This document shows positions 1 through 64,000 of a DNA stretch of 64,000 nt, piece after piece (within the stretch, counting starts at the first letter, position 1; each line of letters begins with the position of its first letter). The position numbers and the translations under genes are program-made. This stretch comes from Candidatus Dadabacteria bacterium. Lineage in GTDB: Bacteria; Desulfobacterota_D; UBA1144; Nemesobacterales; Nemesobacteraceae. A model generated the notes under the pieces. The model was not told where the DNA came from. It saw only the letters and a list, made by a program, of their open reading frames with translations, and ran no database searches. The stretch covers positions 1 to 64,000 of the forward strand of contig VXTZ01000012.1 of the NCBI GenBank assembly GCA_009837205.1, read 5' to 3'.

Positions 1-1
1 C

Positions 2-1588
2 GGCAGGCCCCTCCGCGTTAACATCCTACCCCTAGCTCTCGGCCTTTCACCTTTGAATGCCCGCGGCGGGGGAGGAGGGGGAGGAGGAGGTTCATCTCGA
101 CCATCCGCAGGGGATGTACTGGACAGCGTCGTATCAGAAGCTGATAAGAACAACGCCGGGGATGAAATTTCCGAAGCTGCAGAGAATGAACCGAGCGTGG
201 GTAGCGTTACCCAATCCTCAAATGCCAATAACGGCATCACGACAGACAGGGTTTCAGTTGAGGCTTCATACAGTGGAGGACAAGTTCGATACATTGTTCG
301 GAACAGTAGCGCCGGATGGTCCGTTGACAGCACCACAGATACAGTGTTGAACCGGCTTGGAGGAAACAACTGGGACGGGATTGAACTGATAAAAAGACTG
401 CCGGGAGGATATCTTTACGTCGATGTCTATTCGGAGGAAAGAACAAGGGAGAGAAAAGATTACATAGCCGGCGGAGTCTGGATATATGTGCCGGACAGCA
501 CCACCGGAACTGACGATTTAGAATTGGGTGTCTTCGGAGATGGCAGCGATCCCTTCACACAGGGAAATCTCTCCGGCCTGGACGTGAGCAACCCTGTGAC
601 CTATGAAGGGGACGCCACCGCTATGTATTCTGAAGAAGGCAGTATTTATTTTGCTGAAGGGAAAGTGACTTTGACTGTTGATTTTGATCGCGGAACCGTG
701 AAGGGGAGGATTCATTCCTTTCTTGATGAAGAAGGCTATCCCATTGAAGGAACAGTAACACTGGAAGAGGCAGATATCGGGAATTCAGACAGCGGTTTCT
801 TCCTAGGTGATACGGATTTGGCACATTCAAGTCCAAGTATAGTGGGAGCGGAAGGCAAATGGGGTGGACAGTTTTTCGGAAACGGGAACAGAATTCCAAG
901 AGCAGTGGGAGGAACCTTTGGCGTTACAACGGCTGGCGGAGAAGTTGCCGGCTTGGGCGTATGGGGCGCACTGAGTCCCCGCATGCCGCAAGGGTCTGAA
1001 CCTGCTACCACATCCAAATGTGGTACAGGTAACGCGGACGGTCAAAGCTGTACGGTTAGAGTTGCCGGCCAGACGGTAACACTAAATCCCGATGGTTCAT
1101 GTGAGCAGGGCAGTATTAGAAGTGGAAGCGGGGTTATCAGCATTAACGGCGTGAATATCTGCGAGCAAGCGGCCGAAAGCGCTGGAATTAATTGGACGCC
1201 CGGAAGGGGTTTTGGAGATGGCGGAACTGGCCCTCCACCCGACACTTCCGGGAGAGTGCCTTCTCACCCGAGCATATTGAGTCACCGAATTTCACCACAA
1301 GAACTAGAACCTGGAGGATCAGGTGAGGTAATTGTCACTTATAGCAGGGTTCCAGAGGCGACTGATTATAAAGTGCATATCAATGTTGGTATTGCCGATT
1401 TTCCACTTACTTACAGGAGAGATGGACCAGGTTGCGACGTTTTCCCCACCGCGGATCATGTCGTAGAAACCACGAGCACAACCCATACACAGAGATTTGA
1501 GGTTCCTGACGCTCCTGGGTTTAGAGTGTACTATAGGGTAGCTGTGCAGGCCTGCAACGCGACTGGCTGCTCCTGTCCTCCTCAGTGA
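2..1588 (+). CDS. TbpB-type beta-barrel surface protein, 5' partial at window edge
   Basis: The frame is already open at base 2 and no in-frame ATG lies in the window, so the true start is probably upstream. The first visible residues (ILPLALGLSPLNA) look like the end of a signal peptide and run into a poly-glycine linker, as in TbpB-like surface lipoproteins. The residue before the glycines, where the lipobox Cys should be, is Arg (CGC at 62-64). Counting from the TTG at 53, residues about 170-308 carry the TbpB barrel pattern: DFDRGTVKGRI, then GKWGGQFFGNG, then VGGTFGVTT and a closing GLGVWGA. Residues about 323-371 are a Cys-containing segment, and about 405-510 looks like an FN3-type beta domain. 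Known family members are exported to the cell surface and bind host proteins or iron carriers. The ligand here is unknown and no receptor gene is adjacent. Confidence 0.7.
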   Translation, partial: GRPLRVNILPLALGLSPLNARGGGGGGGGGSSRPSAGDVLDSVVSEADKNNAGDEISEAAENEPSVGSVTQSSNANNGITTDRVSVEASYSGGQVRYIVRNSSAGWSVDSTTDTVLNRLGGNNWDGIELIKRLPGGYLYVDVYSEERTRERKDYIAGGVWIYVPDSTTGTDDLELGVFGDGSDPFTQGNLSGLDVSNPVTYEGDATAMYSEEGSIYFAEGKVTLTVDFDRGTVKGRIHSFLDEEGYPIEGTVTLEEADIGNSDSGFFLGDTDLAHSSPSIVGAEGKWGGQFFGNGNRIPRAVGGTFGVTTAGGEVAGLGVWGALSPRMPQGSEPATTSKCGTGNADGQSCTVRVAGQTVTLNPDGSCEQGSIRSGSGVISINGVNICEQAAESAGINWTPGRGFGDGGTGPPPDTSGRVPSHPSILSHRISPQELEPGGSGEVIVTYSRVPEATDYKVHINVGIADFPLTYRRDGPGCDVFPTADHVVETTSTTHTQRFEVPDAPGFRVYYRVAVQACNATGCSCPPQ

Positions 1589-1932
1589 TAAGCTTTACGG
1601 CGTATTCCCTTCTCCACTGTTATGCGGTGGGGGGAGGATGCACGGCGGCAGCACCGACACATGATAAACTCACTCCCACGCTGGAAATATCCGCATGGAA
1701 GAAGGCGTCTGGTTCTGATTCGAGATGAGAGAATTCCGAACTCGCGGTTGTTAGGTATGGATAACTTGCTCCGTCCATTGCGCAATAGCCGACGGCCGCA
1801 GGCAGAAGGGTGCGGGCACGGTGTTCAGGCCGTCTCATTTTCAGAGCAGTAGAAACCATCATAAAAAGTTCAGTGGACAAAGCTGTCCCAGTCATTATAC
1901 TTAGCCGCACTGATGGTTTGTCGGAGGTGCCG
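1589..1932. other. 344-base gap with no recognisable gene
   Basis: No frame on either strand gives a recognisable protein; the short open frames here have no ribosome-binding site or family resemblance. The last bases hold the ribosome-binding site (GGAGG, 1923-1927) of the following methyltransferase. No clear terminator for the upstream surface-protein gene could be found. Confidence 0.5.
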
Positions 1933-2514
1933 TTGAAACTCGGAGCATACGGTTACATAAAACAGTTTCTCAGAGATCCAAAGCGCACCGGCTCCATAGG
2001 GCCTTCAAACGAGGAGTTGTCGGAGCTTGTCACCGAGACCGCCCGGCTCAACGAAATGGGAACCGTGGTGGAACTTGGCTCTGGAACCGGGGTTTTCACC
2101 GAGAAGATTCTTGAGAAGAAAAGTCCGGAAGCACTGTTTTTCGCAATAGAGATCAATCCCGAGTTCTGCGAGGCGACCAAATCACGATGTCCTTCCGCGA
2201 CAGTCTACAGGGATTCCGCGGAGAACATGAAAAAATATCTCGAGCAGCACGGAAAAGATTCCTGCGACTGCATTATCTCAAGTCTCCCTTGGGCCGTATT
2301 TGACCACGGAACCCAGGACAGGCTACTTAACGTCATCTGGGATGTACTCAAGCCTGGAGGCAGGATGATCACATTCAGCTATTCAATCAGCATGATGGTT
2401 CCAAATGCCAGAAGATTCCGCTCAACGCTCCGAAACAAGTTCACAAGCGTCGTTAAGTCGAAAACCGTCTGGTCCAATTTCCCTCCAGCGTTTGTTTACA
2501 GCGCGGAAAAATAA
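1933..2514 (+). CDS. Phospholipid N-methyltransferase-like SAM methyltransferase
   Basis: 193 residues. The frame is open further upstream, but the TTG at 1933 is chosen because GGAGG lies five bases before it and the protein then begins LKLGAYGYIKQFLRDP, as in PmtA-type enzymes. SAM-binding motif I is VVELGSGTGVFTEKIL (residues about 43-58), the acidic motif II is FAIEINPEF, and the substrate-side motif is IISSLPWAVF. Bacterial PmtA enzymes methylate phosphatidylethanolamine towards phosphatidylcholine, and this protein has the usual size. A relationship to the KsgA/Erm fold is visible, but rsmA is present separately at 6711-7529. Function in lipid methylation is inferred from the family; the substrate is not proven. 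Confidence 0.75.
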   Translation: MKLGAYGYIKQFLRDPKRTGSIGPSNEELSELVTETARLNEMGTVVELGSGTGVFTEKILEKKSPEALFFAIEINPEFCEATKSRCPSATVYRDSAENMKKYLEQHGKDSCDCIISSLPWAVFDHGTQDRLLNVIWDVLKPGGRMITFSYSISMMVPNARRFRSTLRNKFTSVVKSKTVWSNFPPAFVYSAEK

Positions 2515-2615
2515 CGTTGTCTCCAACGCCGCCCAAAACCACACCAGCAAGCTGATTCTCCCACCGCAAGGACGGTTGGGTATACTTAATGAATAACGCG
2601 TAAGCGGTTTCTTTC

Positions 2616-5303
2616 ATGTCCCAGCACCCGCTCTATCTGATTGACGGCAGCTCATATATATTCAGAGCGTATTACGGCGTAAGGGCCGATCTTTCCACCT
2701 CCGATGGGTTTCCAACCAACGCCGTCTACGGATTTGCAACCATGCTTCTTAAGTTTCTCAGGGAATACGAACCGAGGTACCTGGGGATGGTGTTCGATTC
2801 CAGGGGAGAAGTGTTCAGAAACGAAATATACCCTGAGTATAAGGCCAACAGGGACGAGGCCCCAGAAAGCCTCCAGCTCCAGTTCTCTAAGATTTTCGAA
2901 CTGGTACGGGCATTCTCAATACCAATGCTCGCAATGGAGGGATACGAGGCCGATGACATCATAGGAACCATAGCCAGGGCACAGGGAACATCAAAGGTGG
3001 TTCTGGTCACCGGAGATAAGGATTTCTGCCAGCTGGTGTCTGAGAACGTGACTCTGGTTGACACAATGAGGGAACGTGTAACCGGAGTGCAGGAAGTGCA
3101 CCAGAAGTACGGGATCGAGCCCGGACAGATGATTGATTTCTTCGCTCTTGTGGGAGACAAGGTTGACAACATTCCGGGAGTGGCGGGCGTAGGGGAGAAA
3201 ACCGCTTCGGCCCTTATATCCAAGTACGGGAATCTTGACGGCGTATATAGAAACCTTGAAGAACTTCGCCCCAGCGTCGCGAAGAGGCTAAGAGAGCACA
3301 AAGACAATGCATACCTCAGCCGAGAGCTCGTTACCATAAAAACTGATGTCGAAGTAGGAACCGGAATCGAGGACTTCAGATACGGTGGATACGCTGCCGA
3401 AGATCTTCAGGAAATATTCTCAGAGCTTGAATTTGAAAAGCTTCTGGACGAAATCGGTGCATCCCGTACGCCAGGCGAAAGTGAAGCAGTAAGATACGAT
3501 TCCTACGAAACTGTTTTCGATGAGATGTCCCTCGGCCAGGTCATAAGAATAGTAGAGGAGGCAGGAGAACTCTCAATAGATCTCGAGACGGATTCTAGAC
3601 TGCCGATGAACGCAGGGATAGTCGGCTTTTCACTGTGCACAGCCCCGGGACGGGCTTTTTACGTCCCCGTAGGACACACGGGAATCATGGAAGCCGAAAA
3701 GCAGATGAAACCTGAGACCGCACTTTCTATGCTGAAACCAGTTCTCGAGTCCGAGGGCATAAGGAAAATAGGACAGAATATAAAATACGATATGCTCGTA
3801 CTTAAAAATCACGGCGTCAGTCTCAGGGGAATTTACTTTGACACGATGCTGGCCGCACACCTGCTCGACGCTTCCCGGGGAAGCTACAAGCTTGACGAAC
3901 TCTCAAGAACTGAGCTTGGCCACAAGATGATTTCCTACGATGACGTTACAGGAAAAGGGAAATCAAGGAAGAACTTCGCCGAAGTTGATATCGAGACGGC
4001 AGCAAGGTACTCGTGCGAAGATTCGGACGTGGCGCTTATTCTTTCAAGAAAATTTCTTGAGACTCTGAAAAAAGAGGGGCTCTGGGACCTTTACAGGGAA
4101 AATGTTCTGGGCCTTGTTCCGGTTCTTTGCGACATGGAGTTCACGGGAGTGAGCGTCGACACCGCTATTCTCGGGAAAATGTCTGAGGAGTTCGAGAGGG
4201 ATCTCGATTCCATCGAGGGCGGAATATATGAAAAAACCGAAGGAAAGTTCAACATAAACTCGACAAAGCAGCTCTCCGAAGTGCTCTTCGAGAAGCTAGG
4301 GCTTCCCGTTAAGAAAAAAACCGCGAAAGGCGCCTTTTCCACCGATTCCGAAGTTCTAAGGGATCTGTCGACAATCCACGAAGTGCCGCGTCTCATACTC
4401 AGACACAGGTTTCTCTCCAAGCTGAAATCTACCTACATCGACCAACTTCCGAGACTCATAAATCCGGTCACCGGAAGGATTCACACCTCTTTTAACCCTG
4501 CCGGCACCTCAACCGGCAGACTGAGTTCCAGCGATCCCAACCTTCAGAACATCCCGATAAAAACCAGGGACGGAAAAAGAATACGAAAATCGTTCGTGGC
4601 AAAAGACGGCTGCGTTATACTGTCGGCTGACTATTCCCAGATAGAGCTTCGTCTGCTCGCCCATTTCTCTGAGGACCCGACCCTGCTTGAAGCTCTCCGA
4701 GACGATAAGGATGTGCACGTCGCAACGGCCTGCGAAATCTTTAACGCAAGCGAAGACCAGATCACCTCCGAGATGCGAAACCTCGCTAAGACCATAAACT
4801 TCGGGATAATATATGGCATAAGCGCTTTCGGGCTCTCAAAGCAACTCGGTACCACGGTCTCGGTATCAAGAAATTACATAAACAGATATTTTGACAGATA
4901 TTCTGAAGTGAAAACCTATATGCAGGCATCAGTTGAAGAAGCCAGGAACAGGGGCTACACAGAGACGCTTGTTGGGAGAAGAAGGCCGATACCGGAGCTT
5001 GTTTCGGGAAACAGGGTAGAGAGGGGAAGAGGAGAGCGTGAGGCTATAAATACTCCGATACAGGGATCCGCAGCGGATATAATAAATTTGGCCATGATCC
5101 GCATATTCAGAAGACTTGAAGAGGGAGAATTTCGCTCGAAAATGATCCTCCAAGTTCACGACGAGCTTCTCTTTGAGGTTTACGAAGCAGAGCTTGAAAA
5201 ACTACGAACTCATATAAAAAACGACATGGAAAACGCCTGGGAACTCAGAGTACCGCTTAGAGTGGAAATGCGCGCCGCAGAGAACTGGGCCGAGGCTCAC
5301 TAA
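2616..5303 (+). CDS. polA: DNA polymerase I
   Basis: 895 residues, full length. Residues 1-290 are the 5'-3' exonuclease domain (LIDGSSYIFRAYYGV, EADDIIG, and the helix-hairpin-helix GVAGVGEKTAS). The 3'-5' proofreading domain appears active: DLETD near residue 322, NIKYDMLVLKNHG, and YSCEDSD. The polymerase domain has motif A DYSQIELRLLAHF near residue 671, the O-helix RNLAKTINFGIIYG, and motif C VHDE near 845. The enzyme removes RNA primers and fills gaps in Okazaki-fragment and excision repair. It is followed after 13 bases by dacB on the same strand. No anomaly is seen. Confidence 0.97.
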   Translation: MSQHPLYLIDGSSYIFRAYYGVRADLSTSDGFPTNAVYGFATMLLKFLREYEPRYLGMVFDSRGEVFRNEIYPEYKANRDEAPESLQLQFSKIFELVRAFSIPMLAMEGYEADDIIGTIARAQGTSKVVLVTGDKDFCQLVSENVTLVDTMRERVTGVQEVHQKYGIEPGQMIDFFALVGDKVDNIPGVAGVGEKTASALISKYGNLDGVYRNLEELRPSVAKRLREHKDNAYLSRELVTIKTDVEVGTGIEDFRYGGYAAEDLQEIFSELEFEKLLDEIGASRTPGESEAVRYDSYETVFDEMSLGQVIRIVEEAGELSIDLETDSRLPMNAGIVGFSLCTAPGRAFYVPVGHTGIMEAEKQMKPETALSMLKPVLESEGIRKIGQNIKYDMLVLKNHGVSLRGIYFDTMLAAHLLDASRGSYKLDELSRTELGHKMISYDDVTGKGKSRKNFAEVDIETAARYSCEDSDVALILSRKFLETLKKEGLWDLYRENVLGLVPVLCDMEFTGVSVDTAILGKMSEEFERDLDSIEGGIYEKTEGKFNINSTKQLSEVLFEKLGLPVKKKTAKGAFSTDSEVLRDLSTIHEVPRLILRHRFLSKLKSTYIDQLPRLINPVTGRIHTSFNPAGTSTGRLSSSDPNLQNIPIKTRDGKRIRKSFVAKDGCVILSADYSQIELRLLAHFSEDPTLLEALRDDKDVHVATACEIFNASEDQITSEMRNLAKTINFGIIYGISAFGLSKQLGTTVSVSRNYINRYFDRYSEVKTYMQASVEEARNRGYTETLVGRRRPIPELVSGNRVERGRGEREAINTPIQGSAADIINLAMIRIFRRLEEGEFRSKMILQVHDELLFEVYEAELEKLRTHIKNDMENAWELRVPLRVEMRAAENWAEAH

Positions 5304-5316
5304 GAATACAGTAACG

Positions 5317-6717
5317 ATGGATTCCAGAATAAAGACCCTGATTCTGCACACGCTCGTTTTACTCTTTGTGTTTCTGCCGGCGGCACCTTCTCACGCTGAA
5401 GTAAACGAGAAAAAAATACTCTCCTTTATTTCGAAAAATTCCTCGTCGCGAAAGAAAATCGGGGTCATGGTCCGTTCCGCCGATACCGGCAAGACGGTTT
5501 TTCGCTATAACAGCAAAGAGGAATTCATTCCCGCCTCCAATAACAAAATACTTTCCTCCATAGCGGCGCTTTCCCTGCTCGGAAAGGGTTTTCGGTTCAA
5601 AACGGAGTTTTATCTGGGTGGAGGAATACACTCGGGAGTCGGCCACGGCGGTCTTTACGTAAAAGGGTTCGGAGACCCCACTATAGACATCGAGAAGCTC
5701 AGAGAGATTGCAGGGCGGATTAAGGCTCTCGGGATAACAGGAATCGAGGGCGGGATTTACCTAGACGGTTCGTATTTTGACGACATCCATTACGGAGAAG
5801 GCTGGGATCCTGAATGGCGCGGCAAAAGCTTCTGCCCTCCCGTAACGGCGATTTCGTTTAATTACAACTCGGCCAAGATAAAAATTTCCGCGTCCAGGGT
5901 GCAGGGAGTTCCCGCAACGGTGAGAACGGAACCCGCCGAGTTTCCCTTCCCGATCAAAAACAGGGTTTCCACCAAGCTGAAAAGATCGGGTGTGAGAGCA
6001 CAGTACAACGAACGAAACGAACTCAGGCTCTCCGGATACGTCTCCTCCCGAAAAAAAGCCGAGACCCTAGAGATTTCGGTGCCAGACCCGTTTTTTTACT
6101 TCGGGGCTACACTCAAGCAAGTTCTCAAGAAGGAAGGAATTGAAGTAAGCGGACCCATAGAGCGCAGGAGAGTGCCTCGGTGGACCGGCAAAATATTCAC
6201 CCATTACTCAGAACCTCTGGGCGCCATTATCCATGAGTACAACAAAGAAAGCGTCAATATAATCGGAGAAAGCATAGTCAAAGTGATCGGGGCCAAGCAT
6301 CTCAACACCCAAGGATCATGGAAATCCGGCACGCACGTAATTGAAAATCATCTGAGGAGAATTGGTCTTAACGGAAACTTCTCCGTGGCCGACGGTTCCG
6401 GTCTTTCGAGGCTAAACAGGGTGTCCCCCGAGGATATAACCGAGGCGCTCCATGTGGCCTACGGCGATCCGGACATTTCAGAGGAGTTCGTTGCGTCCCT
6501 TCCGATCGCCGGAGTTGACGGAACTCTCAAAAAAAGATTTCGCGCCCTCAAGGGCAGAATCTATGCGAAAACCGGATATCTTGAAGGAGCCAGATCTCTA
6601 TCCGGCTACGCATTCGCAAAAAACGGGCGGGTTTATGTTTTTTCCATCATATCAAACGGCATGGGAACAAGGGTAAAGAAACTTCAGAATCTGCTTCTTA
6701 GGGAACTTGTCTACTGA
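5317..6717 (+). CDS. dacB: D-alanyl-D-alanine carboxypeptidase/endopeptidase (PBP4 type)
   Basis: 466 residues with an N-terminal signal peptide (hydrophobic LILHTLVLLFVFLPAAPSHA). The three penicillin-binding motifs are present: SNNK near residue 73 with the nucleophilic Ser, SVN near 311, and KTG near 417. A long insert between the first two motifs is typical of S13-family PBP4. It acts in the periplasm, trimming or cleaving peptidoglycan cross-links. It probably shares a transcript with polA. Its last bases overlap the end of the convergent rsmA by seven bases. Confidence 0.92.
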   Translation: MDSRIKTLILHTLVLLFVFLPAAPSHAEVNEKKILSFISKNSSSRKKIGVMVRSADTGKTVFRYNSKEEFIPASNNKILSSIAALSLLGKGFRFKTEFYLGGGIHSGVGHGGLYVKGFGDPTIDIEKLREIAGRIKALGITGIEGGIYLDGSYFDDIHYGEGWDPEWRGKSFCPPVTAISFNYNSAKIKISASRVQGVPATVRTEPAEFPFPIKNRVSTKLKRSGVRAQYNERNELRLSGYVSSRKKAETLEISVPDPFFYFGATLKQVLKKEGIEVSGPIERRRVPRWTGKIFTHYSEPLGAIIHEYNKESVNIIGESIVKVIGAKHLNTQGSWKSGTHVIENHLRRIGLNGNFSVADGSGLSRLNRVSPEDITEALHVAYGDPDISEEFVASLPIAGVDGTLKKRFRALKGRIYAKTGYLEGARSLSGYAFAKNGRVYVFSIISNGMGTRVKKLQNLLLRELVY

Positions 6718-7529
6718 TTTATCGCGTGGAAGCTGTCGGCCAATCTCGCGAATTCCTCAACCGAAAGGGATTCCGCCCTTCTTCGCTGATCGATACTCGA
6801 GTCTGAAAGTGCCTGTTCAACGGTTTCCCTCTCAAAGAAGTTGCTGAGAGAATTCCTTATGGTCTTTCTCCGCGAGGAAAACGCACATCTGGTAACGGTC
6901 CTGAAGGTCTTCTCGCTCGATACAGAAAACACAGGCTCCTTAAGCGGATCGAGCACCACCACCGCCGAATCCACCTCGGGAACCGGATAGAACACGCGCC
7001 GGGAAACTTTGAAGGCAATCTCTACGTTGAAACAGCTCTGGAGAAGTATCGAGAGGGAACCGTAGCTCTTCCGTCCCTTTGCAGAGGATATCCTCTGCGC
7101 CACTTCCTTTTGCAGCATCACTACTATCTTTGAGAAAAGTTCTCTTTCATCGAAAAGCTTAATTAGAACCTGAGTGGATATGTTATAGGGAAGATTGGAT
7201 ACAAGTTTCGTCTTTTTTCCGTCGGAAAAACGACTGAACCCGATTTTAAGGACATCTTCGTAAACAAATCTGATGTTTGCAGATTCCCCGAATCTCTCGT
7301 CAAGAAAGGTCTTCAGCCTCTTGTCTTTCTCAATTGCCGTGATTCTGCCAGCACCGTGTGCGAGATGCTCCGTGAGGCTCCCCTTTCCGGGTCCGATTTC
7401 AATCACATGATCTTCTTTGTGGAGCTTTGCAGTGGCGCAGATCTTACGGAGTATGTTGGGGTCGTTCAGAAAATTCTGTCCAAGCCTCTTAGTCTGACGG
7501 AATATCTGCTCCCCCTTCATATCATCCAT
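6711..7529 (-). CDS. rsmA: 16S rRNA dimethyladenosine transferase RsmA/KsgA
   Basis: 272 residues. The N-terminal RQTKRLGQNFL signature is followed by SAM motif I VIEIGPGKGSLTEHL, motif II TAIEKD and the catalytic NLPYNIS. The enzyme dimethylates two adjacent adenines near the 3' end of 16S rRNA as a late step of 30S assembly. Two in-frame ATGs (7529 and 7520) precede RQTKRLG, and neither has a clear ribosome-binding site, so the start is uncertain by a few codons. It is the last gene of a leftward set that begins with acyP. Confidence 0.93.
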   Translation of the reverse strand: MDDMKGEQIFRQTKRLGQNFLNDPNILRKICATAKLHKEDHVIEIGPGKGSLTEHLAHGAGRITAIEKDKRLKTFLDERFGESANIRFVYEDVLKIGFSRFSDGKKTKLVSNLPYNISTQVLIKLFDERELFSKIVVMLQKEVAQRISSAKGRKSYGSLSILLQSCFNVEIAFKVSRRVFYPVPEVDSAVVVLDPLKEPVFSVSSEKTFRTVTRCAFSSRRKTIRNSLSNFFERETVEQALSDSSIDQRRRAESLSVEEFARLADSFHAINQ

Positions 7530-7595
7530 CCGTTTAAAGCGGATACTGTTTCAGAACAGCTCTTAAGCATGGAAGCAAAGAATGAAAGTGTAAAG

Positions 7596-7871
7596 TTATT
7601 CTTCTTTGAACCTGAATATCTTTTCTTTGTCTTTTATCATCCCCAGTTCCTCTCTCAGTATTTTCTCAATGTATCTTTCGTCTTGCTTAAGGGCCTTTAT
7701 TTCTTCTCTGTACGCCCTGTTCTGCGTTTCTAAGTCCTCTATCCTCTTCTCTATCCTCTTGTTTTCGTTCTTGAGAAAATAGACCTTGGAAATCTCGTTG
7801 AAAAACATCAAGGCCACCGCTACGGCAATCACCGAGTACGCAGCCAACCTAATGAATCTTTGCGGTCTCAT
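7596..7871 (-). CDS. FtsB/DivIC-like septum formation initiator
   Basis: 91 residues using the ATG at 7871, which has AGAGG just upstream; the frame is open further upstream but overlaps the MBL gene. The protein has one membrane helix (FIRLAAYSVIAVAVALMFF), then a coiled coil rich in Glu, Lys and Arg (KNENKRIEKRIEDLETQNRA), then the conserved REELGMIKDKEKIFRF block. This is the FtsB/DivIC layout. Family members bridge FtsL and FtsQ in the divisome. Here it lies seven bases downstream of an MBL hydrolase and upstream of rsmA. Confidence 0.82.
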   Translation of the reverse strand: MRPQRFIRLAAYSVIAVAVALMFFNEISKVYFLKNENKRIEKRIEDLETQNRAYREEIKALKQDERYIEKILREELGMIKDKEKIFRFKEE

Positions 7872-7878
7872 ATGTCCT

Positions 7879-8520
7879 CTAAAGAGCAAAAGTTCCCACG
7901 AGAAAAGGATTAGTCCTTTTTTCAATTCCCACTGTCGTTTGAGGGCCGTGGCCCGGATGGATTTCGTAATGGTCGGGATATTGAAGAATCTCGGAGCGGA
8001 TCGACCCGACAAGCTCCGTCATGCTCGTTCCCCCGGTAAGATCCACCCTTCCTACGCTTCCAGCGAAAACAGTGTCTCCAGCTATTATTGATTTTCCGAA
8101 AACAAAACATATATGCCCCCAGGTATGTCCCGGAACAAGGAGTATCTCTCCCCTGAGATTCCCCACAGAAAGAGTTTCTCCTTCTTTCACGTAACCATCT
8201 ACCTCAGGGACTTCGACAAAGTCAAATCCCGGGAACCTCATCTTCGCCTCGGGAAGCAAATCAAGGACGGGCTGTTCTTTTTCGTGTATGTAAAAGGGTA
8301 TGCCAAGCATTTTCTTGAAAGCCTCGACACCGGCCACGTGATCCAAGTGCGTGTGGGTATTAACTATTTTTTTTACCTCGAGTCCTGATTTTTCGATTTC
8401 CTCGGATATCTCCGCTATCTGCTCTCCGGGATCAACGAGCATAGCCTCGTTCGTATCTTCATCCCCTATGATGTAACAGTTTTCAATGAATATCCCGCCC
8501 GGGATGCATTTTATTATCAA
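7879..8520 (-). CDS. MBL-fold metallo-hydrolase (glyoxalase II-like)
   Basis: 213 residues when started at the TTG at 8520. That start is supported by AAAGGAG upstream and by the TTGA overlap with the acyP stop. The zinc ligand motif THTHLDH is at residues 55-61, with later metal-binding segments VPGHTWGH, AGDTVF and HPGHGP. This is the short hydroxyacylglutathione-hydrolase-like type, without the long C-terminal glutathione-binding domain. A thioester hydrolase is likely, but the substrate is unknown. Translation is probably coupled to acyP. Confidence 0.85.
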   Translation of the reverse strand: MIIKCIPGGIFIENCYIIGDEDTNEAMLVDPGEQIAEISEEIEKSGLEVKKIVNTHTHLDHVAGVEAFKKMLGIPFYIHEKEQPVLDLLPEAKMRFPGFDFVEVPEVDGYVKEGETLSVGNLRGEILLVPGHTWGHICFVFGKSIIAGDTVFAGSVGRVDLTGGTSMTELVGSIRSEILQYPDHYEIHPGHGPQTTVGIEKRTNPFLVGTFAL

Positions 8521-8810
8521 TCTGATCTCCTTTGAGTTCTGTTTATACGAAAATCGATGAATCCGCCCCCGGGTGGAAGCCACTTGAATTCAACCGATTC
8601 GACCTTTGCGCGGGGCGGTCCTTCTCCGCACCACTCAATCAGCTTTTCGAGATTCTCGGTCGTTCCTTCAGCGACTATTCTGACGTTTCCATCCATGAGG
8701 TTCTCGACATGTCCCTTGATGCCAAGCTCAGTCGCTGTTTGGGCCGTCGAGACTCTGAAGAAAACTCCCTGCACCTTTCCCTTTACCAGGATAACGGCTC
8801 TTCGTTCCAT
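8517..8810 (-). CDS. acyP: Acylphosphatase
   Basis: 97 residues. It has the acylphosphatase phosphate-cradle signature GKVQGVFFRVST, with the catalytic Arg, and VENLMDGNVRI with the catalytic Asn. The small cytosolic enzyme hydrolyses acyl phosphates. It is the first gene of a leftward set (acyP, MBL hydrolase, FtsB-like, rsmA) and is divergent from thrC, leaving 123 bases for promoters. Its stop overlaps the next start in a TTGA arrangement. Confidence 0.9.
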   Translation of the reverse strand: MERRAVILVKGKVQGVFFRVSTAQTATELGIKGHVENLMDGNVRIVAEGTTENLEKLIEWCGEGPPRAKVESVEFKWLPPGGGFIDFRINRTQRRSD

Positions 8811-8933
8811 CCGATTCTTCCAGACTACCGAAAGCCTCTGTCAGTGTCAATGAACGCAGAGATTCGGGACTTTAAAGTAAGCACCGGAGCAGGAGAAAAG
8901 GGTTTGCGCGGCGTTGACAGAGAAAAAGGCAAA

Positions 8934-10289
8934 ATGTATTTTCTTTTCTTAATGAGTGAGTACCGAGCCCATTTCAGATGCATAGACGAGAACTGCTCTG
9001 AAACCTATCCCATCGACGAAATCATTTACAGGTGCAAGAAGTGCGACAATCTTCTTGACGTTCAGCACGACATGGAAACTCTGGGGCAAAAAACGCCCGA
9101 GCAATGGAAAGAGCTTTTTGACAGCAGGTACAGAAAGCAGGTCTGGCCTTTCGGAAGCGGCGTCTGGGGGAAGAAGGAGTGGGTTATGCCCTCAATCGAA
9201 AACGAGAAAATAGTTTCAATGTACGAGGGGTGCACGAACCTTTTCTGGGCCGAGAGGTTCGGAAAACAGGTAGGCGCTGAAGATCTCTGGATAAAGATGT
9301 GTGGCAACAGCCACACGGGATCCTTCAAGGATCTGGGGATGACCGTGCTCGTATCGGCCGTAAACCAGATGATAAGCGACAACGTGAGCATCCCGGCGGT
9401 AGCCTGCGCCTCAACTGGGGATACATCGGCTGCTTTGGCCGCCTACTGCGCGTCTGCAGGCATTCCTTCCATAGTCTTTCTCCCCAAAGACAAGGTATCC
9501 ATTGCCCAGTTGATCCAGCCCATATCGAACGGATCTCTGGTTCTCTCCCTGGATACGGACTTTGACGGCTGCATGGAGATGGTCCAGAGAATAACCAGCG
9601 AGCATAACATTTATCTTGCAAATTCGATCAACTCCCTGCGCATAGAGGGACAGAAAACTATAAGCATAGAACTTTGCCAGCAGTTTGACTGGGAGGTCCC
9701 GGACTGGGTAATAATTCCAGGCGGCAACCTAGGCAACGTGTCCGCGCTCGGGAAGGGATTCCTGATGATGTATGAGCTCGGCGTCATAAAAAAACTTCCG
9801 AGAATAGTCTGTGCGCAGGCACAGAACGCAAACCCTCTTTACCTGAGCTATCTTAAGGGATTTGAAGAATTTACCCCCGTAACAGCGAAAAAAACCCTCG
9901 CAAATGCCATACAGATCGGAAACCCGGTAAGCATCAACAAGGCAATTTCGATCCTCAGGCGATTTGACGGAGTTGTGGAGCAGGCATCGGAAGACGAACT
10001 TTCCCATGCCTCGGCAATGGCGGACAGAACAGGCACGTTTAACTGCCCGCACACAGGAGTTGCACTCGCGGTGTTTTTGAAACTGCTTGAGAAAAAGGTT
10101 CTTTCTCCCAAGGAGAAGATAGTGGTGGTTTCCACAGCTCACGGGCTTAAATTCGTTGAGTTCAAAGCCGGCTACCATAGGTCCGTTCTTGAAGGGATAT
10201 CTTCTGAGCTAAGCAATGTTCCGGTGGAACTTCCAAACGATTACAAGGCCGTAAAAAACGCAATACAAAGCAGAATTCCGGTCCAGTAG
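8934..10289 (+). CDS. thrC: Threonine synthase
   Basis: 451 residues from the ATG at 8934; the ATG at 8952 (MSEYRAHF) is an equally plausible start. The frame stays open further upstream, but that part lies antisense to acyP. An N-terminal zinc-ribbon-like stretch (CIDENC then CKKC) precedes the PLP fold. The PLP lysine lies in SHTGSFKDLG, near residue 130, and phosphate binding is at GGNLGNVSALGKG. It converts O-phosphohomoserine to threonine. No other threonine genes are nearby. Confidence 0.92.
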   Translation: MYFLFLMSEYRAHFRCIDENCSETYPIDEIIYRCKKCDNLLDVQHDMETLGQKTPEQWKELFDSRYRKQVWPFGSGVWGKKEWVMPSIENEKIVSMYEGCTNLFWAERFGKQVGAEDLWIKMCGNSHTGSFKDLGMTVLVSAVNQMISDNVSIPAVACASTGDTSAALAAYCASAGIPSIVFLPKDKVSIAQLIQPISNGSLVLSLDTDFDGCMEMVQRITSEHNIYLANSINSLRIEGQKTISIELCQQFDWEVPDWVIIPGGNLGNVSALGKGFLMMYELGVIKKLPRIVCAQAQNANPLYLSYLKGFEEFTPVTAKKTLANAIQIGNPVSINKAISILRRFDGVVEQASEDELSHASAMADRTGTFNCPHTGVALAVFLKLLEKKVLSPKEKIVVVSTAHGLKFVEFKAGYHRSVLEGISSELSNVPVELPNDYKAVKNAIQSRIPVQ

Positions 10290-10331
10290 TCACCATAAGA
10301 GTCATTCGGCAATCTGGATAATCCCTTGTTC

Positions 10332-11750
10332 TCAGCCGCTATCAACAATGTCTGTTCGGATGGCTGAGGCTTTTTCCGAAGCCCGAAACCTCCACCATTC
10401 CCAAGCGAGAAAAACCCACACGGGCGCAAACTCTATCCATATCACCGCGTTCCCGAATATTCCACCTTCCTCCGGGTGAGAGGGAAAATAGTACTGAAGG
10501 TAATAAAGCGGGAGCAGTGCGGTTAAAGCAAGGAACCCCGGGCTTGGAGCTATGCAGAGAAACGGAAGAAGCCACGTGTAGTACCAAGGAAACTGTGCCG
10601 GGATCAACAGAAACACACCTCCAATTATCAGAAGTGCTTTTCTGTGGAGACCTAAAGACCTGCATACAAACGCCACGTAAAACTTCCAGAGAAGAAAAAT
10701 CGCGATGAGACCAATTCTTGAATGTGCCTGCGCATGTCCGGGGTGAACATCAAACGCCTCCAGGATAAACTCCCATCCCGAAAGAACCGCCGTGAAGAAC
10801 GGGCTGTTGTTCTGCCAGCTTTTTCCGTACGCTACGATGCCGGAAGTCGAATCCAGCCTAAATACAACCATGGGAAGAAATATGATTAAGACCGCACTGG
10901 CGAAAATAGAGATCTGCAGCAGTGTTTGCCGTTTCTCCTTAAGGGGAGTTAAAAACATCCCGAAAAGAAGCGCCGGCCAGAGCTTGACTCCCACCGCCAA
11001 GGAAAGGACGAGCGTCCAGAGCTTTTTCCTTTCGCAGAGAAAAAGCAGAATTGCTCCCAGTACGAACGGAAACGCAAGGATGTCCATGTGCAGGGAATTG
11101 AATATCTCTTTCACCAGAAGCGGGTTCCACCAATAGATAATGGAATATTGACGAGGAATACCAAGTTTCTTCAAACTAGCAAGCAGAAGCCCTAGCGTAA
11201 CCAGATCAAACACCATGAGCAGAATCCTCCACGCCGTGGTGCCCATGGGAGATATTTTGTAGGATATGGCGAAGAAGAGTTCTGCGATAGGCGGATAGAT
11301 GGTTTTTACGTGGGGATGGTTTACCTTCTCAAGCGTATCGCCATAGAGGCGCTTGAGTTCCCTAAGTTTTTCGTTTCCCCCGCCTTCCGCCACTTCCTCC
11401 GGGGAGTACTCGTAGGGATTCATTCCGTTTGCAACCACGGCGCCGTCCCAGAAATAGCGGTGATAGTCGTTTTCGAGTATCGGGGTTGAAAAAAGAAACA
11501 GAACGCGGAACCCGAGACCGAAAAGAATTATGAGAAGAAGCGAACACGCGCGGTTTTTTCTGAAACTTCCCACCGCCGCAAAGTAGACAGCCGAGGCAAT
11601 AATCAGAAGCGATATGAAAACCGGTATCAGGTCTCTCTTAAAAGCCCCAGAGGAGAGTTCCGGGGAGATTTTAGCGATAGCCCCAAGCAGGAGAAAAATG
11701 GCTGTTCCGCACAGAAGAAGGAGCCGGTCCGGTTTATTGATTTTCCGCAT
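10332..11750 (-). CDS. GT-C family membrane glycosyltransferase (GT87/DUF2029-like)
   Basis: 472 residues from the ATG at 11750; a TTG four codons upstream is also possible and neither has a clear ribosome-binding site. About ten or more hydrophobic helices are visible. The first large loop has ENDYHRYFWDG followed by GMNPYEYSPEE, the acidic-residue pattern of polyprenol-phosphate-sugar-dependent mannosyltransferases. Such enzymes add sugars on the outer face of the inner membrane using lipid-linked donors. The acceptor is unknown, and no polysaccharide cluster is adjacent. It is divergent from pyrE. Confidence 0.72.
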   Translation of the reverse strand: MRKINKPDRLLLLCGTAIFLLLGAIAKISPELSSGAFKRDLIPVFISLLIIASAVYFAAVGSFRKNRACSLLLIILFGLGFRVLFLFSTPILENDYHRYFWDGAVVANGMNPYEYSPEEVAEGGGNEKLRELKRLYGDTLEKVNHPHVKTIYPPIAELFFAISYKISPMGTTAWRILLMVFDLVTLGLLLASLKKLGIPRQYSIIYWWNPLLVKEIFNSLHMDILAFPFVLGAILLFLCERKKLWTLVLSLAVGVKLWPALLFGMFLTPLKEKRQTLLQISIFASAVLIIFLPMVVFRLDSTSGIVAYGKSWQNNSPFFTAVLSGWEFILEAFDVHPGHAQAHSRIGLIAIFLLWKFYVAFVCRSLGLHRKALLIIGGVFLLIPAQFPWYYTWLLPFLCIAPSPGFLALTALLPLYYLQYYFPSHPEEGGIFGNAVIWIEFAPVWVFLAWEWWRFRASEKASAIRTDIVDSG

Positions 11751-11802
11751 CAATAGGTACAATTACGAAAATAACATTTCATTCAGTTCGGAATCCCGGA
11801 AG

Positions 11803-12345
11803 ATGAACAAGAGCAGAGAAAAATTAAAACTAATTCTAAAAAGCAAATCAATCCTGCTCGGAAATTTCACTCTGGCATCGGGAAAGCAAAGTTCCTACTA
11901 CATTGACGCCAGGCTCACGACTCTGGATCCTGAAGGCGCCCACCTGATATCAGAAATACTTCTGGGCGAAATCGCCGCTCAGGGAGGCGTAACGGCTGTC
12001 GGAGGACCGTCCACGGGTGCCGATCCGATGGTGGGAGCCATCATTTCCAGAAGTTATGAGCAGGACATGCCGCTTCGCGGATTCATAGTAAGAAAGAAGG
12101 AAAAAGAACATGGGACCGGGAACATGATAGAGGGCGGACTTACCGAGGGAGACAGTGTGGCAATAGTTGAGGACGTGATTACAACCGGTGGTTCCGTTCT
12201 AAGAGCCATTGATCTTGTCGAGTCCGCCGGAGCCGAGGTCCGTGGGGTCCTCTGCGTCGTCGACAGGGGAGAGAACACAGAAAAAGCCTTCCTTGAGCGG
12301 GGCTGTAGCTTTTTTTCCATATTCAGCGTTTCGGAACTTCTCTAG
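11803..12345 (+). CDS. pyrE: Orotate phosphoribosyltransferase
   Basis: 180 residues from the ATG at 11803; the frame is open upstream but that part lies antisense to the glycosyltransferase. It has LASGKQSSYYIDARLTTL and the PRPP-binding signature VAIVEDVITTGGS, typical of OPRTase. It makes orotidine monophosphate in pyrimidine synthesis. The length is slightly shorter than the E. coli enzyme but usual for many bacteria. No other pyr gene is in the window. Confidence 0.93.
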   Translation: MNKSREKLKLILKSKSILLGNFTLASGKQSSYYIDARLTTLDPEGAHLISEILLGEIAAQGGVTAVGGPSTGADPMVGAIISRSYEQDMPLRGFIVRKKEKEHGTGNMIEGGLTEGDSVAIVEDVITTGGSVLRAIDLVESAGAEVRGVLCVVDRGENTEKAFLERGCSFFSIFSVSELL

Positions 12346-12445
12346 AAAACTCCACGCAAAACTCTTTTGTTTTTCACACAAACCGGAATGATATTTGGTT
12401 TTTACGTAATTACTGTCACCTATATTTAGGCGGGGAGAGGATTTA

Positions 12446-13453
12446 TTGAGCGTTTTACTTGTTGTAACACTTGTGCTTTCGGCATTTCTGGCCCTTAACA
12501 TAGGAGCCAACAATTCCGCGGCGTCCATGGCGACATCGTACGGTGCCGGCGTAAGGTCGAAAAGACAGGCCGTATGGCTTATAGCTATCTTTGCTCTCCT
12601 CGGAGCGCTTACGGCCGGAGCGCCCGTGGTGGAGACCGTAGGCAAGGGAATAGTGTCGGCCGAGACCCTCTCTTCCGATATAGGCTTCATATTTATAATT
12701 CTGCTTCTCGGGATAGGTTTCATCGTCTGGGCGAATATAGTCCGCACACCTATAGCCACCACCCACGCCATAGTGTGCGCCATAGTGGGAATCGGTCTTT
12801 ATACTCAGACACTTAATTCCGACAGCTTCATCCGGGTGCTCAAATGGTGGATTCTGGCGCCGATAGTCGCCTGGTTAATAAATTTCGCCGTGGCAAAGTT
12901 TTTCTATTTCAAGATAGTCCATTACCTCGCAAGTAATTTCTCGGAGAAAAGAGTCAACGTCATCCTGACCGTGCTGATTACCATATCCGGAACTTTTATC
13001 GCCTTTTCGGGAGGCGCCAATAATTCCGCAAACGCCATAGGGCCGATAGTAAGCCTGGGGCTGATAGACTCCTATCCGGGCGCAATTCTTGCCGGTGTCG
13101 CAATGGGGGTGGGAGCAATTCTGCTGGGAGGCAGAGTTCTTGAGACCCTAGGGAAAAAAATAACGGAGATATGCATAATAAGGGCTATCTCGGTCGAGTT
13201 TACGGCTGCGGTAATAATACTGCTCGCTTCGTTATACGGAATTCCGGTTTCGATCGCCGAGATAGTAACAGCCGGAGTTGTGGGTTTTTCGTGCGCGCAG
13301 CACGGATTTGTCCAGACTTCCAAAAACAGCCATGTTGTAAAAATCGGTTTTTTCTGGTTTGTTGTTCCTGTGATAACCGTAGGGGTAAGTTATTACATAT
13401 CCCTCGTATATATAAAGTACGGCTTGTCGTCGTATCTGAGTTTTTTGGGTTAA
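12446..13453 (+). CDS. PiT-family permease, probably sulfate (CysP-like)
   Basis: 335 residues starting at a TTG with GGGGAGAGG just before it. It has about ten membrane helices and the duplicated PiT signature: NIGANNSAASMATSYGAG in the first half and GGANNSANAIGPI in the second. PiT proteins normally import phosphate. The stop codon abuts the cysH start, and in Bacillus subtilis a PiT-family protein (CysP) encoded next to cysH is a sulfate permease. I therefore infer sulfate as the substrate; phosphate remains possible. No phoU-like gene is adjacent. Confidence 0.82.
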   Translation: MSVLLVVTLVLSAFLALNIGANNSAASMATSYGAGVRSKRQAVWLIAIFALLGALTAGAPVVETVGKGIVSAETLSSDIGFIFIILLLGIGFIVWANIVRTPIATTHAIVCAIVGIGLYTQTLNSDSFIRVLKWWILAPIVAWLINFAVAKFFYFKIVHYLASNFSEKRVNVILTVLITISGTFIAFSGGANNSANAIGPIVSLGLIDSYPGAILAGVAMGVGAILLGGRVLETLGKKITEICIIRAISVEFTAAVIILLASLYGIPVSIAEIVTAGVVGFSCAQHGFVQTSKNSHVVKIGFFWFVVPVITVGVSYYISLVYIKYGLSSYLSFLG

Positions 13454-14182
13454 ATGAAATTTTCTGAAAAAGACGTAAAGAACCTCAATCACGAGTTTGA
13501 GCGAAGTTCTCCTGAGGATATCCTCGCCTGGGCTTCTGCGAACCTCGACCGCTCGGTGGCGCTTGCAACCAGCTTCCAGGTCCAAGGGATGGTGCTTGTC
13601 GACATGTTCGCAAAGGCAAACCCCGAAGCGAGAATCTTCACTCTTGATACCGGGAGGCTTCATTCCCATACGTACGACGTCATGGACAAGACAAGAGAAA
13701 AATACAACATCAACATCGAGGTGCTTTTCCCCGACACGGCTGAAGTGGAGGAGATGGTGATCAGCCACGGGGTAAATCTTTTTTACAAAAGCGTTGAAAA
13801 CAGAAGACTCTGCTGCCAAGTGAGAAAAACCAACCCGCTTAACGGATACTTAAAAAACCTAGACGCCTGGATTACCTCCATAAGGGCGGACCAGACGGAG
13901 CAGCGGGCAGAGTCAAGCAAGTTTGAGATCGACTACCTGCACGGAAAGATGCTCAAGATAAACCCTATTCTTGACTGGACCGCCGACCAGGTATGGGACT
14001 ACGTAAGGAAAAACGATGTTCCTTATAACAAGCTCCACGACATGGGATATCCAAGCATAGGATGCGCTCCCTGCACAAGGGCCGTTGAGGAGGGAGAAGA
14101 TCCTAGGGCCGGCAGGTGGTGGTGGGAGCAAGGCTCGGACAAAGAATGCGGAATTCACTTCAGTCGCGAACCGCAGTCTTAA
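13454..14182 (+). CDS. cysH: Adenylyl-sulfate (APS) reductase, CysH family
   Basis: 242 residues. It has the PAPS-reductase nucleotide fold and the two paired cysteines that bind a [4Fe-4S] cluster in APS reductases: RRLCCQVRKTNPL and GCAPCTR. The presence of these four cysteines points to APS rather than PAPS as substrate. It reduces activated sulfate to sulfite using thioredoxin in assimilatory sulfur metabolism. Its ATG follows the permease stop with no gap, so translation is probably coupled. No sat or sir gene is in the window. Confidence 0.9.
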   Translation: MKFSEKDVKNLNHEFERSSPEDILAWASANLDRSVALATSFQVQGMVLVDMFAKANPEARIFTLDTGRLHSHTYDVMDKTREKYNINIEVLFPDTAEVEEMVISHGVNLFYKSVENRRLCCQVRKTNPLNGYLKNLDAWITSIRADQTEQRAESSKFEIDYLHGKMLKINPILDWTADQVWDYVRKNDVPYNKLHDMGYPSIGCAPCTRAVEEGEDPRAGRWWWEQGSDKECGIHFSREPQS

Positions 14183-14198
14183 AGGTCTGAGGTCGCTC

Positions 14199-15296
14199 TC
14201 AGGTCCCACTCCGCAGATTCTCTTTCACAATCGGAAGAACTTCTTCTTTGAGCAATCTCATTGATTTCTGCCATTTTTCCTTCGGGTTCCACTCGTGCCC
14301 CATGACCAGAAGCACCCCGAATCCCCCGACGAATTCATGAAGCTCGATTATTTTCCGGGCGACATCCTCAGGACTTCCCACAAGCCACATGTTCTCGATC
14401 ATGTAGTCCATGGTCACTTCCCGGTCCGACATTGACTTGTCGATCTTAAACAGGTTCAAGTTGTTTCTTATCATGGGAACTATAGTGAAAAAATAATCCC
14501 GGAAATCTCTTGCGAGCGTGCCTTCTATTACTTCTTTTCTCGCCTCTTCGGTTGTCTCCGCGACATAGACGTCCCTTGCGATTCTCCATTTCGCCCTCTC
14601 AGGTGTTCTGCCGACGGCCTCCGCACCCTGCTCGTATCCCGCCCAGTGAGATTTAAGCACATCGGGAATAACGAAATTTATGCTCATAGGTATCCAGTCA
14701 CGTTCCCCGGCCGTCTTAAGACTCGCGGAATTCTCCGAGATTCCCGCAACCGCTATAGGAGGATGAGGTTCCTGGTAGGGCTTCGTGTGCACTCCGAGAC
14801 CAACCCTTTCCACGGGATCGGGAACGGTAAACTTCCACCGGGAGTTAGAGTAAACACCCGGGCTCGGGTTGTTCCAGAGGTTAAGTATCATCTCAAGGGA
14901 CTCGTTCATAAGCTGTCTTTGTTTCCCTGTTTTCGGGTTTATACCGAACGCTTCGAAATCTCCAATGAAACTTCCGGCTCCTACTCCCCAGTAGAATCTT
15001 CCCTTAAGCAGGTGGTCAAGAACCGCGATTCTGTGCGCAAGCATAAAAGGGTCATGCTGAGGCAGGCATGAAACTCCCGTACCGAAGATTATCCGCTCAG
15101 TGAGAGCGGCGGCTTTGGCTATGAAAAGATCGGGGGCAGGTATATTCTCCCAACCCGCCGTGAAGTGTTCTCCTATCCAGGCTTCCCTGAAACCGATTTC
15201 GTCAAGAAAAACTACCTGCTCCATGTCCGCTTCGAGCGTATCGGAAAGGGAAGAGCCGAATGGATGAAGAGGCATTGTGAAATATCCTAGTTCCAT
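14199..15296 (-). CDS. LLM-class flavin-dependent oxidoreductase
   Basis: 365 residues with the bacterial luciferase-like TIM-barrel pattern: MELGYFTMPLHPFG at the start, EAWIGEHF, FGTGVSCLPQHDP, and GRFYWGVGAGSF. Family members use FMN or F420 and act as monooxygenases or dehydrogenases. Close relatives often sit with terpenoid or cyclic-alkane degradation genes. Here it is divergent from a thiolase-fold/DUF35 pair, which would fit such a pathway. The substrate cannot be read from the sequence. Confidence 0.85.
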   Translation of the reverse strand: MELGYFTMPLHPFGSSLSDTLEADMEQVVFLDEIGFREAWIGEHFTAGWENIPAPDLFIAKAAALTERIIFGTGVSCLPQHDPFMLAHRIAVLDHLLKGRFYWGVGAGSFIGDFEAFGINPKTGKQRQLMNESLEMILNLWNNPSPGVYSNSRWKFTVPDPVERVGLGVHTKPYQEPHPPIAVAGISENSASLKTAGERDWIPMSINFVIPDVLKSHWAGYEQGAEAVGRTPERAKWRIARDVYVAETTEEARKEVIEGTLARDFRDYFFTIVPMIRNNLNLFKIDKSMSDREVTMDYMIENMWLVGSPEDVARKIIELHEFVGGFGVLLVMGHEWNPKEKWQKSMRLLKEEVLPIVKENLRSGT

Positions 15297-15366
15297 TTCC
15301 GGAACATTATACTCCCTTTGAACGTAAAAAGAGAGTATTTTGCGCAGCGACCTCGGCTAGTAAAGT

Positions 15367-15396
15367 TTGGCAAAAACTCTGTGTATGTAGTAATAT
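15367..15396 (+). promoter_or_regulatory. Candidate promoter of the thiolase-fold/DUF35 pair
   Basis: TTGGCA (15367-15372), an 18-base spacer and TAATAT (15391-15396) give a plausible sigma-70 promoter about 50 bases before the thiolase start. The gene itself has a strong AAGGAGGAAG ribosome-binding site. Confidence 0.4.
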
Positions 15397-15446
15397 GATA
15401 CGGATTTTGAACATCAAAGAGCACTAAGTAAGGAGGAAGCATTACA

Positions 15447-16658
15447 ATGTCTAAGAACCTTCCGGGCATACAGGAGACCCGAGAACTTCTGAAGAAGAAA
15501 AAAGTTGTTATCGCCGGGGTGGGCGAAACGGAACAGGGCAAGATCCCGGATAAAAGCTCCTTTCACTTCCTGAGCGAAGCTTCAAGGCTCGCGATCGAGG
15601 ACGCGGGGATAAAAAAAGACGACGTGGACGGCCTCGTAACGGCCTTCTCCCTCGTCGAGCACACTTTCATGCACTGCACTACCTTTGCCGACTACTTCGG
15701 CATGAACCCGAGGTTTTTCTCCTCGGTAGCCGTGGGGGGAGCCACGGCGGTGTGGATGGTGGCCGAGGCCGCCATGGCCATATCCTCAGGGCAGGCAGAA
15801 GTGGTACTCTGCGTAAGGGGGGATAACACCCTCTCGGGGATATCGTCTTCGGGGATGCTGGCGCTTATAAGGGAGATGTGCCACGCGGAGTTTGAGTTCC
15901 CCTACGGATTAACGACTCCCGGGGGATACGCGCTTGCAGCGCAGAGATACCTCCATGACTGGGGAAGCAGAAGAGAACACCTTGCCGCGGTGGCGGTGAC
16001 CATGAGAAAGCACGCCGCCGATAAGGAAAACGCGATGAACAAGGATCCGCTCTCAATAGAGGACGTTCTTAATTCAAGAGTTATAGCGGAGCCCCTTACC
16101 AAGTATGACTGCTCGATTATCTCTGACGGGGGAGCGGCTTTCATAGTCACAACGGAGGACAAGGCGAAGGAACTCGGGATAGAAAACGACCTTGCCTACC
16201 TCTGGGGAATGGGACAGGGATACTCTCACCAGTACCTCACTTCCCTTGAGAGCCTTGACCAGATATACGACGCGGTTGAGAGATCGGGACAGAAGGCGTT
16301 TAACACGGCGGGGATAGAACCAAGGGACGTTGACATAGCGTTTCTTTATGACTGCTTTACGATAACCGTTCTGCTTGAACTCGAGGGACTGGGTTTTGTT
16401 CCCAAGGGAGAGGGAGGAGCGTTTGCCCTTGAGGGAAGGATGGAGATAGGGAAGGACCTTCCTGTTAATACCCACGGGGGACTTCTCTCACAGGCTCACC
16501 TTGGGGCCATGCATCATGTGGTTGAGGCCACGCTGCAGTTAAGGGGAGACGCGGGGTCAAGGCAGGTTGAGGATCCCGAGGTTGCGGTTGTGCACGGGAA
16601 CGGCGGGATAGTGTCGGCTCACAGCACGGTGGTTTTAGGGAACCAGCCGGTTAATTAA
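15447..16658 (+). CDS. Thiolase-fold protein without the nucleophilic cysteine (SCP2-thiolase/Ltp2-like)
   Basis: 403 residues. The thiolase superfamily fold is recognised from VVIAGVGETEQG, the middle segment and the C-terminal VAVVHGNGGIVSAHS. Near residue 94, where degradative thiolases have the acyl-accepting Cys, the sequence reads VGGATA. The catalytic thiolase Cys is therefore absent, as in the SCP2-like group that includes the Ltp2 aldolases of steroid side-chain breakdown. The next gene encodes a DUF35 OB-fold protein, the usual partner of this group. I infer a two-protein complex acting on acyl-CoA esters, possibly as an aldolase. A simple acetyl-CoA acetyltransferase role is unlikely. 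Confidence 0.75.
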   Translation: MSKNLPGIQETRELLKKKKVVIAGVGETEQGKIPDKSSFHFLSEASRLAIEDAGIKKDDVDGLVTAFSLVEHTFMHCTTFADYFGMNPRFFSSVAVGGATAVWMVAEAAMAISSGQAEVVLCVRGDNTLSGISSSGMLALIREMCHAEFEFPYGLTTPGGYALAAQRYLHDWGSRREHLAAVAVTMRKHAADKENAMNKDPLSIEDVLNSRVIAEPLTKYDCSIISDGGAAFIVTTEDKAKELGIENDLAYLWGMGQGYSHQYLTSLESLDQIYDAVERSGQKAFNTAGIEPRDVDIAFLYDCFTITVLLELEGLGFVPKGEGGAFALEGRMEIGKDLPVNTHGGLLSQAHLGAMHHVVEATLQLRGDAGSRQVEDPEVAVVHGNGGIVSAHSTVVLGNQPVN

Positions 16659-16682
16659 CAATACAAAAGGAGAGAAAAGAAG

Positions 16683-17108
16683 ATGTCAGAAGAGAAAAAA
16701 GCGTATAACAAGCCTTTGCCCGAGTTTCGGCCGGAGACAAGGCCGTACTGGGATGCCGCAAAGGAGCACAAGCTGGTTATCCCCAGGTCAAGGGAGACTG
16801 GAGAGTTTTTCTTTTACCCAAGGGCTCTTTCCCCTGGAGGGGACATGAGTGAGGACATAGAGTGGGTTGAGAGTGAGGGTCGGGGGAAGGTATGGACTTT
16901 TTCCATACACCACATGGGACCATCCAAGGCGTACAAGGGTGAGCCTCCCTATGTAGTGGCCCTTATTGAGATGGACGAGGGAGTGAAGATGATGTCCAAC
17001 GTGGTTGACGTTGACCCCAATGAAGTGACCATCGGGATGGAAGTGCAGGTCTGCTTCGATGACATTACCGATGAGGTTACACTCCCCAAATTCAAACCAG
17101 CTGGTTAA
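16683..17108 (+). CDS. DUF35 OB-fold protein, zinc-ribbon cysteines absent
   Basis: 141 residues. It has the N-terminal helix of DUF35 proteins (RPYWDAAKEHKLVI), then GKVWTFSIHHMG and PPYVVALIEMDEG of the OB fold. In the usual zinc ribbon, paired cysteines flank a Pro-rich segment. Here that region (PRSRETGEFFFYPRALSPGG) has none, so it cannot bind zinc in the standard way. It starts 24 bases after the thiolase-fold gene with AGGAGAG upstream, and is probably that protein's obligate partner. The function is inferred from pairing only. Confidence 0.8.
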   Translation: MSEEKKAYNKPLPEFRPETRPYWDAAKEHKLVIPRSRETGEFFFYPRALSPGGDMSEDIEWVESEGRGKVWTFSIHHMGPSKAYKGEPPYVVALIEMDEGVKMMSNVVDVDPNEVTIGMEVQVCFDDITDEVTLPKFKPAG

Positions 17109-17122
17109 AAAAGCGGGGACGG

Positions 17123-17437
17123 TCAGTCATCGAGTTTTACAAGTATGTCGTCCCCGTCAATCTTTACCGGGTAGATCTCTAGGGGTTCGACCGCCGGAAG
17201 GCAAAGCACCTCTCCGGTTCTGACGTTGAACTCAGCCCCATGATAACAGCAGGTGATGCGTTCTCCGTCAAGGTCGCCGTCTGAAAGAGTAAAACACTGG
17301 TGGGTGCATTCATCCCGAAAGGCGTAGAAATTCCCCTCTACGCTGCATATGGCAATCGCATCTCCATCGATGAAAAAAGATTCCACTTCTCCTTCAGGTA
17401 TGTCTGAAACCTTTGCTACTTTCTTATAGTCGGACAC
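17123..17437 (-). CDS. Rieske-type ferredoxin, last gene of the suf operon
   Basis: 104 residues from the GTG at 17437. That start is preferred because AAGGAAGG lies upstream; a longer start at 17476 would overlap sufD. The Rieske [2Fe-2S] motifs are CTHQC and CCYHGAEF, giving two Cys and two His ligands. The protein resembles the small ferredoxins of aromatic ring dioxygenases. It begins five bases after the sufD stop, so it belongs to the Suf transcript. Similar Rieske genes occur in suf operons of other bacteria, where they may serve cluster assembly or be a client. No oxygenase is adjacent. Confidence 0.87.
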   Translation of the reverse strand: MSDYKKVAKVSDIPEGEVESFFIDGDAIAICSVEGNFYAFRDECTHQCFTLSDGDLDGERITCCYHGAEFNVRTGEVLCLPAVEPLEIYPVKIDGDDILVKLDD

Positions 17438-17441
17438 AAAC

Positions 17442-18788
17442 CTACCTTCCTTTGCCGTTTTCGAGCCTTTGTTCAAACCATTTCATGACCACGCTCTCAA
17501 GGGCTTCTCTCACGGAGTCAATTGACATATGCTCTAGGGTCTCGCCAGTAAAGGCCTGGAGCATTATGATTTTTGCCTGCCCTGCTGAGATCCCCCTTGA
17601 ACGCAGGTAAAAAAGGGCTTCTTCATCCATCTGCCCGATCGTAGCGCCATGGGTGCACTTTACGTCGTCGTTGTATATTTCAAGCTGAGGCTTCGTGTCT
17701 ATCTGGGCCGTGTCGGAGAGAAGAAGGTTCCTGTTGGTCTGCTTCGCATCTGTCTTCTCGGCGCCTTCGTGAACCAGGATCCTTCCGTGAAAAACCCCCT
17801 TTGAGCGACCATCAAGTACGCCGTTATAGAACTGGCGGCTGTCGCAATGAGGACTCGCGTGCTCAACCCGCATGAAGTTATCCATGTGCTGGCGTCCCTC
17901 GGATATGAAAAGGCCGTAAATGTCGGAGTTGCATCCTTCTCCGGCCAAAACGGGATGAACATTGTTCCTCACTATGGCCCCTCCGCAGAGAACCGAGTGA
18001 GAAGCGATGTTGCTGTTTTTCTGCTGATTTACCCTAAGTGTGGAGAAATTAAACGCCTTCTGGCTTTCAAACTCAAGTCTGTAGTGCTCAAGATTCGCGT
18101 TTTCTCCGCAGACAACTTCCGTGACCACGTTTGAGAAATAGACGCTCTGGGATGCCGACACGTAATGTTCTATTACCTTGGCGACCGAACTTTGCCCGAC
18201 TATGATGAGATTTCTCGGATTTATGAACAAAGGACGGCCTTCATCTGTCGATACGTGAAGAACGTGTACGGGTTGTTCGAAGACGGTTCCGTCGGGAACG
18301 TAAACAAACACTCCGTCTTCAAAATAGGATGTGTTAAGGGAAATAAACGCGTCTTTTTCATAATCTGCGTACCTCGCCAAGTGGTCCTTCACAAGATCGC
18401 CTTGCTCAGAGATTGCCTCCGACAGGCTTTTTACCAGTATTCCTTTCCCGGCATCTACAGTGTCTGAAAGGGAAGGAGCGAAACGACCGTTTACAAATAC
18501 AAGCCTCGGGCAATCAAGCCCGGGAAACCCGTAGGAATCCACGGATTTTTTAGAAACCCCGGAGATTCCATTCTCGGCAATTGAAAAAGAACCTCTCCGA
18601 AGTGCCTCAAGATTGGTGAATCTCCACTCTTCGTCAGAAAGCGTCGGAAATCCAAGTTCAGCGAATCCTGAAATCGCCTCACGGCGAAGGGTGGTTACCC
18701 ACTCGGGGGCATTTTTTTGCTCGCTATCGAGAAACTCAGAGAGTCTCTCGACGTAACTTTCGCGCGTACCGTCAAAAACAATAGCCAT
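17442..18788 (-). CDS. sufD: Fe-S cluster assembly protein SufD
   Basis: 448 residues. The C-terminal beta-helix region has HASPHCDSRQFYNGVLDGRSKGVFHGRI and KCTHGATIGQMDEEALFYLRSRG, typical of SufD. SufD joins SufB and SufC to form the scaffold that builds [Fe-S] clusters. It follows sufC after 32 bases and precedes a Rieske ferredoxin in the same leftward operon. Confidence 0.95.
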   Translation of the reverse strand: MAIVFDGTRESYVERLSEFLDSEQKNAPEWVTTLRREAISGFAELGFPTLSDEEWRFTNLEALRRGSFSIAENGISGVSKKSVDSYGFPGLDCPRLVFVNGRFAPSLSDTVDAGKGILVKSLSEAISEQGDLVKDHLARYADYEKDAFISLNTSYFEDGVFVYVPDGTVFEQPVHVLHVSTDEGRPLFINPRNLIIVGQSSVAKVIEHYVSASQSVYFSNVVTEVVCGENANLEHYRLEFESQKAFNFSTLRVNQQKNSNIASHSVLCGGAIVRNNVHPVLAGEGCNSDIYGLFISEGRQHMDNFMRVEHASPHCDSRQFYNGVLDGRSKGVFHGRILVHEGAEKTDAKQTNRNLLLSDTAQIDTKPQLEIYNDDVKCTHGATIGQMDEEALFYLRSRGISAGQAKIIMLQAFTGETLEHMSIDSVREALESVVMKWFEQRLENGKGR

Positions 18789-18820
18789 AGTATTATGCTC
18801 CTTGCAGGCTGCCCGAGACC

Positions 18821-19555
18821 TTAAAACCCGGCGTAACCTTTTTCCTCAAGCTCGTGGGCAAGTTCCTTTCCTCCCGATCTTACGATTTTTCCATCAACCA
18901 TCACGTGGACAAAATCGGGAACTATATAGTTAAGAAGCCGCTGGTAATGGGTTATCACTATAAAGGAACGTCCAGAGTCCCTCATCGAATTCACCCCGTT
19001 TGCCACTATCTTGAGCGCATCTATGTCAAGACCGGAATCCGTCTCGTCAAGCACCGCCAGCGTCGGTTCGAGTATTTGCATCTGGAATATCTCGTTCCTT
19101 TTCTTCTCTCCACCCGAGAACCCGGTGTTCACGGACCTTTTAAGAAGATCCTCGTCAATACCGAGCGCTTTCATTTTCTCTCTGGCAAGCTTGCCGAACT
19201 CAACGTGCTTAAGCGGTTTTTCATCCCGGTACTCCCTTTTTGCATTAAGAGCCTCGCGAAGAAGATAAGTGTTCGCAACCCCCGGAATCTCTACGGGGTA
19301 CTGGAAAGCCAGAAATATCCCTTCGCACGCCCTTTCCTCGGGCTCAAGATCGAGAAGATCCTTGCCCTGAAAAGTTACTTCCCCCTCGGTAACTTCGTAA
19401 GCTTCCTTACCTGCAAGAACCTGGGCAAGGGTGCTCTTTCCCGAACCGTTCGGGCCCATTATGGAGTGGACCTCCCCGGGCGCCACAGTAATGTTCATTC
19501 CTTTCAGTATTTCCTTGTCATCTACCTGCACATGCAGGTTTTTCACCTCGAGCAT
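18821..19555 (-). CDS. sufC: Fe-S cluster assembly ATPase SufC
   Basis: 244 residues. ABC ATPase with Walker A GPNGSGKSTLAQVL, signature GFSGGEKKRNEIFQM, and Walker B LAVLDETDSGLDIDAL. An AGGAGG ribosome-binding site precedes the ATG at 19555. It powers SufBCD scaffold rearrangement during cluster assembly and lies between sufB and sufD in the leftward operon. Confidence 0.96.
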   Translation of the reverse strand: MLEVKNLHVQVDDKEILKGMNITVAPGEVHSIMGPNGSGKSTLAQVLAGKEAYEVTEGEVTFQGKDLLDLEPEERACEGIFLAFQYPVEIPGVANTYLLREALNAKREYRDEKPLKHVEFGKLAREKMKALGIDEDLLKRSVNTGFSGGEKKRNEIFQMQILEPTLAVLDETDSGLDIDALKIVANGVNSMRDSGRSFIVITHYQRLLNYIVPDFVHVMVDGKIVRSGGKELAHELEEKGYAGF

Positions 19556-19605
19556 GTTTCGCTCCTCCTAAAAATCTTTTTTTCAGAATTACGGCGGAAC
19601 CCTTA

Positions 19606-21042
19606 TTAACCCACGCTTCCCTCAAGACTTACGCTCAACAGTTTTTCAGCTTCAACCGCGAACTCAAACGGCAACTCCTTGAAAACTTCCTTGCAGAAAC
19701 CGTTTACTATGAGCGAAACCGCGTCTTCGGCGGAAAGCCCTCTCTGGCGACAGTAAAACATCTGGTCCTCACCTATTTTAGAGGTAGAAGCCTCGTGCTC
19801 CATGTGGGCCGTGGAGTTTCTGACCTCTATATATGGAAAAGTGTGTGCTCCGCAGCGGTCCCCTATAAGCATCGAGTCGCACTGCGTGTAATTTCTCGCC
19901 TTCTCGGCATTTTTACCAATTTCAACAAGTCCCCTGTATATGTTCTGCCCCTCGCCTGCGGAAATGCCCTTGGAAATAATCGTGCTGCTGGTGTTTTTTC
20001 CCACGTGAACCATCTTGGTTCCGGTGTCGGCCTGCTGGCGCCTGTTTGTAAGGGCAACGGAGTAAAACTCCCCGACCGAATTATCCCCTTCAAGAACGCA
20101 ACTCGGGTATTTCCAGGTAATAGCGGAACCGGTTTCAACCTGCGTCCAGGAAATCCTTGAACTCCTGCCGACGCATCTTCCCCGCTTGGTTACGAAATTG
20201 TATATTCCGCCCTTGCCCTGCTTGTCTCCCGGGTACCAGTTCTGTATTGTCGAATACTTTATGGTGGCGTCATTATGGGCTATGAGTTCAACCACCGCGG
20301 CATGGAGCTGGTTTTGGTCTCTCTGCGGAGCTGTGCAACCCTCAAGATAGCTTACGTAGCTGCCCTCCTCGGCGATTATAAGAGTTCTTTCGAACTGTCC
20401 GGTGTTCTCGGCGTTTATACGGAAATAAGTAGAAAGCTCCATTGGGCACCTTACTCCCTTGGGAATATAGACGAAGGAACCGTCCGTAAAGACCGCGGAA
20501 TTCAAAGCCGCATAGAAATTATCCCCGCGCGGCACGACCGAACCCAGATACTTGCGCACAAGATCGGGATATTCTTCCACCGCCTCGGATATAGAGCAGA
20601 AAATAACCCCTTCCTCGGCGAGTTTTTCCTTGAAAGTGGTAAAGACGGAAACGCTGTCGAAAACCGCGTCGACGGCGACGCCTGCCAGCATCTTCTGCTC
20701 CTCAAGCGGAATACCGAGCTTGTCGTAGGTCTCCTTTATCTCCGGGTCTATCTCGTCAAGGCTCTTCGGCCTGGGATTGCTTTTCGGCGCGGCGTAATAA
20801 CTTATGTCGTTAAAATCTATTTCCGGATACCTTAGAAAAGCCCATCTAGGCTCTTTCATCTTCTTCCAGCGCTCATAAGCTCCGAGGCGCCATTCGAGAA
20901 GCCACTCAGGTTCATTCTTCTTGGAGGAGATCATCCTGATTATATCTTCGTTAAGCCCCTTGGGGGCAATCTCCTGCTCTACATCAGTTACGAATCCGTA
21001 CTTGTATTCCTCCTGCGCGAGTTTTTCAAGGTCAACGCTCAT
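19606..21042 (-). CDS. sufB: Fe-S cluster assembly protein SufB
   Basis: 478 residues, full length. It has [30 protein letters not shown], and the C-terminal [17 protein letters not shown] with the conserved Cys that takes part in de novo cluster formation. An AGGAGG site lies upstream of the ATG. It is the first structural gene after the Rrf2 regulator, 18 bases downstream. SufS, SufU or SufE are not in the operon. Confidence 0.96.
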
Positions 21043-21060
21043 TAAGAAATTATCCTCCTG

Positions 21061-21480
21061 TTAGTGACTTCTGCCGCCCCGAACTTCCTCCACCATGTCC
21101 CCGATAGTGGTATCTTCAAGAATCCTTATCATCGAAACCTTGAGCTTATCCCAGAGAGGGAGCTGCCCGCAGTTCTCATAAAGGGCACAGGGACCGTCTT
21201 CGTCCATGCAGTCGACTATCCTTATCTCTCCCTCTATGGCTTCGTATACCTCTCTCAGGCTGAGCTCGTACGGGGACTTGCGGAGCATGTATCCGCCCTC
21301 GGGTCCCACCTTCGACCTGAGTATCCCGCGATTAACGAGCCTTCTCATTACTTTAGCTAAGTAATTTTGCGGAATGTGCTGGGTCTCGGATATCTGCCTC
21401 ATGCTGAACTTAAACCCCGGATTGCCTCCCATATGGATAAGGCATCTGACGGCGTAATCAAGTGTTCTGCTTACCTGCAT
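21061..21480 (-). CDS. Rrf2-family regulator (IscR/SufR-like) of the suf operon
   Basis: 139 residues. A winged helix-turn-helix (SRTLDYAVRCLIHM, MRQISETQHIPQNYLAKVMRRL) is followed by three cysteines in the order CMDEDGPCALYENC. This matches the [2Fe-2S]-binding loop of IscR-like Rrf2 regulators. As the first gene of rrf2-sufBCD, it probably senses cluster status and represses its own operon. A perfect palindrome lies upstream at 21524-21540. No ribosome-binding site is visible before the ATG. Confidence 0.88.
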   Translation of the reverse strand: MQVSRTLDYAVRCLIHMGGNPGFKFSMRQISETQHIPQNYLAKVMRRLVNRGILRSKVGPEGGYMLRKSPYELSLREVYEAIEGEIRIVDCMDEDGPCALYENCGQLPLWDKLKVSMIRILEDTTIGDMVEEVRGGRSH

Positions 21481-21523
21481 AACGTTATTCTATACTTTAT
21501 ATATCCATAAAATAGCTATCTAG

Positions 21524-21540
21524 ATGGTAATCCTTACCAT
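21524..21540 (-). promoter_or_regulatory. Candidate operator for the Rrf2/suf operon
   Basis: Perfect inverted repeat ATGGTAA-TCC-TTACCAT, 44 bases before the rrf2 start. A -35-like TTGACT lies just upstream on the minus strand (21557-21552), which would place the palindrome inside the promoter. The binding partner is inferred from position. Confidence 0.5.
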
Positions 21541-21676
21541 TATTTAGACAAAGTCAACCGGGGCGGGAAAGAAACTCTTTCCAAGATGATTTTAAGTCTC
21601 CTCAATCTATTCCTCTGTTGCGGTCAAGGGGCAAAAACAGTCAGCAGAAGGAGGTCGCCCGCTCAAGCTGCCACCG

Positions 21677-22207
21677 TTAGCGGTGCGTATCCAAATAATT
21701 ATCCCTGAGCTTTCTATATTCCGCTTCGGATAAACTTCTCGACCTGTCAAGAAATATGGCGACTGCCCAGATCGTCTCGTCTTCGTGCGTGGGTCCGTAA
21801 GCGGGCATTCCCGTCATCTTAACCCCATTCTTGGTGACCCAGAAAATATCCTTAAGAGAGTATTCATTGAGTTCTTCGCTAGGAAATTTGGGAGGTTCGG
21901 GAAAAAGACCTTTGCCGATCGGTAAAGGCTCGACTCCGGGCGCTCCATGGCACTGAGCGCACATATGCTCATATTCCCTAAAACCCTTCACATAAATGTT
22001 CTCGTCATTGATGTCGTAGGGAATCTTTAGATTCGCAGAGTTTCTTTGTATCGATCTTTCGGTAACGCTGTGGAAGGCCATGCTTACAATGGCCGGATGC
22101 GGCTTTGTAGCCGAGACGTCGTAACGTCCGAGAACAAAATAAAGTCCGGCACCTATTATCAAAACCGCTATCAGTAATTTTTTTCTTCTAAATACTTTTT
22201 CAATCAT
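21677..22207 (-). CDS. Membrane-anchored mono-haem cytochrome c
   Basis: 176 residues. An uncleaved N-terminal helix (KLLIAVLIIGAGLYFVLG) is followed by a periplasmic domain with one haem-binding CAQCH motif. KMTGMPAYGPTH contains the likely Met ligand. It looks like a class I cytochrome c of the cbb3/alternative-oxidase-associated type. It stands between the suf operon and nuoJKL, with 287 bases upstream. Its electron partners are not identified in the window. Confidence 0.85.
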   Translation of the reverse strand: MIEKVFRRKKLLIAVLIIGAGLYFVLGRYDVSATKPHPAIVSMAFHSVTERSIQRNSANLKIPYDINDENIYVKGFREYEHMCAQCHGAPGVEPLPIGKGLFPEPPKFPSEELNEYSLKDIFWVTKNGVKMTGMPAYGPTHEDETIWAVAIFLDRSRSLSEAEYRKLRDNYLDTHR

Positions 22208-22494
22208 CGCTTACGCCTCTATTGGCAGATCCGCCCGAATTCGCCTGCTCCGGTTCGCAGCTACCCGGATGAACAATCATGCTTTATGAAAGCAGGACCA
22301 TCCATAAATGAGCAAAACAGGCAGCTTGTTAAAGGTAAGACAGGCAGGATTTACCCGGATATTCTGGATAATCAATATCCATATTAGGAGTCGTTTGTCA
22401 AGCGGGCCAGAAAAAATATTTTGCCCCAAACAATATCCTTATTTCGGGAAAAGAAATTCCTGAATTGGAATCGAAGCGGAAAAAAGTTCGTCCG

Positions 22495-24480
22495 TCAGGA
22501 AGCTGTGGAACCGTAGATGAAAAGAAGCACTATTATTACGGCGACCCCGCCTACCATGGCCGCCACGTAATACCTGAGCAGGCCTGTCTGCAGCGCACTC
22601 AGGCGTCCTGATAAGTTCCTCACAAAATCGCTCAGCCCGTCAAGCGAGCTGTCTATAAAGGAGAGGTCAAAGTCAGAGCAAAGTCCCGAAATATAGTTAA
22701 ACGGAGAGACAAAAACCGCCTCGTAGATCTCATCGACGTACCACTTGTTAAAGGACCCGCTTTTAAGCGCGGCAGCCGTTTTGCCCCCCGCCACAGCAGT
22801 TTCTCCACGCCTGCGGTAGTAGATCAAAACACCGGCCGCTATTCCCACAAACGCTGCCAGTACCGAAAACCCTACAAGGGTCCAGTGACCAAAATAGTGG
22901 GAGTAGGCATGTTCCGCTCCATAGTGTACTACCACTGAAGAAGAGAGGAACTTCTTAATAAGATCCGTGTAATGAAAACCCACGACCTCGCCCATGAATT
23001 CCGGCACGCCAAGAAGACCTCCAAAAACGGAGAGAACCGCGAGAATCACGAGAGGTACGGTCATTACGGCCGGGGATTCGTGGACGCGGCTTTTCGTCTT
23101 GTAGTCCATCCTTGCTGTCCCCTCGAAGGTAAGCACGTAGAGTCTCGTCATGTAGAAAGCGGTAAGTACGGCCGTAAGGAGCCCCGCGGCCCAGAAAAAC
23201 GTATGGCCGCCGTTATAAAGCGAAGCCAAGATTTCATCCTTGCTGAAAAACCCAGAGAGAAGAGGAAAACCAGAAATGGCAAGCGTCGCCACCAGAAAAG
23301 TGACAGCCGTTACGGGAATCATCCCGCGAAGCCCCCCCATCTTCCTTATGTCCTGCTCTCCGGCCATGGCATGTATAACGCTTCCCGCCCCGAGGAATAG
23401 AAGCGCCTTGAAAAAGGCGTGGGTAACCAGATGAAATATCGAAAACACATAGGCCCCCGCCCCCGCAGCCATCAGCATGTAGCCCAGCTGACTTACGGTG
23501 GAGTATGCAAGCACCTTCTTTATGTCGTTCTGGGTGATAGCTATCGTGGCGGCGAAAAACGCGGTGAACGTAGCCACGATCAAAACGACGTTCAAAGCCA
23601 CTGGACTCAGGTCAAAAAGCGGCGAGCAACGGCTTAACATGTAAACCCCGGCGGTAACCATTGTTGCGGCATGAATAAGGGCGCTCACTGCGGTCGGACC
23701 CGCCATCGCGTCCGGAAGCCACACGTGAAGCGGGAACTGGGCCGATTTCCCGACAGCACCGACAAACAGAAGAAGCGCCATCGCGGTTATAAGCGACTGC
23801 GAAAGCCCGGAAACAAAAACCGGGTCGGCAAGCTGGGAGAAAACATCCTGATAGTTAAGAGATCCGAAAACGGTAAAAATGAGGAAGATGCCGAGGATAA
23901 ACCCGAAATCCCCTATCCTGTTCACCACAAAAGCCTTTCTTCCCGCATAAACCCTAAACGAGTCTTCATACCAGAACCCTATAAGCAGATAGGATGCAAG
24001 GCCCACTCCCTCCCATCCGATAAACATCATGGGGAAGTTGTTTCCCAGAACCAGAACGAGCATGAAGAAAACGAAAATGTTCAGGTAAGTGAAATAGCGC
24101 GCGTAGCAGCGGTCGTGGTGCATGTAGCCAATCGAATAGACATGTATAAGAAATCCCACCCACGTTACTACAAGGGCCATTACGGCGGAGAGGGAATCAA
24201 AGAGAAACTCGAAGCTGACGTTAAGGGTGCCCGAGAGCATCCAGGTGAAAAGTTCGGTTGTAATCGGCTCGGCTCCCGCAGGGCTCTGCGAGAGAAGATC
24301 GAGGAAAAGACGCGTGGACAAAAGAGCGGAGACCAAGACAGCCGCACACGCCACTGTCCCGACAACCCTGTCACTTGTGTGTCTTCCAGTCCCGGTGAGC
24401 TTTGCGCAGAGTCCAGTGGCGAAGAAAAGCCCGTTGAAGATCGCCCCCGCAAGCGGCGCAAGAACTATGAGAGCAAGCAC
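22495..24480 (-). CDS. nuoL: NADH-quinone oxidoreductase subunit L
   Basis: 661 residues from a GTG preceded by GGAGG. It is a large polytopic membrane protein with the Mrp-antiporter fold: MFIGWEGVGLASYLLIGFWYE, GKSAQFPLHVWLPDAMAGPT, and LIHAATMVTAGVYM. It carries the C-terminal lateral helix of NuoL. It is a proton-pumping subunit of complex I. It follows nuoK, but the usual next genes nuoM and nuoN are absent; a cytochrome c gene lies downstream instead. Confidence 0.95.
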   Translation of the reverse strand: MLALIVLAPLAGAIFNGLFFATGLCAKLTGTGRHTSDRVVGTVACAAVLVSALLSTRLFLDLLSQSPAGAEPITTELFTWMLSGTLNVSFEFLFDSLSAVMALVVTWVGFLIHVYSIGYMHHDRCYARYFTYLNIFVFFMLVLVLGNNFPMMFIGWEGVGLASYLLIGFWYEDSFRVYAGRKAFVVNRIGDFGFILGIFLIFTVFGSLNYQDVFSQLADPVFVSGLSQSLITAMALLLFVGAVGKSAQFPLHVWLPDAMAGPTAVSALIHAATMVTAGVYMLSRCSPLFDLSPVALNVVLIVATFTAFFAATIAITQNDIKKVLAYSTVSQLGYMLMAAGAGAYVFSIFHLVTHAFFKALLFLGAGSVIHAMAGEQDIRKMGGLRGMIPVTAVTFLVATLAISGFPLLSGFFSKDEILASLYNGGHTFFWAAGLLTAVLTAFYMTRLYVLTFEGTARMDYKTKSRVHESPAVMTVPLVILAVLSVFGGLLGVPEFMGEVVGFHYTDLIKKFLSSSVVVHYGAEHAYSHYFGHWTLVGFSVLAAFVGIAAGVLIYYRRRGETAVAGGKTAAALKSGSFNKWYVDEIYEAVFVSPFNYISGLCSDFDLSFIDSSLDGLSDFVRNLSGRLSALQTGLLRYYVAAMVGGVAVIIVLLFIYGSTAS

Positions 24481-24503
24481 TCAGGTAAACCTCCGAGAAT
24501 AAA

Positions 24504-24809
24504 TTAACCCTTAAGCAGTTTCAGCAGATCGATATCAAGACTCTCTTTCTGCCTGTAAATCGAAACGACAAACGCAAGGCCGACCGCAACCTCGGCCGCA
24601 GCCACCGTTACTGACATCAGAACGAACACATGTCCCGTGGCGCCCTCGTAGAGCCTTGAGAAAACGACGAAAAGCAGGTTGCAGGAGTTAAGCATGAGCT
24701 CAAGGCACATAAGCACGATCAGTATGTTTTTTCTGGTAATTATCCCGTAAACCCCGATCGCGAAAAGCACGCAGGCCAAGACTACGTAGTGAGTGACCGC
24801 AATTTCCAT
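24504..24809 (-). CDS. nuoK: NADH-quinone oxidoreductase subunit K
   Basis: 101 residues, three membrane helices, with the NuoK signature LMCLELMLNSCNLLFV containing the conserved membrane Glu, and VTVAAAEVAVGLAFVVSIYR. It takes part in proton transfer of complex I. It sits two bases after nuoJ and 23 bases before nuoL. Confidence 0.95.
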   Translation of the reverse strand: MEIAVTHYVVLACVLFAIGVYGIITRKNILIVLMCLELMLNSCNLLFVVFSRLYEGATGHVFVLMSVTVAAAEVAVGLAFVVSIYRQKESLDIDLLKLLKG

Positions 24810-24810
24810 C

Positions 24811-25320
24811 TTACGATTCCCTCCCCTTGGCTATGACCAGAACGCCCACCATGGCTATCACCACAAGAACCGAGGTAAGCTCAAACGCGAGCAGATAATC
24901 ACTGAAAAGGGATCTTCCCACTTCGGCCACGGTGCCGAAATTCTCAGGGTCCCCAAGCTTCGGAAAAGCAACCGGAGAAGACGAGAAAAGCTTCGAGGCA
25001 AAAAATCCGACAACAACGATAAAGAGAAAAAGAAACGTCATCCTCTTCGGTATGTTCATACTGTCAAACCTGAGCTCGCTGTCCCTTATATTGAGGAACA
25101 TGACGGTAAAAAGAAAAAGGACCATTATCGCCCCTGCGTAAATCAGTATTTGTATCGCCGCGATGAAATGGGCATGGAGTAGAACGAAAAGCACCGCGGT
25201 GGAAAAAAGAGTAAGAACAAGCGAAACAGCGCTTGAAACGGGATTTTTATGGCTCACGACCATAACGGCCCCGAGTACCGCAAGCGTAGAAAAAATATAA
25301 AAAAGGACAGTATGAGACAA
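24811..25320 (-). CDS. nuoJ: NADH-quinone oxidoreductase subunit J
   Basis: 169 residues from the TTG at 25320. A longer start at 25347 exists, but it lies at or before the predicted transcription start. The protein has five membrane helices with the NuoJ pattern FSTLAVLGAVMVVSHKNPVSSAVSL and IQILIYAGAIMVLFLFTVMFLN. It is a membrane subunit of complex I. It is the first gene of an isolated nuoJKL group. The start is the least certain part of the call. Confidence 0.9.
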   Translation of the reverse strand: MSHTVLFYIFSTLAVLGAVMVVSHKNPVSSAVSLVLTLFSTAVLFVLLHAHFIAAIQILIYAGAIMVLFLFTVMFLNIRDSELRFDSMNIPKRMTFLFLFIVVVGFFASKLFSSSPVAFPKLGDPENFGTVAEVGRSLFSDYLLAFELTSVLVVIAMVGVLVIAKGRES

Positions 25321-25350
25321 CGGGTTTTCCGGAAAAAGATTTGGCAATCA

Positions 25351-25378
25351 ATTATAGTTATAATGCGGGCAGAGTCAA
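25351..25378 (-). promoter_or_regulatory. Strong sigma-70-type promoter of nuoJKL
   Basis: On the minus strand TTGACT (25378-25373), a 16-base spacer and a perfect TATAAT (25356-25351). Transcription would start near 25344, so nuoJKL can be expressed independently of nth upstream. Confidence 0.65.
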
Positions 25379-25393
25379 ACCGGTCGAGGGGTT

Positions 25394-26116
25394 CTACCTG
25401 CTTCTGGAAACTCCCCTCTTCGGACAGTAACCACTCACGGGACAACGGCTGCAAAGAGGAGATAAGGGTCTGCAGATCTGCTGCCCGAGAGCGACCAGAA
25501 GAGAGTTATACTCTATCCAGTATTTGCGGGGCAGTTTTTCCTGAAGAGCCATTTCGGTTTCATAAGGATTTTTGGTATCCACGTAACCCCACCTGTTTGA
25601 AATCCTGTGCACGTGAATATCAACGCAGATAGCGGGTTTTCCGTACCCAAGAGAAAGAACCAGATTGGCAGTTTTTCTCCCGACCCCACGGAATTCTAAA
25701 AGCTCGTCAATACTGTCCGGAACCCGACCGTCATATTCGTCTATCAGCTTTTCACATATCCCGATGATGTTCTGTGCTTTTACCCTGTAGAAACCGACGG
25801 GATATATAAGGTCTCTTACCCTTTTTTCCCCGAGCTCCAGTATCGTATGCGGAGTTGAAGCTTCGCGGAAAAGCCTCGCGGAGGCCTCGGCCGTGGTTTC
25901 GTCCTTGGTTCTCAGGCTGAGTACGGTGGAAATAAGAACCCTGAAAGGACTTTTTGAGGAAACGGCCGTAAGCGTAACCACGGGAACGTTCCATCCGGCG
26001 GCCTCCTTTCTAAGCACTCCCAGTACCCTTCCGATGTTCTTACTCTCGAGTTTTACGGTCATATCAGTCGGAAGCGAGGCTTTACTGGATTCGGGAGTCT
26101 TCAGTGCCGCCGGCAC
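25394..26116 (-). CDS. nth: Endonuclease III (DNA glycosylase/AP lyase)
   Basis: 240 residues from the GTG at 26116, which has AGGTAA upstream and overlaps the preceding gene by 35 bases; an ATG at 26062 is the alternative. The helix-hairpin-helix FRGVGRKTANLVLSLG carries the catalytic Lys, and CVDIHVHRISNRWG the catalytic Asp. The [4Fe-4S] ligands C-x6-C-x2-C-x5-C are complete (CRPLSPLCSRCPVSGYC). It removes oxidised pyrimidines in base-excision repair. A second, degenerate relative lies at 51093-51770. Confidence 0.93.
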   Translation of the reverse strand: MPAALKTPESSKASLPTDMTVKLESKNIGRVLGVLRKEAAGWNVPVVTLTAVSSKSPFRVLISTVLSLRTKDETTAEASARLFREASTPHTILELGEKRVRDLIYPVGFYRVKAQNIIGICEKLIDEYDGRVPDSIDELLEFRGVGRKTANLVLSLGYGKPAICVDIHVHRISNRWGYVDTKNPYETEMALQEKLPRKYWIEYNSLLVALGQQICRPLSPLCSRCPVSGYCPKRGVSRSR

Positions 26117-26831
26117 ACTTACCTGCTATATCCTCCCATTTCTGGAAAAACACCTTAAGTGCTAGCTCGGCCTCGCCGAAGTTCGACAGTGATATAAGTT
26201 CCAAGATTCTTGCAACTTCCGGTACGCTGTTTTCATTTTTCAGCGTGTAGGGATGTATGTAATTGCAGATATCGCCGTAATTAAGCACCAGATAGCTTTG
26301 GGAATCGAACTGGACAAGCCATTTTCTAAGGTCTTCCAGACTTCGGTCAAGATTGCGCAGAAAAAGCTTAAGAGGATTAGCAGAGTCTTCGGACATTGTC
26401 TTTTCGATCTTTTCCCGCGAGGAGGTCAGTCTCCTTTTTGACTGCTCAAGGGTTGAGTTGTAATGAATTGAGTTAAAGCCCCAGTGGGTATAAAAATTTT
26501 TTCTCCCCTCCTCGGAAAAAAGAAGAAACCACTCAAACGGAACAACGTTTTCAGACGCAAAACAATTAAGGGAATCAGAAGTGGGCGCAACAAAGTAGTT
26601 GGCAGCTTCATCCTTCATGAAAAGACAGTCGGGCAGGTCTTCGTGGGGCAGATCAAGATGGTCTGAAAGCGCCTGGCGAAACGCGCTGTACTCATTGCCG
26701 AACCATATTCCGAAAGGAGAGGTAGGACCACCCCAGTAACGCTCATAAAACTTAAGATACTTGCTCCAGTACTCAGATTTTTCTCTGAAAGAATCCAGAG
26801 GCTCATATACTATAAGGGTACTGGAAGGCAT
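26082..26831 (-). CDS. Unrecognised protein of 249 residues
   Basis: I do not recognise this protein. It is soluble by appearance: no signal peptide and no membrane helix. It is rich in aromatic residues (YWSKYLKFYERYWGGPTSPF near the start; EWFLLFSEEGRKNFYTHWGF in the middle), with a charged, probably helical segment (EQSKRRLTSSREKIEKTM). The C-terminus is again helical. It overlaps nth by 35 bases, suggesting co-expression. It is upstream of the repair gene nth, but that gives only a weak hint to function. Confidence 0.7.
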   Translation of the reverse strand: MPSSTLIVYEPLDSFREKSEYWSKYLKFYERYWGGPTSPFGIWFGNEYSAFRQALSDHLDLPHEDLPDCLFMKDEAANYFVAPTSDSLNCFASENVVPFEWFLLFSEEGRKNFYTHWGFNSIHYNSTLEQSKRRLTSSREKIEKTMSEDSANPLKLFLRNLDRSLEDLRKWLVQFDSQSYLVLNYGDICNYIHPYTLKNENSVPEVARILELISLSNFGEAELALKVFFQKWEDIAGKCAGGTEDSRIQ

Positions 26832-26874
26832 CGCTTATATTAGAAAACATGTTCAAGCAAAAATCAATTCAGGC

Positions 26875-26916
26875 AAAAAAAAGAGGAGGGATAACCATTA
26901 CGGTCTCCCTCCTCTT
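26875..26916 (-). terminator. Rho-independent terminator of the ADC-like gene pair
   Basis: A perfect 11-base-pair stem (arms 26881-26891 and 26906-26916, loop 14) is followed on the minus strand by a run of eight T. It lies about 50 bases after the end of the leftward ADC-like gene pair. Confidence 0.9.
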
Positions 26917-26963
26917 TCTTACTCATCAAGAACCGAGTGTCTTCAGACACCGGCCCTTCGCCA

Positions 26964-27935
26964 TTATCCCTGGCTATACTGCGGCAGCAGGAACCTGTGA
27001 CGCATCGTGTACTCAAACGGTGTCGAGTATACCACATGACCCATGTCATCGGCTCCTCTCTCTACCGTCCTCGTCCATATCGTCAACGCCGGCGGTATTA
27101 TCAGGTTGAACGTGAAGCTTATCAACCCTACTACCTCCGTTGCTGGTATCTGACCACCCATGTAGTCAAATGGTGTTCCTGACATGTACCACGAACGTAC
27201 ATCCTCTGTAACAGCCGTCCTTACGCTCTCCGGATTCAGCTGGAACCTATGTCCCGTCCCGAATCCCGGCGGAAGATCCGACGGCAGATACGTTACTTCA
27301 TGGATACTGTTCGCCACATCTGGCCTGGTTGTTATCCTGTAGTTCATTCTTCCCCAGTCGGTCTTGCCATAAAATGTAGGCCTGGCCGAAAGCGGACGGT
27401 CAGAATAACGTCCGTTCGCAGTGTGCAGTATATAGCCCCTGCGCTCCATCAAGTGGTTGAAATAGTTGTTGTTGGTACCATGCTCATACCCGGCGATGTA
27501 AGCAGCTTTCTTCGGAAATCCGAATGGCTCCTTACCGGCAAAGATCGGTGAGTCGTTCGACAGATACATGTACGGATAGTAACCCGCTTTGTATATGTGA
27601 CCGCTTCCGTCATCCACCGTTGCCGAGAACGTTACGCCCATCTCCATGTATGGACCTAACATCGTGTTCTTGTGTATTACGTACCAAAACTCTATTACAT
27701 CATCCTGAACCTCGATCGGTTCCGGTACTACCGCTTTCATAGCGCCGAGGTCAGCCCTTATAACATAGGCCATCCACCTGCTCTCCGTATACGTAAGCGG
27801 TATGATGTCGTAGTCGAACACTGGGTCCGCTACACCCTGACTGATTATGTGGATCCTGTCCCTGTCCAATGGTAATGGTGGAACTTCTCCCTCATCCAGC
27901 CAAGGATAACTGTACTCATTTGCATGTAATCCCAT
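26964..27935 (-). CDS. Acetoacetate decarboxylase family protein (ADC-like 1)
   Basis: 323 residues, longer than classic acetoacetate decarboxylases (about 245). The family core is visible: IEFWYVIHKNTMLGPYMEMG, KAGYYPYMYLSND, then EPFGFPKKAAYI with the Schiff-base lysine pair at residues 142-143. An extended C-terminus follows (IIPPALTIWTRT). ADC-superfamily enzymes decarboxylate beta-keto acids or carry out lyase and aldolase chemistry through this Lys. The substrate is unknown. It lies 32 bases downstream of a paralog with the same layout, sharing many identical blocks, so the pair probably arose by tandem duplication and may form a hetero-oligomer. Confidence 0.8.
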   Translation of the reverse strand: MGLHANEYSYPWLDEGEVPPLPLDRDRIHIISQGVADPVFDYDIIPLTYTESRWMAYVIRADLGAMKAVVPEPIEVQDDVIEFWYVIHKNTMLGPYMEMGVTFSATVDDGSGHIYKAGYYPYMYLSNDSPIFAGKEPFGFPKKAAYIAGYEHGTNNNYFNHLMERRGYILHTANGRYSDRPLSARPTFYGKTDWGRMNYRITTRPDVANSIHEVTYLPSDLPPGFGTGHRFQLNPESVRTAVTEDVRSWYMSGTPFDYMGGQIPATEVVGLISFTFNLIIPPALTIWTRTVERGADDMGHVVYSTPFEYTMRHRFLLPQYSQG

Positions 27936-27967
27936 TATGGTTTTACCTCCTTAAATCCTTATTTATC

Positions 27968-28948
27968 TTATGAACCCTGACTGATCGGGAACTGCTGCCT
28001 CAATCCATACTTGTATGGCGTGGCATATCCACGATAACTTGCCGGCCTCTCATATGTCTCCGTCCAAAGTACTACCGCTGGCGGTATTACAAGATCGAAC
28101 ACAAATGAAATCAATCCAGTTACTTCCTGAATCTTCAGCTCCGCTCCCATGTTGTCAAACGGAGTGGCCTGCATGAACCAGTTTATTGCGTCTCCGCTTG
28201 CTGTCCTGGTATGCTCCGGCTTTATCTTGAACCTGTGTCCCGTTATCATGCTGTCAAACGGAGGTGGCAACGCCGATGGCAGATATGTCAGCTGCCACTC
28301 CGAACTTGATACGTCCGGACGCGTTATAACCTTCATATTGAACTTACCCCAATCCGTCTTACCATAGAAGTACGGAGGCGTTACCTGCTTGTCATCAAAC
28401 TGACCTGTTGCGCTGTGCATCAGGTAACCGTTACGACTCATCGCAAATCCAAAGAAGTCAGTGCCCTTCTCTCCACCATGTACCGTACATCTGATGTAGG
28501 ACATCTTCTTTGGAAATCCAAGCACACGACCAGCGTCCACAGGCGCATCTCCCGTAAGATACATATACGGATAGTATCCTGCTCTCCACACGTTCCCGTC
28601 CGGGTCTGTGTATGTTGCCGATACCGTTACGCCAAACTCAAGATATGGACCTAACATCGTGTTCTTGTGATCCACATACCAAAACTCTACCAGGTCCGCA
28701 TTCTCGCCATCCCATACCTGCAGTGGGGGATTAGGGCACAGACGACTACGTGTTGCCTCGTCTACCCTTACTACGAATGCTGACCACCTGCTGTCCGTGT
28801 ATGTCAGCGGCAGCACGTCTATGTCCCACAGCGGATCCGACGGATTCGCTATGATCCATGACTTGATATCCCGCTCTATCGGAGGGGGCGGGACCTCTTT
28901 CGTCAACTCCCAGTACTTCGTTGGGACGTTTAAATGACTATGGCTCAT
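27968..28948 (-). CDS. Acetoacetate decarboxylase family protein (ADC-like 2)
   Basis: 326 residues from the ATG at 28948, which has a near-ideal AAGGAGG eight bases upstream; a longer in-frame start lacks one. It shares the blocks HKNTMLGPY, AGYYPYMYL, FYGKTDWG and TGHRF with the downstream gene. The catalytic lysine motif is GRVLGFPKKMSYI (GFPKK at residues 144-148). Residues before the lysines differ from the paralog (VLGF versus PFGF), which may mean different substrates. A TTGACA promoter and a small RHH-like gene lie upstream. Confidence 0.8.
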   Translation of the reverse strand: MSHSHLNVPTKYWELTKEVPPPPIERDIKSWIIANPSDPLWDIDVLPLTYTDSRWSAFVVRVDEATRSRLCPNPPLQVWDGENADLVEFWYVDHKNTMLGPYLEFGVTVSATYTDPDGNVWRAGYYPYMYLTGDAPVDAGRVLGFPKKMSYIRCTVHGGEKGTDFFGFAMSRNGYLMHSATGQFDDKQVTPPYFYGKTDWGKFNMKVITRPDVSSSEWQLTYLPSALPPPFDSMITGHRFKIKPEHTRTASGDAINWFMQATPFDNMGAELKIQEVTGLISFVFDLVIPPAVVLWTETYERPASYRGYATPYKYGLRQQFPISQGS

Positions 28949-29087
28949 ATTATAAGCCTCCTTCATTGTAGATTTGGGCCAAAACTCAACCACACATTCC
29001 AAACCTCTCCATACACCCACTCTCCCCTGTCGATAAAATGTTGGTAGTTCTGTTGGATGCGAATAGACGCAACCTCACCCGATTTAC

Positions 29088-29117
29088 ATTCAATCAAATC
29101 TTTACCCCTTTTGTCAA
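29088..29117 (-). promoter_or_regulatory. Candidate promoter of the ADC-like gene pair
   Basis: Minus-strand TTGACA (29117-29112), an 18-base spacer and TTGAAT (29093-29088). A short inverted repeat (GATTT, ten bases, AAATC) straddles the -10 and could be an operator. The predicted leader is about 130 bases long. Confidence 0.5.
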
Positions 29118-29221
29118 GTATTTTTTTATACCTAAAGCAGAGTTTTCGGTTTCTGCAGTAACAACCCGTAAACTCATGAATTTTACAAAATATTTGGGGC
29201 TAAAATCGTGAAGCGAAAGGG

Positions 29222-29602
29222 TTAAAACAGCCAGGGAGGGAGGTCTTTCAGGCCTCTCATCATCCTGATTCGAAGCTCATTTTCATCTGGAATGTCTTTT
29301 CTGTCGAATTTTACGTTCTTAAGACAGGCGAGCATCGCCCGCATAATGCTGTTTTTTGTTATTCTCTCCTTTTTGTTTTCCTTGGAACGGTTTTTCATTA
29401 TCTCTCTTTCGAGTTTCTGGAGAAATTCAAAGTCTTCACTGCTTATCCTTAACGTGAGTACGTCAAAGGTTTTGTATTTCGGCGGTGTTTCGGGCTGGGG
29501 GCTCGGTGCAGTGCCCGCAATACCGCTCTTGATACTTTTTTCCTCAGGCGGTCTTATCCAGATATTGGGGTTTACTCCCTCACTCGTCTTTTCATCCGGC
29601 AT
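29222..29602 (-). CDS. Small basic protein, possible ribbon-helix-helix DNA-binding protein
   Basis: 126 residues from an ATG with GGAGG seven bases upstream, so it is probably a real gene. The first 45 residues are Pro-rich and probably unstructured. The second half reads as a strand (FDVLTLRISSEDFEFL) followed by two charged helices (KLEREIMKNRSKENKK; ITKNSIMRAMLACLKNV), which matches the ribbon-helix-helix pattern of CopG/Arc-type regulators. It lies between the ADC-like pair and the divergent AmiS/UreI gene and could regulate either. This is an inference from shape and position; I do not recognise a named family. Confidence 0.6.
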   Translation of the reverse strand: MPDEKTSEGVNPNIWIRPPEEKSIKSGIAGTAPSPQPETPPKYKTFDVLTLRISSEDFEFLQKLEREIMKNRSKENKKERITKNSIMRAMLACLKNVKFDRKDIPDENELRIRMMRGLKDLPPWLF

Positions 29603-29918
29603 AGCATTCCTCCTTCTTTGTCAAAGATGATCTCTTGCAAGGTAATTATACCATAAAAACCCTAAGTTATGAACTTCATTATTTTAACTTTACCAGAATC
29701 CCAAAAGAAAAAATGTCCTCCAAGGCTCTACCAGTCTCCACTTGTCAGAGGACTTGCAAAGCTGGATTAGGACAACAAGGAATCGCCTCGGAAAGCCTGT
29801 CAATAAAAGCTAATCGCGTCATAGTAAGATAAGATAACCTGTCAGTTTTTAAGACACAAGAACGATTCTGAGGAGATAAACCGTCTCTAATGACCCTAAA
29901 CCAGCGAAAAATCAGGCC

Positions 29919-29955
29919 AACTTATGATGATAAGAAGTTATTGACTTCATAAGTT
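29919..29955. repeat. Nested palindrome, possible operator
   Basis: Perfect nine-base arms AACTTATGA (29919-29927) and TCATAAGTT (29947-29955) enclose a smaller inverted repeat GAAGT-TATTG-ACTTC. It ends 39 bases before the TTGACA of the downstream gene and has no T-run, so an operator is more likely than a terminator. Confidence 0.5.
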
Positions 29956-29994
29956 AATATCAAGTCCTGGAATTCCTCTTGGTCAAAATTATGC

Positions 29995-30024
29995 TTGACA
30001 TTGAGTGTCGATCTGTGATAGAAA
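29995..30024 (+). promoter_or_regulatory. Promoter of the AmiS/UreI-type gene
   Basis: TTGACA (29995-30000), an 18-base spacer and TAGAAA (30019-30024) preceded by an extended -10 TG. The predicted leader is about 60 bases and contains the AGGAGG ribosome-binding site at 30076-30081. Confidence 0.55.
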
Positions 30025-30091
30025 CTGTAATATGCCCCGATTTGTAGAGGGCTAGGAACGGTTATGATCTCATACAGGAGGTATGGTTAGT

Positions 30092-30616
30092 ATGGTTCCA
30101 ATAGAAGCTTTGTTAGGTTACGTGTTGCTGCTCGTAGGGTTTGTGTTCTTCGCGAACGGAATGACCCTTTTGGGTAAAACCGGAGCGAAGGAAGTGGGAG
30201 TGCTCAATCTGGGAGTCGGCGTGCTTATAGCGATTGCCGCCTGGAAACTGCACACCCTTGGTCTTACGGCGGCTACCGCGCTTGTATCGGTATTTGCATT
30301 GATATACCTGATAGTCTACGCGGTATTCGTACACGGACATGACGCGAAAGGGCTGGGAGTGTACTGTCTTTTCGCAACGGTGGTGTTTATATGGTACGGG
30401 GCTCATTTCCAGGCACTTGGGCTTGCGTATTTTGCGTACTTCTGCTGGGCATGGGCTTTGCTGGTGCTTCTCTGCTTCTTTGCGTTCTCGCAGGGTAAGG
30501 ATCTTGGCAAGCCGATAGCCTATCTGTTCATAATAGAGTCGATAGTGACCCTGTTGATACCGGGAATGCTTCTGCTTACAGAGAAGTGGAATCCTCTCGG
30601 TGGAGTACCAGGCTAA
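30092..30616 (+). CDS. AmiS/UreI-family urea or amide channel
   Basis: 174 residues, almost entirely six membrane helices. The second ATG (30092) is chosen because AGGAGG (30076-30081) is ten bases upstream; the ATG at 30083 is too close. The N-terminal half has the family blocks LLVGFVFFANGMTLLGKTGAKEVGVLNL (read in parts), and FIWYGAHFQALG and GKPIAYLFIIES follow. Family members are acid-gated urea channels or short-chain amide transporters. No urease or amidase gene is in the window. The neighbours are the divergent RHH-like gene and the ADC-like pair. Confidence 0.82.
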   Translation: MVPIEALLGYVLLLVGFVFFANGMTLLGKTGAKEVGVLNLGVGVLIAIAAWKLHTLGLTAATALVSVFALIYLIVYAVFVHGHDAKGLGVYCLFATVVFIWYGAHFQALGLAYFAYFCWAWALLVLLCFFAFSQGKDLGKPIAYLFIIESIVTLLIPGMLLLTEKWNPLGGVPG

Positions 30617-30641
30617 GGTTTATATTTTTAGCTGATTTACC

Positions 30642-30690
30642 AATAACGGGTAGAGGGAATCATAAGAATTTTCTCTGCCCGTTATTTTTT
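30642..30690 (+). terminator. Rho-independent terminator of the AmiS/UreI gene
   Basis: A long stem of AATAACGGG-type arms (30642-30657 with 30671-30686, one G-T pair) is followed by a T-rich tract to 30690. It lies 26 bases after the channel gene stop. Confidence 0.85.
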
Positions 30691-30787
30691 GTCTTTCCCT
30701 TCCTTCCTACGCCAGTCCCTTAAACAAAGCGGTTTGATATAATCCGCTTTATGATTGATAATAGAGTTTCCGGGACGGTGATCTGAA

Positions 30788-33727
30788 TTGTCTGAAAAAA
30801 TCCCTAGGTTTCTCAAAAACGGGTACTTGGCGCTTGCCTTGGGAACCATCATCGTCCTATCTTTTTTTCTTGTCGCCGAACCAGTCAGTCTTGACCGCAA
30901 ATACAACAGTCAGAGCATAAAAATTGCCGAAGACACCCTTAAGCACGTAAACAAGTTTTATCTGGACAAAAACAAGATCGACTATGCGAAAATGCTTGAA
31001 AAAGGGGTTTCCAGCCTTGAAACCTTCCTTGACGACGTGCTGGTGGAATTTCCACAAGACCGGGGCAATGTCTTCGCCGTTCACGTAAAGGAAAAGACAA
31101 AGAAATTCAAGGAAAAAGAGTCACCATCCCCAAACGACGTCACGAGCACTCTGGGCCAAGTCGTGTCTTTTGTCCTTTCTAACACAGGAACCGAAGACCG
31201 CACCGTCAAAAACATAGAATATTCCATATCGGACAGCATGCTGAAGGTTCTTGACCCCCACTCCGCAATGATCCCGCCGGATATCTACAAGGAGTTTCTC
31301 ATAGACACCGAAGGGAGTTTCGGAGGACTCGGAATAGTGGTCGGTATAAGAGATGGCCAGTTGACCGTCATATCTCCGATAGAAGGCACGCCGGCTTACA
31401 GGTCAGGGATAAAAACCAAAGATCGGATCGTGCAGATAGAAAACGAATCGACCATAAACATGCCTCTTCTCGAAGCCGTAGGGAAACTAAGAGGTAAGAA
31501 GGGGACCAGAGTAAACCTTCTTATCTCGAGAAAAAAATTTTCCAAGCCCAAGAAGTTTTCGATAGTAAGAGACACGATAAAGATAGAAAGCGTCGAAGGG
31601 TTTGACCTTGAAAACGATATTCTTTACCTGAGAATAAGAAATTTCCAGAAAAACACGTCCTCGGATCTAAAAAAAGAGGTGAGCAGCCGCTCTTACCCAA
31701 TTAACGGAATAATCCTCGATCTCAGAGGAAACCCCGGAGGTCTTCTTTCCGAGGCAGAGAAAGTAGCCGACCTCTTTCTCTCCTCGGGAACGATAATGAC
31801 AACTAAAGCAAGGGACTATGCTAAAACCTACAGAGCGACGACAAAGCAGCCTGAGTACAAGGGGAAAGTGATAGTGCTTGTGGACCAGGGAAGCGCAAGT
31901 GCGTCAGAAATAGTAGCCGGGGCGCTTAAAAACAACAAAAGAGCACTTGTGATAGGAAAAAGATCCTTCGGCAAGGGATCGGTCCAGAAGGTTTTCGAGT
32001 TCGAAGACGGCGCCGCTTTGAAACTCACAATAGCAAAGTATCTTACCCCGGGCAACATCTCCATCCAGGATAGCGGCATAACCCCCGACATTCTTCTTCA
32101 GGGATCAGTGATAACCGAAGATAAAGTCGTCTATAACCCTTTGCCCGAAAAAAGAGAAAACGGGGAAGAGGAGGCATATATGCCAATCCCCGAATTCACG
32201 GTCAAGTACATCGACGAGAGCCTGGCGCCCCAAGAAGAGGACGAGGATGAGATTCAGCCGGACGAATCGCTTACGAAAGCACAGAAACTTGAGAGACTGA
32301 AGAATGATTTTTACGTAAAACTTTCAAGAAGGATGCTCCTGGCAGAGACCAGGGAACAGATGTATGCAACAGCTACGGATTTTTCCAACGCCCAGCTTGA
32401 AGAAATCAGAAGACGGATTGAAAATACAGGAATCGACTGGTCTGCCGGGGAAACAAAAAAGCCTTCCGTATCGGTCCAAACGGTTCCCTCGAAAACAGCT
32501 TTCCGGGCCGGGGAAGAAAGTTTTCTTAAGATAAAGGTGACAAATTCCGGCCCTGACCCGATATACAGGCTCAGCGCTGTTACCGACTGTGAGAACCGCA
32601 TTTACAGCGATGGAGAGCTTCTGTTCGGGAAACTGCTCCCCGGGCAGAGCAAAATCTCAAGAGTCAAATTTTCCGTTCCCAAATGGGTCACCACCAGAGA
32701 GGACAGTATCAAGCTCATTTTCACGAGTTCCGGGAACAAAACCTTTACGGAAGAGAACCTGCTCGTAAAAACCGTGGCGGACAAGCGTCCCGTCTACTCC
32801 CATAACCACGAAGTAGTGGACGACGGGAGATTCGGAAGCAAAGGCAACGGGAACGGCCATGCGGAACTTGAGGAAACCATAGTACTCAACATAAAATTGA
32901 AAAACACCGGAGACGGAACATCTGAAAAGACGGTAGCGACTCTTAAGAATCTTTCGGGGGACGACGTGTTTCTTGAGAAAGGAAGAGTTGAGCTTGAAAA
33001 GTTCCGTCCAGGGGAAACCAGACTTGCGCCTTTTCGTTTCAGGCAGAGCGGGAAGGGTGGTGAAACGGAATTTGAGCTTCTCGTAATGGATGAGGACTTC
33101 CGGGAAATAAAAACACAGAGAATAATCCTGCCTGTCTCCGAGCAGGAAAGACCGTTTTTCGCCACTTCCGCAAAAACTGCCCTGTTCAAGGACTCAAGTT
33201 CCATACTTGGGGGAACTTTCCCTGCTGCCCCCGAAGTGGCTGTGGCACAGAAAAATTCCATGGTAAAAATTCTCGGTACTTCAGGGCGATGGATACGGGT
33301 TGAGGGGAAAAATTCTCTAGCAGGCTGGGTTGAAGAAAAAGCCATCAGGGTTGCTCGGGCAAGCTATGATGGTCCGTCCGGTGAAGCGTCGGATGAGAAC
33401 GGAATCGACGGCGCCGGGCAGGGGATTTCAGTTCTTGAAGAAACCTTTGAAGAACCTCCTTTCATCATGATTTCGGATTTCCCCATGTCCACGGAGGCTT
33501 CCAAGATAACAGTGGAAGGATCGGTCAGGGACACTGACCGCATAGAGAGCGTCTCGGTTTGGAAAAAAGACGACAAGGTAAAGCTTTTTACACCGGGGAA
33601 AAACAACGTTCCCCTGCTTTTTCCCTTAACTCTCGAAGAAGGAATGAATCTTTTCACCATAGTGGCCAAGGACGAAAAGGGTATGATATCCAAAAAAACC
33701 CTGGCCATAAGAAAAGATCTTTCCTGA
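30788..33727 (+). CDS. Large S41-family C-terminal processing protease with PDZ and SH3-like domains
   Basis: 979 residues, more than twice a typical CtpA. One N-terminal membrane anchor (LALALGTIIVLSFFLVAEPV) is followed by a helical domain. The PDZ domain covers about 175-250, with GSFGGLGIVVG at its start. The S41 catalytic core runs from about 260 to 440, with the nucleophile in QGSASASEIVAG (near residue 367) and the general-base Lys in GKRSFGKGSVQ (near 395). Two Ig-like repeats with VTNSGPDP and LKNTGDGTS patterns follow, then a bacterial SH3-type segment near 810-860 and a final beta domain. The layout resembles large myxobacterial-type S41 peptidases. The start is a TTG. Confidence 0.88.
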   Translation: MSEKIPRFLKNGYLALALGTIIVLSFFLVAEPVSLDRKYNSQSIKIAEDTLKHVNKFYLDKNKIDYAKMLEKGVSSLETFLDDVLVEFPQDRGNVFAVHVKEKTKKFKEKESPSPNDVTSTLGQVVSFVLSNTGTEDRTVKNIEYSISDSMLKVLDPHSAMIPPDIYKEFLIDTEGSFGGLGIVVGIRDGQLTVISPIEGTPAYRSGIKTKDRIVQIENESTINMPLLEAVGKLRGKKGTRVNLLISRKKFSKPKKFSIVRDTIKIESVEGFDLENDILYLRIRNFQKNTSSDLKKEVSSRSYPINGIILDLRGNPGGLLSEAEKVADLFLSSGTIMTTKARDYAKTYRATTKQPEYKGKVIVLVDQGSASASEIVAGALKNNKRALVIGKRSFGKGSVQKVFEFEDGAALKLTIAKYLTPGNISIQDSGITPDILLQGSVITEDKVVYNPLPEKRENGEEEAYMPIPEFTVKYIDESLAPQEEDEDEIQPDESLTKAQKLERLKNDFYVKLSRRMLLAETREQMYATATDFSNAQLEEIRRRIENTGIDWSAGETKKPSVSVQTVPSKTAFRAGEESFLKIKVTNSGPDPIYRLSAVTDCENRIYSDGELLFGKLLPGQSKISRVKFSVPKWVTTREDSIKLIFTSSGNKTFTEENLLVKTVADKRPVYSHNHEVVDDGRFGSKGNGNGHAELEETIVLNIKLKNTGDGTSEKTVATLKNLSGDDVFLEKGRVELEKFRPGETRLAPFRFRQSGKGGETEFELLVMDEDFREIKTQRIILPVSEQERPFFATSAKTALFKDSSSILGGTFPAAPEVAVAQKNSMVKILGTSGRWIRVEGKNSLAGWVEEKAIRVARASYDGPSGEASDENGIDGAGQGISVLEETFEEPPFIMISDFPMSTEASKITVEGSVRDTDRIESVSVWKKDDKVKLFTPGKNNVPLLFPLTLEEGMNLFTIVAKDEKGMISKKTLAIRKDLS

Positions 33728-33787
33728 ATTTAGGATATTTATCGCGCGCGCACCGAAGACTGCGGATGAAGTCCAGGGGGTGGAGTA

Positions 33788-34723
33788 ATGCTTAAGTTTC
33801 TCTCTTTTCGAATACTGACCGGAGCAGTCGTAATCCTCGTGGTCGCGAGCATAACCTTCTTTCTGCTCAGAGTACTTCCCGGGGGTCCTTTCGACTCCGA
33901 GAAAAGTATTCCCCCGAACATACTCGAGAACATTGAAAAGAAATATCACATGGATAAGCCGCTACACAAACAATACTTCATCTATATGGGAAACCTGGCC
34001 CGCGGCGACTTCGGACCTTCCTACAAATACGACGACAGACCGGTTACCGACATAATAAAGGAAACCCTGCCAGTCTCAATGGGGCTCGGATTGGTGTCCT
34101 TGGTGCTGGCGTTTTTCATGGGAACAGTGGTCGGAATGATTTCCTCACTGTTTCCAAGAAGCATCCACGACATTGTCTCCGTGCTGATCTCCACGTCACT
34201 GGTATCGGTCCCGAGCTTCGTCGTTGGGGCGGCACTCATATATTTTTTCTCCGTTAGATGGGGGATTCTGCCGGCCGCCCTCTGGGGAGAGCCAAAGCAC
34301 ATCGTCCTTCCGGCACTGACCCTGAGCTTGGCTCCGTTCGCATATATCTCAAGGCTTGTACGTTCCAACATGCTTGACGTGTCGGGCCAGTTTTTCGTAA
34401 GAACCGCCAGGGCAAAGGGACTTGGAAGAACGAAGATATTCACAAAGCATATACTGAGAAACGCGCTTGTACCGGTCGTAACGGTGCTAGGTCCTCTGAC
34501 CGCCTACCTAGTGACGGGGTCCTTTGTCGTCGAGCATATATTCGCGATACCGGGAATGGGAAGGTTTTTCGTTTTTGCCGTGGCAAACAGGGACTACTCC
34601 GTTGTACTCGGAATAACGATCGTCTACGCGCTTCTGCTCGTAATAGCAAACCTTATTGTCGACCTTCTCTATGCCATACTTGATCCGAGAATAGAGCTTA
34701 GAAAGCAGGAACCGATCGCCTGA
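33788..34723 (+). CDS. Oligopeptide/dipeptide ABC transporter permease (OppB/DppB type), orphan
   Basis: 311 residues with six membrane helices and the OppB start pattern FRILTGAVVILVVASITFFLLRVLPGGPF (read in parts). The EAA loop, which contacts the ATPase, reads FVRTARAKGLGRTKIFTKHILRNAL (also in parts). A GGGGTGGAG site precedes the ATG. The system normally also needs OppC, two ATPases and a binding protein; none is adjacent. It may work with a partner set elsewhere in the genome. Confidence 0.88.
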   Translation: MLKFLSFRILTGAVVILVVASITFFLLRVLPGGPFDSEKSIPPNILENIEKKYHMDKPLHKQYFIYMGNLARGDFGPSYKYDDRPVTDIIKETLPVSMGLGLVSLVLAFFMGTVVGMISSLFPRSIHDIVSVLISTSLVSVPSFVVGAALIYFFSVRWGILPAALWGEPKHIVLPALTLSLAPFAYISRLVRSNMLDVSGQFFVRTARAKGLGRTKIFTKHILRNALVPVVTVLGPLTAYLVTGSFVVEHIFAIPGMGRFFVFAVANRDYSVVLGITIVYALLLVIANLIVDLLYAILDPRIELRKQEPIA

Positions 34724-34745
34724 CAGCGGGCAAAGACAGACGAGA

Positions 34746-35483
34746 ATGAAGAACGTAAAGATAATTATCGAATATGACGGCACGGACTACCACGGCTGGC
34801 AATGCCAAGCGAATCTTCCCACTGTGCAGAAGACTATAGAGGACGCAATCCGGAAGATCACCAGAGAAAATGTTAAGATAACGGGTTCGGGAAGAACGGA
34901 TGCGGGAGTGCACGCCATTGGCCAAGTGGCGAATTTCTCCATCGAAACGCAGATGGATCCCGAGACCCTACAAAAAGCGCTTAATTCCACACTCCCCCGG
35001 GACATATCAATCATCAAGACCCAAGAGGTCCCAGACAGCTTTCACGCACAGTTCAGCTCCCGGAGCAAGGTATACGAATACAGGATTTTCAACAGGCCGC
35101 ATCCCCCCGCACTTCAGAGAAACAGAGTGTGGCACATCCAAGAGAAACTTGATACAAAAAAGATGAGAGAAGCCGCCGCATATCTTGAGGGGACGCATGA
35201 TTTCTCCGTTTTCGCCACGGCCGACATAACGGTGAAAACCACCGTACGCACAGTAAAACGGGTTCACGTCAGAAAAACCCGCGAAAGAATAATCCTGGTT
35301 GAAATAGAAGCGGACGGGTTTCTGAAAAGAATGGTGAGAATGATAACCGGGACCCTCGTGGAAACTGGAAAGGGAAAACTCACCCCGGAGGGACTCGGAC
35401 GGATACTTGCCGAGGGACAGAAGACAAAAAATGTCTTCACCGCTCCCCCTCAGGGACTTTTTCTCAAAAAAGTCGTCTACTGA
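34746..35483 (+). CDS. truA: tRNA pseudouridine(38-40) synthase TruA
   Basis: 245 residues, normal length. The catalytic Asp is in SGRTDAGVHAIGQV near residue 47, and YDGTDYHGWQCQ and HDFSVFATAD are further family blocks. It makes pseudouridine at positions 38-40 of the tRNA anticodon arm. It follows the OppB-type gene after 22 bases and probably shares its transcript. Confidence 0.95.
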   Translation: MKNVKIIIEYDGTDYHGWQCQANLPTVQKTIEDAIRKITRENVKITGSGRTDAGVHAIGQVANFSIETQMDPETLQKALNSTLPRDISIIKTQEVPDSFHAQFSSRSKVYEYRIFNRPHPPALQRNRVWHIQEKLDTKKMREAAAYLEGTHDFSVFATADITVKTTVRTVKRVHVRKTRERIILVEIEADGFLKRMVRMITGTLVETGKGKLTPEGLGRILAEGQKTKNVFTAPPQGLFLKKVVY

Positions 35484-35651
35484 ACCTGTGACAAAGCAGT
35501 TTCGTCGATTACGCTCCAGGGGTACAGTTTTTGCCTTGCAGTTTTTTCTTCGGTTGATTTTTGTTTCCGAGACTTTCATGTATTCTGCTTGACAATCAGA
35601 TTTCGGACATGATGTGAGATTCATGACAGTCCTTGTTCAAGCAAACGCACA

Positions 35652-36413
35652 ATGAAATTTCTAAGATTCAAAAACAGCAGCCAAAAACCCGTGTTCGGAG
35701 AGTATGTCGACGGAACCGTTATCGAGATAGAAGGAGACATATTCACAACCTGGTCGGCAACCAGCACGCGGCACGACTACTCTGACATCAGACCTCTTGC
35801 CCCCTGTCTTCCGACAAAGATCATAGCGGTAGGGCTTAACTATGAAGACCACGCAAGGGAAATGAAAAGAACTCCTCCCGAAGATCCTATGCTTTTTATG
35901 AAGCCGTCGACGGCCGTAATCGCCCATCATGAAGAGATAAAATATCCGGTGCACATGTCAAACAGGGTAGATTACGAAGGAGAACTCGGAGTGGTGATAG
36001 GAAAGAAGGCCCGCATGATAGAGGAGGAGCAGGCCCTAGAATATGTATTCGGATATACCTGCATAAACGACGTAACGGCAAGAGATCTTCAGGCAAAAGA
36101 CATACAGTTTACAAGGGGGAAGGGGTTTGATACTTTCGCCCCTCTGGGCCCCTTCATAGAAACGGAAGCCAATCCTGCAGACCTTCGGATAAGGACTTTC
36201 CTGAACGGTGAAGTAAAACAGGATTCAAACACAAAGAACTTGATATTCAGCGTACCGAAACTCATAAGCTTCATATCAAAGGTGATGACCCTTCTTCCGG
36301 GGGATATAATAGCTACCGGAACTCCTTCAGGGATAAGTCCGATGAAGCCGCAGGACACAGTGGAAATTGAAATCGAGGGGGTCGGGAAACTCGAAAACCG
36401 CGTCAGCCTGTAG
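35652..36413 (+). CDS. Fumarylacetoacetate hydrolase (FAH) family protein
   Basis: 253 residues. FAH fold blocks are KIIAVGLNYEDHAREM, LFMKPSTAVIAH, VDYEGELGVVIGKKAR (metal-binding Glu residues), and GFDTFAPLGPF. The usual length fits the small FAH group, which includes 2-hydroxyhepta-2,4-diene-1,7-dioate isomerases and acylpyruvate hydrolases. The exact substrate cannot be chosen. No aromatic-degradation genes are adjacent. The ATG at 35652 lacks a clear ribosome-binding site. Confidence 0.85.
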   Translation: MKFLRFKNSSQKPVFGEYVDGTVIEIEGDIFTTWSATSTRHDYSDIRPLAPCLPTKIIAVGLNYEDHAREMKRTPPEDPMLFMKPSTAVIAHHEEIKYPVHMSNRVDYEGELGVVIGKKARMIEEEQALEYVFGYTCINDVTARDLQAKDIQFTRGKGFDTFAPLGPFIETEANPADLRIRTFLNGEVKQDSNTKNLIFSVPKLISFISKVMTLLPGDIIATGTPSGISPMKPQDTVEIEIEGVGKLENRVSL

Positions 36414-36520
36414 AGAAGTCTCTCATTTCCGCCCGCAAGCTGTTCCACTCAGCAAAACCTGATGAATTTGGTTTTCTGCTATGTCTGGGAAACAATGTAT
36501 GGTCAAGTGGTAAAAGAAAG

Positions 36521-38226
36521 TTGAATCTCCATTACGAAATTAGAATTCTTTTCCGCGCACTGCTTATAGTTAGCATTGCCGGGGCCGTTTCCTGTGGCGG
36601 AAGCGGAAGTGCGGAACCCCCGTTGTCCCAGTGCGATCTTGCCCCACAGAGAAACGAGCAGAGGTTGTCCGGCAAAAAAAGAGAAGACTATTATCCCAAA
36701 GTGTTCAGCCGTGATTTCTCCCGTGATTACGGTGCCGATATATCTCCTGAAGAAAAACATTACGATACTGTAAGAAAAGTAAGCCGTTCCGTCTTCGAGA
36801 TGGAGTTCATAGGGAATAATGTATCTGGGGCAGCAGGTTCGGGATGGCTCATAGCGCCAAGATATGTAGTTACGGCAGCGCACAACTTCGACGATTTCGA
36901 CGATAGTGGTCAAGCAAGTATACGTGTCCATACTTTTGACGGAGATACCATAGAGGCGGAAAAAATCTATGCCACCCGAAAAAGGACAACAGGAACAGAC
37001 CTGGCGTTAGTCCGCCTCAAAGAGGAAAGTGACGCCGTTCCAATGAAAATAGCGGAGGAAAATCCAGAAAGAAATGAACTTTTGATGGGGATGGGAGGAG
37101 GCGCCGCATTAGGTGGGCTTGGCGGATGGACAGTCTCCGCGGGACCGGCTCTTGAGTTAAGAGAAGGCCGCACTCCCCCCCCCTGCACGCCGGGAGAATA
37201 TACCATGCGGTGCCTATTGTCAAAGGAATGAGCGGAGGGCCTATATTCAACGACAGAGGAGAGGTCGTTTCCATCATATCCGCGATTCGGGGTGGACCTC
37301 ATTTCGAAGGCATACTCAGGAACAGGTTTGGTGTCACACCTTTTCGGGTTCCTAGTTCGCCGCCGCAAAATCTTTGGGTTTATGGTTTTGTTCAGCCAGA
37401 CCCCAACTCTCTCTCCTTCGGACCGAATCCCGCGGAGCTTAGAGAAGTTTTCGACAAAATTCCCGATGAAGAAAAACCGGATAATGCCGGAGAATACAGG
37501 AGTGACAACAAGTGGGAAAAAGCCGGACACGAGTTCGGCAACGAATACAGCCCGTTTCCGCTTGATCAGTTTGATCACATGCAGGACATATACAAACGGG
37601 CGCGCGAAGCCACCGTGGAACTGCGTGTTGGTCCCAACAGATATGGTTCCGGATTCATATACGACGCTGATACTGTCATCACCGCGGGACACGTCGCTCC
37701 CATAAAAGGCGAAACAGTATATCTTACGACGAATGATCTCAAAATTTACAATGGAACTGTTTTTAAGACTCAGTACCAGGCAAAACTCTATGGATGCGAC
37801 ATAGCAGTTATAAAGACGAATGAACCACTCCCACCGGGAGAACACCAAATTCTCGAGATAGCTGACGACTCTTCGCTTCAGTGCGGAGATCCGCTTGTCG
37901 TTATAGGTTCCGCCGACTTTTACAATAGCGTGGGTCATCTTCAGGGAGTTGGTGCCGTATACATGAGCACTGAAACATACATATCGAAATTTATCTCGCA
38001 CTCCAGTGCCGCCGGCATGAGCGGCGGGCCCGTGGTAGATAAACACGGCCGGGTGGTTTCCCTGTCTTCACAGGGCGTTGGCAAGGCGGGGGAGTGGCGT
38101 GATCCCGGACCGTTTGTAATCCGCACCCGCCTTCCGGTTTATTTTGGGCAGGACTTCTTTGAGGGACCTAACGCGGAAACCATAAAAAGATTTGTTGATG
38201 AGGATGAATTTTTCTGTCCAGAGTGA
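36521..38226 (+). CDS. Lipoprotein with two tandem trypsin-like domains, frame broken at a C9 tract
   Basis: The first frame (TTG at 36521, stop at 37231) starts with a lipoprotein signal peptide (ALLIVSIAGAVSC with Cys at the lipobox). The first protease domain supplies His in VVTAAHNF and Asp in TGTDLALVRL. Its Ser (GMSGGPIFN) is only in the next frame, which is open through 37180-38226. The switch falls in a run of nine C at 37175-37183; ten or seven C would join the two frames without other change. The second protease domain is complete: VITAGHV, CDIAVIKT and GMSGGPVV. The gene is either phase-variable, a decayed allele, or affected by a sequencing error. The location is expected to be the periplasm, membrane-anchored. 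Confidence 0.78.
37175..37183 (+). repeat. Homopolymer of nine C inside the protease gene
   Basis: Nine consecutive C at the exact point where the protease-like lipoprotein changes frame. Tracts of this type vary in length by slipped-strand mispairing in other bacteria. Confidence 0.9.
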
Positions 38227-38335
38227 ATCGAGCATGTTGTGTGAACATAGCAGAACTTTCCAGCACTCCTGCAAAATCAGAATTCTTCGGGTAGGTTAGT
38301 CTTTTTTTACATCAAGACCTGAGAGGGAAGGGAAA

Positions 38336-39406
38336 TTGCCTAAGATACTAGTGATCCCGGGAGACGGGATAGGGGTCGAAGTAACCGAAGTCAGCGTGTC
38401 AATACTCAATGCCGTCGGCGAGAGAAACGGCATTGAATTCACGCTTGAAAGCGATCTTCTCGGCGGATGCGCCATAGACGCCCACGGTGTCCCAGTAACC
38501 GAGGAGACAATAGAAAAAGCCAAGCAGAGTGACGCGGTGCTTCTTGGAGCCGTGGGAGGCCCGAAATGGGAAAACCTTGAGCACCACCTAAAACCCGAAA
38601 GAGGACTCCTTGAGCTGAGAAAGCAGCTTGACACCTTCGCGAACCTGAGACCCGCGATCGTCTACGCGGCCCTTGCCGACGCGTCCACGCTTAAAAGGGA
38701 AGTCGTTGAAGGGGTCGACATAATGGTCGTTAGGGAACTTACAAGCGGAATATATTTCGGACAGCCGAGAGGAGCAGAACAGCTCGGCGAAAAAGAGAAC
38801 AAGGCGTTTAACACCCTTAGCTACACAACTTCCGAGATAGAACGGGTGGCGAAAATGGCTTTTGAGATTGCCAGGAAAAGAAGAAACAAAGTCACTTCCA
38901 TAGACAAATCCAATGTTCTCGAATCAATGGTGCTCTGGAGAGACACCGTAACCGAGCTTCACGAACGTCATTTCTCCGATGTTACGCTTGAGCATCTGTA
39001 CGTGGACAACGCGGCGATGCAGCTTATAAGAAGGCCCGCCGATTTCGACGTAATGCTGGCGGGGAACATGTTCGGCGATATAATAAGCGACGAGGCGGCT
39101 CAGCTCACCGGCTCCCTAGGCATGCTGCCCTCGGCAAGTGTCGGTAACGAAGGGGCCATATACGAACCGGTTCACGGAAGCGCCCCCGACATCGCCGGCC
39201 AAGGCATAGCAAATCCCATAGCCTCGATTCTCTCGATGGCCATGATGCTGCGTTACTCCTTTGACATGGACGGGGCCGCCACGCAGGTTGAAGAAGCCGT
39301 AAGGAAGGTCCTTGACGATGGCTACCGCACATCCGACATATACGAGGAAGGGAAAACAAGGGTAGGAACAGAGGAAATGGGATCTCTCATACTCGGCGAA
39401 CTGTGA
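38336..39406 (+). CDS. leuB: 3-isopropylmalate dehydrogenase
   Basis: 356 residues from a TTG preceded by GGAAGGGA. It has LVIPGDGIGVEVTEVS at the start, ELTSGIYFGQPRG, the substrate-side IDKSNVLESMVLWRDTV, and NMFGDIISDEAAQLTGSLGM. It oxidises 3-isopropylmalate in leucine synthesis with NAD+. Other leu genes are not adjacent; mfd follows after 25 bases. Confidence 0.95.
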   Translation: MPKILVIPGDGIGVEVTEVSVSILNAVGERNGIEFTLESDLLGGCAIDAHGVPVTEETIEKAKQSDAVLLGAVGGPKWENLEHHLKPERGLLELRKQLDTFANLRPAIVYAALADASTLKREVVEGVDIMVVRELTSGIYFGQPRGAEQLGEKENKAFNTLSYTTSEIERVAKMAFEIARKRRNKVTSIDKSNVLESMVLWRDTVTELHERHFSDVTLEHLYVDNAAMQLIRRPADFDVMLAGNMFGDIISDEAAQLTGSLGMLPSASVGNEGAIYEPVHGSAPDIAGQGIANPIASILSMAMMLRYSFDMDGAATQVEEAVRKVLDDGYRTSDIYEEGKTRVGTEEMGSLILGEL

Positions 39407-39431
39407 GAAAAAATGATTCAGGTCCCAGGAA

Positions 39432-42400
39432 GTGAACGGTAACAGCTCCACGCTTGAACTTTCATCCCACCTTGAAAACCCCTTGGTGGAGAAGTTTCTT
39501 GGGTGCCCGCCCGGAGAACCGACTGATCTTACGGGTCTTTACGGAAACTCGACCTATTTTCTTCTGGCGCTTATCTCCGAGGCGCCCGGCAAAAGGGTGC
39601 TTCATGTCTGCGAGCAAAGAGAGCAATGCGTCCATGCGGCGCGAAGCATCTCTTCTTTAAAAAGAACGGAAATCCCTGTTCTTCTCTCAAGAGGAATGGA
39701 GAAAACCCGCTCCCTTTTCGAGAAAACGGAAATCACGGAACCCGAAAGGCTTCACTCTATTTTCAGATGGAAGCAAACCGGGGTACTCTGCGCGGACGCG
39801 GCAGCACTTGCCGAGGTGTTGGCTCCGCCCCGCACCCTCGAGGCCGAGAGCTTCACTATAGAGGAGGGAGCACGGATCGATCGGGAGGAACTTGTACAAA
39901 GGCTCCTTGAAATCGGCTACAGCGAGGTGGATTTCACGGAAAAAAGAGGCGACATCAGCGTCCGGGGCTCTATAGTGGACCTCTTCTCCCCCGGATCACG
40001 GAATCCCCTAAGGGTGGAGCTTTTCGCAGACCAGGTGAATTCGCTCCGGGAGTTTTCCCCCGCAACTCAGAAATCCGTCGGAAAAACACAGAAAGCCGTG
40101 ATCAATCCGGCCTCATTCGCCGTTTACCGCCAAATAAGCAAGGACGATCTGGTCGGACAGGTTCTCGCCGGAGCCGACAAGAAGGGACTTACCTCAAGCG
40201 AGGTGGAACCTCTTTTGGAGGCGTTTGAGAGCGGTTCGCATTTCAGGGGAATCGAATGGTTCACACCGTTTTTCTGGGACTCGCGCCAATGCGTGCTCGA
40301 TTACCCGCAAGAAAACCTAATAGTGAGCCTCCCAATCGGATTTGACGAGGAAGCACTGCTATTGAGACTAGAGGAAAAATTCGAAGCAAGAAGAAAATCT
40401 CTGGGGAAACTTGAAAAGTCGCTTCCCCAGTTTGAGAGGCTATACCTCGGAAGAAAAGAGCTTGCGGAAAAACTCCAGGAATCAAGGCTCGCATACCCAG
40501 GGACGATGGGCATAGGAACCGAAGGAAAAAACAGCCTTAAGTTCAGCACAGAAGAGATATCGTTTTCGAAACCTTCGCTCAAAGTCTTTACTGACAAGGC
40601 GGAAGAACTCATCGAAGACGGTTACGAGGTGTTCGTATTTTTCACTTCACAGGCAGAAAGAGAAAAATTCCTCAAGCTTGCGGAGAACCATCCAGACAAG
40701 GGAATGGTGCACGTAGTCGGAGAGCTTTTCGAAAGCACAGTTCTTCACGATTTCAAAATCGCCCTTCTTACGGAGAAAACCCTTGTCGAGAAAACCAAAA
40801 GCCGAGGCGCGGCCTTTGGGGGAAGCGATATGCCCTCCGCTTTTCTCACTTCGTTCAGCCAGCTCAAACCCGGGGACTACATAGTTCACAAGGAATTCGG
40901 AATAGGTGTCTTCAGGGGGCTAAGAAGGCTTTCCTTTGAAAACAGCCAGGGCGATTTTCTCGAGTGCGAATACAAAGACGGGGACAAGATATTCGTCCCG
41001 GTGGAGAAATTGGCACTGGTTCAGAAGTACATGGGAGCTGGAAGGGAACCGAAGATTGAAAAGCTGGGAAGCGCAAACTGGAGAAAAACCGTCGGCAGGG
41101 TTAAAAGGGCCGTGGAGGAAGTCGCGACCGAGCTCGTGGAACTCTGCGCGGAAAGAAAGATCGGAAAAGGTTTTCGGTTCTCCCCGAGGGATCAGATGTT
41201 CAATGATTTCGAAATGGGATTTCCCTGGAGTGAGACCCCGGATCAGTCGGCAGCCATAGAGGACGTAATGTCAGACATGGAATCCGAAAAGGCCATGGAC
41301 AGGCTTATCTGCGGAGACGTCGGGTTCGGAAAAACCGAAGTGGCCCTGCGGGCCGCTTTCAAGGCATGCCTCGATGGAAAACAGGTCATGGTGATCGCAC
41401 CCACCACGCTTCTCGCAAGCCAGCACTACCGAACCGCACTTTCAAGGTTCAAAAGCTATCCCGTGAGCATCGGAATGCTTTCACGATTCACGACAGGCAA
41501 GAGAGAAAAGGAGATTCTAAATAGACTCGAAGACGGTTCCCTAGACGTCATAATCGGAACGCACAAGCTTCTTGGAAAAAGAATAAAGCTGAAAAACCTT
41601 GGACTCGCCGTGATAGACGAGGAACAGAAATTCGGAGTGAATCACAAAAAATCCATAAGGTCGATGAAAAACGCCGTCGACGTATTGACGCTCTCGGCGA
41701 CTCCCATACCCAGAACCCTCCAGCTTTCCCTCGCCGACGTAAGGGACATAAGCGTGATAAATACCCCTCCCGAGGGACGGCAGCCCGTAGAGGTGTACAT
41801 TCAGCAGTTCAACACCGCAACGATAAAGGAGGCCGCAGAAAAAGAGAGCGCAAGAGACGGCACGGTTTTTTTCATACACAACAGGATAGAGGACATATTC
41901 GAGAAGGCGGACCTTCTCCAAAAACTCATGCCGAAACTGTCAATAGGGGTAACGCACGGCCGAATGAACGAAACGCGGCTCTCAAGAACCATAGAACAGT
42001 TCACCGACGGAAAAATAGACCTGCTCGTAACCACCGCGATAGTGGAATCCGGACTCGACATACCAAAAGCCAACACGATAATAGTGAACAACGCCCATAC
42101 TATGGGCCTAGCGGACCTCTATCAGCTTAAGGGCCGTGTCGGAAGATCAGACAGAAAAGCATATGCATACTTTCTCGTACCATCCATAAACTCCCTCACT
42201 GAAGATGCCAGAAAAAGGCTCGAGGTGCTCTCTCGACTCACCGACCTTGGAAGCGGATTCAAGCTCGCCACGGCCGATCTGCAGATAAGGGGAGCCGGCA
42301 CCCTTTTCGGAGAAAAGCAGTCAGGACACATAGCGGATATAGGACTTGAGTTCTATCTCGAACTGCTGAGAGATACGATTGAAGGCAAAAGAAGGGGCGA

Positions 42401-42809
42401 AGACCACATCCGTGAAATCAGACCGGAAATAAAAACGCGGGACGATGCGTTCATCCCTGAGCATTATATTCAAAGCGGTTCAGAGAGACTTTTTTACTAC
42501 AAAAAAATATCATCGGCAGGAAAACGCGGGGAAGCAAGAAAAATTGCAGGGGAAATCGAAGACAGGTTCGGCGCGATGCCCAATCCGCTGAAACGTCTCG
42601 TTCTCATCGCGGAATTGAGAATCGCGCTCGGGGAGAAGCTGATAAAAAAAGCTGAAATAGGGGAGAACACGGCGACCTTGAGTCTCGCGGACGGGAAAAC
42701 CCGCGGGCGAGAGAAGAAACTTAGCATTCCCCTTCCCTCCGAGGATAGGTACGAGGCGCTGATAAGCGCGGTGGAAAGGGTGGAAAAACCGACCCAAGCC
42801 CATGTATAG
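39432..42809 (+). CDS. mfd: Transcription-repair coupling factor Mfd
   Basis: 1125 residues, full length, from a GTG. The N-terminal UvrB-like module is followed by the RNA-polymerase interaction domain (KPGDYIVHKEFGIGVFRGL and following). The RecG-like translocase has Walker A CGDVGFGKTEVALRAAF, motif II VIDEEQKFGV, and TLSATPIPRTLQLSL. The C-terminal regulatory domain is present. It removes stalled RNA polymerase from damaged template strands and recruits UvrA. It lies directly downstream of leuB and upstream of a SurA-like gene, as mfd often does. Confidence 0.97.
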   Translation: MNGNSSTLELSSHLENPLVEKFLGCPPGEPTDLTGLYGNSTYFLLALISEAPGKRVLHVCEQREQCVHAARSISSLKRTEIPVLLSRGMEKTRSLFEKTEITEPERLHSIFRWKQTGVLCADAAALAEVLAPPRTLEAESFTIEEGARIDREELVQRLLEIGYSEVDFTEKRGDISVRGSIVDLFSPGSRNPLRVELFADQVNSLREFSPATQKSVGKTQKAVINPASFAVYRQISKDDLVGQVLAGADKKGLTSSEVEPLLEAFESGSHFRGIEWFTPFFWDSRQCVLDYPQENLIVSLPIGFDEEALLLRLEEKFEARRKSLGKLEKSLPQFERLYLGRKELAEKLQESRLAYPGTMGIGTEGKNSLKFSTEEISFSKPSLKVFTDKAEELIEDGYEVFVFFTSQAEREKFLKLAENHPDKGMVHVVGELFESTVLHDFKIALLTEKTLVEKTKSRGAAFGGSDMPSAFLTSFSQLKPGDYIVHKEFGIGVFRGLRRLSFENSQGDFLECEYKDGDKIFVPVEKLALVQKYMGAGREPKIEKLGSANWRKTVGRVKRAVEEVATELVELCAERKIGKGFRFSPRDQMFNDFEMGFPWSETPDQSAAIEDVMSDMESEKAMDRLICGDVGFGKTEVALRAAFKACLDGKQVMVIAPTTLLASQHYRTALSRFKSYPVSIGMLSRFTTGKREKEILNRLEDGSLDVIIGTHKLLGKRIKLKNLGLAVIDEEQKFGVNHKKSIRSMKNAVDVLTLSATPIPRTLQLSLADVRDISVINTPPEGRQPVEVYIQQFNTATIKEAAEKESARDGTVFFIHNRIEDIFEKADLLQKLMPKLSIGVTHGRMNETRLSRTIEQFTDGKIDLLVTTAIVESGLDIPKANTIIVNNAHTMGLADLYQLKGRVGRSDRKAYAYFLVPSINSLTEDARKRLEVLSRLTDLGSGFKLATADLQIRGAGTLFGEKQSGHIADIGLEFYLELLRDTIEGKRRGEDHIREIRPEIKTRDDAFIPEHYIQSGSERLFYYKKISSAGKRGEARKIAGEIEDRFGAMPNPLKRLVLIAELRIALGEKLIKKAEIGENTATLSLADGKTRGREKKLSIPLPSEDRYEALISAVERVEKPTQAHV

Positions 42810-42862
42810 TATAGTTTTGGGGTTGATTCGGTAGAGAAAAAACATTTGCAAGGAGACTTCAT

Positions 42863-43786
42863 ATGAAAAAACCATGGTGGTTCGCGGTTGCAGCGCTTTT
42901 TGCGGTTTTTACGGCCATTCCGGCCCAGCCAGCGGTCGTGGAGAAAGTGGTGGCCGTGGTGAACGATAGGATAATAACACTCAGCGAACTTAATCAAGAG
43001 CTAGAGGAAGTAGTCGTAAATCCTGAGGCAGGAGTGGACGCCCGCGAAGTGCTCGACGCCATGATAGATCGTATACTGCTCGATCAGCAAGCGGCTGCGA
43101 GGAAGATATCAGTAAGCGACGAAGAGGTAAGGGCGATAATAAAGAACCAGCGGGAAGTACTTAACCTCGATGAAGAAGACATAGCCAAGGAGCTTAAAAA
43201 CCAAAATGTGACGGAGGAACTCTTCCACCGCCAGTGGAAGTACCAGATACTCTCAAGAAGGCTTCTTGACCTGGTCACGCAGGGAAGCATAGCGGTAACG
43301 GACGAAGAGATAGAGGAATACAACAGAGAACACTACGAAGAAGAAGGCAGCACTTATGGAAGGCAAACTAAGATCGCTCACATACTGATCAACAAGGAAA
43401 CGGAAAACGCCCTCTCCAAAGCGGAAGAAGTGCTGGAACTCGCAAAATCCGGTGAGCCCTTCGGGGAACTCGCCAGAAAGTACTCGATGGACGAATCATC
43501 GGCGCAAAGCGGCGGACTGCTAGGATATTTCGTCAAGGGAGACTTGGTTCCCGAGATTGAAAACGCCGTGGAGCAGACCGAAGTGAACGGCATCGCGGGA
43601 CCGGTAGAAAGTTCCCGCGGCTATCACATAGTGAAGGTTTTGGAAAGAACCGAGGAAGGAGAATCCTCGGTCTCCCGGTACAGAGACCGCATAAAACATC
43701 TGCTCTACGTAGAGAAGGTTGAGCGGTTCATAACATCCTGGCTTGAGGACATCAAGAAAAACTCTTACATAGAGATAAAGATCTGA
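42863..43786 (+). CDS. SurA-like periplasmic peptidyl-prolyl isomerase
   Basis: 307 residues with a cleavable signal peptide (WFAVAALFAVFTAIPAQPA). The SurA N-terminal chaperone domain begins VVEKVVAVVNDRIITLSELNQEL. One parvulin domain lies near residues 170-265 (IAHILINKE, FGELARKYSMDESSAQSGGLLGYF). E. coli SurA has two parvulin domains, so this is the shorter form. It helps fold outer-membrane proteins. AAGGAGAC precedes the ATG. It converges with gcvP, with 12 bases between the two stops. Confidence 0.9.
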   Translation: MKKPWWFAVAALFAVFTAIPAQPAVVEKVVAVVNDRIITLSELNQELEEVVVNPEAGVDAREVLDAMIDRILLDQQAAARKISVSDEEVRAIIKNQREVLNLDEEDIAKELKNQNVTEELFHRQWKYQILSRRLLDLVTQGSIAVTDEEIEEYNREHYEEEGSTYGRQTKIAHILINKETENALSKAEEVLELAKSGEPFGELARKYSMDESSAQSGGLLGYFVKGDLVPEIENAVEQTEVNGIAGPVESSRGYHIVKVLERTEEGESSVSRYRDRIKHLLYVEKVERFITSWLEDIKKNSYIEIKI

Positions 43787-43798
43787 AGTTCCCCTTAC

Positions 43799-46717
43799 TT
43801 ACTCCTCCACCTCGTAAGCCTCTGGGGGAAGGCATGTGCACACCAGATTCCTGTCCCCATAGGCGTTGTCTATTCTTGATACCGGCGGCCAGAACTTGTT
43901 GGTCCTCAGATACGGAAGCGGGAAGAACGCCTGCTGGCGGGAATAGGGATGTTCCCAGTCGGAAGACACAAGATCGAGCACCGTGTGGGGAGAATTTGTG
44001 AGTACGTTATCAGAAGGATCCGCCCCGCCGTCGATGATATCCTGGATTTCCCCGCGTATTTTTATCATTGCGTCGCAGAATCTGTCCATTTCCTCCATGG
44101 ATTCGCTCTCCGTAGGCTCTACCATCAAGGTTCCCGTAACCGGCCACGACATAGTCGGCGCATGGAACCCGTAATCCATGAGCCTTTTGGCCACGTCTTC
44201 CACGGTTATTCCCGCGCTTTTCCCAAGCTCGCGCAGGTCAAGTATGAATTCATGGGCAACCCTTCCGTTTTCTCCCTCGTAGAGAGTATCGTAGTGCTGC
44301 CCAAGTCGGGTCTTAAGGTAATTGGCGTTCAGTATCGCGTACCGCGATGCCTCGCTCATTCCGTCCCTTCCGAGAAGCCTTATGTATCCGTAGGATATAA
44401 GCAATATGCTCGCGCTTCCCCAGGGAGCCGCGGATATCGCTCCGCATGGCTTTTCGCCCCCTACCCCCTCCACAACAGCGTGTCCGGGGAGATGCGGGGC
44501 AAGGTGGGGTGCAACGCATATGGGACCCATTCCCGGACCCCCTCCTCCATGGGGGATGCTGAAAGTCTTGTGCAGGTTTATGTGGCATACGTCGACGCCA
44601 AATACGGAGGGGAAACAGAGGCCTACCTGCGCGTTAAGATTCGCCCCGTCCATGTACACCTGCGCGCCACTTGAGTGAATTATGTCGCATATCTCACTTA
44701 TTCCGGACTCGAACACCCCGTGAGTCGAAGGATATGTAATCATCAGGCAAGCAACTTTCCCCTCGTTTTTCCGGCAGCACTTTTGAAGGTCGTCTATGTC
44801 CACATCCCCGTTTTTCCGGCATTTTACCACCACGACGTCCATACCCGCCATGCGGGCGCTTGCGGGATTGGTTCCGTGCGCGGAAGAGGGAATCAGCACC
44901 ACGCGCCTTTCGGTTTCTCCTCTCTCCTCAAAGTACTTACGTATGACCATAAGGCCCGCGTACTCTCCCTGGGCTCCCGAGTTGGGCTGAAGCGAGCAGG
45001 CATGAAGCCCGGTTATTTCGCAGAGATACTTTTCAAGTTCATCGATCACCCGTGCGTATCCCGCCGCCTGATCCCGGGGCACAAAAGGATGGATTCTCGA
45101 AAATTCCTCCCAGCTTATGGGCACCATCTCGGTCGTGCCGTTTAGCTTCATGGTGCAGGAACCGAGAGGAATCATGGAATGAGCCAGGGAAAGATCCCGG
45201 CCCTCAAGGTTTTTTATATACCTGAGCATCAGAGTTTCCGAGTGGTAGCGGTTAAACACGGGCTGGGCAAGAAAATCACCATCCCTAAGAAGGTTCTCGG
45301 GCACTGACTCAATGGCGCGCGCGCGGTCCAGGGTGACGGAGCCCTCTTTGCCAAGTTCGAGGGAATCCGAAAAAAGCGAAAGTATATCAGTTACATCTTC
45401 CTCGGTTACCGTTTCGTCAAGCGATATGCAGACCTTGCCGTCCGGAAGATATCTGAAGTTGATTTTTCTTTTGAGAGCCTCCGCGCGAAGCGTTTCAAGA
45501 GATTCTTCCCCGCAGGGGGAAAGATCTACGAGAAGGGTGTCAAAAAACGCCCCGTTTAGCTGGGCAAGACCCATCTCCCTAAAGCCCAGGTCGAGCATCT
45601 TCGCAAGCGTGTTTATCCTCCTGGAAATACGCCGCAGCCCGGCCGGACCGTGGTAAACCGCATACATCGAGGACATTATAGCGAGCAGGGACTGCGCGGT
45701 GCATATATTGGAAGTGGCCCTCTCTCTCCTTATGTGCTGTTCTCTGGTCTGAAGGGCCATTCTGTAGGCGGGATTCTTGTCCCTGTCTAAAGACACCCCG
45801 ATTATTCTCCCTGGGACCTGCCTTCTGAACTCGTCTCTCGTGGCGAAATACCCGGCGTGAGGACCGCCGTAGCCGACCGGGACCCCGAACCTCTGCGAAG
45901 TTCCCACGACGGCGTCGGCTCCGAAGCGTCCGGGAGGGGCAAGCAGCACGAGACTCATCAGATCGGCCGCGACCGCGACCATGATGCCGTGGCCGTGAGC
46001 GCTTTTGATGAATTCCGAGTAATCCCTAACTTCCCCGAATGCGTCCGGATACTGCAGCAGCGCACCAAAAAAACTCCCGTCAAGCAAAACCTTCTCTTCC
46101 TCTCCCTCCACAATCCTTATTCCCAGGGGCTCGGCCCGGGTCTTCAGGAGATCGATGGTCTGGGGAAAACATCTTCGGGAAACGAAAAACCTGTCGGCGT
46201 CCGCCTTCTCCCGTTTCGCTCCGCTTAGCCTGTGAAACATGGCCATGGCCTCGGCAGCCGCCGTTGCTTCATCGAGCAGCGAGGCGTTTGAAAGTTCCAT
46301 ACCCGTAAGTTCCGAAATCACCGTCTGGAAGTTAAGGAGGGCTTCAAGTCGTCCCTGCGATATTTCGGCCTGGTAAGGAGTGTACTGGGTGTACCAGCTT
46401 GGATTCTCGAGAATGTTCCTTGATATGACTGCCGGGACCACGCAGTCGTAGTAACCCAGTCCTATGTACGACCTGAATATAGTGTTCTCGCGTGCAATAG
46501 CCCTTATATGGTCAAGATAGGAGCTCTCGGTCATGGCAGCGGGAACGGCCATCTCAATCTCTGAAAGCAGGTCAGCCGGTATGGTTTCCCGGACCAGTTC
46601 CTCAAGACTCTCCGCCCCAGTGCACGAAAGCATCTGGCGTGCTTCCTCGGGCGTGGGACCTATATGCCTCGCCGAGAAAAAATCCTCTTGTTCATAAATG
46701 CCGTTTTCGTTTCGCAA
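43799..46717 (-). CDS. gcvP: Glycine dehydrogenase (decarboxylating), P-protein
   Basis: 972 residues; one chain rather than the split GcvPA/GcvPB form. It begins FSARHIGPTPEEARQML and has the PLP lysine in CHINLHKTFSIPHGGGGPG near residue 716. It decarboxylates glycine and transfers the aminomethyl group to lipoyl GcvH. It is the last gene of the leftward gcvT-gcvH-gcvP operon, 47 bases after gcvH. Confidence 0.97.
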   Translation of the reverse strand: MRNENGIYEQEDFFSARHIGPTPEEARQMLSCTGAESLEELVRETIPADLLSEIEMAVPAAMTESSYLDHIRAIARENTIFRSYIGLGYYDCVVPAVISRNILENPSWYTQYTPYQAEISQGRLEALLNFQTVISELTGMELSNASLLDEATAAAEAMAMFHRLSGAKREKADADRFFVSRRCFPQTIDLLKTRAEPLGIRIVEGEEEKVLLDGSFFGALLQYPDAFGEVRDYSEFIKSAHGHGIMVAVAADLMSLVLLAPPGRFGADAVVGTSQRFGVPVGYGGPHAGYFATRDEFRRQVPGRIIGVSLDRDKNPAYRMALQTREQHIRRERATSNICTAQSLLAIMSSMYAVYHGPAGLRRISRRINTLAKMLDLGFREMGLAQLNGAFFDTLLVDLSPCGEESLETLRAEALKRKINFRYLPDGKVCISLDETVTEEDVTDILSLFSDSLELGKEGSVTLDRARAIESVPENLLRDGDFLAQPVFNRYHSETLMLRYIKNLEGRDLSLAHSMIPLGSCTMKLNGTTEMVPISWEEFSRIHPFVPRDQAAGYARVIDELEKYLCEITGLHACSLQPNSGAQGEYAGLMVIRKYFEERGETERRVVLIPSSAHGTNPASARMAGMDVVVVKCRKNGDVDIDDLQKCCRKNEGKVACLMITYPSTHGVFESGISEICDIIHSSGAQVYMDGANLNAQVGLCFPSVFGVDVCHINLHKTFSIPHGGGGPGMGPICVAPHLAPHLPGHAVVEGVGGEKPCGAISAAPWGSASILLISYGYIRLLGRDGMSEASRYAILNANYLKTRLGQHYDTLYEGENGRVAHEFILDLRELGKSAGITVEDVAKRLMDYGFHAPTMSWPVTGTLMVEPTESESMEEMDRFCDAMIKIRGEIQDIIDGGADPSDNVLTNSPHTVLDLVSSDWEHPYSRQQAFFPLPYLRTNKFWPPVSRIDNAYGDRNLVCTCLPPEAYEVEE

Positions 46718-46764
46718 TCACAATTCTCCCCAAATAATCGCCCCATCCATGCCACCGGGACATA

Positions 46765-47163
46765 TCAGGCATCTTCCTCGTCTTCTATCAGTTCTTCGTA
46801 ACCGAAAGGATCAAGAAGACTCTCGACTTCGCTTTCGTCAAGTTCGTCGGTATGAATCTTTACGATCCATCCGTCACCGTAAGGGTCGGCGTTTACAAGT
46901 TCCGGGGAATCCGCGAGAAGATCGTTCACCTCGGCAATTTCTCCCGAGACCGGAGCGAAAAGTTCAGAAACCGCCTTTGTCGACTCCGCCGCACCGAAGG
47001 AGTCTCCCTGAACGAGTTCTTCTCCTTCAGTTGGCAGTTCAACAAAAACTATCTCCCCCAAGGCTTCCTGGGCGTAATCCGTTATTCCGATCACGGCCCT
47101 GTCCTCTTCAAATCTCACCCACTCATGCTCCTCAGTATATTTCAAGTCTTTCGGTACACTCAT
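46765..47163 (-). CDS. gcvH: Glycine cleavage system H protein
   Basis: 132 residues. It has KYTEEHEWVRFEEDRAVIGITDYAQ, and the lipoylated Lys lies in GAAESTKAVSELFAPVSGE. The Glu/Asp-rich C-terminus (EELIEDEEDA) is normal. It shuttles the aminomethyl group between the P and T proteins. It is 28 bases after gcvT. Confidence 0.96.
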   Translation of the reverse strand: MSVPKDLKYTEEHEWVRFEEDRAVIGITDYAQEALGEIVFVELPTEGEELVQGDSFGAAESTKAVSELFAPVSGEIAEVNDLLADSPELVNADPYGDGWIVKIHTDELDESEVESLLDPFGYEELIEDEEDA

Positions 47164-47191
47164 AACCTAAATGCTCCTTTATGTTCTTTGA

Positions 47192-48286
47192 TTAAGACAT
47201 ACCGTCTTTATGAAGCGGAAATTCAGAAGAAACCGCCTTTCTCACATCTCCCCGGATCTCAATCCCTATCTCATCTCCGCACTTAACTTCACCCGAGGCA
47301 ACCGAAGCAATGCCCACGCCAATATCAAGAACCGGTGACATGGTACCGCTTGTAACCTCTCCTATCCTTTTTCCGTTCTTCACTACCCCATAGCCGTGTC
47401 TGGGAACCCCCCTATCAAGCATCTTAAAACCGATGCTTTCCCTGGCCGTTCCGCTCTCCACCTGCTCCAAAAGCACATCTCTACCTATAAAATCGCCTTT
47501 GTCCATCTTCACGTATCTATTAAGGCCAGCCTCGACCGGGGTCGTTTTCTCATCCAGTTCGTTTCCGTAAAGAGGATATCCGACTTCCGTCCTAAGGGTG
47601 TCGCGCGCTCCCAGACCGCAAAGAGCAATCCCGAATTCGCTTCCGCTTTCAAAAAGCTTCTCCCAGATCCCGACCGCGTCTCCCGCGGGCACGAACAGTT
47701 CAAAGCCGTCTTCACCCGTGTAACCCGTCCTGGCCGCTATAACCCCTGCTGCATCACCCTCAAGAATCCTGAAAGAGAACCTCGGGAAATCCCGCACGCT
47801 TTCTTCGCCAAGCGCCTTTTCCATTACTGATACAGAACGGGGCCCCTGAACGGCGATCTGTGCGTAGGCCGAACTCGCATTGGTTATTTCAACATCAAAT
47901 CCCTCGCAGTTATCACCGATCCAGCGGTAGACCTTCTCGGTGTTGGACGCGTTTACGCACACAAGGAAATGCTCAGCTGAAAACCTGTAGGTTATAAGGT
48001 CGTCAATCGCCCCACCGTCAGGGTAGCAGAAAAGACCGTAGCGGGCCCGGCCGTCGCGAAGTCCCGCCATGTCGTTGGTGTTAAGCTTCTGGCAGAGGGC
48101 TTCGGCCTGGGTCCCCGTGATCTCTATTTCTCCCATGTGGCTTACGTCAAAAAGACCGCAGGCAGTCCTGACCGCCATGTGTTCCCGTCTTATACCTTCA
48201 AACTGAAGAGGAAGCTTCCACCCGGCAAAATCGATCATCTTCGCCCCGAAACTCTTGTGTGTTTCGTATAAAGGGGTGTAAGTCAT
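47192..48286 (-). CDS. gcvT: Glycine cleavage system T protein (aminomethyltransferase)
   Basis: 364 residues. It has LYETHKSFGAKMIDFAGWKLP, the folate-binding FDVSHMGEIEITG, and ARTGYTGEDGFELF. It releases ammonia from the H-protein intermediate and forms methylene-tetrahydrofolate. The ATG at 48286 matches the family N-terminus but has no ribosome-binding site; a strong promoter ends only seven bases upstream, so the mRNA is probably leaderless. It is the first gene of gcvTHP. Confidence 0.96.
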   Translation of the reverse strand: MTYTPLYETHKSFGAKMIDFAGWKLPLQFEGIRREHMAVRTACGLFDVSHMGEIEITGTQAEALCQKLNTNDMAGLRDGRARYGLFCYPDGGAIDDLITYRFSAEHFLVCVNASNTEKVYRWIGDNCEGFDVEITNASSAYAQIAVQGPRSVSVMEKALGEESVRDFPRFSFRILEGDAAGVIAARTGYTGEDGFELFVPAGDAVGIWEKLFESGSEFGIALCGLGARDTLRTEVGYPLYGNELDEKTTPVEAGLNRYVKMDKGDFIGRDVLLEQVESGTARESIGFKMLDRGVPRHGYGVVKNGKRIGEVTSGTMSPVLDIGVGIASVASGEVKCGDEIGIEIRGDVRKAVSSEFPLHKDGMS

Positions 48287-48293
48287 ATACTAG

Positions 48294-48322
48294 ATTAAAC
48301 ATCCAAAAAAGTGGACTGTCAA
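48294..48322 (-). promoter_or_regulatory. Promoter of gcvTHP, apparently giving a leaderless mRNA
   Basis: On the minus strand TTGACA (48322-48317), a 17-base spacer and TTTAAT (48299-48294), then seven bases and the gcvT ATG. No glycine-riboswitch-like aptamer is visible between the promoter and the gene; there is no room for one. Confidence 0.7.
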
Positions 48323-48538
48323 AATAACCTCGAGGAACCGCTCTAAATTCCCCTTCCGCAGCGTTGCGGGTAATGGACAAATGGATATATGACATGAAAA
48401 TTGTCTTTATGATAAACTCCGTATTAAATAATGTCATGGTTGAATGGAGTCGGAATACCAAATTTAGAACAGACCATCGTCAATGCCGCTTTGGCAGGCC
48501 GTGTGCCGGGCGGGCGGAAGCCGGAATCTGAACGCAAG

Positions 48539-49282
48539 ATGAGTTATCCTAAAGTAATTGTCTACACCGTATGCCTCTATTTGCTTGTCTTGTTATCGTC
48601 AGCGCCGGCAGTAGCGCAGACTTGGAATGCGTTCAATGCCCAGTTGCTCTATGGTACAGACTTCAAACTGGGGCCCGAGAAAGCGGAAACCCTCACTCTG
48701 GAATGGATTAACGGATGGGCCTATGGCAATAACTTTGCCTTTGTGGATATCCGACCATTGAGAGGTAACAGTTCATTCTACGGGGAGTGGTCACCCCGCC
48801 TGAGCTTCTCCAAAATAAGCGGTAAAGCTTTTTCCGCAGGACCGGTGGAAGATGTGCTTCTGTCCGGCAATTTGGAAAAGGGAGAAGGCTTTGCCAATTA
48901 TCTCATTGGCGCCTCGGTGGATCTTGATGTGCCCGGGTTTAATTTCGTCCAGACAAACGGCTACTTAAGGGAGAATCCAGACCTTCCCGGAACAACTTGG
49001 CAGGTGACAGTGGTTTGGAATGCGACCTTCGAAACGGGGCCGGCGCACTGGATGTTTAATGGCTATTTCGACTGGGCCGGCTCAGAGGGTGAAGCTGGAA
49101 CATCCGCCTATGAAAAACAAAACTTTCTTATGCAGCCTCAGCTCCTGCTGGATGTGGGTCGTCTGGTGAACCGGCAGGGGCAGGTATATGTCGGTATTGA
49201 GTGGTGGTATTGGCACAACAAGTTTGGGATCTCGGGGATCGAGGAATCAGTTGTTCAGGCAATGATAAGGGTGGATTTATAG
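48539..49282 (+). CDS. Tsx-family nucleoside-specific outer-membrane channel
   Basis: 247 residues from the ATG at 48539, where a signal peptide begins (VIVYTVCLYLLVLLSSAPAVAQ); the frame is open further upstream. The Tsx/OmpK blocks are FNAQLLYGTDFKLGPEKAET, LEWINGWAYGNNFAFVDIRP and EWSPRLSFSKISG, and the protein ends in an aromatic-rich last strand (IRVDL). Tsx is a 12-stranded barrel that lets nucleosides cross the outer membrane. The next gene is an NCS2 nucleobase permease, which supports a nucleoside/nucleobase uptake role. Confidence 0.85.
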   Translation: MSYPKVIVYTVCLYLLVLLSSAPAVAQTWNAFNAQLLYGTDFKLGPEKAETLTLEWINGWAYGNNFAFVDIRPLRGNSSFYGEWSPRLSFSKISGKAFSAGPVEDVLLSGNLEKGEGFANYLIGASVDLDVPGFNFVQTNGYLRENPDLPGTTWQVTVVWNATFETGPAHWMFNGYFDWAGSEGEAGTSAYEKQNFLMQPQLLLDVGRLVNRQGQVYVGIEWWYWHNKFGISGIEESVVQAMIRVDL

Positions 49283-49357
49283 CTGATATCCATTGCCAGG
49301 CACAGCAGGAAGATCGTCGGCTGCGGGCACATCCGCGGGAATCGGGCGCGGGGGTCT

Positions 49358-49385
49358 TTGCCTGCAGTGTCTTTTTCATTATAAT
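49358..49385 (+). promoter_or_regulatory. Candidate promoter of the NCS2 permease
   Basis: TTGCCT (49358-49363), a 16-base spacer and a perfect TATAAT (49380-49385), 61 bases before the permease start. Confidence 0.55.
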
Positions 49386-49446
49386 CGATAGTTGATCGCA
49401 GGTTCGCCGTTTGCTTCTGCGGTTCCACGCAACCCCGGAATAAGAC

Positions 49447-51096
49447 ATGAGAAACCTCTTTTTCCCCGCGGGGGCACAGCCTCTTTTTTCGTTCTCCGAC
49501 GCAGAAGGCTTTTTCGGCCTCATGGTGAACAACCTCGTCCAGTACGTTCTGATCATGATACTGCTCACCGGACTTGTGGGTCTGCAAAGGGAGTTTGTCG
49601 TCTCCTCGGTCCTCCCTGCCATAGCGATATCGCTTATTATCGGCAACCTCTACTACGCATGGCTCGCGCAACGACTCTCGGCAGCCACCGGAAGAAAAGA
49701 CGTAACGGCGCTTCCCTACGGGGTAAACACGATTTCCCTGTTCGCCTTCATCTTTCTGGTCATGATCCCGGCGAAACTGGTGGCCGAAAGCCGAGGAGTT
49801 CCGCCTCAGGAAGCCGCGCTTGTGGCTTGGCGCGTCGGGGTAGCGGCGTGTTTTCTCTCCGGAGTTATTGAACTCGCGGGATCCCTGGTAGCCGAGAGGA
49901 TCAGAAAGGCGACTCCACGCGCCGCGCTGCTGACTTCCCTTGCCGGAATAGCCGTAGCATTTCTCTGCATGGACTTTGCCGCAAGATGCTTCGCCCATCC
50001 CCTAGTCGGCCTGCTCTCTCTGGGGGTGCTGCTGTTCGCTCTGCTCTCAAAAACCAAGCTTCCGCTTGGAATTCCGGGAGTCGGCCTGGCGCTCGTCCTA
50101 GGAATATTCACTGCGTGGCTTCTCTTTGCGGCGGGATTCGGAGCGGAAACAACGGTGTCGGGACCTGCCGTGAGCCAAGCCCTCGGCGACGTGGGATTCT
50201 ATCTCCCCATTCCCGTTCTGGGTGATCTAGTAGCCGGGCTTTCAGATCCCCTCGTGCGCTCGGTGCTGATTCCAGTCGTGCTTCCTATGGGGCTTTACAA
50301 TATCCTCGGGTCCCTTCAGAACATAGAGTCCGCCGAGGCCGCGGGAGACCCCTATCCCACCGGACCGTGCCTTGCGGTTAACGGTGTGGGATCGATAGCC
50401 GCCTCACTTCTCGGGTCGTGCTTTCCAACAACCATATATATAGGACACCCAGGATGGAAGGAGATGGGAGCGAAAGGAGGCTACTCGGTAATAAACGGAA
50501 TTTTCTTTGCCGTGGTGTCGCTTGTCGGCCTGGGTTCCCTGGTCTCGGCGCTGGTACCGATTGAGGCCGCCGGAGTAATACTCGTATGGGTAGGACTCGC
50601 AATGATATCCCAGGCGTTTCAGACCACTCCCCGCTCCCATGTCCCCGCCGTGGCCTTGGGACTGATACCTGCACTTGCGGCATGGGGAACCGTAGTGGTT
50701 TCCCAGACCGTCTCGGCGGTGGGAACCGCTATATCGGACGGTTTGGTGGCCACGCGCGCGTTTGAGAATCTCAATGCGTTTGTCTTTTCGGGTCTTCAGC
50801 TGCCCGGACTGGTGGCGCTTTCCCAGGGATTTATGCTTTCGTCAGTGGTCTGGGCCGCAACGGCCGTCTGCCTCGTTGAGCGCAGGCTCAACCAGGCGGC
50901 AGCGTGGATGGGGGCGGGAGCCATGATGGCGTTTTTCGGCTTCATACACGCGGGAGAGATCTCGGTTGAGGGAAATCTCTATTCTCTTGGTTTCGGAACG
51001 GGAGCCAAGTGGGCAGTCGGATACGCTCTTTCGGCCGCCTTTTTCATGATTGTCTCCCACGTTAACCGCAAAAGCGGTGGGGGCGCAGCAGGTTGA
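49447..51096 (+). CDS. NCS2-family purine/pyrimidine permease
   Basis: 549 residues with about 12-14 membrane helices. The NCS2 pattern is visible in GRKDVTALPYGVNTISLFAF and, later, GLYNILGSLQNIESAEAAGDPYP and GSCFPTTIYIGHPGWKEMGAK (read in parts). The family imports uracil, xanthine, guanine or hypoxanthine by proton symport. The position after a Tsx-type outer-membrane channel suggests a two-membrane uptake route. The specific base cannot be inferred. The stop overlaps the next gene's TTG. Confidence 0.8.
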   Translation: MRNLFFPAGAQPLFSFSDAEGFFGLMVNNLVQYVLIMILLTGLVGLQREFVVSSVLPAIAISLIIGNLYYAWLAQRLSAATGRKDVTALPYGVNTISLFAFIFLVMIPAKLVAESRGVPPQEAALVAWRVGVAACFLSGVIELAGSLVAERIRKATPRAALLTSLAGIAVAFLCMDFAARCFAHPLVGLLSLGVLLFALLSKTKLPLGIPGVGLALVLGIFTAWLLFAAGFGAETTVSGPAVSQALGDVGFYLPIPVLGDLVAGLSDPLVRSVLIPVVLPMGLYNILGSLQNIESAEAAGDPYPTGPCLAVNGVGSIAASLLGSCFPTTIYIGHPGWKEMGAKGGYSVINGIFFAVVSLVGLGSLVSALVPIEAAGVILVWVGLAMISQAFQTTPRSHVPAVALGLIPALAAWGTVVVSQTVSAVGTAISDGLVATRAFENLNAFVFSGLQLPGLVALSQGFMLSSVVWAATAVCLVERRLNQAAAWMGAGAMMAFFGFIHAGEISVEGNLYSLGFGTGAKWAVGYALSAAFFMIVSHVNRKSGGGAAG

Positions 51097-51770
51097 CCGA
51101 TAGAGGCGACTCCCGAAGAATACGGGATTTCTACTCAGCTCTTTACGCAAGATACGGCCCGCAGAACTGGTGGCCCGCCCGGACGAGACTTGAGTGCGCA
51201 ACGGGAGCCATACTCACTCAGAACACCTCCTGGAAAAACGTGGAAAAAGCCATAGGGACGCTCAGGGAAAATTCCATGCTCTCTGCAAAAAAACTCAGAT
51301 CGGTATCCCATGAGCAGCTCGCAGTCCTGATCCGCCCCTGCGGATATTACAACTTAAAGGCCAAGAGGCTTAAGAACTTCATCGACTTCCTGTTTGCCGG
51401 TTACGGAGGAGTGATGGAGAACATGCTGGCTGAGGACACCGACAGACTCAGGGAAAAGCTGCTCTCAGTGAACGGCATCGGCGAAGAGACGGCTGACTCA
51501 ATACTGCTCTATGCGCTCGGCAAACCCGTGTTCGTGGTTGATAACTACTCCCGGAGAATTCTCCAACGCCACCGCCTGGTCCCCGAGGGAGCAAGCTACT
51601 CGGAAATGCAGAAACTTTTTGTACAAAGCCTTTCTGTCGATGTGGAAGTCTTCGGAGAGTACCACGCACTCATAGTGAAAACGGGAAAACTTCACTGCCG
51701 AAAAACACCTAGCTGCGAAGGCTGCCCGCTTGAGCACGACCCGCACGATCCCGGAATAGATTTGTTTTAG
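51093..51770 (+). CDS. Endonuclease III-like HhH-GPD DNA glycosylase, atypical
   Basis: 225 residues, TTG start overlapping the permease stop (TTGA). The helix-hairpin-helix VNGIGEETADSILLYALG is present, and the catalytic Asp is kept in FVVDNYSRRIL near residue 148. The Lys that gives AP-lyase activity in Nth (GRKTAN) is Glu here (GEETAD). The iron-sulfur region has only three Cys (CRKTPSCEGC) and lacks the fourth. It resembles the MagIII-type 3-methyladenine glycosylases. I infer a monofunctional glycosylase on alkylated bases; it is distinct from nth at 25394-26116. Confidence 0.82.
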   Translation: MTDRGDSRRIRDFYSALYARYGPQNWWPARTRLECATGAILTQNTSWKNVEKAIGTLRENSMLSAKKLRSVSHEQLAVLIRPCGYYNLKAKRLKNFIDFLFAGYGGVMENMLAEDTDRLREKLLSVNGIGEETADSILLYALGKPVFVVDNYSRRILQRHRLVPEGASYSEMQKLFVQSLSVDVEVFGEYHALIVKTGKLHCRKTPSCEGCPLEHDPHDPGIDLF

Positions 51771-51782
51771 CAGGAAATAAGA

Positions 51783-51801
51783 ACAAAGCCCCGGTCGGGG
51801 C
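51783..51801 (-). terminator. Terminator of the thrS-infC-rpmI-rplT operon
   Basis: A GC-rich hairpin (GCCCCG-AC-CGGGGC on the minus strand, 51801-51788) is followed by TTTGTTCTT. It lies just after the rplT stop. Confidence 0.7.
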
Positions 51802-51806
51802 GGAAA

Positions 51807-52160
51807 TCAGCCTTTTTTCGAGGTCGCGAACTCCACTACGGCCTTGAAGCTCTCGGGGTTTCTTACGGCAAGCTCAGAGAGGCTTTTGCGGTCAAGCTCT
51901 ACCCCCGATTTTTTGAGCGCGTCGATGAACCTGCTGTAGGAAAGGCCGAAGGGTCTTACGCCGGCGTTTATCCTCATGATCCAAAGCGCCCTGAAATCCC
52001 TTTTTCTGCGGCGCCGGTCCCTGTAGGAATAGGCAAGCGCCCTGAGTATGGTTTCCTTAGCCCTTCTGAAATTGTTCTTTCTTCTGCCCCAGTACCCCTT
52101 GGCAAGCTTAAGAACTCTTTTTTTACGTCTTCTGGAAGTAACTCCTCTTTTTATGCGCAT
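51807..52160 (-). CDS. rplT: 50S ribosomal protein L20
   Basis: 117 residues, basic throughout. It has [47 protein letters not shown] (read in parts), and the usual C-terminus. L20 is needed early in 50S assembly and in other bacteria represses its own operon. It is the last gene of the leftward operon and is followed by a hairpin terminator. Confidence 0.97.
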
Positions 52161-52183
52161 CGGTATTCTCCGTCTCTATCGGC

Positions 52184-52381
52184 TCACAGGTAAGGAAGGT
52201 AGGTCTTGATCTTCTTGGCGGCGGAACCTTCAAGGAAGTCCGGCTCCAGCAGTCTCCGCATCCTCTTTGAGCTTTTCTTTACGTTTATATGGCTTTTGCC
52301 ACCCTTGTTTCTTCTTATCTTCCCGCTTCCCGTAACGGAAAATCTCTTGGCCGCACTGCGGTTCGTTTTCATCTTAGGCAT
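52184..52381 (-). CDS. rpmI: 50S ribosomal protein L35
   Basis: 65 residues, strongly basic, with [20 protein letters not shown] at the start. It lies between infC and rplT in the classic infC-rpmI-rplT order, 12 bases after infC and 23 bases before rplT. Confidence 0.97.
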
Positions 52382-52393
52382 CTCGTAAATCCC

Positions 52394-52936
52394 TCACTGT
52401 TTTTTTACCGGCACAAGAATCATTATCAGGTTCTTGCCCTCTATCTTGGGCTCCATGTCCACCGAGGCCACATCGGACAGTTTCTCGCGAACATCATTGG
52501 CAAGCTCGCGGCCGAGTTCCGGATGAACTATTTCCCTGCCCCTGAAAAATATCCTCATCCTGGTTTTATGACCCGCTTCGAGAAAACCCCTCATCCGGTT
52601 TACCTTGACTTCAAGGTCGTGTTCCCCTATGTTGGGTCGAAATTTTATCTCCTTTACCGTCTGATCTTTTTGTTTTTTCTCGCTCCGCTGTTTTCTAAGT
52701 TCGTACTTGAACTTCCCGTAGTCCATGAGCCTGCATACGGGAGGCGCGGCGTTTGACGCAACCTCAACCACATCGACTCCCTTTTCCTCCGAGATCCGCA
52801 AAGCGTCTTCAATACTTACGATTCCGAGCTGCTCACCTTCAACATCTATGAGCCTTACTTCCTTTGCGTTGATTCGCCTGTTAACGCGAGTCTCAGGAAC
52901 ACGCGGCCTAGAATAATTGCTTCTCCTCCTAGCTAT
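52394..52936 (-). CDS. infC: Translation initiation factor IF-3, apparent AUA start
   Basis: 180 residues. Family blocks are VRLIDVEGEQLGIVSIEDAL, PPVCRLMDYGKFKYELRKQ and EIKFRPNIGEHDLEVK. The start I prefer is ATA at 52936, seven bases after GGAGG (52948-52944), overlapping the thrS stop as ATAG. A GTG at 52954 is the only conventional start in frame near the true N-terminus, but no ribosome-binding site precedes it. infC genes are known to use rare starts such as AUU, which IF-3 itself discriminates against as feedback control. Confidence 0.93.
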   Translation of the reverse strand: MARRRSNYSRPRVPETRVNRRINAKEVRLIDVEGEQLGIVSIEDALRISEEKGVDVVEVASNAAPPVCRLMDYGKFKYELRKQRSEKKQKDQTVKEIKFRPNIGEHDLEVKVNRMRGFLEAGHKTRMRIFFRGREIVHPELGRELANDVREKLSDVASVDMEPKIEGKNLIMILVPVKKQ

Positions 52937-54858
52937 ACCGTTACCTCCATCCACCTATAGGGATCGTTCTCCCCGGCGACGATTTCGATAAAATCATCTA
53001 CAGGCAACGCCTCCATGGCGTCCCCGCCGTATTTTCTGGGAGTAACCGTTCCCGTTTCGACCTCCTTGTCTCCTACAACCAGCAGATAGGGAATCTTCAT
53101 TACCTGCGCTTCCCTAACCTTATACCCTAGCTTCTCGTTTCGCAAATCACTGCCGACCCTGATTCCCCGGCGCCGAAGCTCGGCGCAGACTTCCTCGCAG
53201 TACTCGGCCTGGCTCTGTCCCACGGACGCCACCCTCACCTGCTCGGGGCTGAGCCAAAGCGGAAACGCTCCCCCGTAATGTTCTATCAGGATTCCGAAGA
53301 ACCGTTCAATCGAGCCGAATATAGCCCTGTGTATCATTATCGGGGTATGTCTAGCGTTATCATCACCCACAAACTCCATTTCAAATCGCTCGGGCAGGTT
53401 GAAATCTACTTGAATAGTTGAGCACTGCCAAGCCCTGCCTATCACGTCCTTTATTTTAATATCTATTTTGGGACCGTAAAACGCTCCCCCGCCGCTGTCC
53501 ACTCCGTAGGGAAGGCCAACATCCGAGAGGGCCTGCTCGATGGCCTCTATCGACCTCTCCCAGTTCTCCTCGCTTCCGACGAACTTCTCCGGGCGCGTCG
53601 AAAGGAAAATCTCGTAATTATCAAACCCAAAAGTTCTCAGAAAATCCAGAGTGAGGTAAAGCACCTCGGAGACCTCCTCGCGTATCTGGTCGGGTCGGCA
53701 GAATATGTGGGCGTCGTCTTGGGAAAACCCCCTCACCCTCAGAAGACCGTGAAGAACCCCCGAGCGCTCGTACCTGTACACGGTTCCTATCTCTGCCCAC
53801 CTGATCGGCAGGTCCCTGTAGCTTCTTGTTTTTGATTTATACACCAGTATGTGGAAAGGGCAGTTCATGGGCTTTACCTGGTAATCGGAGTTTTCAACTT
53901 CCATGCATGAGAACATGTTCTGCGAGTAGAAGTCCACGTGACCGCTCGTACGCCAGAGATCGAGCTTGGCCATGTGCGGGGTGTAGAGCACCTCGTAACC
54001 CCTGGAGATATGCTCACGCTTCCAGAAATCCTCTATAACGCTCCTTACCTTGGCCCCCCTTGGATGCCAGAGAATAAGACCGGGACCTACCTCATCGTTC
54101 ACGCTGAAGAGATCAAGCTCCCTTCCAAGCTTGCGGTGATCCCTTTTTTTGGCCTCCTCAAGGTCGCGCAGATACTTGCGCAGATCCTTTTTGTCCCAGA
54201 AGGCCGTTCCGTAAATTCTCTGGAGCATCGGGTTGTTCTCGTTACCCCTCCAGTAAGCCCCCGCGGAACTCGTGAGCTTAAAGGCCTTTATGAGCCCCGT
54301 TGAGGGAAGATGCGGTCCCCTGCAGAGGTCATACCAGTCAGTCTGATCGTATATTGTTATCTCCTCCCCTTCGGGAAGATCGTTTATTATCTCCACCTTA
54401 TAGTTCTCCTTTATCCCGGAGAAAGTGGCGACGGCATCCTCTCTGGTGACCGATTTTCTTACAAGAGGGCGGTTTTTCTTTATTACCTCAAGCATTTTCG
54501 CTTCGATATTCTCAAGATCCTCGGGAGTGAAACCTCTTTCGAAATCAAAATCGTAGTAAAAGCCGTTTTCTATCACGGGACCTATGGTGACACGGGCTTC
54601 GGGAAAAAGAGACTGGACGGCTTCGGCTAGAACGTGGGCCGTGGTGTGCCTCAGAAGCCCCAAAGATGCTTCGGTATTGCTTCTTACAGGCAGAAGATTG
54701 CAGTCAGCCTCAAGACGGTGCCAGAAATCAACAACCTGGCCATCTACGACGGCGCCTACAGTGCGCTTGTCCGCGTCAAGCCCCTCTAGCAATTCCCCAA
54801 CAGTGATTCCCGAAGAAAAAGTGCCCTGCTTCCCGTCGATATTTACTTGTATATCCAA
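52933..54858 (-). CDS. thrS: Threonyl-tRNA synthetase
   Basis: 641 residues. It has the N-terminal TGS domain, the editing domain (HTTAHVLAEAVQSLFPEA), and class II motifs in the catalytic core (MNCPFHILVYKS, RVRGFSQDDAHIFC, DFNLPERFEMEFVG). The anticodon domain closes the protein. The likely start is a TTG with AGGGGA upstream. It lies 22 bases after the 3' end of a tRNA-Val gene on the same strand, so the two are probably co-transcribed. infC follows with an overlapping start. Confidence 0.96.
   Translation of the reverse strand: MDIQVNIDGKQGTFSSGITVGELLEGLDADKRTVGAVVDGQVVDFWHRLEADCNLLPVRSNTEASLGLLRHTTAHVLAEAVQSLFPEARVTIGPVIENGFYYDFDFERGFTPEDLENIEAKMLEVIKKNRPLVRKSVTREDAVATFSGIKENYKVEIINDLPEGEEITIYDQTDWYDLCRGPHLPSTGLIKAFKLTSSAGAYWRGNENNPMLQRIYGTAFWDKKDLRKYLRDLEEAKKRDHRKLGRELDLFSVNDEVGPGLILWHPRGAKVRSVIEDFWKREHISRGYEVLYTPHMAKLDLWRTSGHVDFYSQNMFSCMEVENSDYQVKPMNCPFHILVYKSKTRSYRDLPIRWAEIGTVYRYERSGVLHGLLRVRGFSQDDAHIFCRPDQIREEVSEVLYLTLDFLRTFGFDNYEIFLSTRPEKFVGSEENWERSIEAIEQALSDVGLPYGVDSGGGAFYGPKIDIKIKDVIGRAWQCSTIQVDFNLPERFEMEFVGDDNARHTPIMIHRAIFGSIERFFGILIEHYGGAFPLWLSPEQVRVASVGQSQAEYCEEVCAELRRRGIRVGSDLRNEKLGYKVREAQVMKIPYLLVVGDKEVETGTVTPRKYGGDAMEALPVDDFIEIVAGENDPYRWMEVTV
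52934..52948 (-). promoter_or_regulatory. Ribosome-binding site and AUA start of infC
   Basis: GGAGG at 52948-52944 is followed after seven bases by ATA (52936-52934). The ATA overlaps the thrS stop TAG (52935-52933). No ATG, TTG or ATT fits this ribosome-binding site in the IF-3 frame. Confidence 0.6.
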
Positions 54859-54880
54859 CCGATTCGTCCCCTAGACTCTA

Positions 54881-54955
54881 TGGTGAGCACGGCAGGATTT
54901 GAACCTGCGACCCCTTGCACGTCAAGCAAGTGCTCTGCCACTGAGCTACGTGCTC
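54881..54955 (-). tRNA. tRNA-Val (anticodon GAC)
   Basis: 75 bases on the minus strand with CCA encoded. The acceptor GAGCACG pairs with CGTGCTC. The D-arm is GCTC/GAGC with GG in the loop, and the anticodon stem is CTTGC/GCAAG with loop TTGACGT, giving anticodon GAC. The T-arm is GCAGG/CCTGC with loop TTCAAAT. It lies upstream of thrS. Confidence 0.97.
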
Positions 54956-54966
54956 AAAAACCTGAT

Positions 54967-54994
54967 ATTGTCTTTAATTATCGCATATTGTCAA
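54967..54994 (-). promoter_or_regulatory. Promoter of tRNA-Val and probably thrS
   Basis: Minus-strand TTGACA (54994-54989), a 16-base spacer and GACAAT (54972-54967). The -10 ends 11 bases before the mature tRNA 5' end. Confidence 0.65.
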
Positions 54995-55078
54995 TAACTG
55001 CGGGGTGGCTTGAGAATAGCAACGGTTTCGGGTAGTTTCACCATTCAGTCAAAGCGTCCCGCAAAAATCGGGAATCAA

Positions 55079-55980
55079 GTGGCGGAACCATTCGCAAAAC
55101 GATACTCAGCACGGACTTCATCGGATTCGCAGAACCCACCAGAGGCAAGGTAAGAGACATCTACGATCTCGGCGAGCGCATCCTGATGATAGCCACCGAC
55201 CGCATCTCCGCCTTTGACGTGATACTCCCAAACGGAATACCCTCAAAAGGTGAGGTGCTGAACCGAATCTCGGAGTTCTGGTTCTGGAAAACAGAGCATA
55301 TAATCCCGAACCACCTGATCTCAACGGACCCCGAGGATTTTCCCGATCCCTTCGGGGACCATGCCAAGGTACTCTCGGGCCGCTCAATGCTCGTGAAAAA
55401 GACCGACCCGCTTCCCGTGGAGTGCGTAGTGAGAGGTTACATAAGCGGTTCGGGGTGGGAGGAATACAAAAAAACCGGTTCTGTCTGCGCAATACCCCTC
55501 GGGGAAGATCTCGTTGAGTCGCAGAAGCTTCCGGAACCCATCTTCACCCCGTCAACCAAGGCCGAGCAGGGAACCCATGACGAAAACATAACGTTCGGGA
55601 GAGTACGCGATATGATAGGCGGGGAACTCGCAGGCAGGGTACGGGACACAAGTATCGAAATCTACACTGCCGCCGCCAGAATAGCCGAGGAGAAGGGAAT
55701 CATAATAGCCGATACAAAATTCGAGTTCGGGATAGACCGCGACACCGAAGAGCTCATCCTGATAGACGAAGCCCTGACGCCGGATTCCTCAAGATTCTGG
55801 CCCCTGGCGGACTATGCTCCCGGTGGACCGCAGACAAGTTTTGACAAGCAGTTCGTAAGGGATCACCTCAAGCAAACGGGCTGGGACAGAAATCCCCCGG
55901 CTCCCGAGCTTCCACCCGACATAGTAAGGAAAACAAGCGAAAAGTATCTTGAGATGCTCAGGCTTTTCTGCGGAGGATAG
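55079..55980 (+). CDS. purC: SAICAR synthetase, start codon not resolved
   Basis: The conserved protein is visible from about 55099: [20 protein letters not shown], then [34 protein letters not shown], and [17 protein letters not shown]. This is the long PurC type. The ATP-binding [10 protein letters not shown] lies before the first in-frame ATG (55186), so that ATG is too late. No ATG, GTG or TTG lies upstream in frame before the stop at 55033. A GTG at 55079 is one frame off; one extra A in the A4 run at 55095-55098 would join it smoothly. Otherwise an ATT at 55090 could serve. The enzyme acts in purine synthesis. Confidence 0.88.
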
Positions 55981-55984
55981 AGTT

Positions 55985-56161
55985 TTGGGAAAGACGAATT
56001 CTCCATGCAACGGCATATGCATAATGGACGAGGACACGGGGCTCTGCGTCGGATGTCTTCGCACAAGCGACGAGATAGCAGGCTGGGAGGATTATTCAGA
56101 CGAGCAGAGAGCGGAAGTCATGCGTGAAATAACGCAGCGGGAAGCGGAGCAGAACCAGTGA
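55985..56161 (+). CDS. DUF1289 small cysteine-rich protein
   Basis: 58 residues from the TTG at 55985, seven bases after GGAGG. The family pattern is complete: SPCNGICIMDEDTGLCVGCL, then RTSDEIAGW. The four Cys probably bind metal. The function of DUF1289 proteins is unknown. It starts five bases after purC and overlaps the next gene in a GTGA arrangement. Confidence 0.88.
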   Translation: MGKTNSPCNGICIMDEDTGLCVGCLRTSDEIAGWEDYSDEQRAEVMREITQREAEQNQ

Positions 56162-56970
56162 AGACCGTCAGCATCCTTGGCTGCGGCTGGCTCGGAGAGC
56201 CGCTCGCGCTCTCTCTTAAGGAAGCGGGTTTTTCTGTAAGAGGATCGGTTAGAAAACCCGAAGCAAGCCCCGCCCTTTTGGAAAAGGGGATAGAACCCTA
56301 CCTTATAGATATAGCCCCGGAGGTAAACGCAGAGAGAGCGGATGAATTTTTCTCTTCTGATGTTCTTTTCATAAATTTTCCCCCCGAGCGAAGAGACGAC
56401 ATCGAGACCTACCATAAAAAGCAGATCGAAAATCTCATCGAAGCGATACCGAGCCCCCGAGGAAAAATGGTCATTTTCGCCAGTTCAACCTCGGTATACC
56501 CGAACACAAACGGAGTCGTGAGGGAAGAGGACTCCCTCCATCCCGACAAGCCGTCGGGAAAGGCTCTTCTGGGAGTGGAGAGGCTTTTAATGGATAATCC
56601 TGAATTCGATACGACCGTGATACGTTTTTCAGGACTCATAGGCTACGACAGGGCTCCCATAAAATCGATAAGAAGAAAAAAACTGGTGCTAAACCCCGAC
56701 TGCCCCCTTAACCTCATACACCGCGACGACTGCATAGGAATCGTCCGAAGCGTAATAGATCTTGATGTGAGAAACACTGTGCTTAACGCCACCTGCGACG
56801 AGCACCCAACAAGAAAGGAGTACTACTCGCGCGAAGCCCAAAAATACGGAATCCCCCCGCCGCTTTTCGAAACGGAAAATCCCCCGCAGTACAAGATAGT
56901 CTCGAACGAAAGACTGAAGAGAACGCTCGGGTACAGGCTCATTTACCCGGATCCGCTTGGCATGCCCTGA
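56158..56970 (+). CDS. NAD(P)-binding epimerase/SDR-like protein (YeeZ-like)
   Basis: 270 residues. The Rossmann motif is SILGCGWLGEPLALSL. There is no classic YxxxK; the central strand has VIFASSTSVYPNTNGVVREE, as in extended SDR and epimerase-like proteins of the YeeZ group. The substrate is unknown. The GTG start overlaps the DUF1289 stop, so the genes purC, DUF1289 and this one probably form one transcript. Confidence 0.78.
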   Translation: MKTVSILGCGWLGEPLALSLKEAGFSVRGSVRKPEASPALLEKGIEPYLIDIAPEVNAERADEFFSSDVLFINFPPERRDDIETYHKKQIENLIEAIPSPRGKMVIFASSTSVYPNTNGVVREEDSLHPDKPSGKALLGVERLLMDNPEFDTTVIRFSGLIGYDRAPIKSIRRKKLVLNPDCPLNLIHRDDCIGIVRSVIDLDVRNTVLNATCDEHPTRKEYYSREAQKYGIPPPLFETENPPQYKIVSNERLKRTLGYRLIYPDPLGMP

Positions 56971-57147
56971 AAGAATGGACAGACTCCGCGACAATCGACG
57001 GAATTTGAAAACTGTTGAGAAAAACCTTAAAAAAAGGGAAAATAAACAGAAGTGAGACGCCAAGTTGTACAGTATTGGTTTTGGGTGGATGCCATAGAAT
57101 TTCTAAACACGAAACGTAATTTCTCCCGCGCGGCAGCCTAGGTGCCT

Positions 57148-58119
57148 ATGGACGGAATCAGGGAACTCGAACTTGAGAACATAGAAGCGGTAAAGGTCCT
57201 CTACGGGGAACTTAACTCGAATCTCAAGGAAATAGAGAATGAATTCGACATAAGCATCCACACTCGGGGCAACAAAATCACTCTCAAGGGAAACGAGGAG
57301 AGGACCGCTGAGGCGGGCATGCTCATGGGGCAGATGTACTCTCTTATAGAGAAGGGGTACGTTCTCCAGCCTTCGGACATAAAGATAGCGAAAAGGCTTC
57401 TAAGCCAGAAAGACGCCTCTCTCGAAGAGATATTCCTCGACACGGTCTGCATATCCGTACGGAAAAAAATAATAAGCCCCAAGACAATAAACCAAAAACT
57501 CTACATCGACGCCATAAGAAGAAACGACATGGTGTTCGGCATAGGACCAGCGGGAACGGGGAAAACCTATCTGGCGATGGCGATGGCCGTCTCGGCGTTT
57601 ACAAACAAGAAAGTAAACAGAATAGTGCTCGCTCGGCCCGCCGTGGAGGCGGGAGAAAAACTGGGATTTCTCCCCGGCGACCTCCAGGAAAAGGTGAATC
57701 CGTACCTGCGACCCCTTTTCGACGCTCTTTACGACATGATGGATTTTGAGAAGGCAAACAGGCTGATTGAGAAAAACATGATTGAAATCGTCCCGATAGC
57801 CTACATGAGGGGAAGAACACTGAATGACGCATTCATAATTCTCGATGAAGCGCAGAACACGACAGCGATACAGATGAAGATGTTTCTTACAAGGCTCGGA
57901 TTCGGTTCAAAAACGGTCATAACGGGAGACATTACCCAGATAGACCTTGCCAGGGATCAGAACTCTGGGCTGATCGAAGCCATGAACATCCTCTCCGGAA
58001 TAAAGGGAATAGAGTTCGTCAACTTCTCGAAAACTGACGTCATAAGGCATCCTCTCGTAATGAAAATAATAGACGCGTACGAAAAAATTAAGGATAATGT
58101 CAGCGGACGTACCCCCTAA
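57148..58119 (+). CDS. PhoH-family ATPase
   Basis: 323 residues from the ATG at 57148; a GTG two codons earlier is possible. The N-terminal part resembles a KH-like domain (ISIHTRGNKITLKGNEERT). Walker A is GIGPAGTGKTYLAMAM and Walker B is FIILDEAQNTTAIQMK. PhoH-like ATPases are linked to RNA metabolism, often together with the RNase YbeY. Here the following gene is a small lipoprotein instead of ybeY. Confidence 0.92.
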   Translation: MDGIRELELENIEAVKVLYGELNSNLKEIENEFDISIHTRGNKITLKGNEERTAEAGMLMGQMYSLIEKGYVLQPSDIKIAKRLLSQKDASLEEIFLDTVCISVRKKIISPKTINQKLYIDAIRRNDMVFGIGPAGTGKTYLAMAMAVSAFTNKKVNRIVLARPAVEAGEKLGFLPGDLQEKVNPYLRPLFDALYDMMDFEKANRLIEKNMIEIVPIAYMRGRTLNDAFIILDEAQNTTAIQMKMFLTRLGFGSKTVITGDITQIDLARDQNSGLIEAMNILSGIKGIEFVNFSKTDVIRHPLVMKIIDAYEKIKDNVSGRTP

Positions 58120-58132
58120 CAGGAGAAAACAG

Positions 58133-58522
58133 ATGAAAACACTCGCCGCCTTTCTTCTCGCAGCCATGCTTCTTGCTCCCTCGTGCAAAAGATGGGAAAA
58201 TCCGGCAACTTCAATGATCTCGGCTGACAAATCCGTAGTGGTTCTCGTGCTTAATCCTTCGGTATACACGATGCAGGAAGTGCGCGTCAAAGGAAAGGTG
58301 TGGGAGATTGAAACGATAGGGGAACCGGCAAAATCAGCGACTTTTAAGCTCGCCGACAGCGACGGAAACTACATAACTGTCGTCTGGGAAAAAGAACTCT
58401 CTTTTGCCGAGGGGGACATAGTAGAAGCTGCAGGCCTTTTCGACAGCAACTTCATCTCATCTGAGAACAGGTTCGACCCCAAGCTTGCGGCGCAGTCGAT
58501 CGAGGTTCTCAAAGAGGACTAA
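58133..58522 (+). CDS. Small lipoprotein with probable OB fold
   Basis: 129 residues from the ATG at 58133, eight bases after AGGAG. A lipoprotein signal peptide (FLLAAMLLAPSC) is followed by a beta-rich domain (VRVKGKVWEIETIG, ATFKLADSDGNYITVVW, EGDIVEAAGLF), the pattern of a tRNA_anti-like or CcmE-like OB fold. There is no recognisable active site. It follows phoH closely, and its stop abuts the convergent purA stop with no gap. The function is unknown. Confidence 0.72.
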   Translation: MKTLAAFLLAAMLLAPSCKRWENPATSMISADKSVVVLVLNPSVYTMQEVRVKGKVWEIETIGEPAKSATFKLADSDGNYITVVWEKELSFAEGDIVEAAGLFDSNFISSENRFDPKLAAQSIEVLKED

Positions 58523-61078
<2,556 letters not shown>

Positions 61079-61086
<8 letters not shown>

Positions 61087-62677
61087 CTGAAAAACTGACT
61101 TGGGTTACCGAAATAATATTCTCTACGGTCAAAATCTCCTGGATAACTTCTTCACTAACCTCGGTATCGACGTTCGTAAAAACTATGGCTTCCCCGCCGG
61201 CGGATTTTCTTCCAAGGTGCATCCGCCCGATGTTTACGCCGTTTTTCCCGAGGACAGAACACATGGAACCTATGAAGCCCGGGCGGTCATAGTTGTGGCT
61301 CACAAGCAGGAATCCCTCGGGAACGACGTCGATATCGACCCCGTTCACCTTGACTATCCTTCCGTGGTTCCCGCTGAAAACGCTTCCCGAAATTTCGTTG
61401 GTCGCCTCGCGGGTCGTAACAGTTACGGTAATGAGACTTGTGTACTGGCTCATGGCCGCGGATTTTGACTCCACCACCTTTATTTTTCTTTCCTCGGCTA
61501 TCGACGGAGCGTTAACGTAGGTCACCGAGATATCCATTATGTGCGAGAGAAAGCCTTTCAGCACGGAAACCGTCAGGTAGCTGCAGTCCATTTCGGCCGC
61601 CTCTCCCTCGTAAGTCACCTCTACAGTGCGAACCGCGCCCTTGCAGAGCTGCCCGTGAAGACTGCCTATCTTCTCGCAGATTGACATGTACGGCCTCATG
61701 ACGGCAAGCTGCTCCGTTGTAAGAGACGGCATATTAACCGCGTTTCTGACTACCCCTTTCTGCGCGAAATCTATAAGCTGCTCCGCCATGGTGGTCCCGA
61801 CCTTTATCTGCGCCTCTTCCGTTGAAGCGCCTAGATGCGGGGTGAGCACTATGTTCTCATCGACCGAGAGAACAGGGTTTTCGGGATCTATGGGCTCTGA
61901 AGTGTAAACGTCAAACGCCGCTCCTCCCACCTTGCCTTCGAGGAGGGCCTCGGCCATGTCCGCCTCGTTCACTATCCCCCCCCTGGCGCAGTTAATCACT
62001 ATCACCCCTTCTTTCATCTTCTCAAAAGATTCAGAGTCCACGAGATCCCTCGTCTCGTCCGTTAGGGGCGTGTGCACCGTTATAACGTCCGAGCGGCGGA
62101 AAAGCTCATCCAGGGAGACAAGCTCGATGCTGAGCTTCTTCGCGGCTTCCTTGCTTAGGTAAGGATCGTACGCGATCGCCTTCATCTTAAGACCCATAGC
62201 ACGCTCTGCCACCAGCTTTCCTATGTTTCCGAGGCCCACAAGACCTATCGTCTTTCCATAGACCTCAACTCCCTTGTACTTGTTCCTCTCCCACTTGCCT
62301 GATTTTATCGAGGAGTGGGCCTGGGGAATCCTTCTGGCAAGGGAAAGCAGCAAGGTGATGGTGTGCTCCGCAGTGGTTATCGAGTTTGACTCGGGGGTGT
62401 TCATAACGGCCACCCCGTTTCTGGTCGCAGCGTCAAGGTCTATATTGTCTATCCCTATTCCGGCGCGTCCTATGATCCGAAGCCTGCCACCCGAAGCCTC
62501 TATGACTTCCTTTGTAACCTTCGTAGCACTTCTTACCACGAGGCCTTCATAGTCCTTTATTATATCGATAAGCTCGCCGGGAGAGATGCCTTTTCTCTCG
62601 TCGACCTCTACCCCCTCGGCGGCCTTAAGAAGCTCAAGACCCTGCTTAGCAAGTCCGTCGGTTATCAGTATTTTCAA
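61079..62677 (-). CDS. serA: D-3-phosphoglycerate dehydrogenase
   Basis: 532 residues from the TTG at 62677, seven bases after GGAGG; a longer frame upstream lacks one. The NAD-binding domain has TIGLVGLGNIGKLVAERA. The catalytic Arg is in NCARGGIVNE and the His in LTPHLGASTEEAQ. The long C-terminal region has the intervening domain and an ACT domain (NYDRPGFIGSMCSVLGKNGV). It makes phosphohydroxypyruvate in serine synthesis. It is the first gene of the leftward operon. Confidence 0.95.
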
Positions 62678-62837
62678 GAAATTCCTCCGGGATGGCGGGA
62701 TAAAAACCACTAAGATAATAGTTAAACGAAAGACAATGTCAATCAGCCGGACCGCGTTTTCGGAGCGGGCAAGCGGAACCCGCAGGGAAGCGCGAAATTG
62801 TTAAAAACCGCGATTTGGGTTACCCTAACCTGCCGTA

Positions 62838-63599
62838 ATGAAAGAAGAAACCGGCATGAATTTTCTTGAGCACGCAGAAGAACTTAGAAAAAGAATCATA
62901 TATTCCCTGATTCCGATACTTGTGTTCTTCGTCCCCTGCTACATTTTCTCAAAGCATCTCTTCGACCTGCTCATGGGACCCATAATAAGGAGCCTGCCCG
63001 AGGGAAGCTCCCTCATATTCACACGCCCGGCCGAGGGGTTTCTTACCTATCTCAAGGTATCGCTGTTTTTCTCCCTCTTCCTTTCTGTTCCGTTCATTCT
63101 CTATAACGTCTGGCATTTCGTTTCCCCCGCGCTCTACAAGAAGGAAAAAAGGGTCGTTATTCCGCTTGTCACGTTCGGAACGCTGTTTTTCATCATCGGC
63201 GCGCTTTTCTGCTACTTCATCGCCGCCCCCCAGGGACTCCGGTTTCTGCTCGGCGAATACACAACCCAGTACGTAAAGGCGTTTCCCAGCATAAAGGAGG
63301 CGCTATCGTTTCTTACAGCGCTTATGATAGGTTTCGGGCTCGTGTTCGAGTTTCCGCTTATAGTCTTCATCCTCTCCAGGCTCGGGCTTGTAACGGCGGG
63401 ATTTCTCGCGAGGAACAGAAAATACGCGTTTTTGATAAACGCCATTCTCGCCGCTTTCATAACACCTACTACAGACGCCGTATCGATGATGTTCATGCTC
63501 ATTCCTCTTTTCATCTTCTACGAGCTTGGAATAATTATCGCAAAGATATTCGCAAAGAAAAAACCTGAAACAGAACCGGCCGGAGAGGAATTTGGTTAA
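62838..63599 (+). CDS. tatC: Sec-independent protein translocase TatC
   Basis: 253 residues with six membrane helices. The start is FLEHAEELRKRIIYS, the family signature for receptor function, and PFILYNVWHFVSPALYKKEK is the next conserved block. An ATG at 62838 is used; the ATG at 62856 is possible. TatC recognises twin-arginine signal peptides. No tatA or tatB is adjacent. The gene after it is an acyl-CoA synthetase. Confidence 0.95.
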   Translation: MKEETGMNFLEHAEELRKRIIYSLIPILVFFVPCYIFSKHLFDLLMGPIIRSLPEGSSLIFTRPAEGFLTYLKVSLFFSLFLSVPFILYNVWHFVSPALYKKEKRVVIPLVTFGTLFFIIGALFCYFIAAPQGLRFLLGEYTTQYVKAFPSIKEALSFLTALMIGFGLVFEFPLIVFILSRLGLVTAGFLARNRKYAFLINAILAAFITPTTDAVSMMFMLIPLFIFYELGIIIAKIFAKKKPETEPAGEEFG

Positions 63600-63658
63600 G
63601 TAAAAAGACCTGACCCTTAACCGAGAATCCCCGCCGCAACGCGGAAAAGGAGAAAAAA

Positions 63659-64000
63659 ATGACAAGAAAAAAACCTAAGGACCTAATGCATCCTGTCACC
63701 TACAAGCGGGAGAACGGGAAATTCGACGTCAACTGGTACCTCAAGGAAGACAGGTCGAACTGGGTGCTTCCCAAGGTGCTTCGCGAACAGGCGAAAAAAC
63801 TGGGCAAAAAGCCCTTTCTTCAGTTCGGATACAGAAAGCCCCTGAGCTTCTACCAGACAAACCGTCTCGCTAACCGCGTGGCAAACGCCCTTTGCGGCCT
63901 CGGGGTGGAAATGGCAAAGATAGTCGCCGTTTACATGCCAAACTCCGATGACCACGTAATAACGTGGTTCGGAATCCTCAAGATGGGAGCCGTGATGGTA
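63659..64000 (+). CDS. AMP-forming acyl-CoA synthetase, 3' partial at window edge
   Basis: 114 residues visible, from an ATG seven bases after AAGGAG to the window end. The N-terminal part of an adenylate-forming ligase is recognised: LREQAKKLGKKPFLQFGYRK, FYQTNRLANRVANALCGLGV, VAVYMPNSDDHVITWFGILK, then MGAVMV. This resembles the fatty-acid or carnitine-CoA ligase branch. The ATP- and acyl-binding motifs lie beyond the window, so the substrate is unknown. Confidence 0.8.
   Translation, partial: MTRKKPKDLMHPVTYKRENGKFDVNWYLKEDRSNWVLPKVLREQAKKLGKKPFLQFGYRKPLSFYQTNRLANRVANALCGLGVEMAKIVAVYMPNSDDHVITWFGILKMGAVMV

Follow-up and report, generated by a model that had tools for sequence, protein, structure and literature searches.

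The protease locus and its frame break

The window is the 64-kb stretch of DNA analysed here, which lies on contig C12 of a draft genome of 1.69 Mb in 35 contigs, labelled G000, from a Candidatus Dadabacteria genus. It contains a protease gene that is split between two overlapping frames, with the following features and neighbours:

35652..36413, + strand: FAA hydrolase family protein, upstream neighbour (E=4.7e-72)
36521..37231, + strand: first frame, with a predicted lipoprotein signal, the His and Asp of trypsin-like domain 1, the C tract and a TGA stop (Trypsin_2, E=1.1e-10)
37175..37183, + strand: homopolymer tract of nine C (C9), in a variable-length loop just 5' of GMSGGP
37186..38226, + strand: second frame, with the domain 1 Ser motif GMSGGP, a linker and a complete trypsin-like domain 2 (Trypsin_2, E=1.1e-19)
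38336..39406, + strand: isocitrate/isopropylmalate dehydrogenase family protein, probably leuB, downstream neighbour (E=1.2e-140)

The first frame starts with TTG and encodes 236 aa; it reads C9, the longest C/G run within the window, as CCC CCC CCC and ends at a TGA (37229-37231) that lies 48 bases 3' of the tract. The second frame, which overlaps the first, is open from just past the tract (HAGRIYHAVPIVKGMSGGP from 37186) through 38226 with no further stop or frame break, leaving C9 as the sole lesion in 1.7 kb. The tract is internal to the gene, ~220 codons in, and alignment with homologues places it in a loop of highly variable length between AGPALEL and the catalytic GMSGGP motif. The initial annotation had placed a frame break exactly at a nine-C tract, with the first frame crossing the tract to end 48 bases later and conserved protease sequence continuing in the other frame; each of these points is borne out, the last by the Trypsin_2 match as well as by the reading frame. 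Its arithmetic, according to which ten or seven C would restore a full-length protein, is likewise correct. The locus thus has two hallmarks of contingency loci, namely a long homopolymer inside a gene and, judging from the reading frames and the homology across the junction, a single-base length change that toggles between full-length and truncated products.

Domain structure and family of the protease

The gene product is predicted to be a lipoprotein with two trypsin-like domains. Its N-terminus has a hydrophobic start followed by a lipobox-like AVSC (judged by eye), with which the earlier description of a "surface protein" is compatible. The motifs of the catalytic triad can be read in domain 1 (TAAH / TDLAL / GMSGGP) and again in domain 2 (ITAGH / CDIAV / GMSGGP), so that the trypsin-like domain with His-Asp-Ser triad of HtrA/DegP proteins is present. 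In profile comparisons the best solved structures are HtrA-type proteases (HTRA1, HhoA, HTRA2), matched one domain at a time, and each domain thus resembles the HtrA/DegP/HhoA-type proteases in matching both HtrA-type chains and Trypsin_2. Unlike these proteases, the window protein combines two trypsin-like domains in one lipoprotein and falls far under the NCBIfam DegP/HtrA cut-offs (TIGR02037, 53.7 bits vs a curated cut-off of 416). The family also differs in its distribution: at E<=1e-40 it is restricted to this genus among 58 genomes of the phylum. A single-protein scan of the genome collection returned zero matches; a DNA search of relatives together with a profile search yielded 11 essentially intact homologues (564-605 aa) in 7 other genomes of the genus, a count that includes two matches in genome G012 for which one TAG is scored within the match.

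None of the homologues carries a run of seven or more C at the tract site, which bears on the reading of the locus as an expressed frameshift gene. On that reading, slippage of the ribosome or of RNA polymerase at C9 would let one allele yield a share of full-length protein; a run of nine C, decoded as CCC CCC CCC, is a conceivable slippery site, and the two frames overlap. Programmed frameshift sites are usually conserved, however, and C9 is absent from all homologues. Moreover, the RNA downstream of C9 has no significant structure (z = -0.77), on which ground programmed frameshifting was rejected, and we regard slippage expression of any kind as highly improbable.

Constraint on the interrupted gene

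Both halves of the gene are about equally similar to the intact homologues (mostly 51-60% identity before the break vs 56-62% after it), and in both halves third codon positions are the most divergent (0.43-0.47 vs 0.22-0.30). The downstream half therefore shows no relaxed constraint. Given the equal conservation of the two halves and the lack of any lesion other than C9, an old pseudogene was rejected; with no further stop or frameshift, the same pattern implies that the break is recent or that the gene is still under selection.

A recent break could mean simple inactivation, in which C9 would be a mutational hot spot that supplied a redundant gene with its first frameshift en route to a pseudogene. 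Several features of the family would fit this course: the number of paralogues varies across the genus, the two other family copies in the window genome are truncated (one adjoining transposase sequence, the other fused downstream of an IS110-like gene), and in G009, the closest sister, most of the gene is missing and only a remnant survives at the same site. Against it stand the missing second lesion in 1.7 kb and the sustained constraint on the downstream half, and we consider this course unlikely.

The DNA flanking the protease site is 97-99% identical between the window and G009. Across 35652-38226, compared with L155 of G009, identity in the FAA hydrolase gene drops to 78.6% and very little of the protease is left between these flanks, which suggests a patch of gene replacement or recombination.

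Long C/G runs in the genome

Genome-wide, C/G runs of length 7, 8, 9, 10 and 11 number 39, 9, 11, 7 and 1, respectively (19 in total for lengths 9-11), one 51-G artefact being excluded. Geometric extrapolation from 7 to 8 predicts ~2 runs of length 9, whereas 11 are observed. A synonymous-codon shuffle of the window genes, on the other hand, predicts ~20 C/G runs of at least 9 per genome. As this total is similar to that observed, the long runs are not an excess, and a plain excess was dropped as sole proof of a switch. The same shuffle predicts many more runs of 7-8 than are found; runs of 7-8 are thus avoided and runs of 9-10 are not, and it is this difference, together with the kind of genes affected, that is noteworthy. 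As a control, A/T runs of at least 9 number 16 genome-wide, despite short A/T runs being several times commoner in the window. Within the genus, genomes carry 2-29 C/G runs of at least 9, compared with zero in 14 genomes of family f8 (~1 Mb each), a contrast for which base composition may account in part.

The genic runs of 9-10 fall in lipoproteins (the window protease included), secreted proteins and IetS, an IetS-like S8 peptidase of a phage-defence system, and in zero housekeeping genes, with signal peptides assigned by eye. The affected genes are thus surface, secreted or defence genes, as at contingency loci:

window protease: C9, broken
secreted sCache-domain protein: C10, intact
lipoprotein with the run directly 3' of the lipobox: G9, intact
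lipoprotein: G9, broken
IetS: C9, broken
fn3, Ig/cadherin-like, LRR and other secreted proteins: runs of 9-10 in leader regions

The distribution of broken frames also speaks to the simplest alternative, a homopolymer error of sequencing or assembly in a gene whose true sequence is in frame. The sequence at C9 is the consensus of a draft MAG, and polyG artefacts occur elsewhere in the assembly, such as 51 G beside an N gap on C23. Genic broken frames, however, fall at tracts of secreted and defence genes, while C8 runs are in frame in all five long housekeeping-type ORFs that contain them, and tracts of these kinds recur at matching sites in independent sister assemblies. An error at C9 is accordingly rather improbable. 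Runs of 51 G or C beside the N gap (G000:C23 near 19873) or at a contig start (G006:C1:1-51) themselves look like sequencing artefacts. One C8 run lies in the window (61976-61983), an ordinary run that is in frame within a long intact minus-strand ORF.

The remaining runs are intergenic or adjoin IS-like ends. On C21 a G9 (L069:137-145) separates TTGACT from a weak -10-like site just 5' of what is probably a lipoprotein gene; it could act on promoter spacing, an arrangement that is suggestive by eye. A recurrent IS-like end, AATTTGAC with its upstream bases, is found at or a few bases from G runs of 8-10, at the following positions:

L084:3236
L087:3915
L092:5692
L086:1723
L078:1501

The element may target C/G runs. 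Two near-identical contigs, G000:C34 and G012:C44, have gaps only at the junction of IS-like end and G run; they agree over 7.6 kb (G000:C34:26-7691) at 99.4-99.6%, compared with ~92-94% for the same two species elsewhere on C12, which suggests recent transfer or cross-binning.

Intact and broken alleles in sister species

Other loci of this class vary among species of the genus in both tract length and frame state, and for three genes both states are found in sister species with the only net frame-changing indel at the tract. The first gene is IetS (PADLOC IetS, E=1.2e-208 for the G009 copy), which in G009 (C52, L157) has C6 and an unbroken frame of 564 aa and in G000 (C31:6592-6600, L090) is broken with C9. 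The two sequences align over 1,532 bp at 97.3% identity with a single gap, at the tract; the difference between C9 and C6 includes a base change beside the tract and is hence not pure slippage. The second, a lipoprotein on C13, is broken with G8 in G000 and continuous with G9 in G009. The third case, a secreted protein, concerns a different position in that same protein, where G9 is continuous in G010 and G10 broken in G002, the two being 92% identical. A family of secreted proteins likewise shows both states: its members share a short conserved leader, M(K/R)NS..RN.P.QLEFSSTPP, with C9 behind it and a signal peptide after that, and while one of two G001 copies is continuous, the other is broken, as are those of G005 and G000. 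At leader-plus-C9 loci (L089:5045-5125, L053, L180, L181, L182 and L191) the passenger domains behind the signal peptide differ, which suggests that leader and tract form a portable switch cassette.

Other tracts are less clear-cut. A lipoprotein on C26 is broken at G9; its relatives are without a tract, most of them differing there by two bases. An intergenic tract on C26 measures 9 in G000, 7 in G009, 6 in G012 and 10 in G013, in surroundings that contain few other gaps. Not every tract appears to vary, since the C10 of a surface gene at C12:79329 has equal length in three genomes. That other genes within the genus repeatedly show intact and broken alleles at tracts is a further argument against mere inactivation of the protease.

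A candidate phase-variation switch

We therefore favour, with a probability of roughly 70%, the reading of C9 as a reversible translational phase-variation switch, that is, a simple-sequence contingency locus. C9 is most likely an on/off switch because related genes in this genome and its sisters occur both intact and broken at such runs, and the contingency-locus structure proposed in the initial annotation gains its support in the same way. This is support by class rather than by direct comparison of alleles, and the window tract counts as a member of the class on account of its architecture and the type of gene.

Slipped-strand mispairing in replication would gain or lose C in the tract, and the sampled majority sequence would represent the gene in its OFF state. 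Ribosomes would pass CCC CCC CCC, exit the homologous frame and stop 15 codons on, leaving a truncated lipoprotein that lacks both the first catalytic serine and the whole of the second protease domain; frame-restoring tract lengths would yield the full tandem-trypsin lipoprotein of ~570 aa. We infer the reversible length change, the surface location of the protease and a benefit from switching, which might arise under pressure from hosts, phages or grazers. MutS has a homologue in 13/14 genomes, that of the window included; its presence is compatible with slippage, yet points to no mutator background, and loss of mismatch repair was rejected as a cause. Several observations weigh against a switch: homologues elsewhere are without the tract, G009 is without most of the gene, the C10 is constant, the shuffle yields a similar total and the IetS length difference is not pure slippage.

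Relation to known systems and biological meaning

Phase variation by homopolymers has been described mainly in cultured pathogens. Intragenic poly-G/C contingency loci have been surveyed in Campylobacter and Neisseria (PMC6321876, PMC5084427), where C/G runs of ~8-11 lie inside or just before surface-protein genes, one- or two-base frame changes switch the product and a genome has many such loci, all of which are shared by the tracts described here. Our locus differs in that it comes from an uncultured phylum, with a single allele at the window locus, and in that its tract lies inside the gene, after ~220 codons, instead of at the 5' end. In Listeria inlA, which has a reversible poly-A frameshift, a coding homopolymer likewise truncates a surface protein by frameshift and a further indel restores it; there the poly-A lies near the 5' end and frequencies have been measured, whereas the window gene has a poly-C in mid gene (PMC2831843).

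Among the papers covered by our searches, none joins Dadabacteria with phase variation and none joins phase-variable genes with IetAS. The mechanism, that of poly-G/C contingency loci, is known; the novelty lies in the lineage, and perhaps also in the breadth. On balance we lean towards a set of phase-variable genes that extends across this genus of an uncultured phylum, with long C/G tracts in secreted proteins, lipoproteins and IetS, a portable leader-plus-C9 switch and one secreted protein in which G tracts would have been gained at two places in different clades. The window bacterium may be sponge-associated, as the naming of such MAGs suggests. If this reading is true, stochastic switching of surface and defence functions would also occur in uncultured, probably host-associated Dadabacteria.
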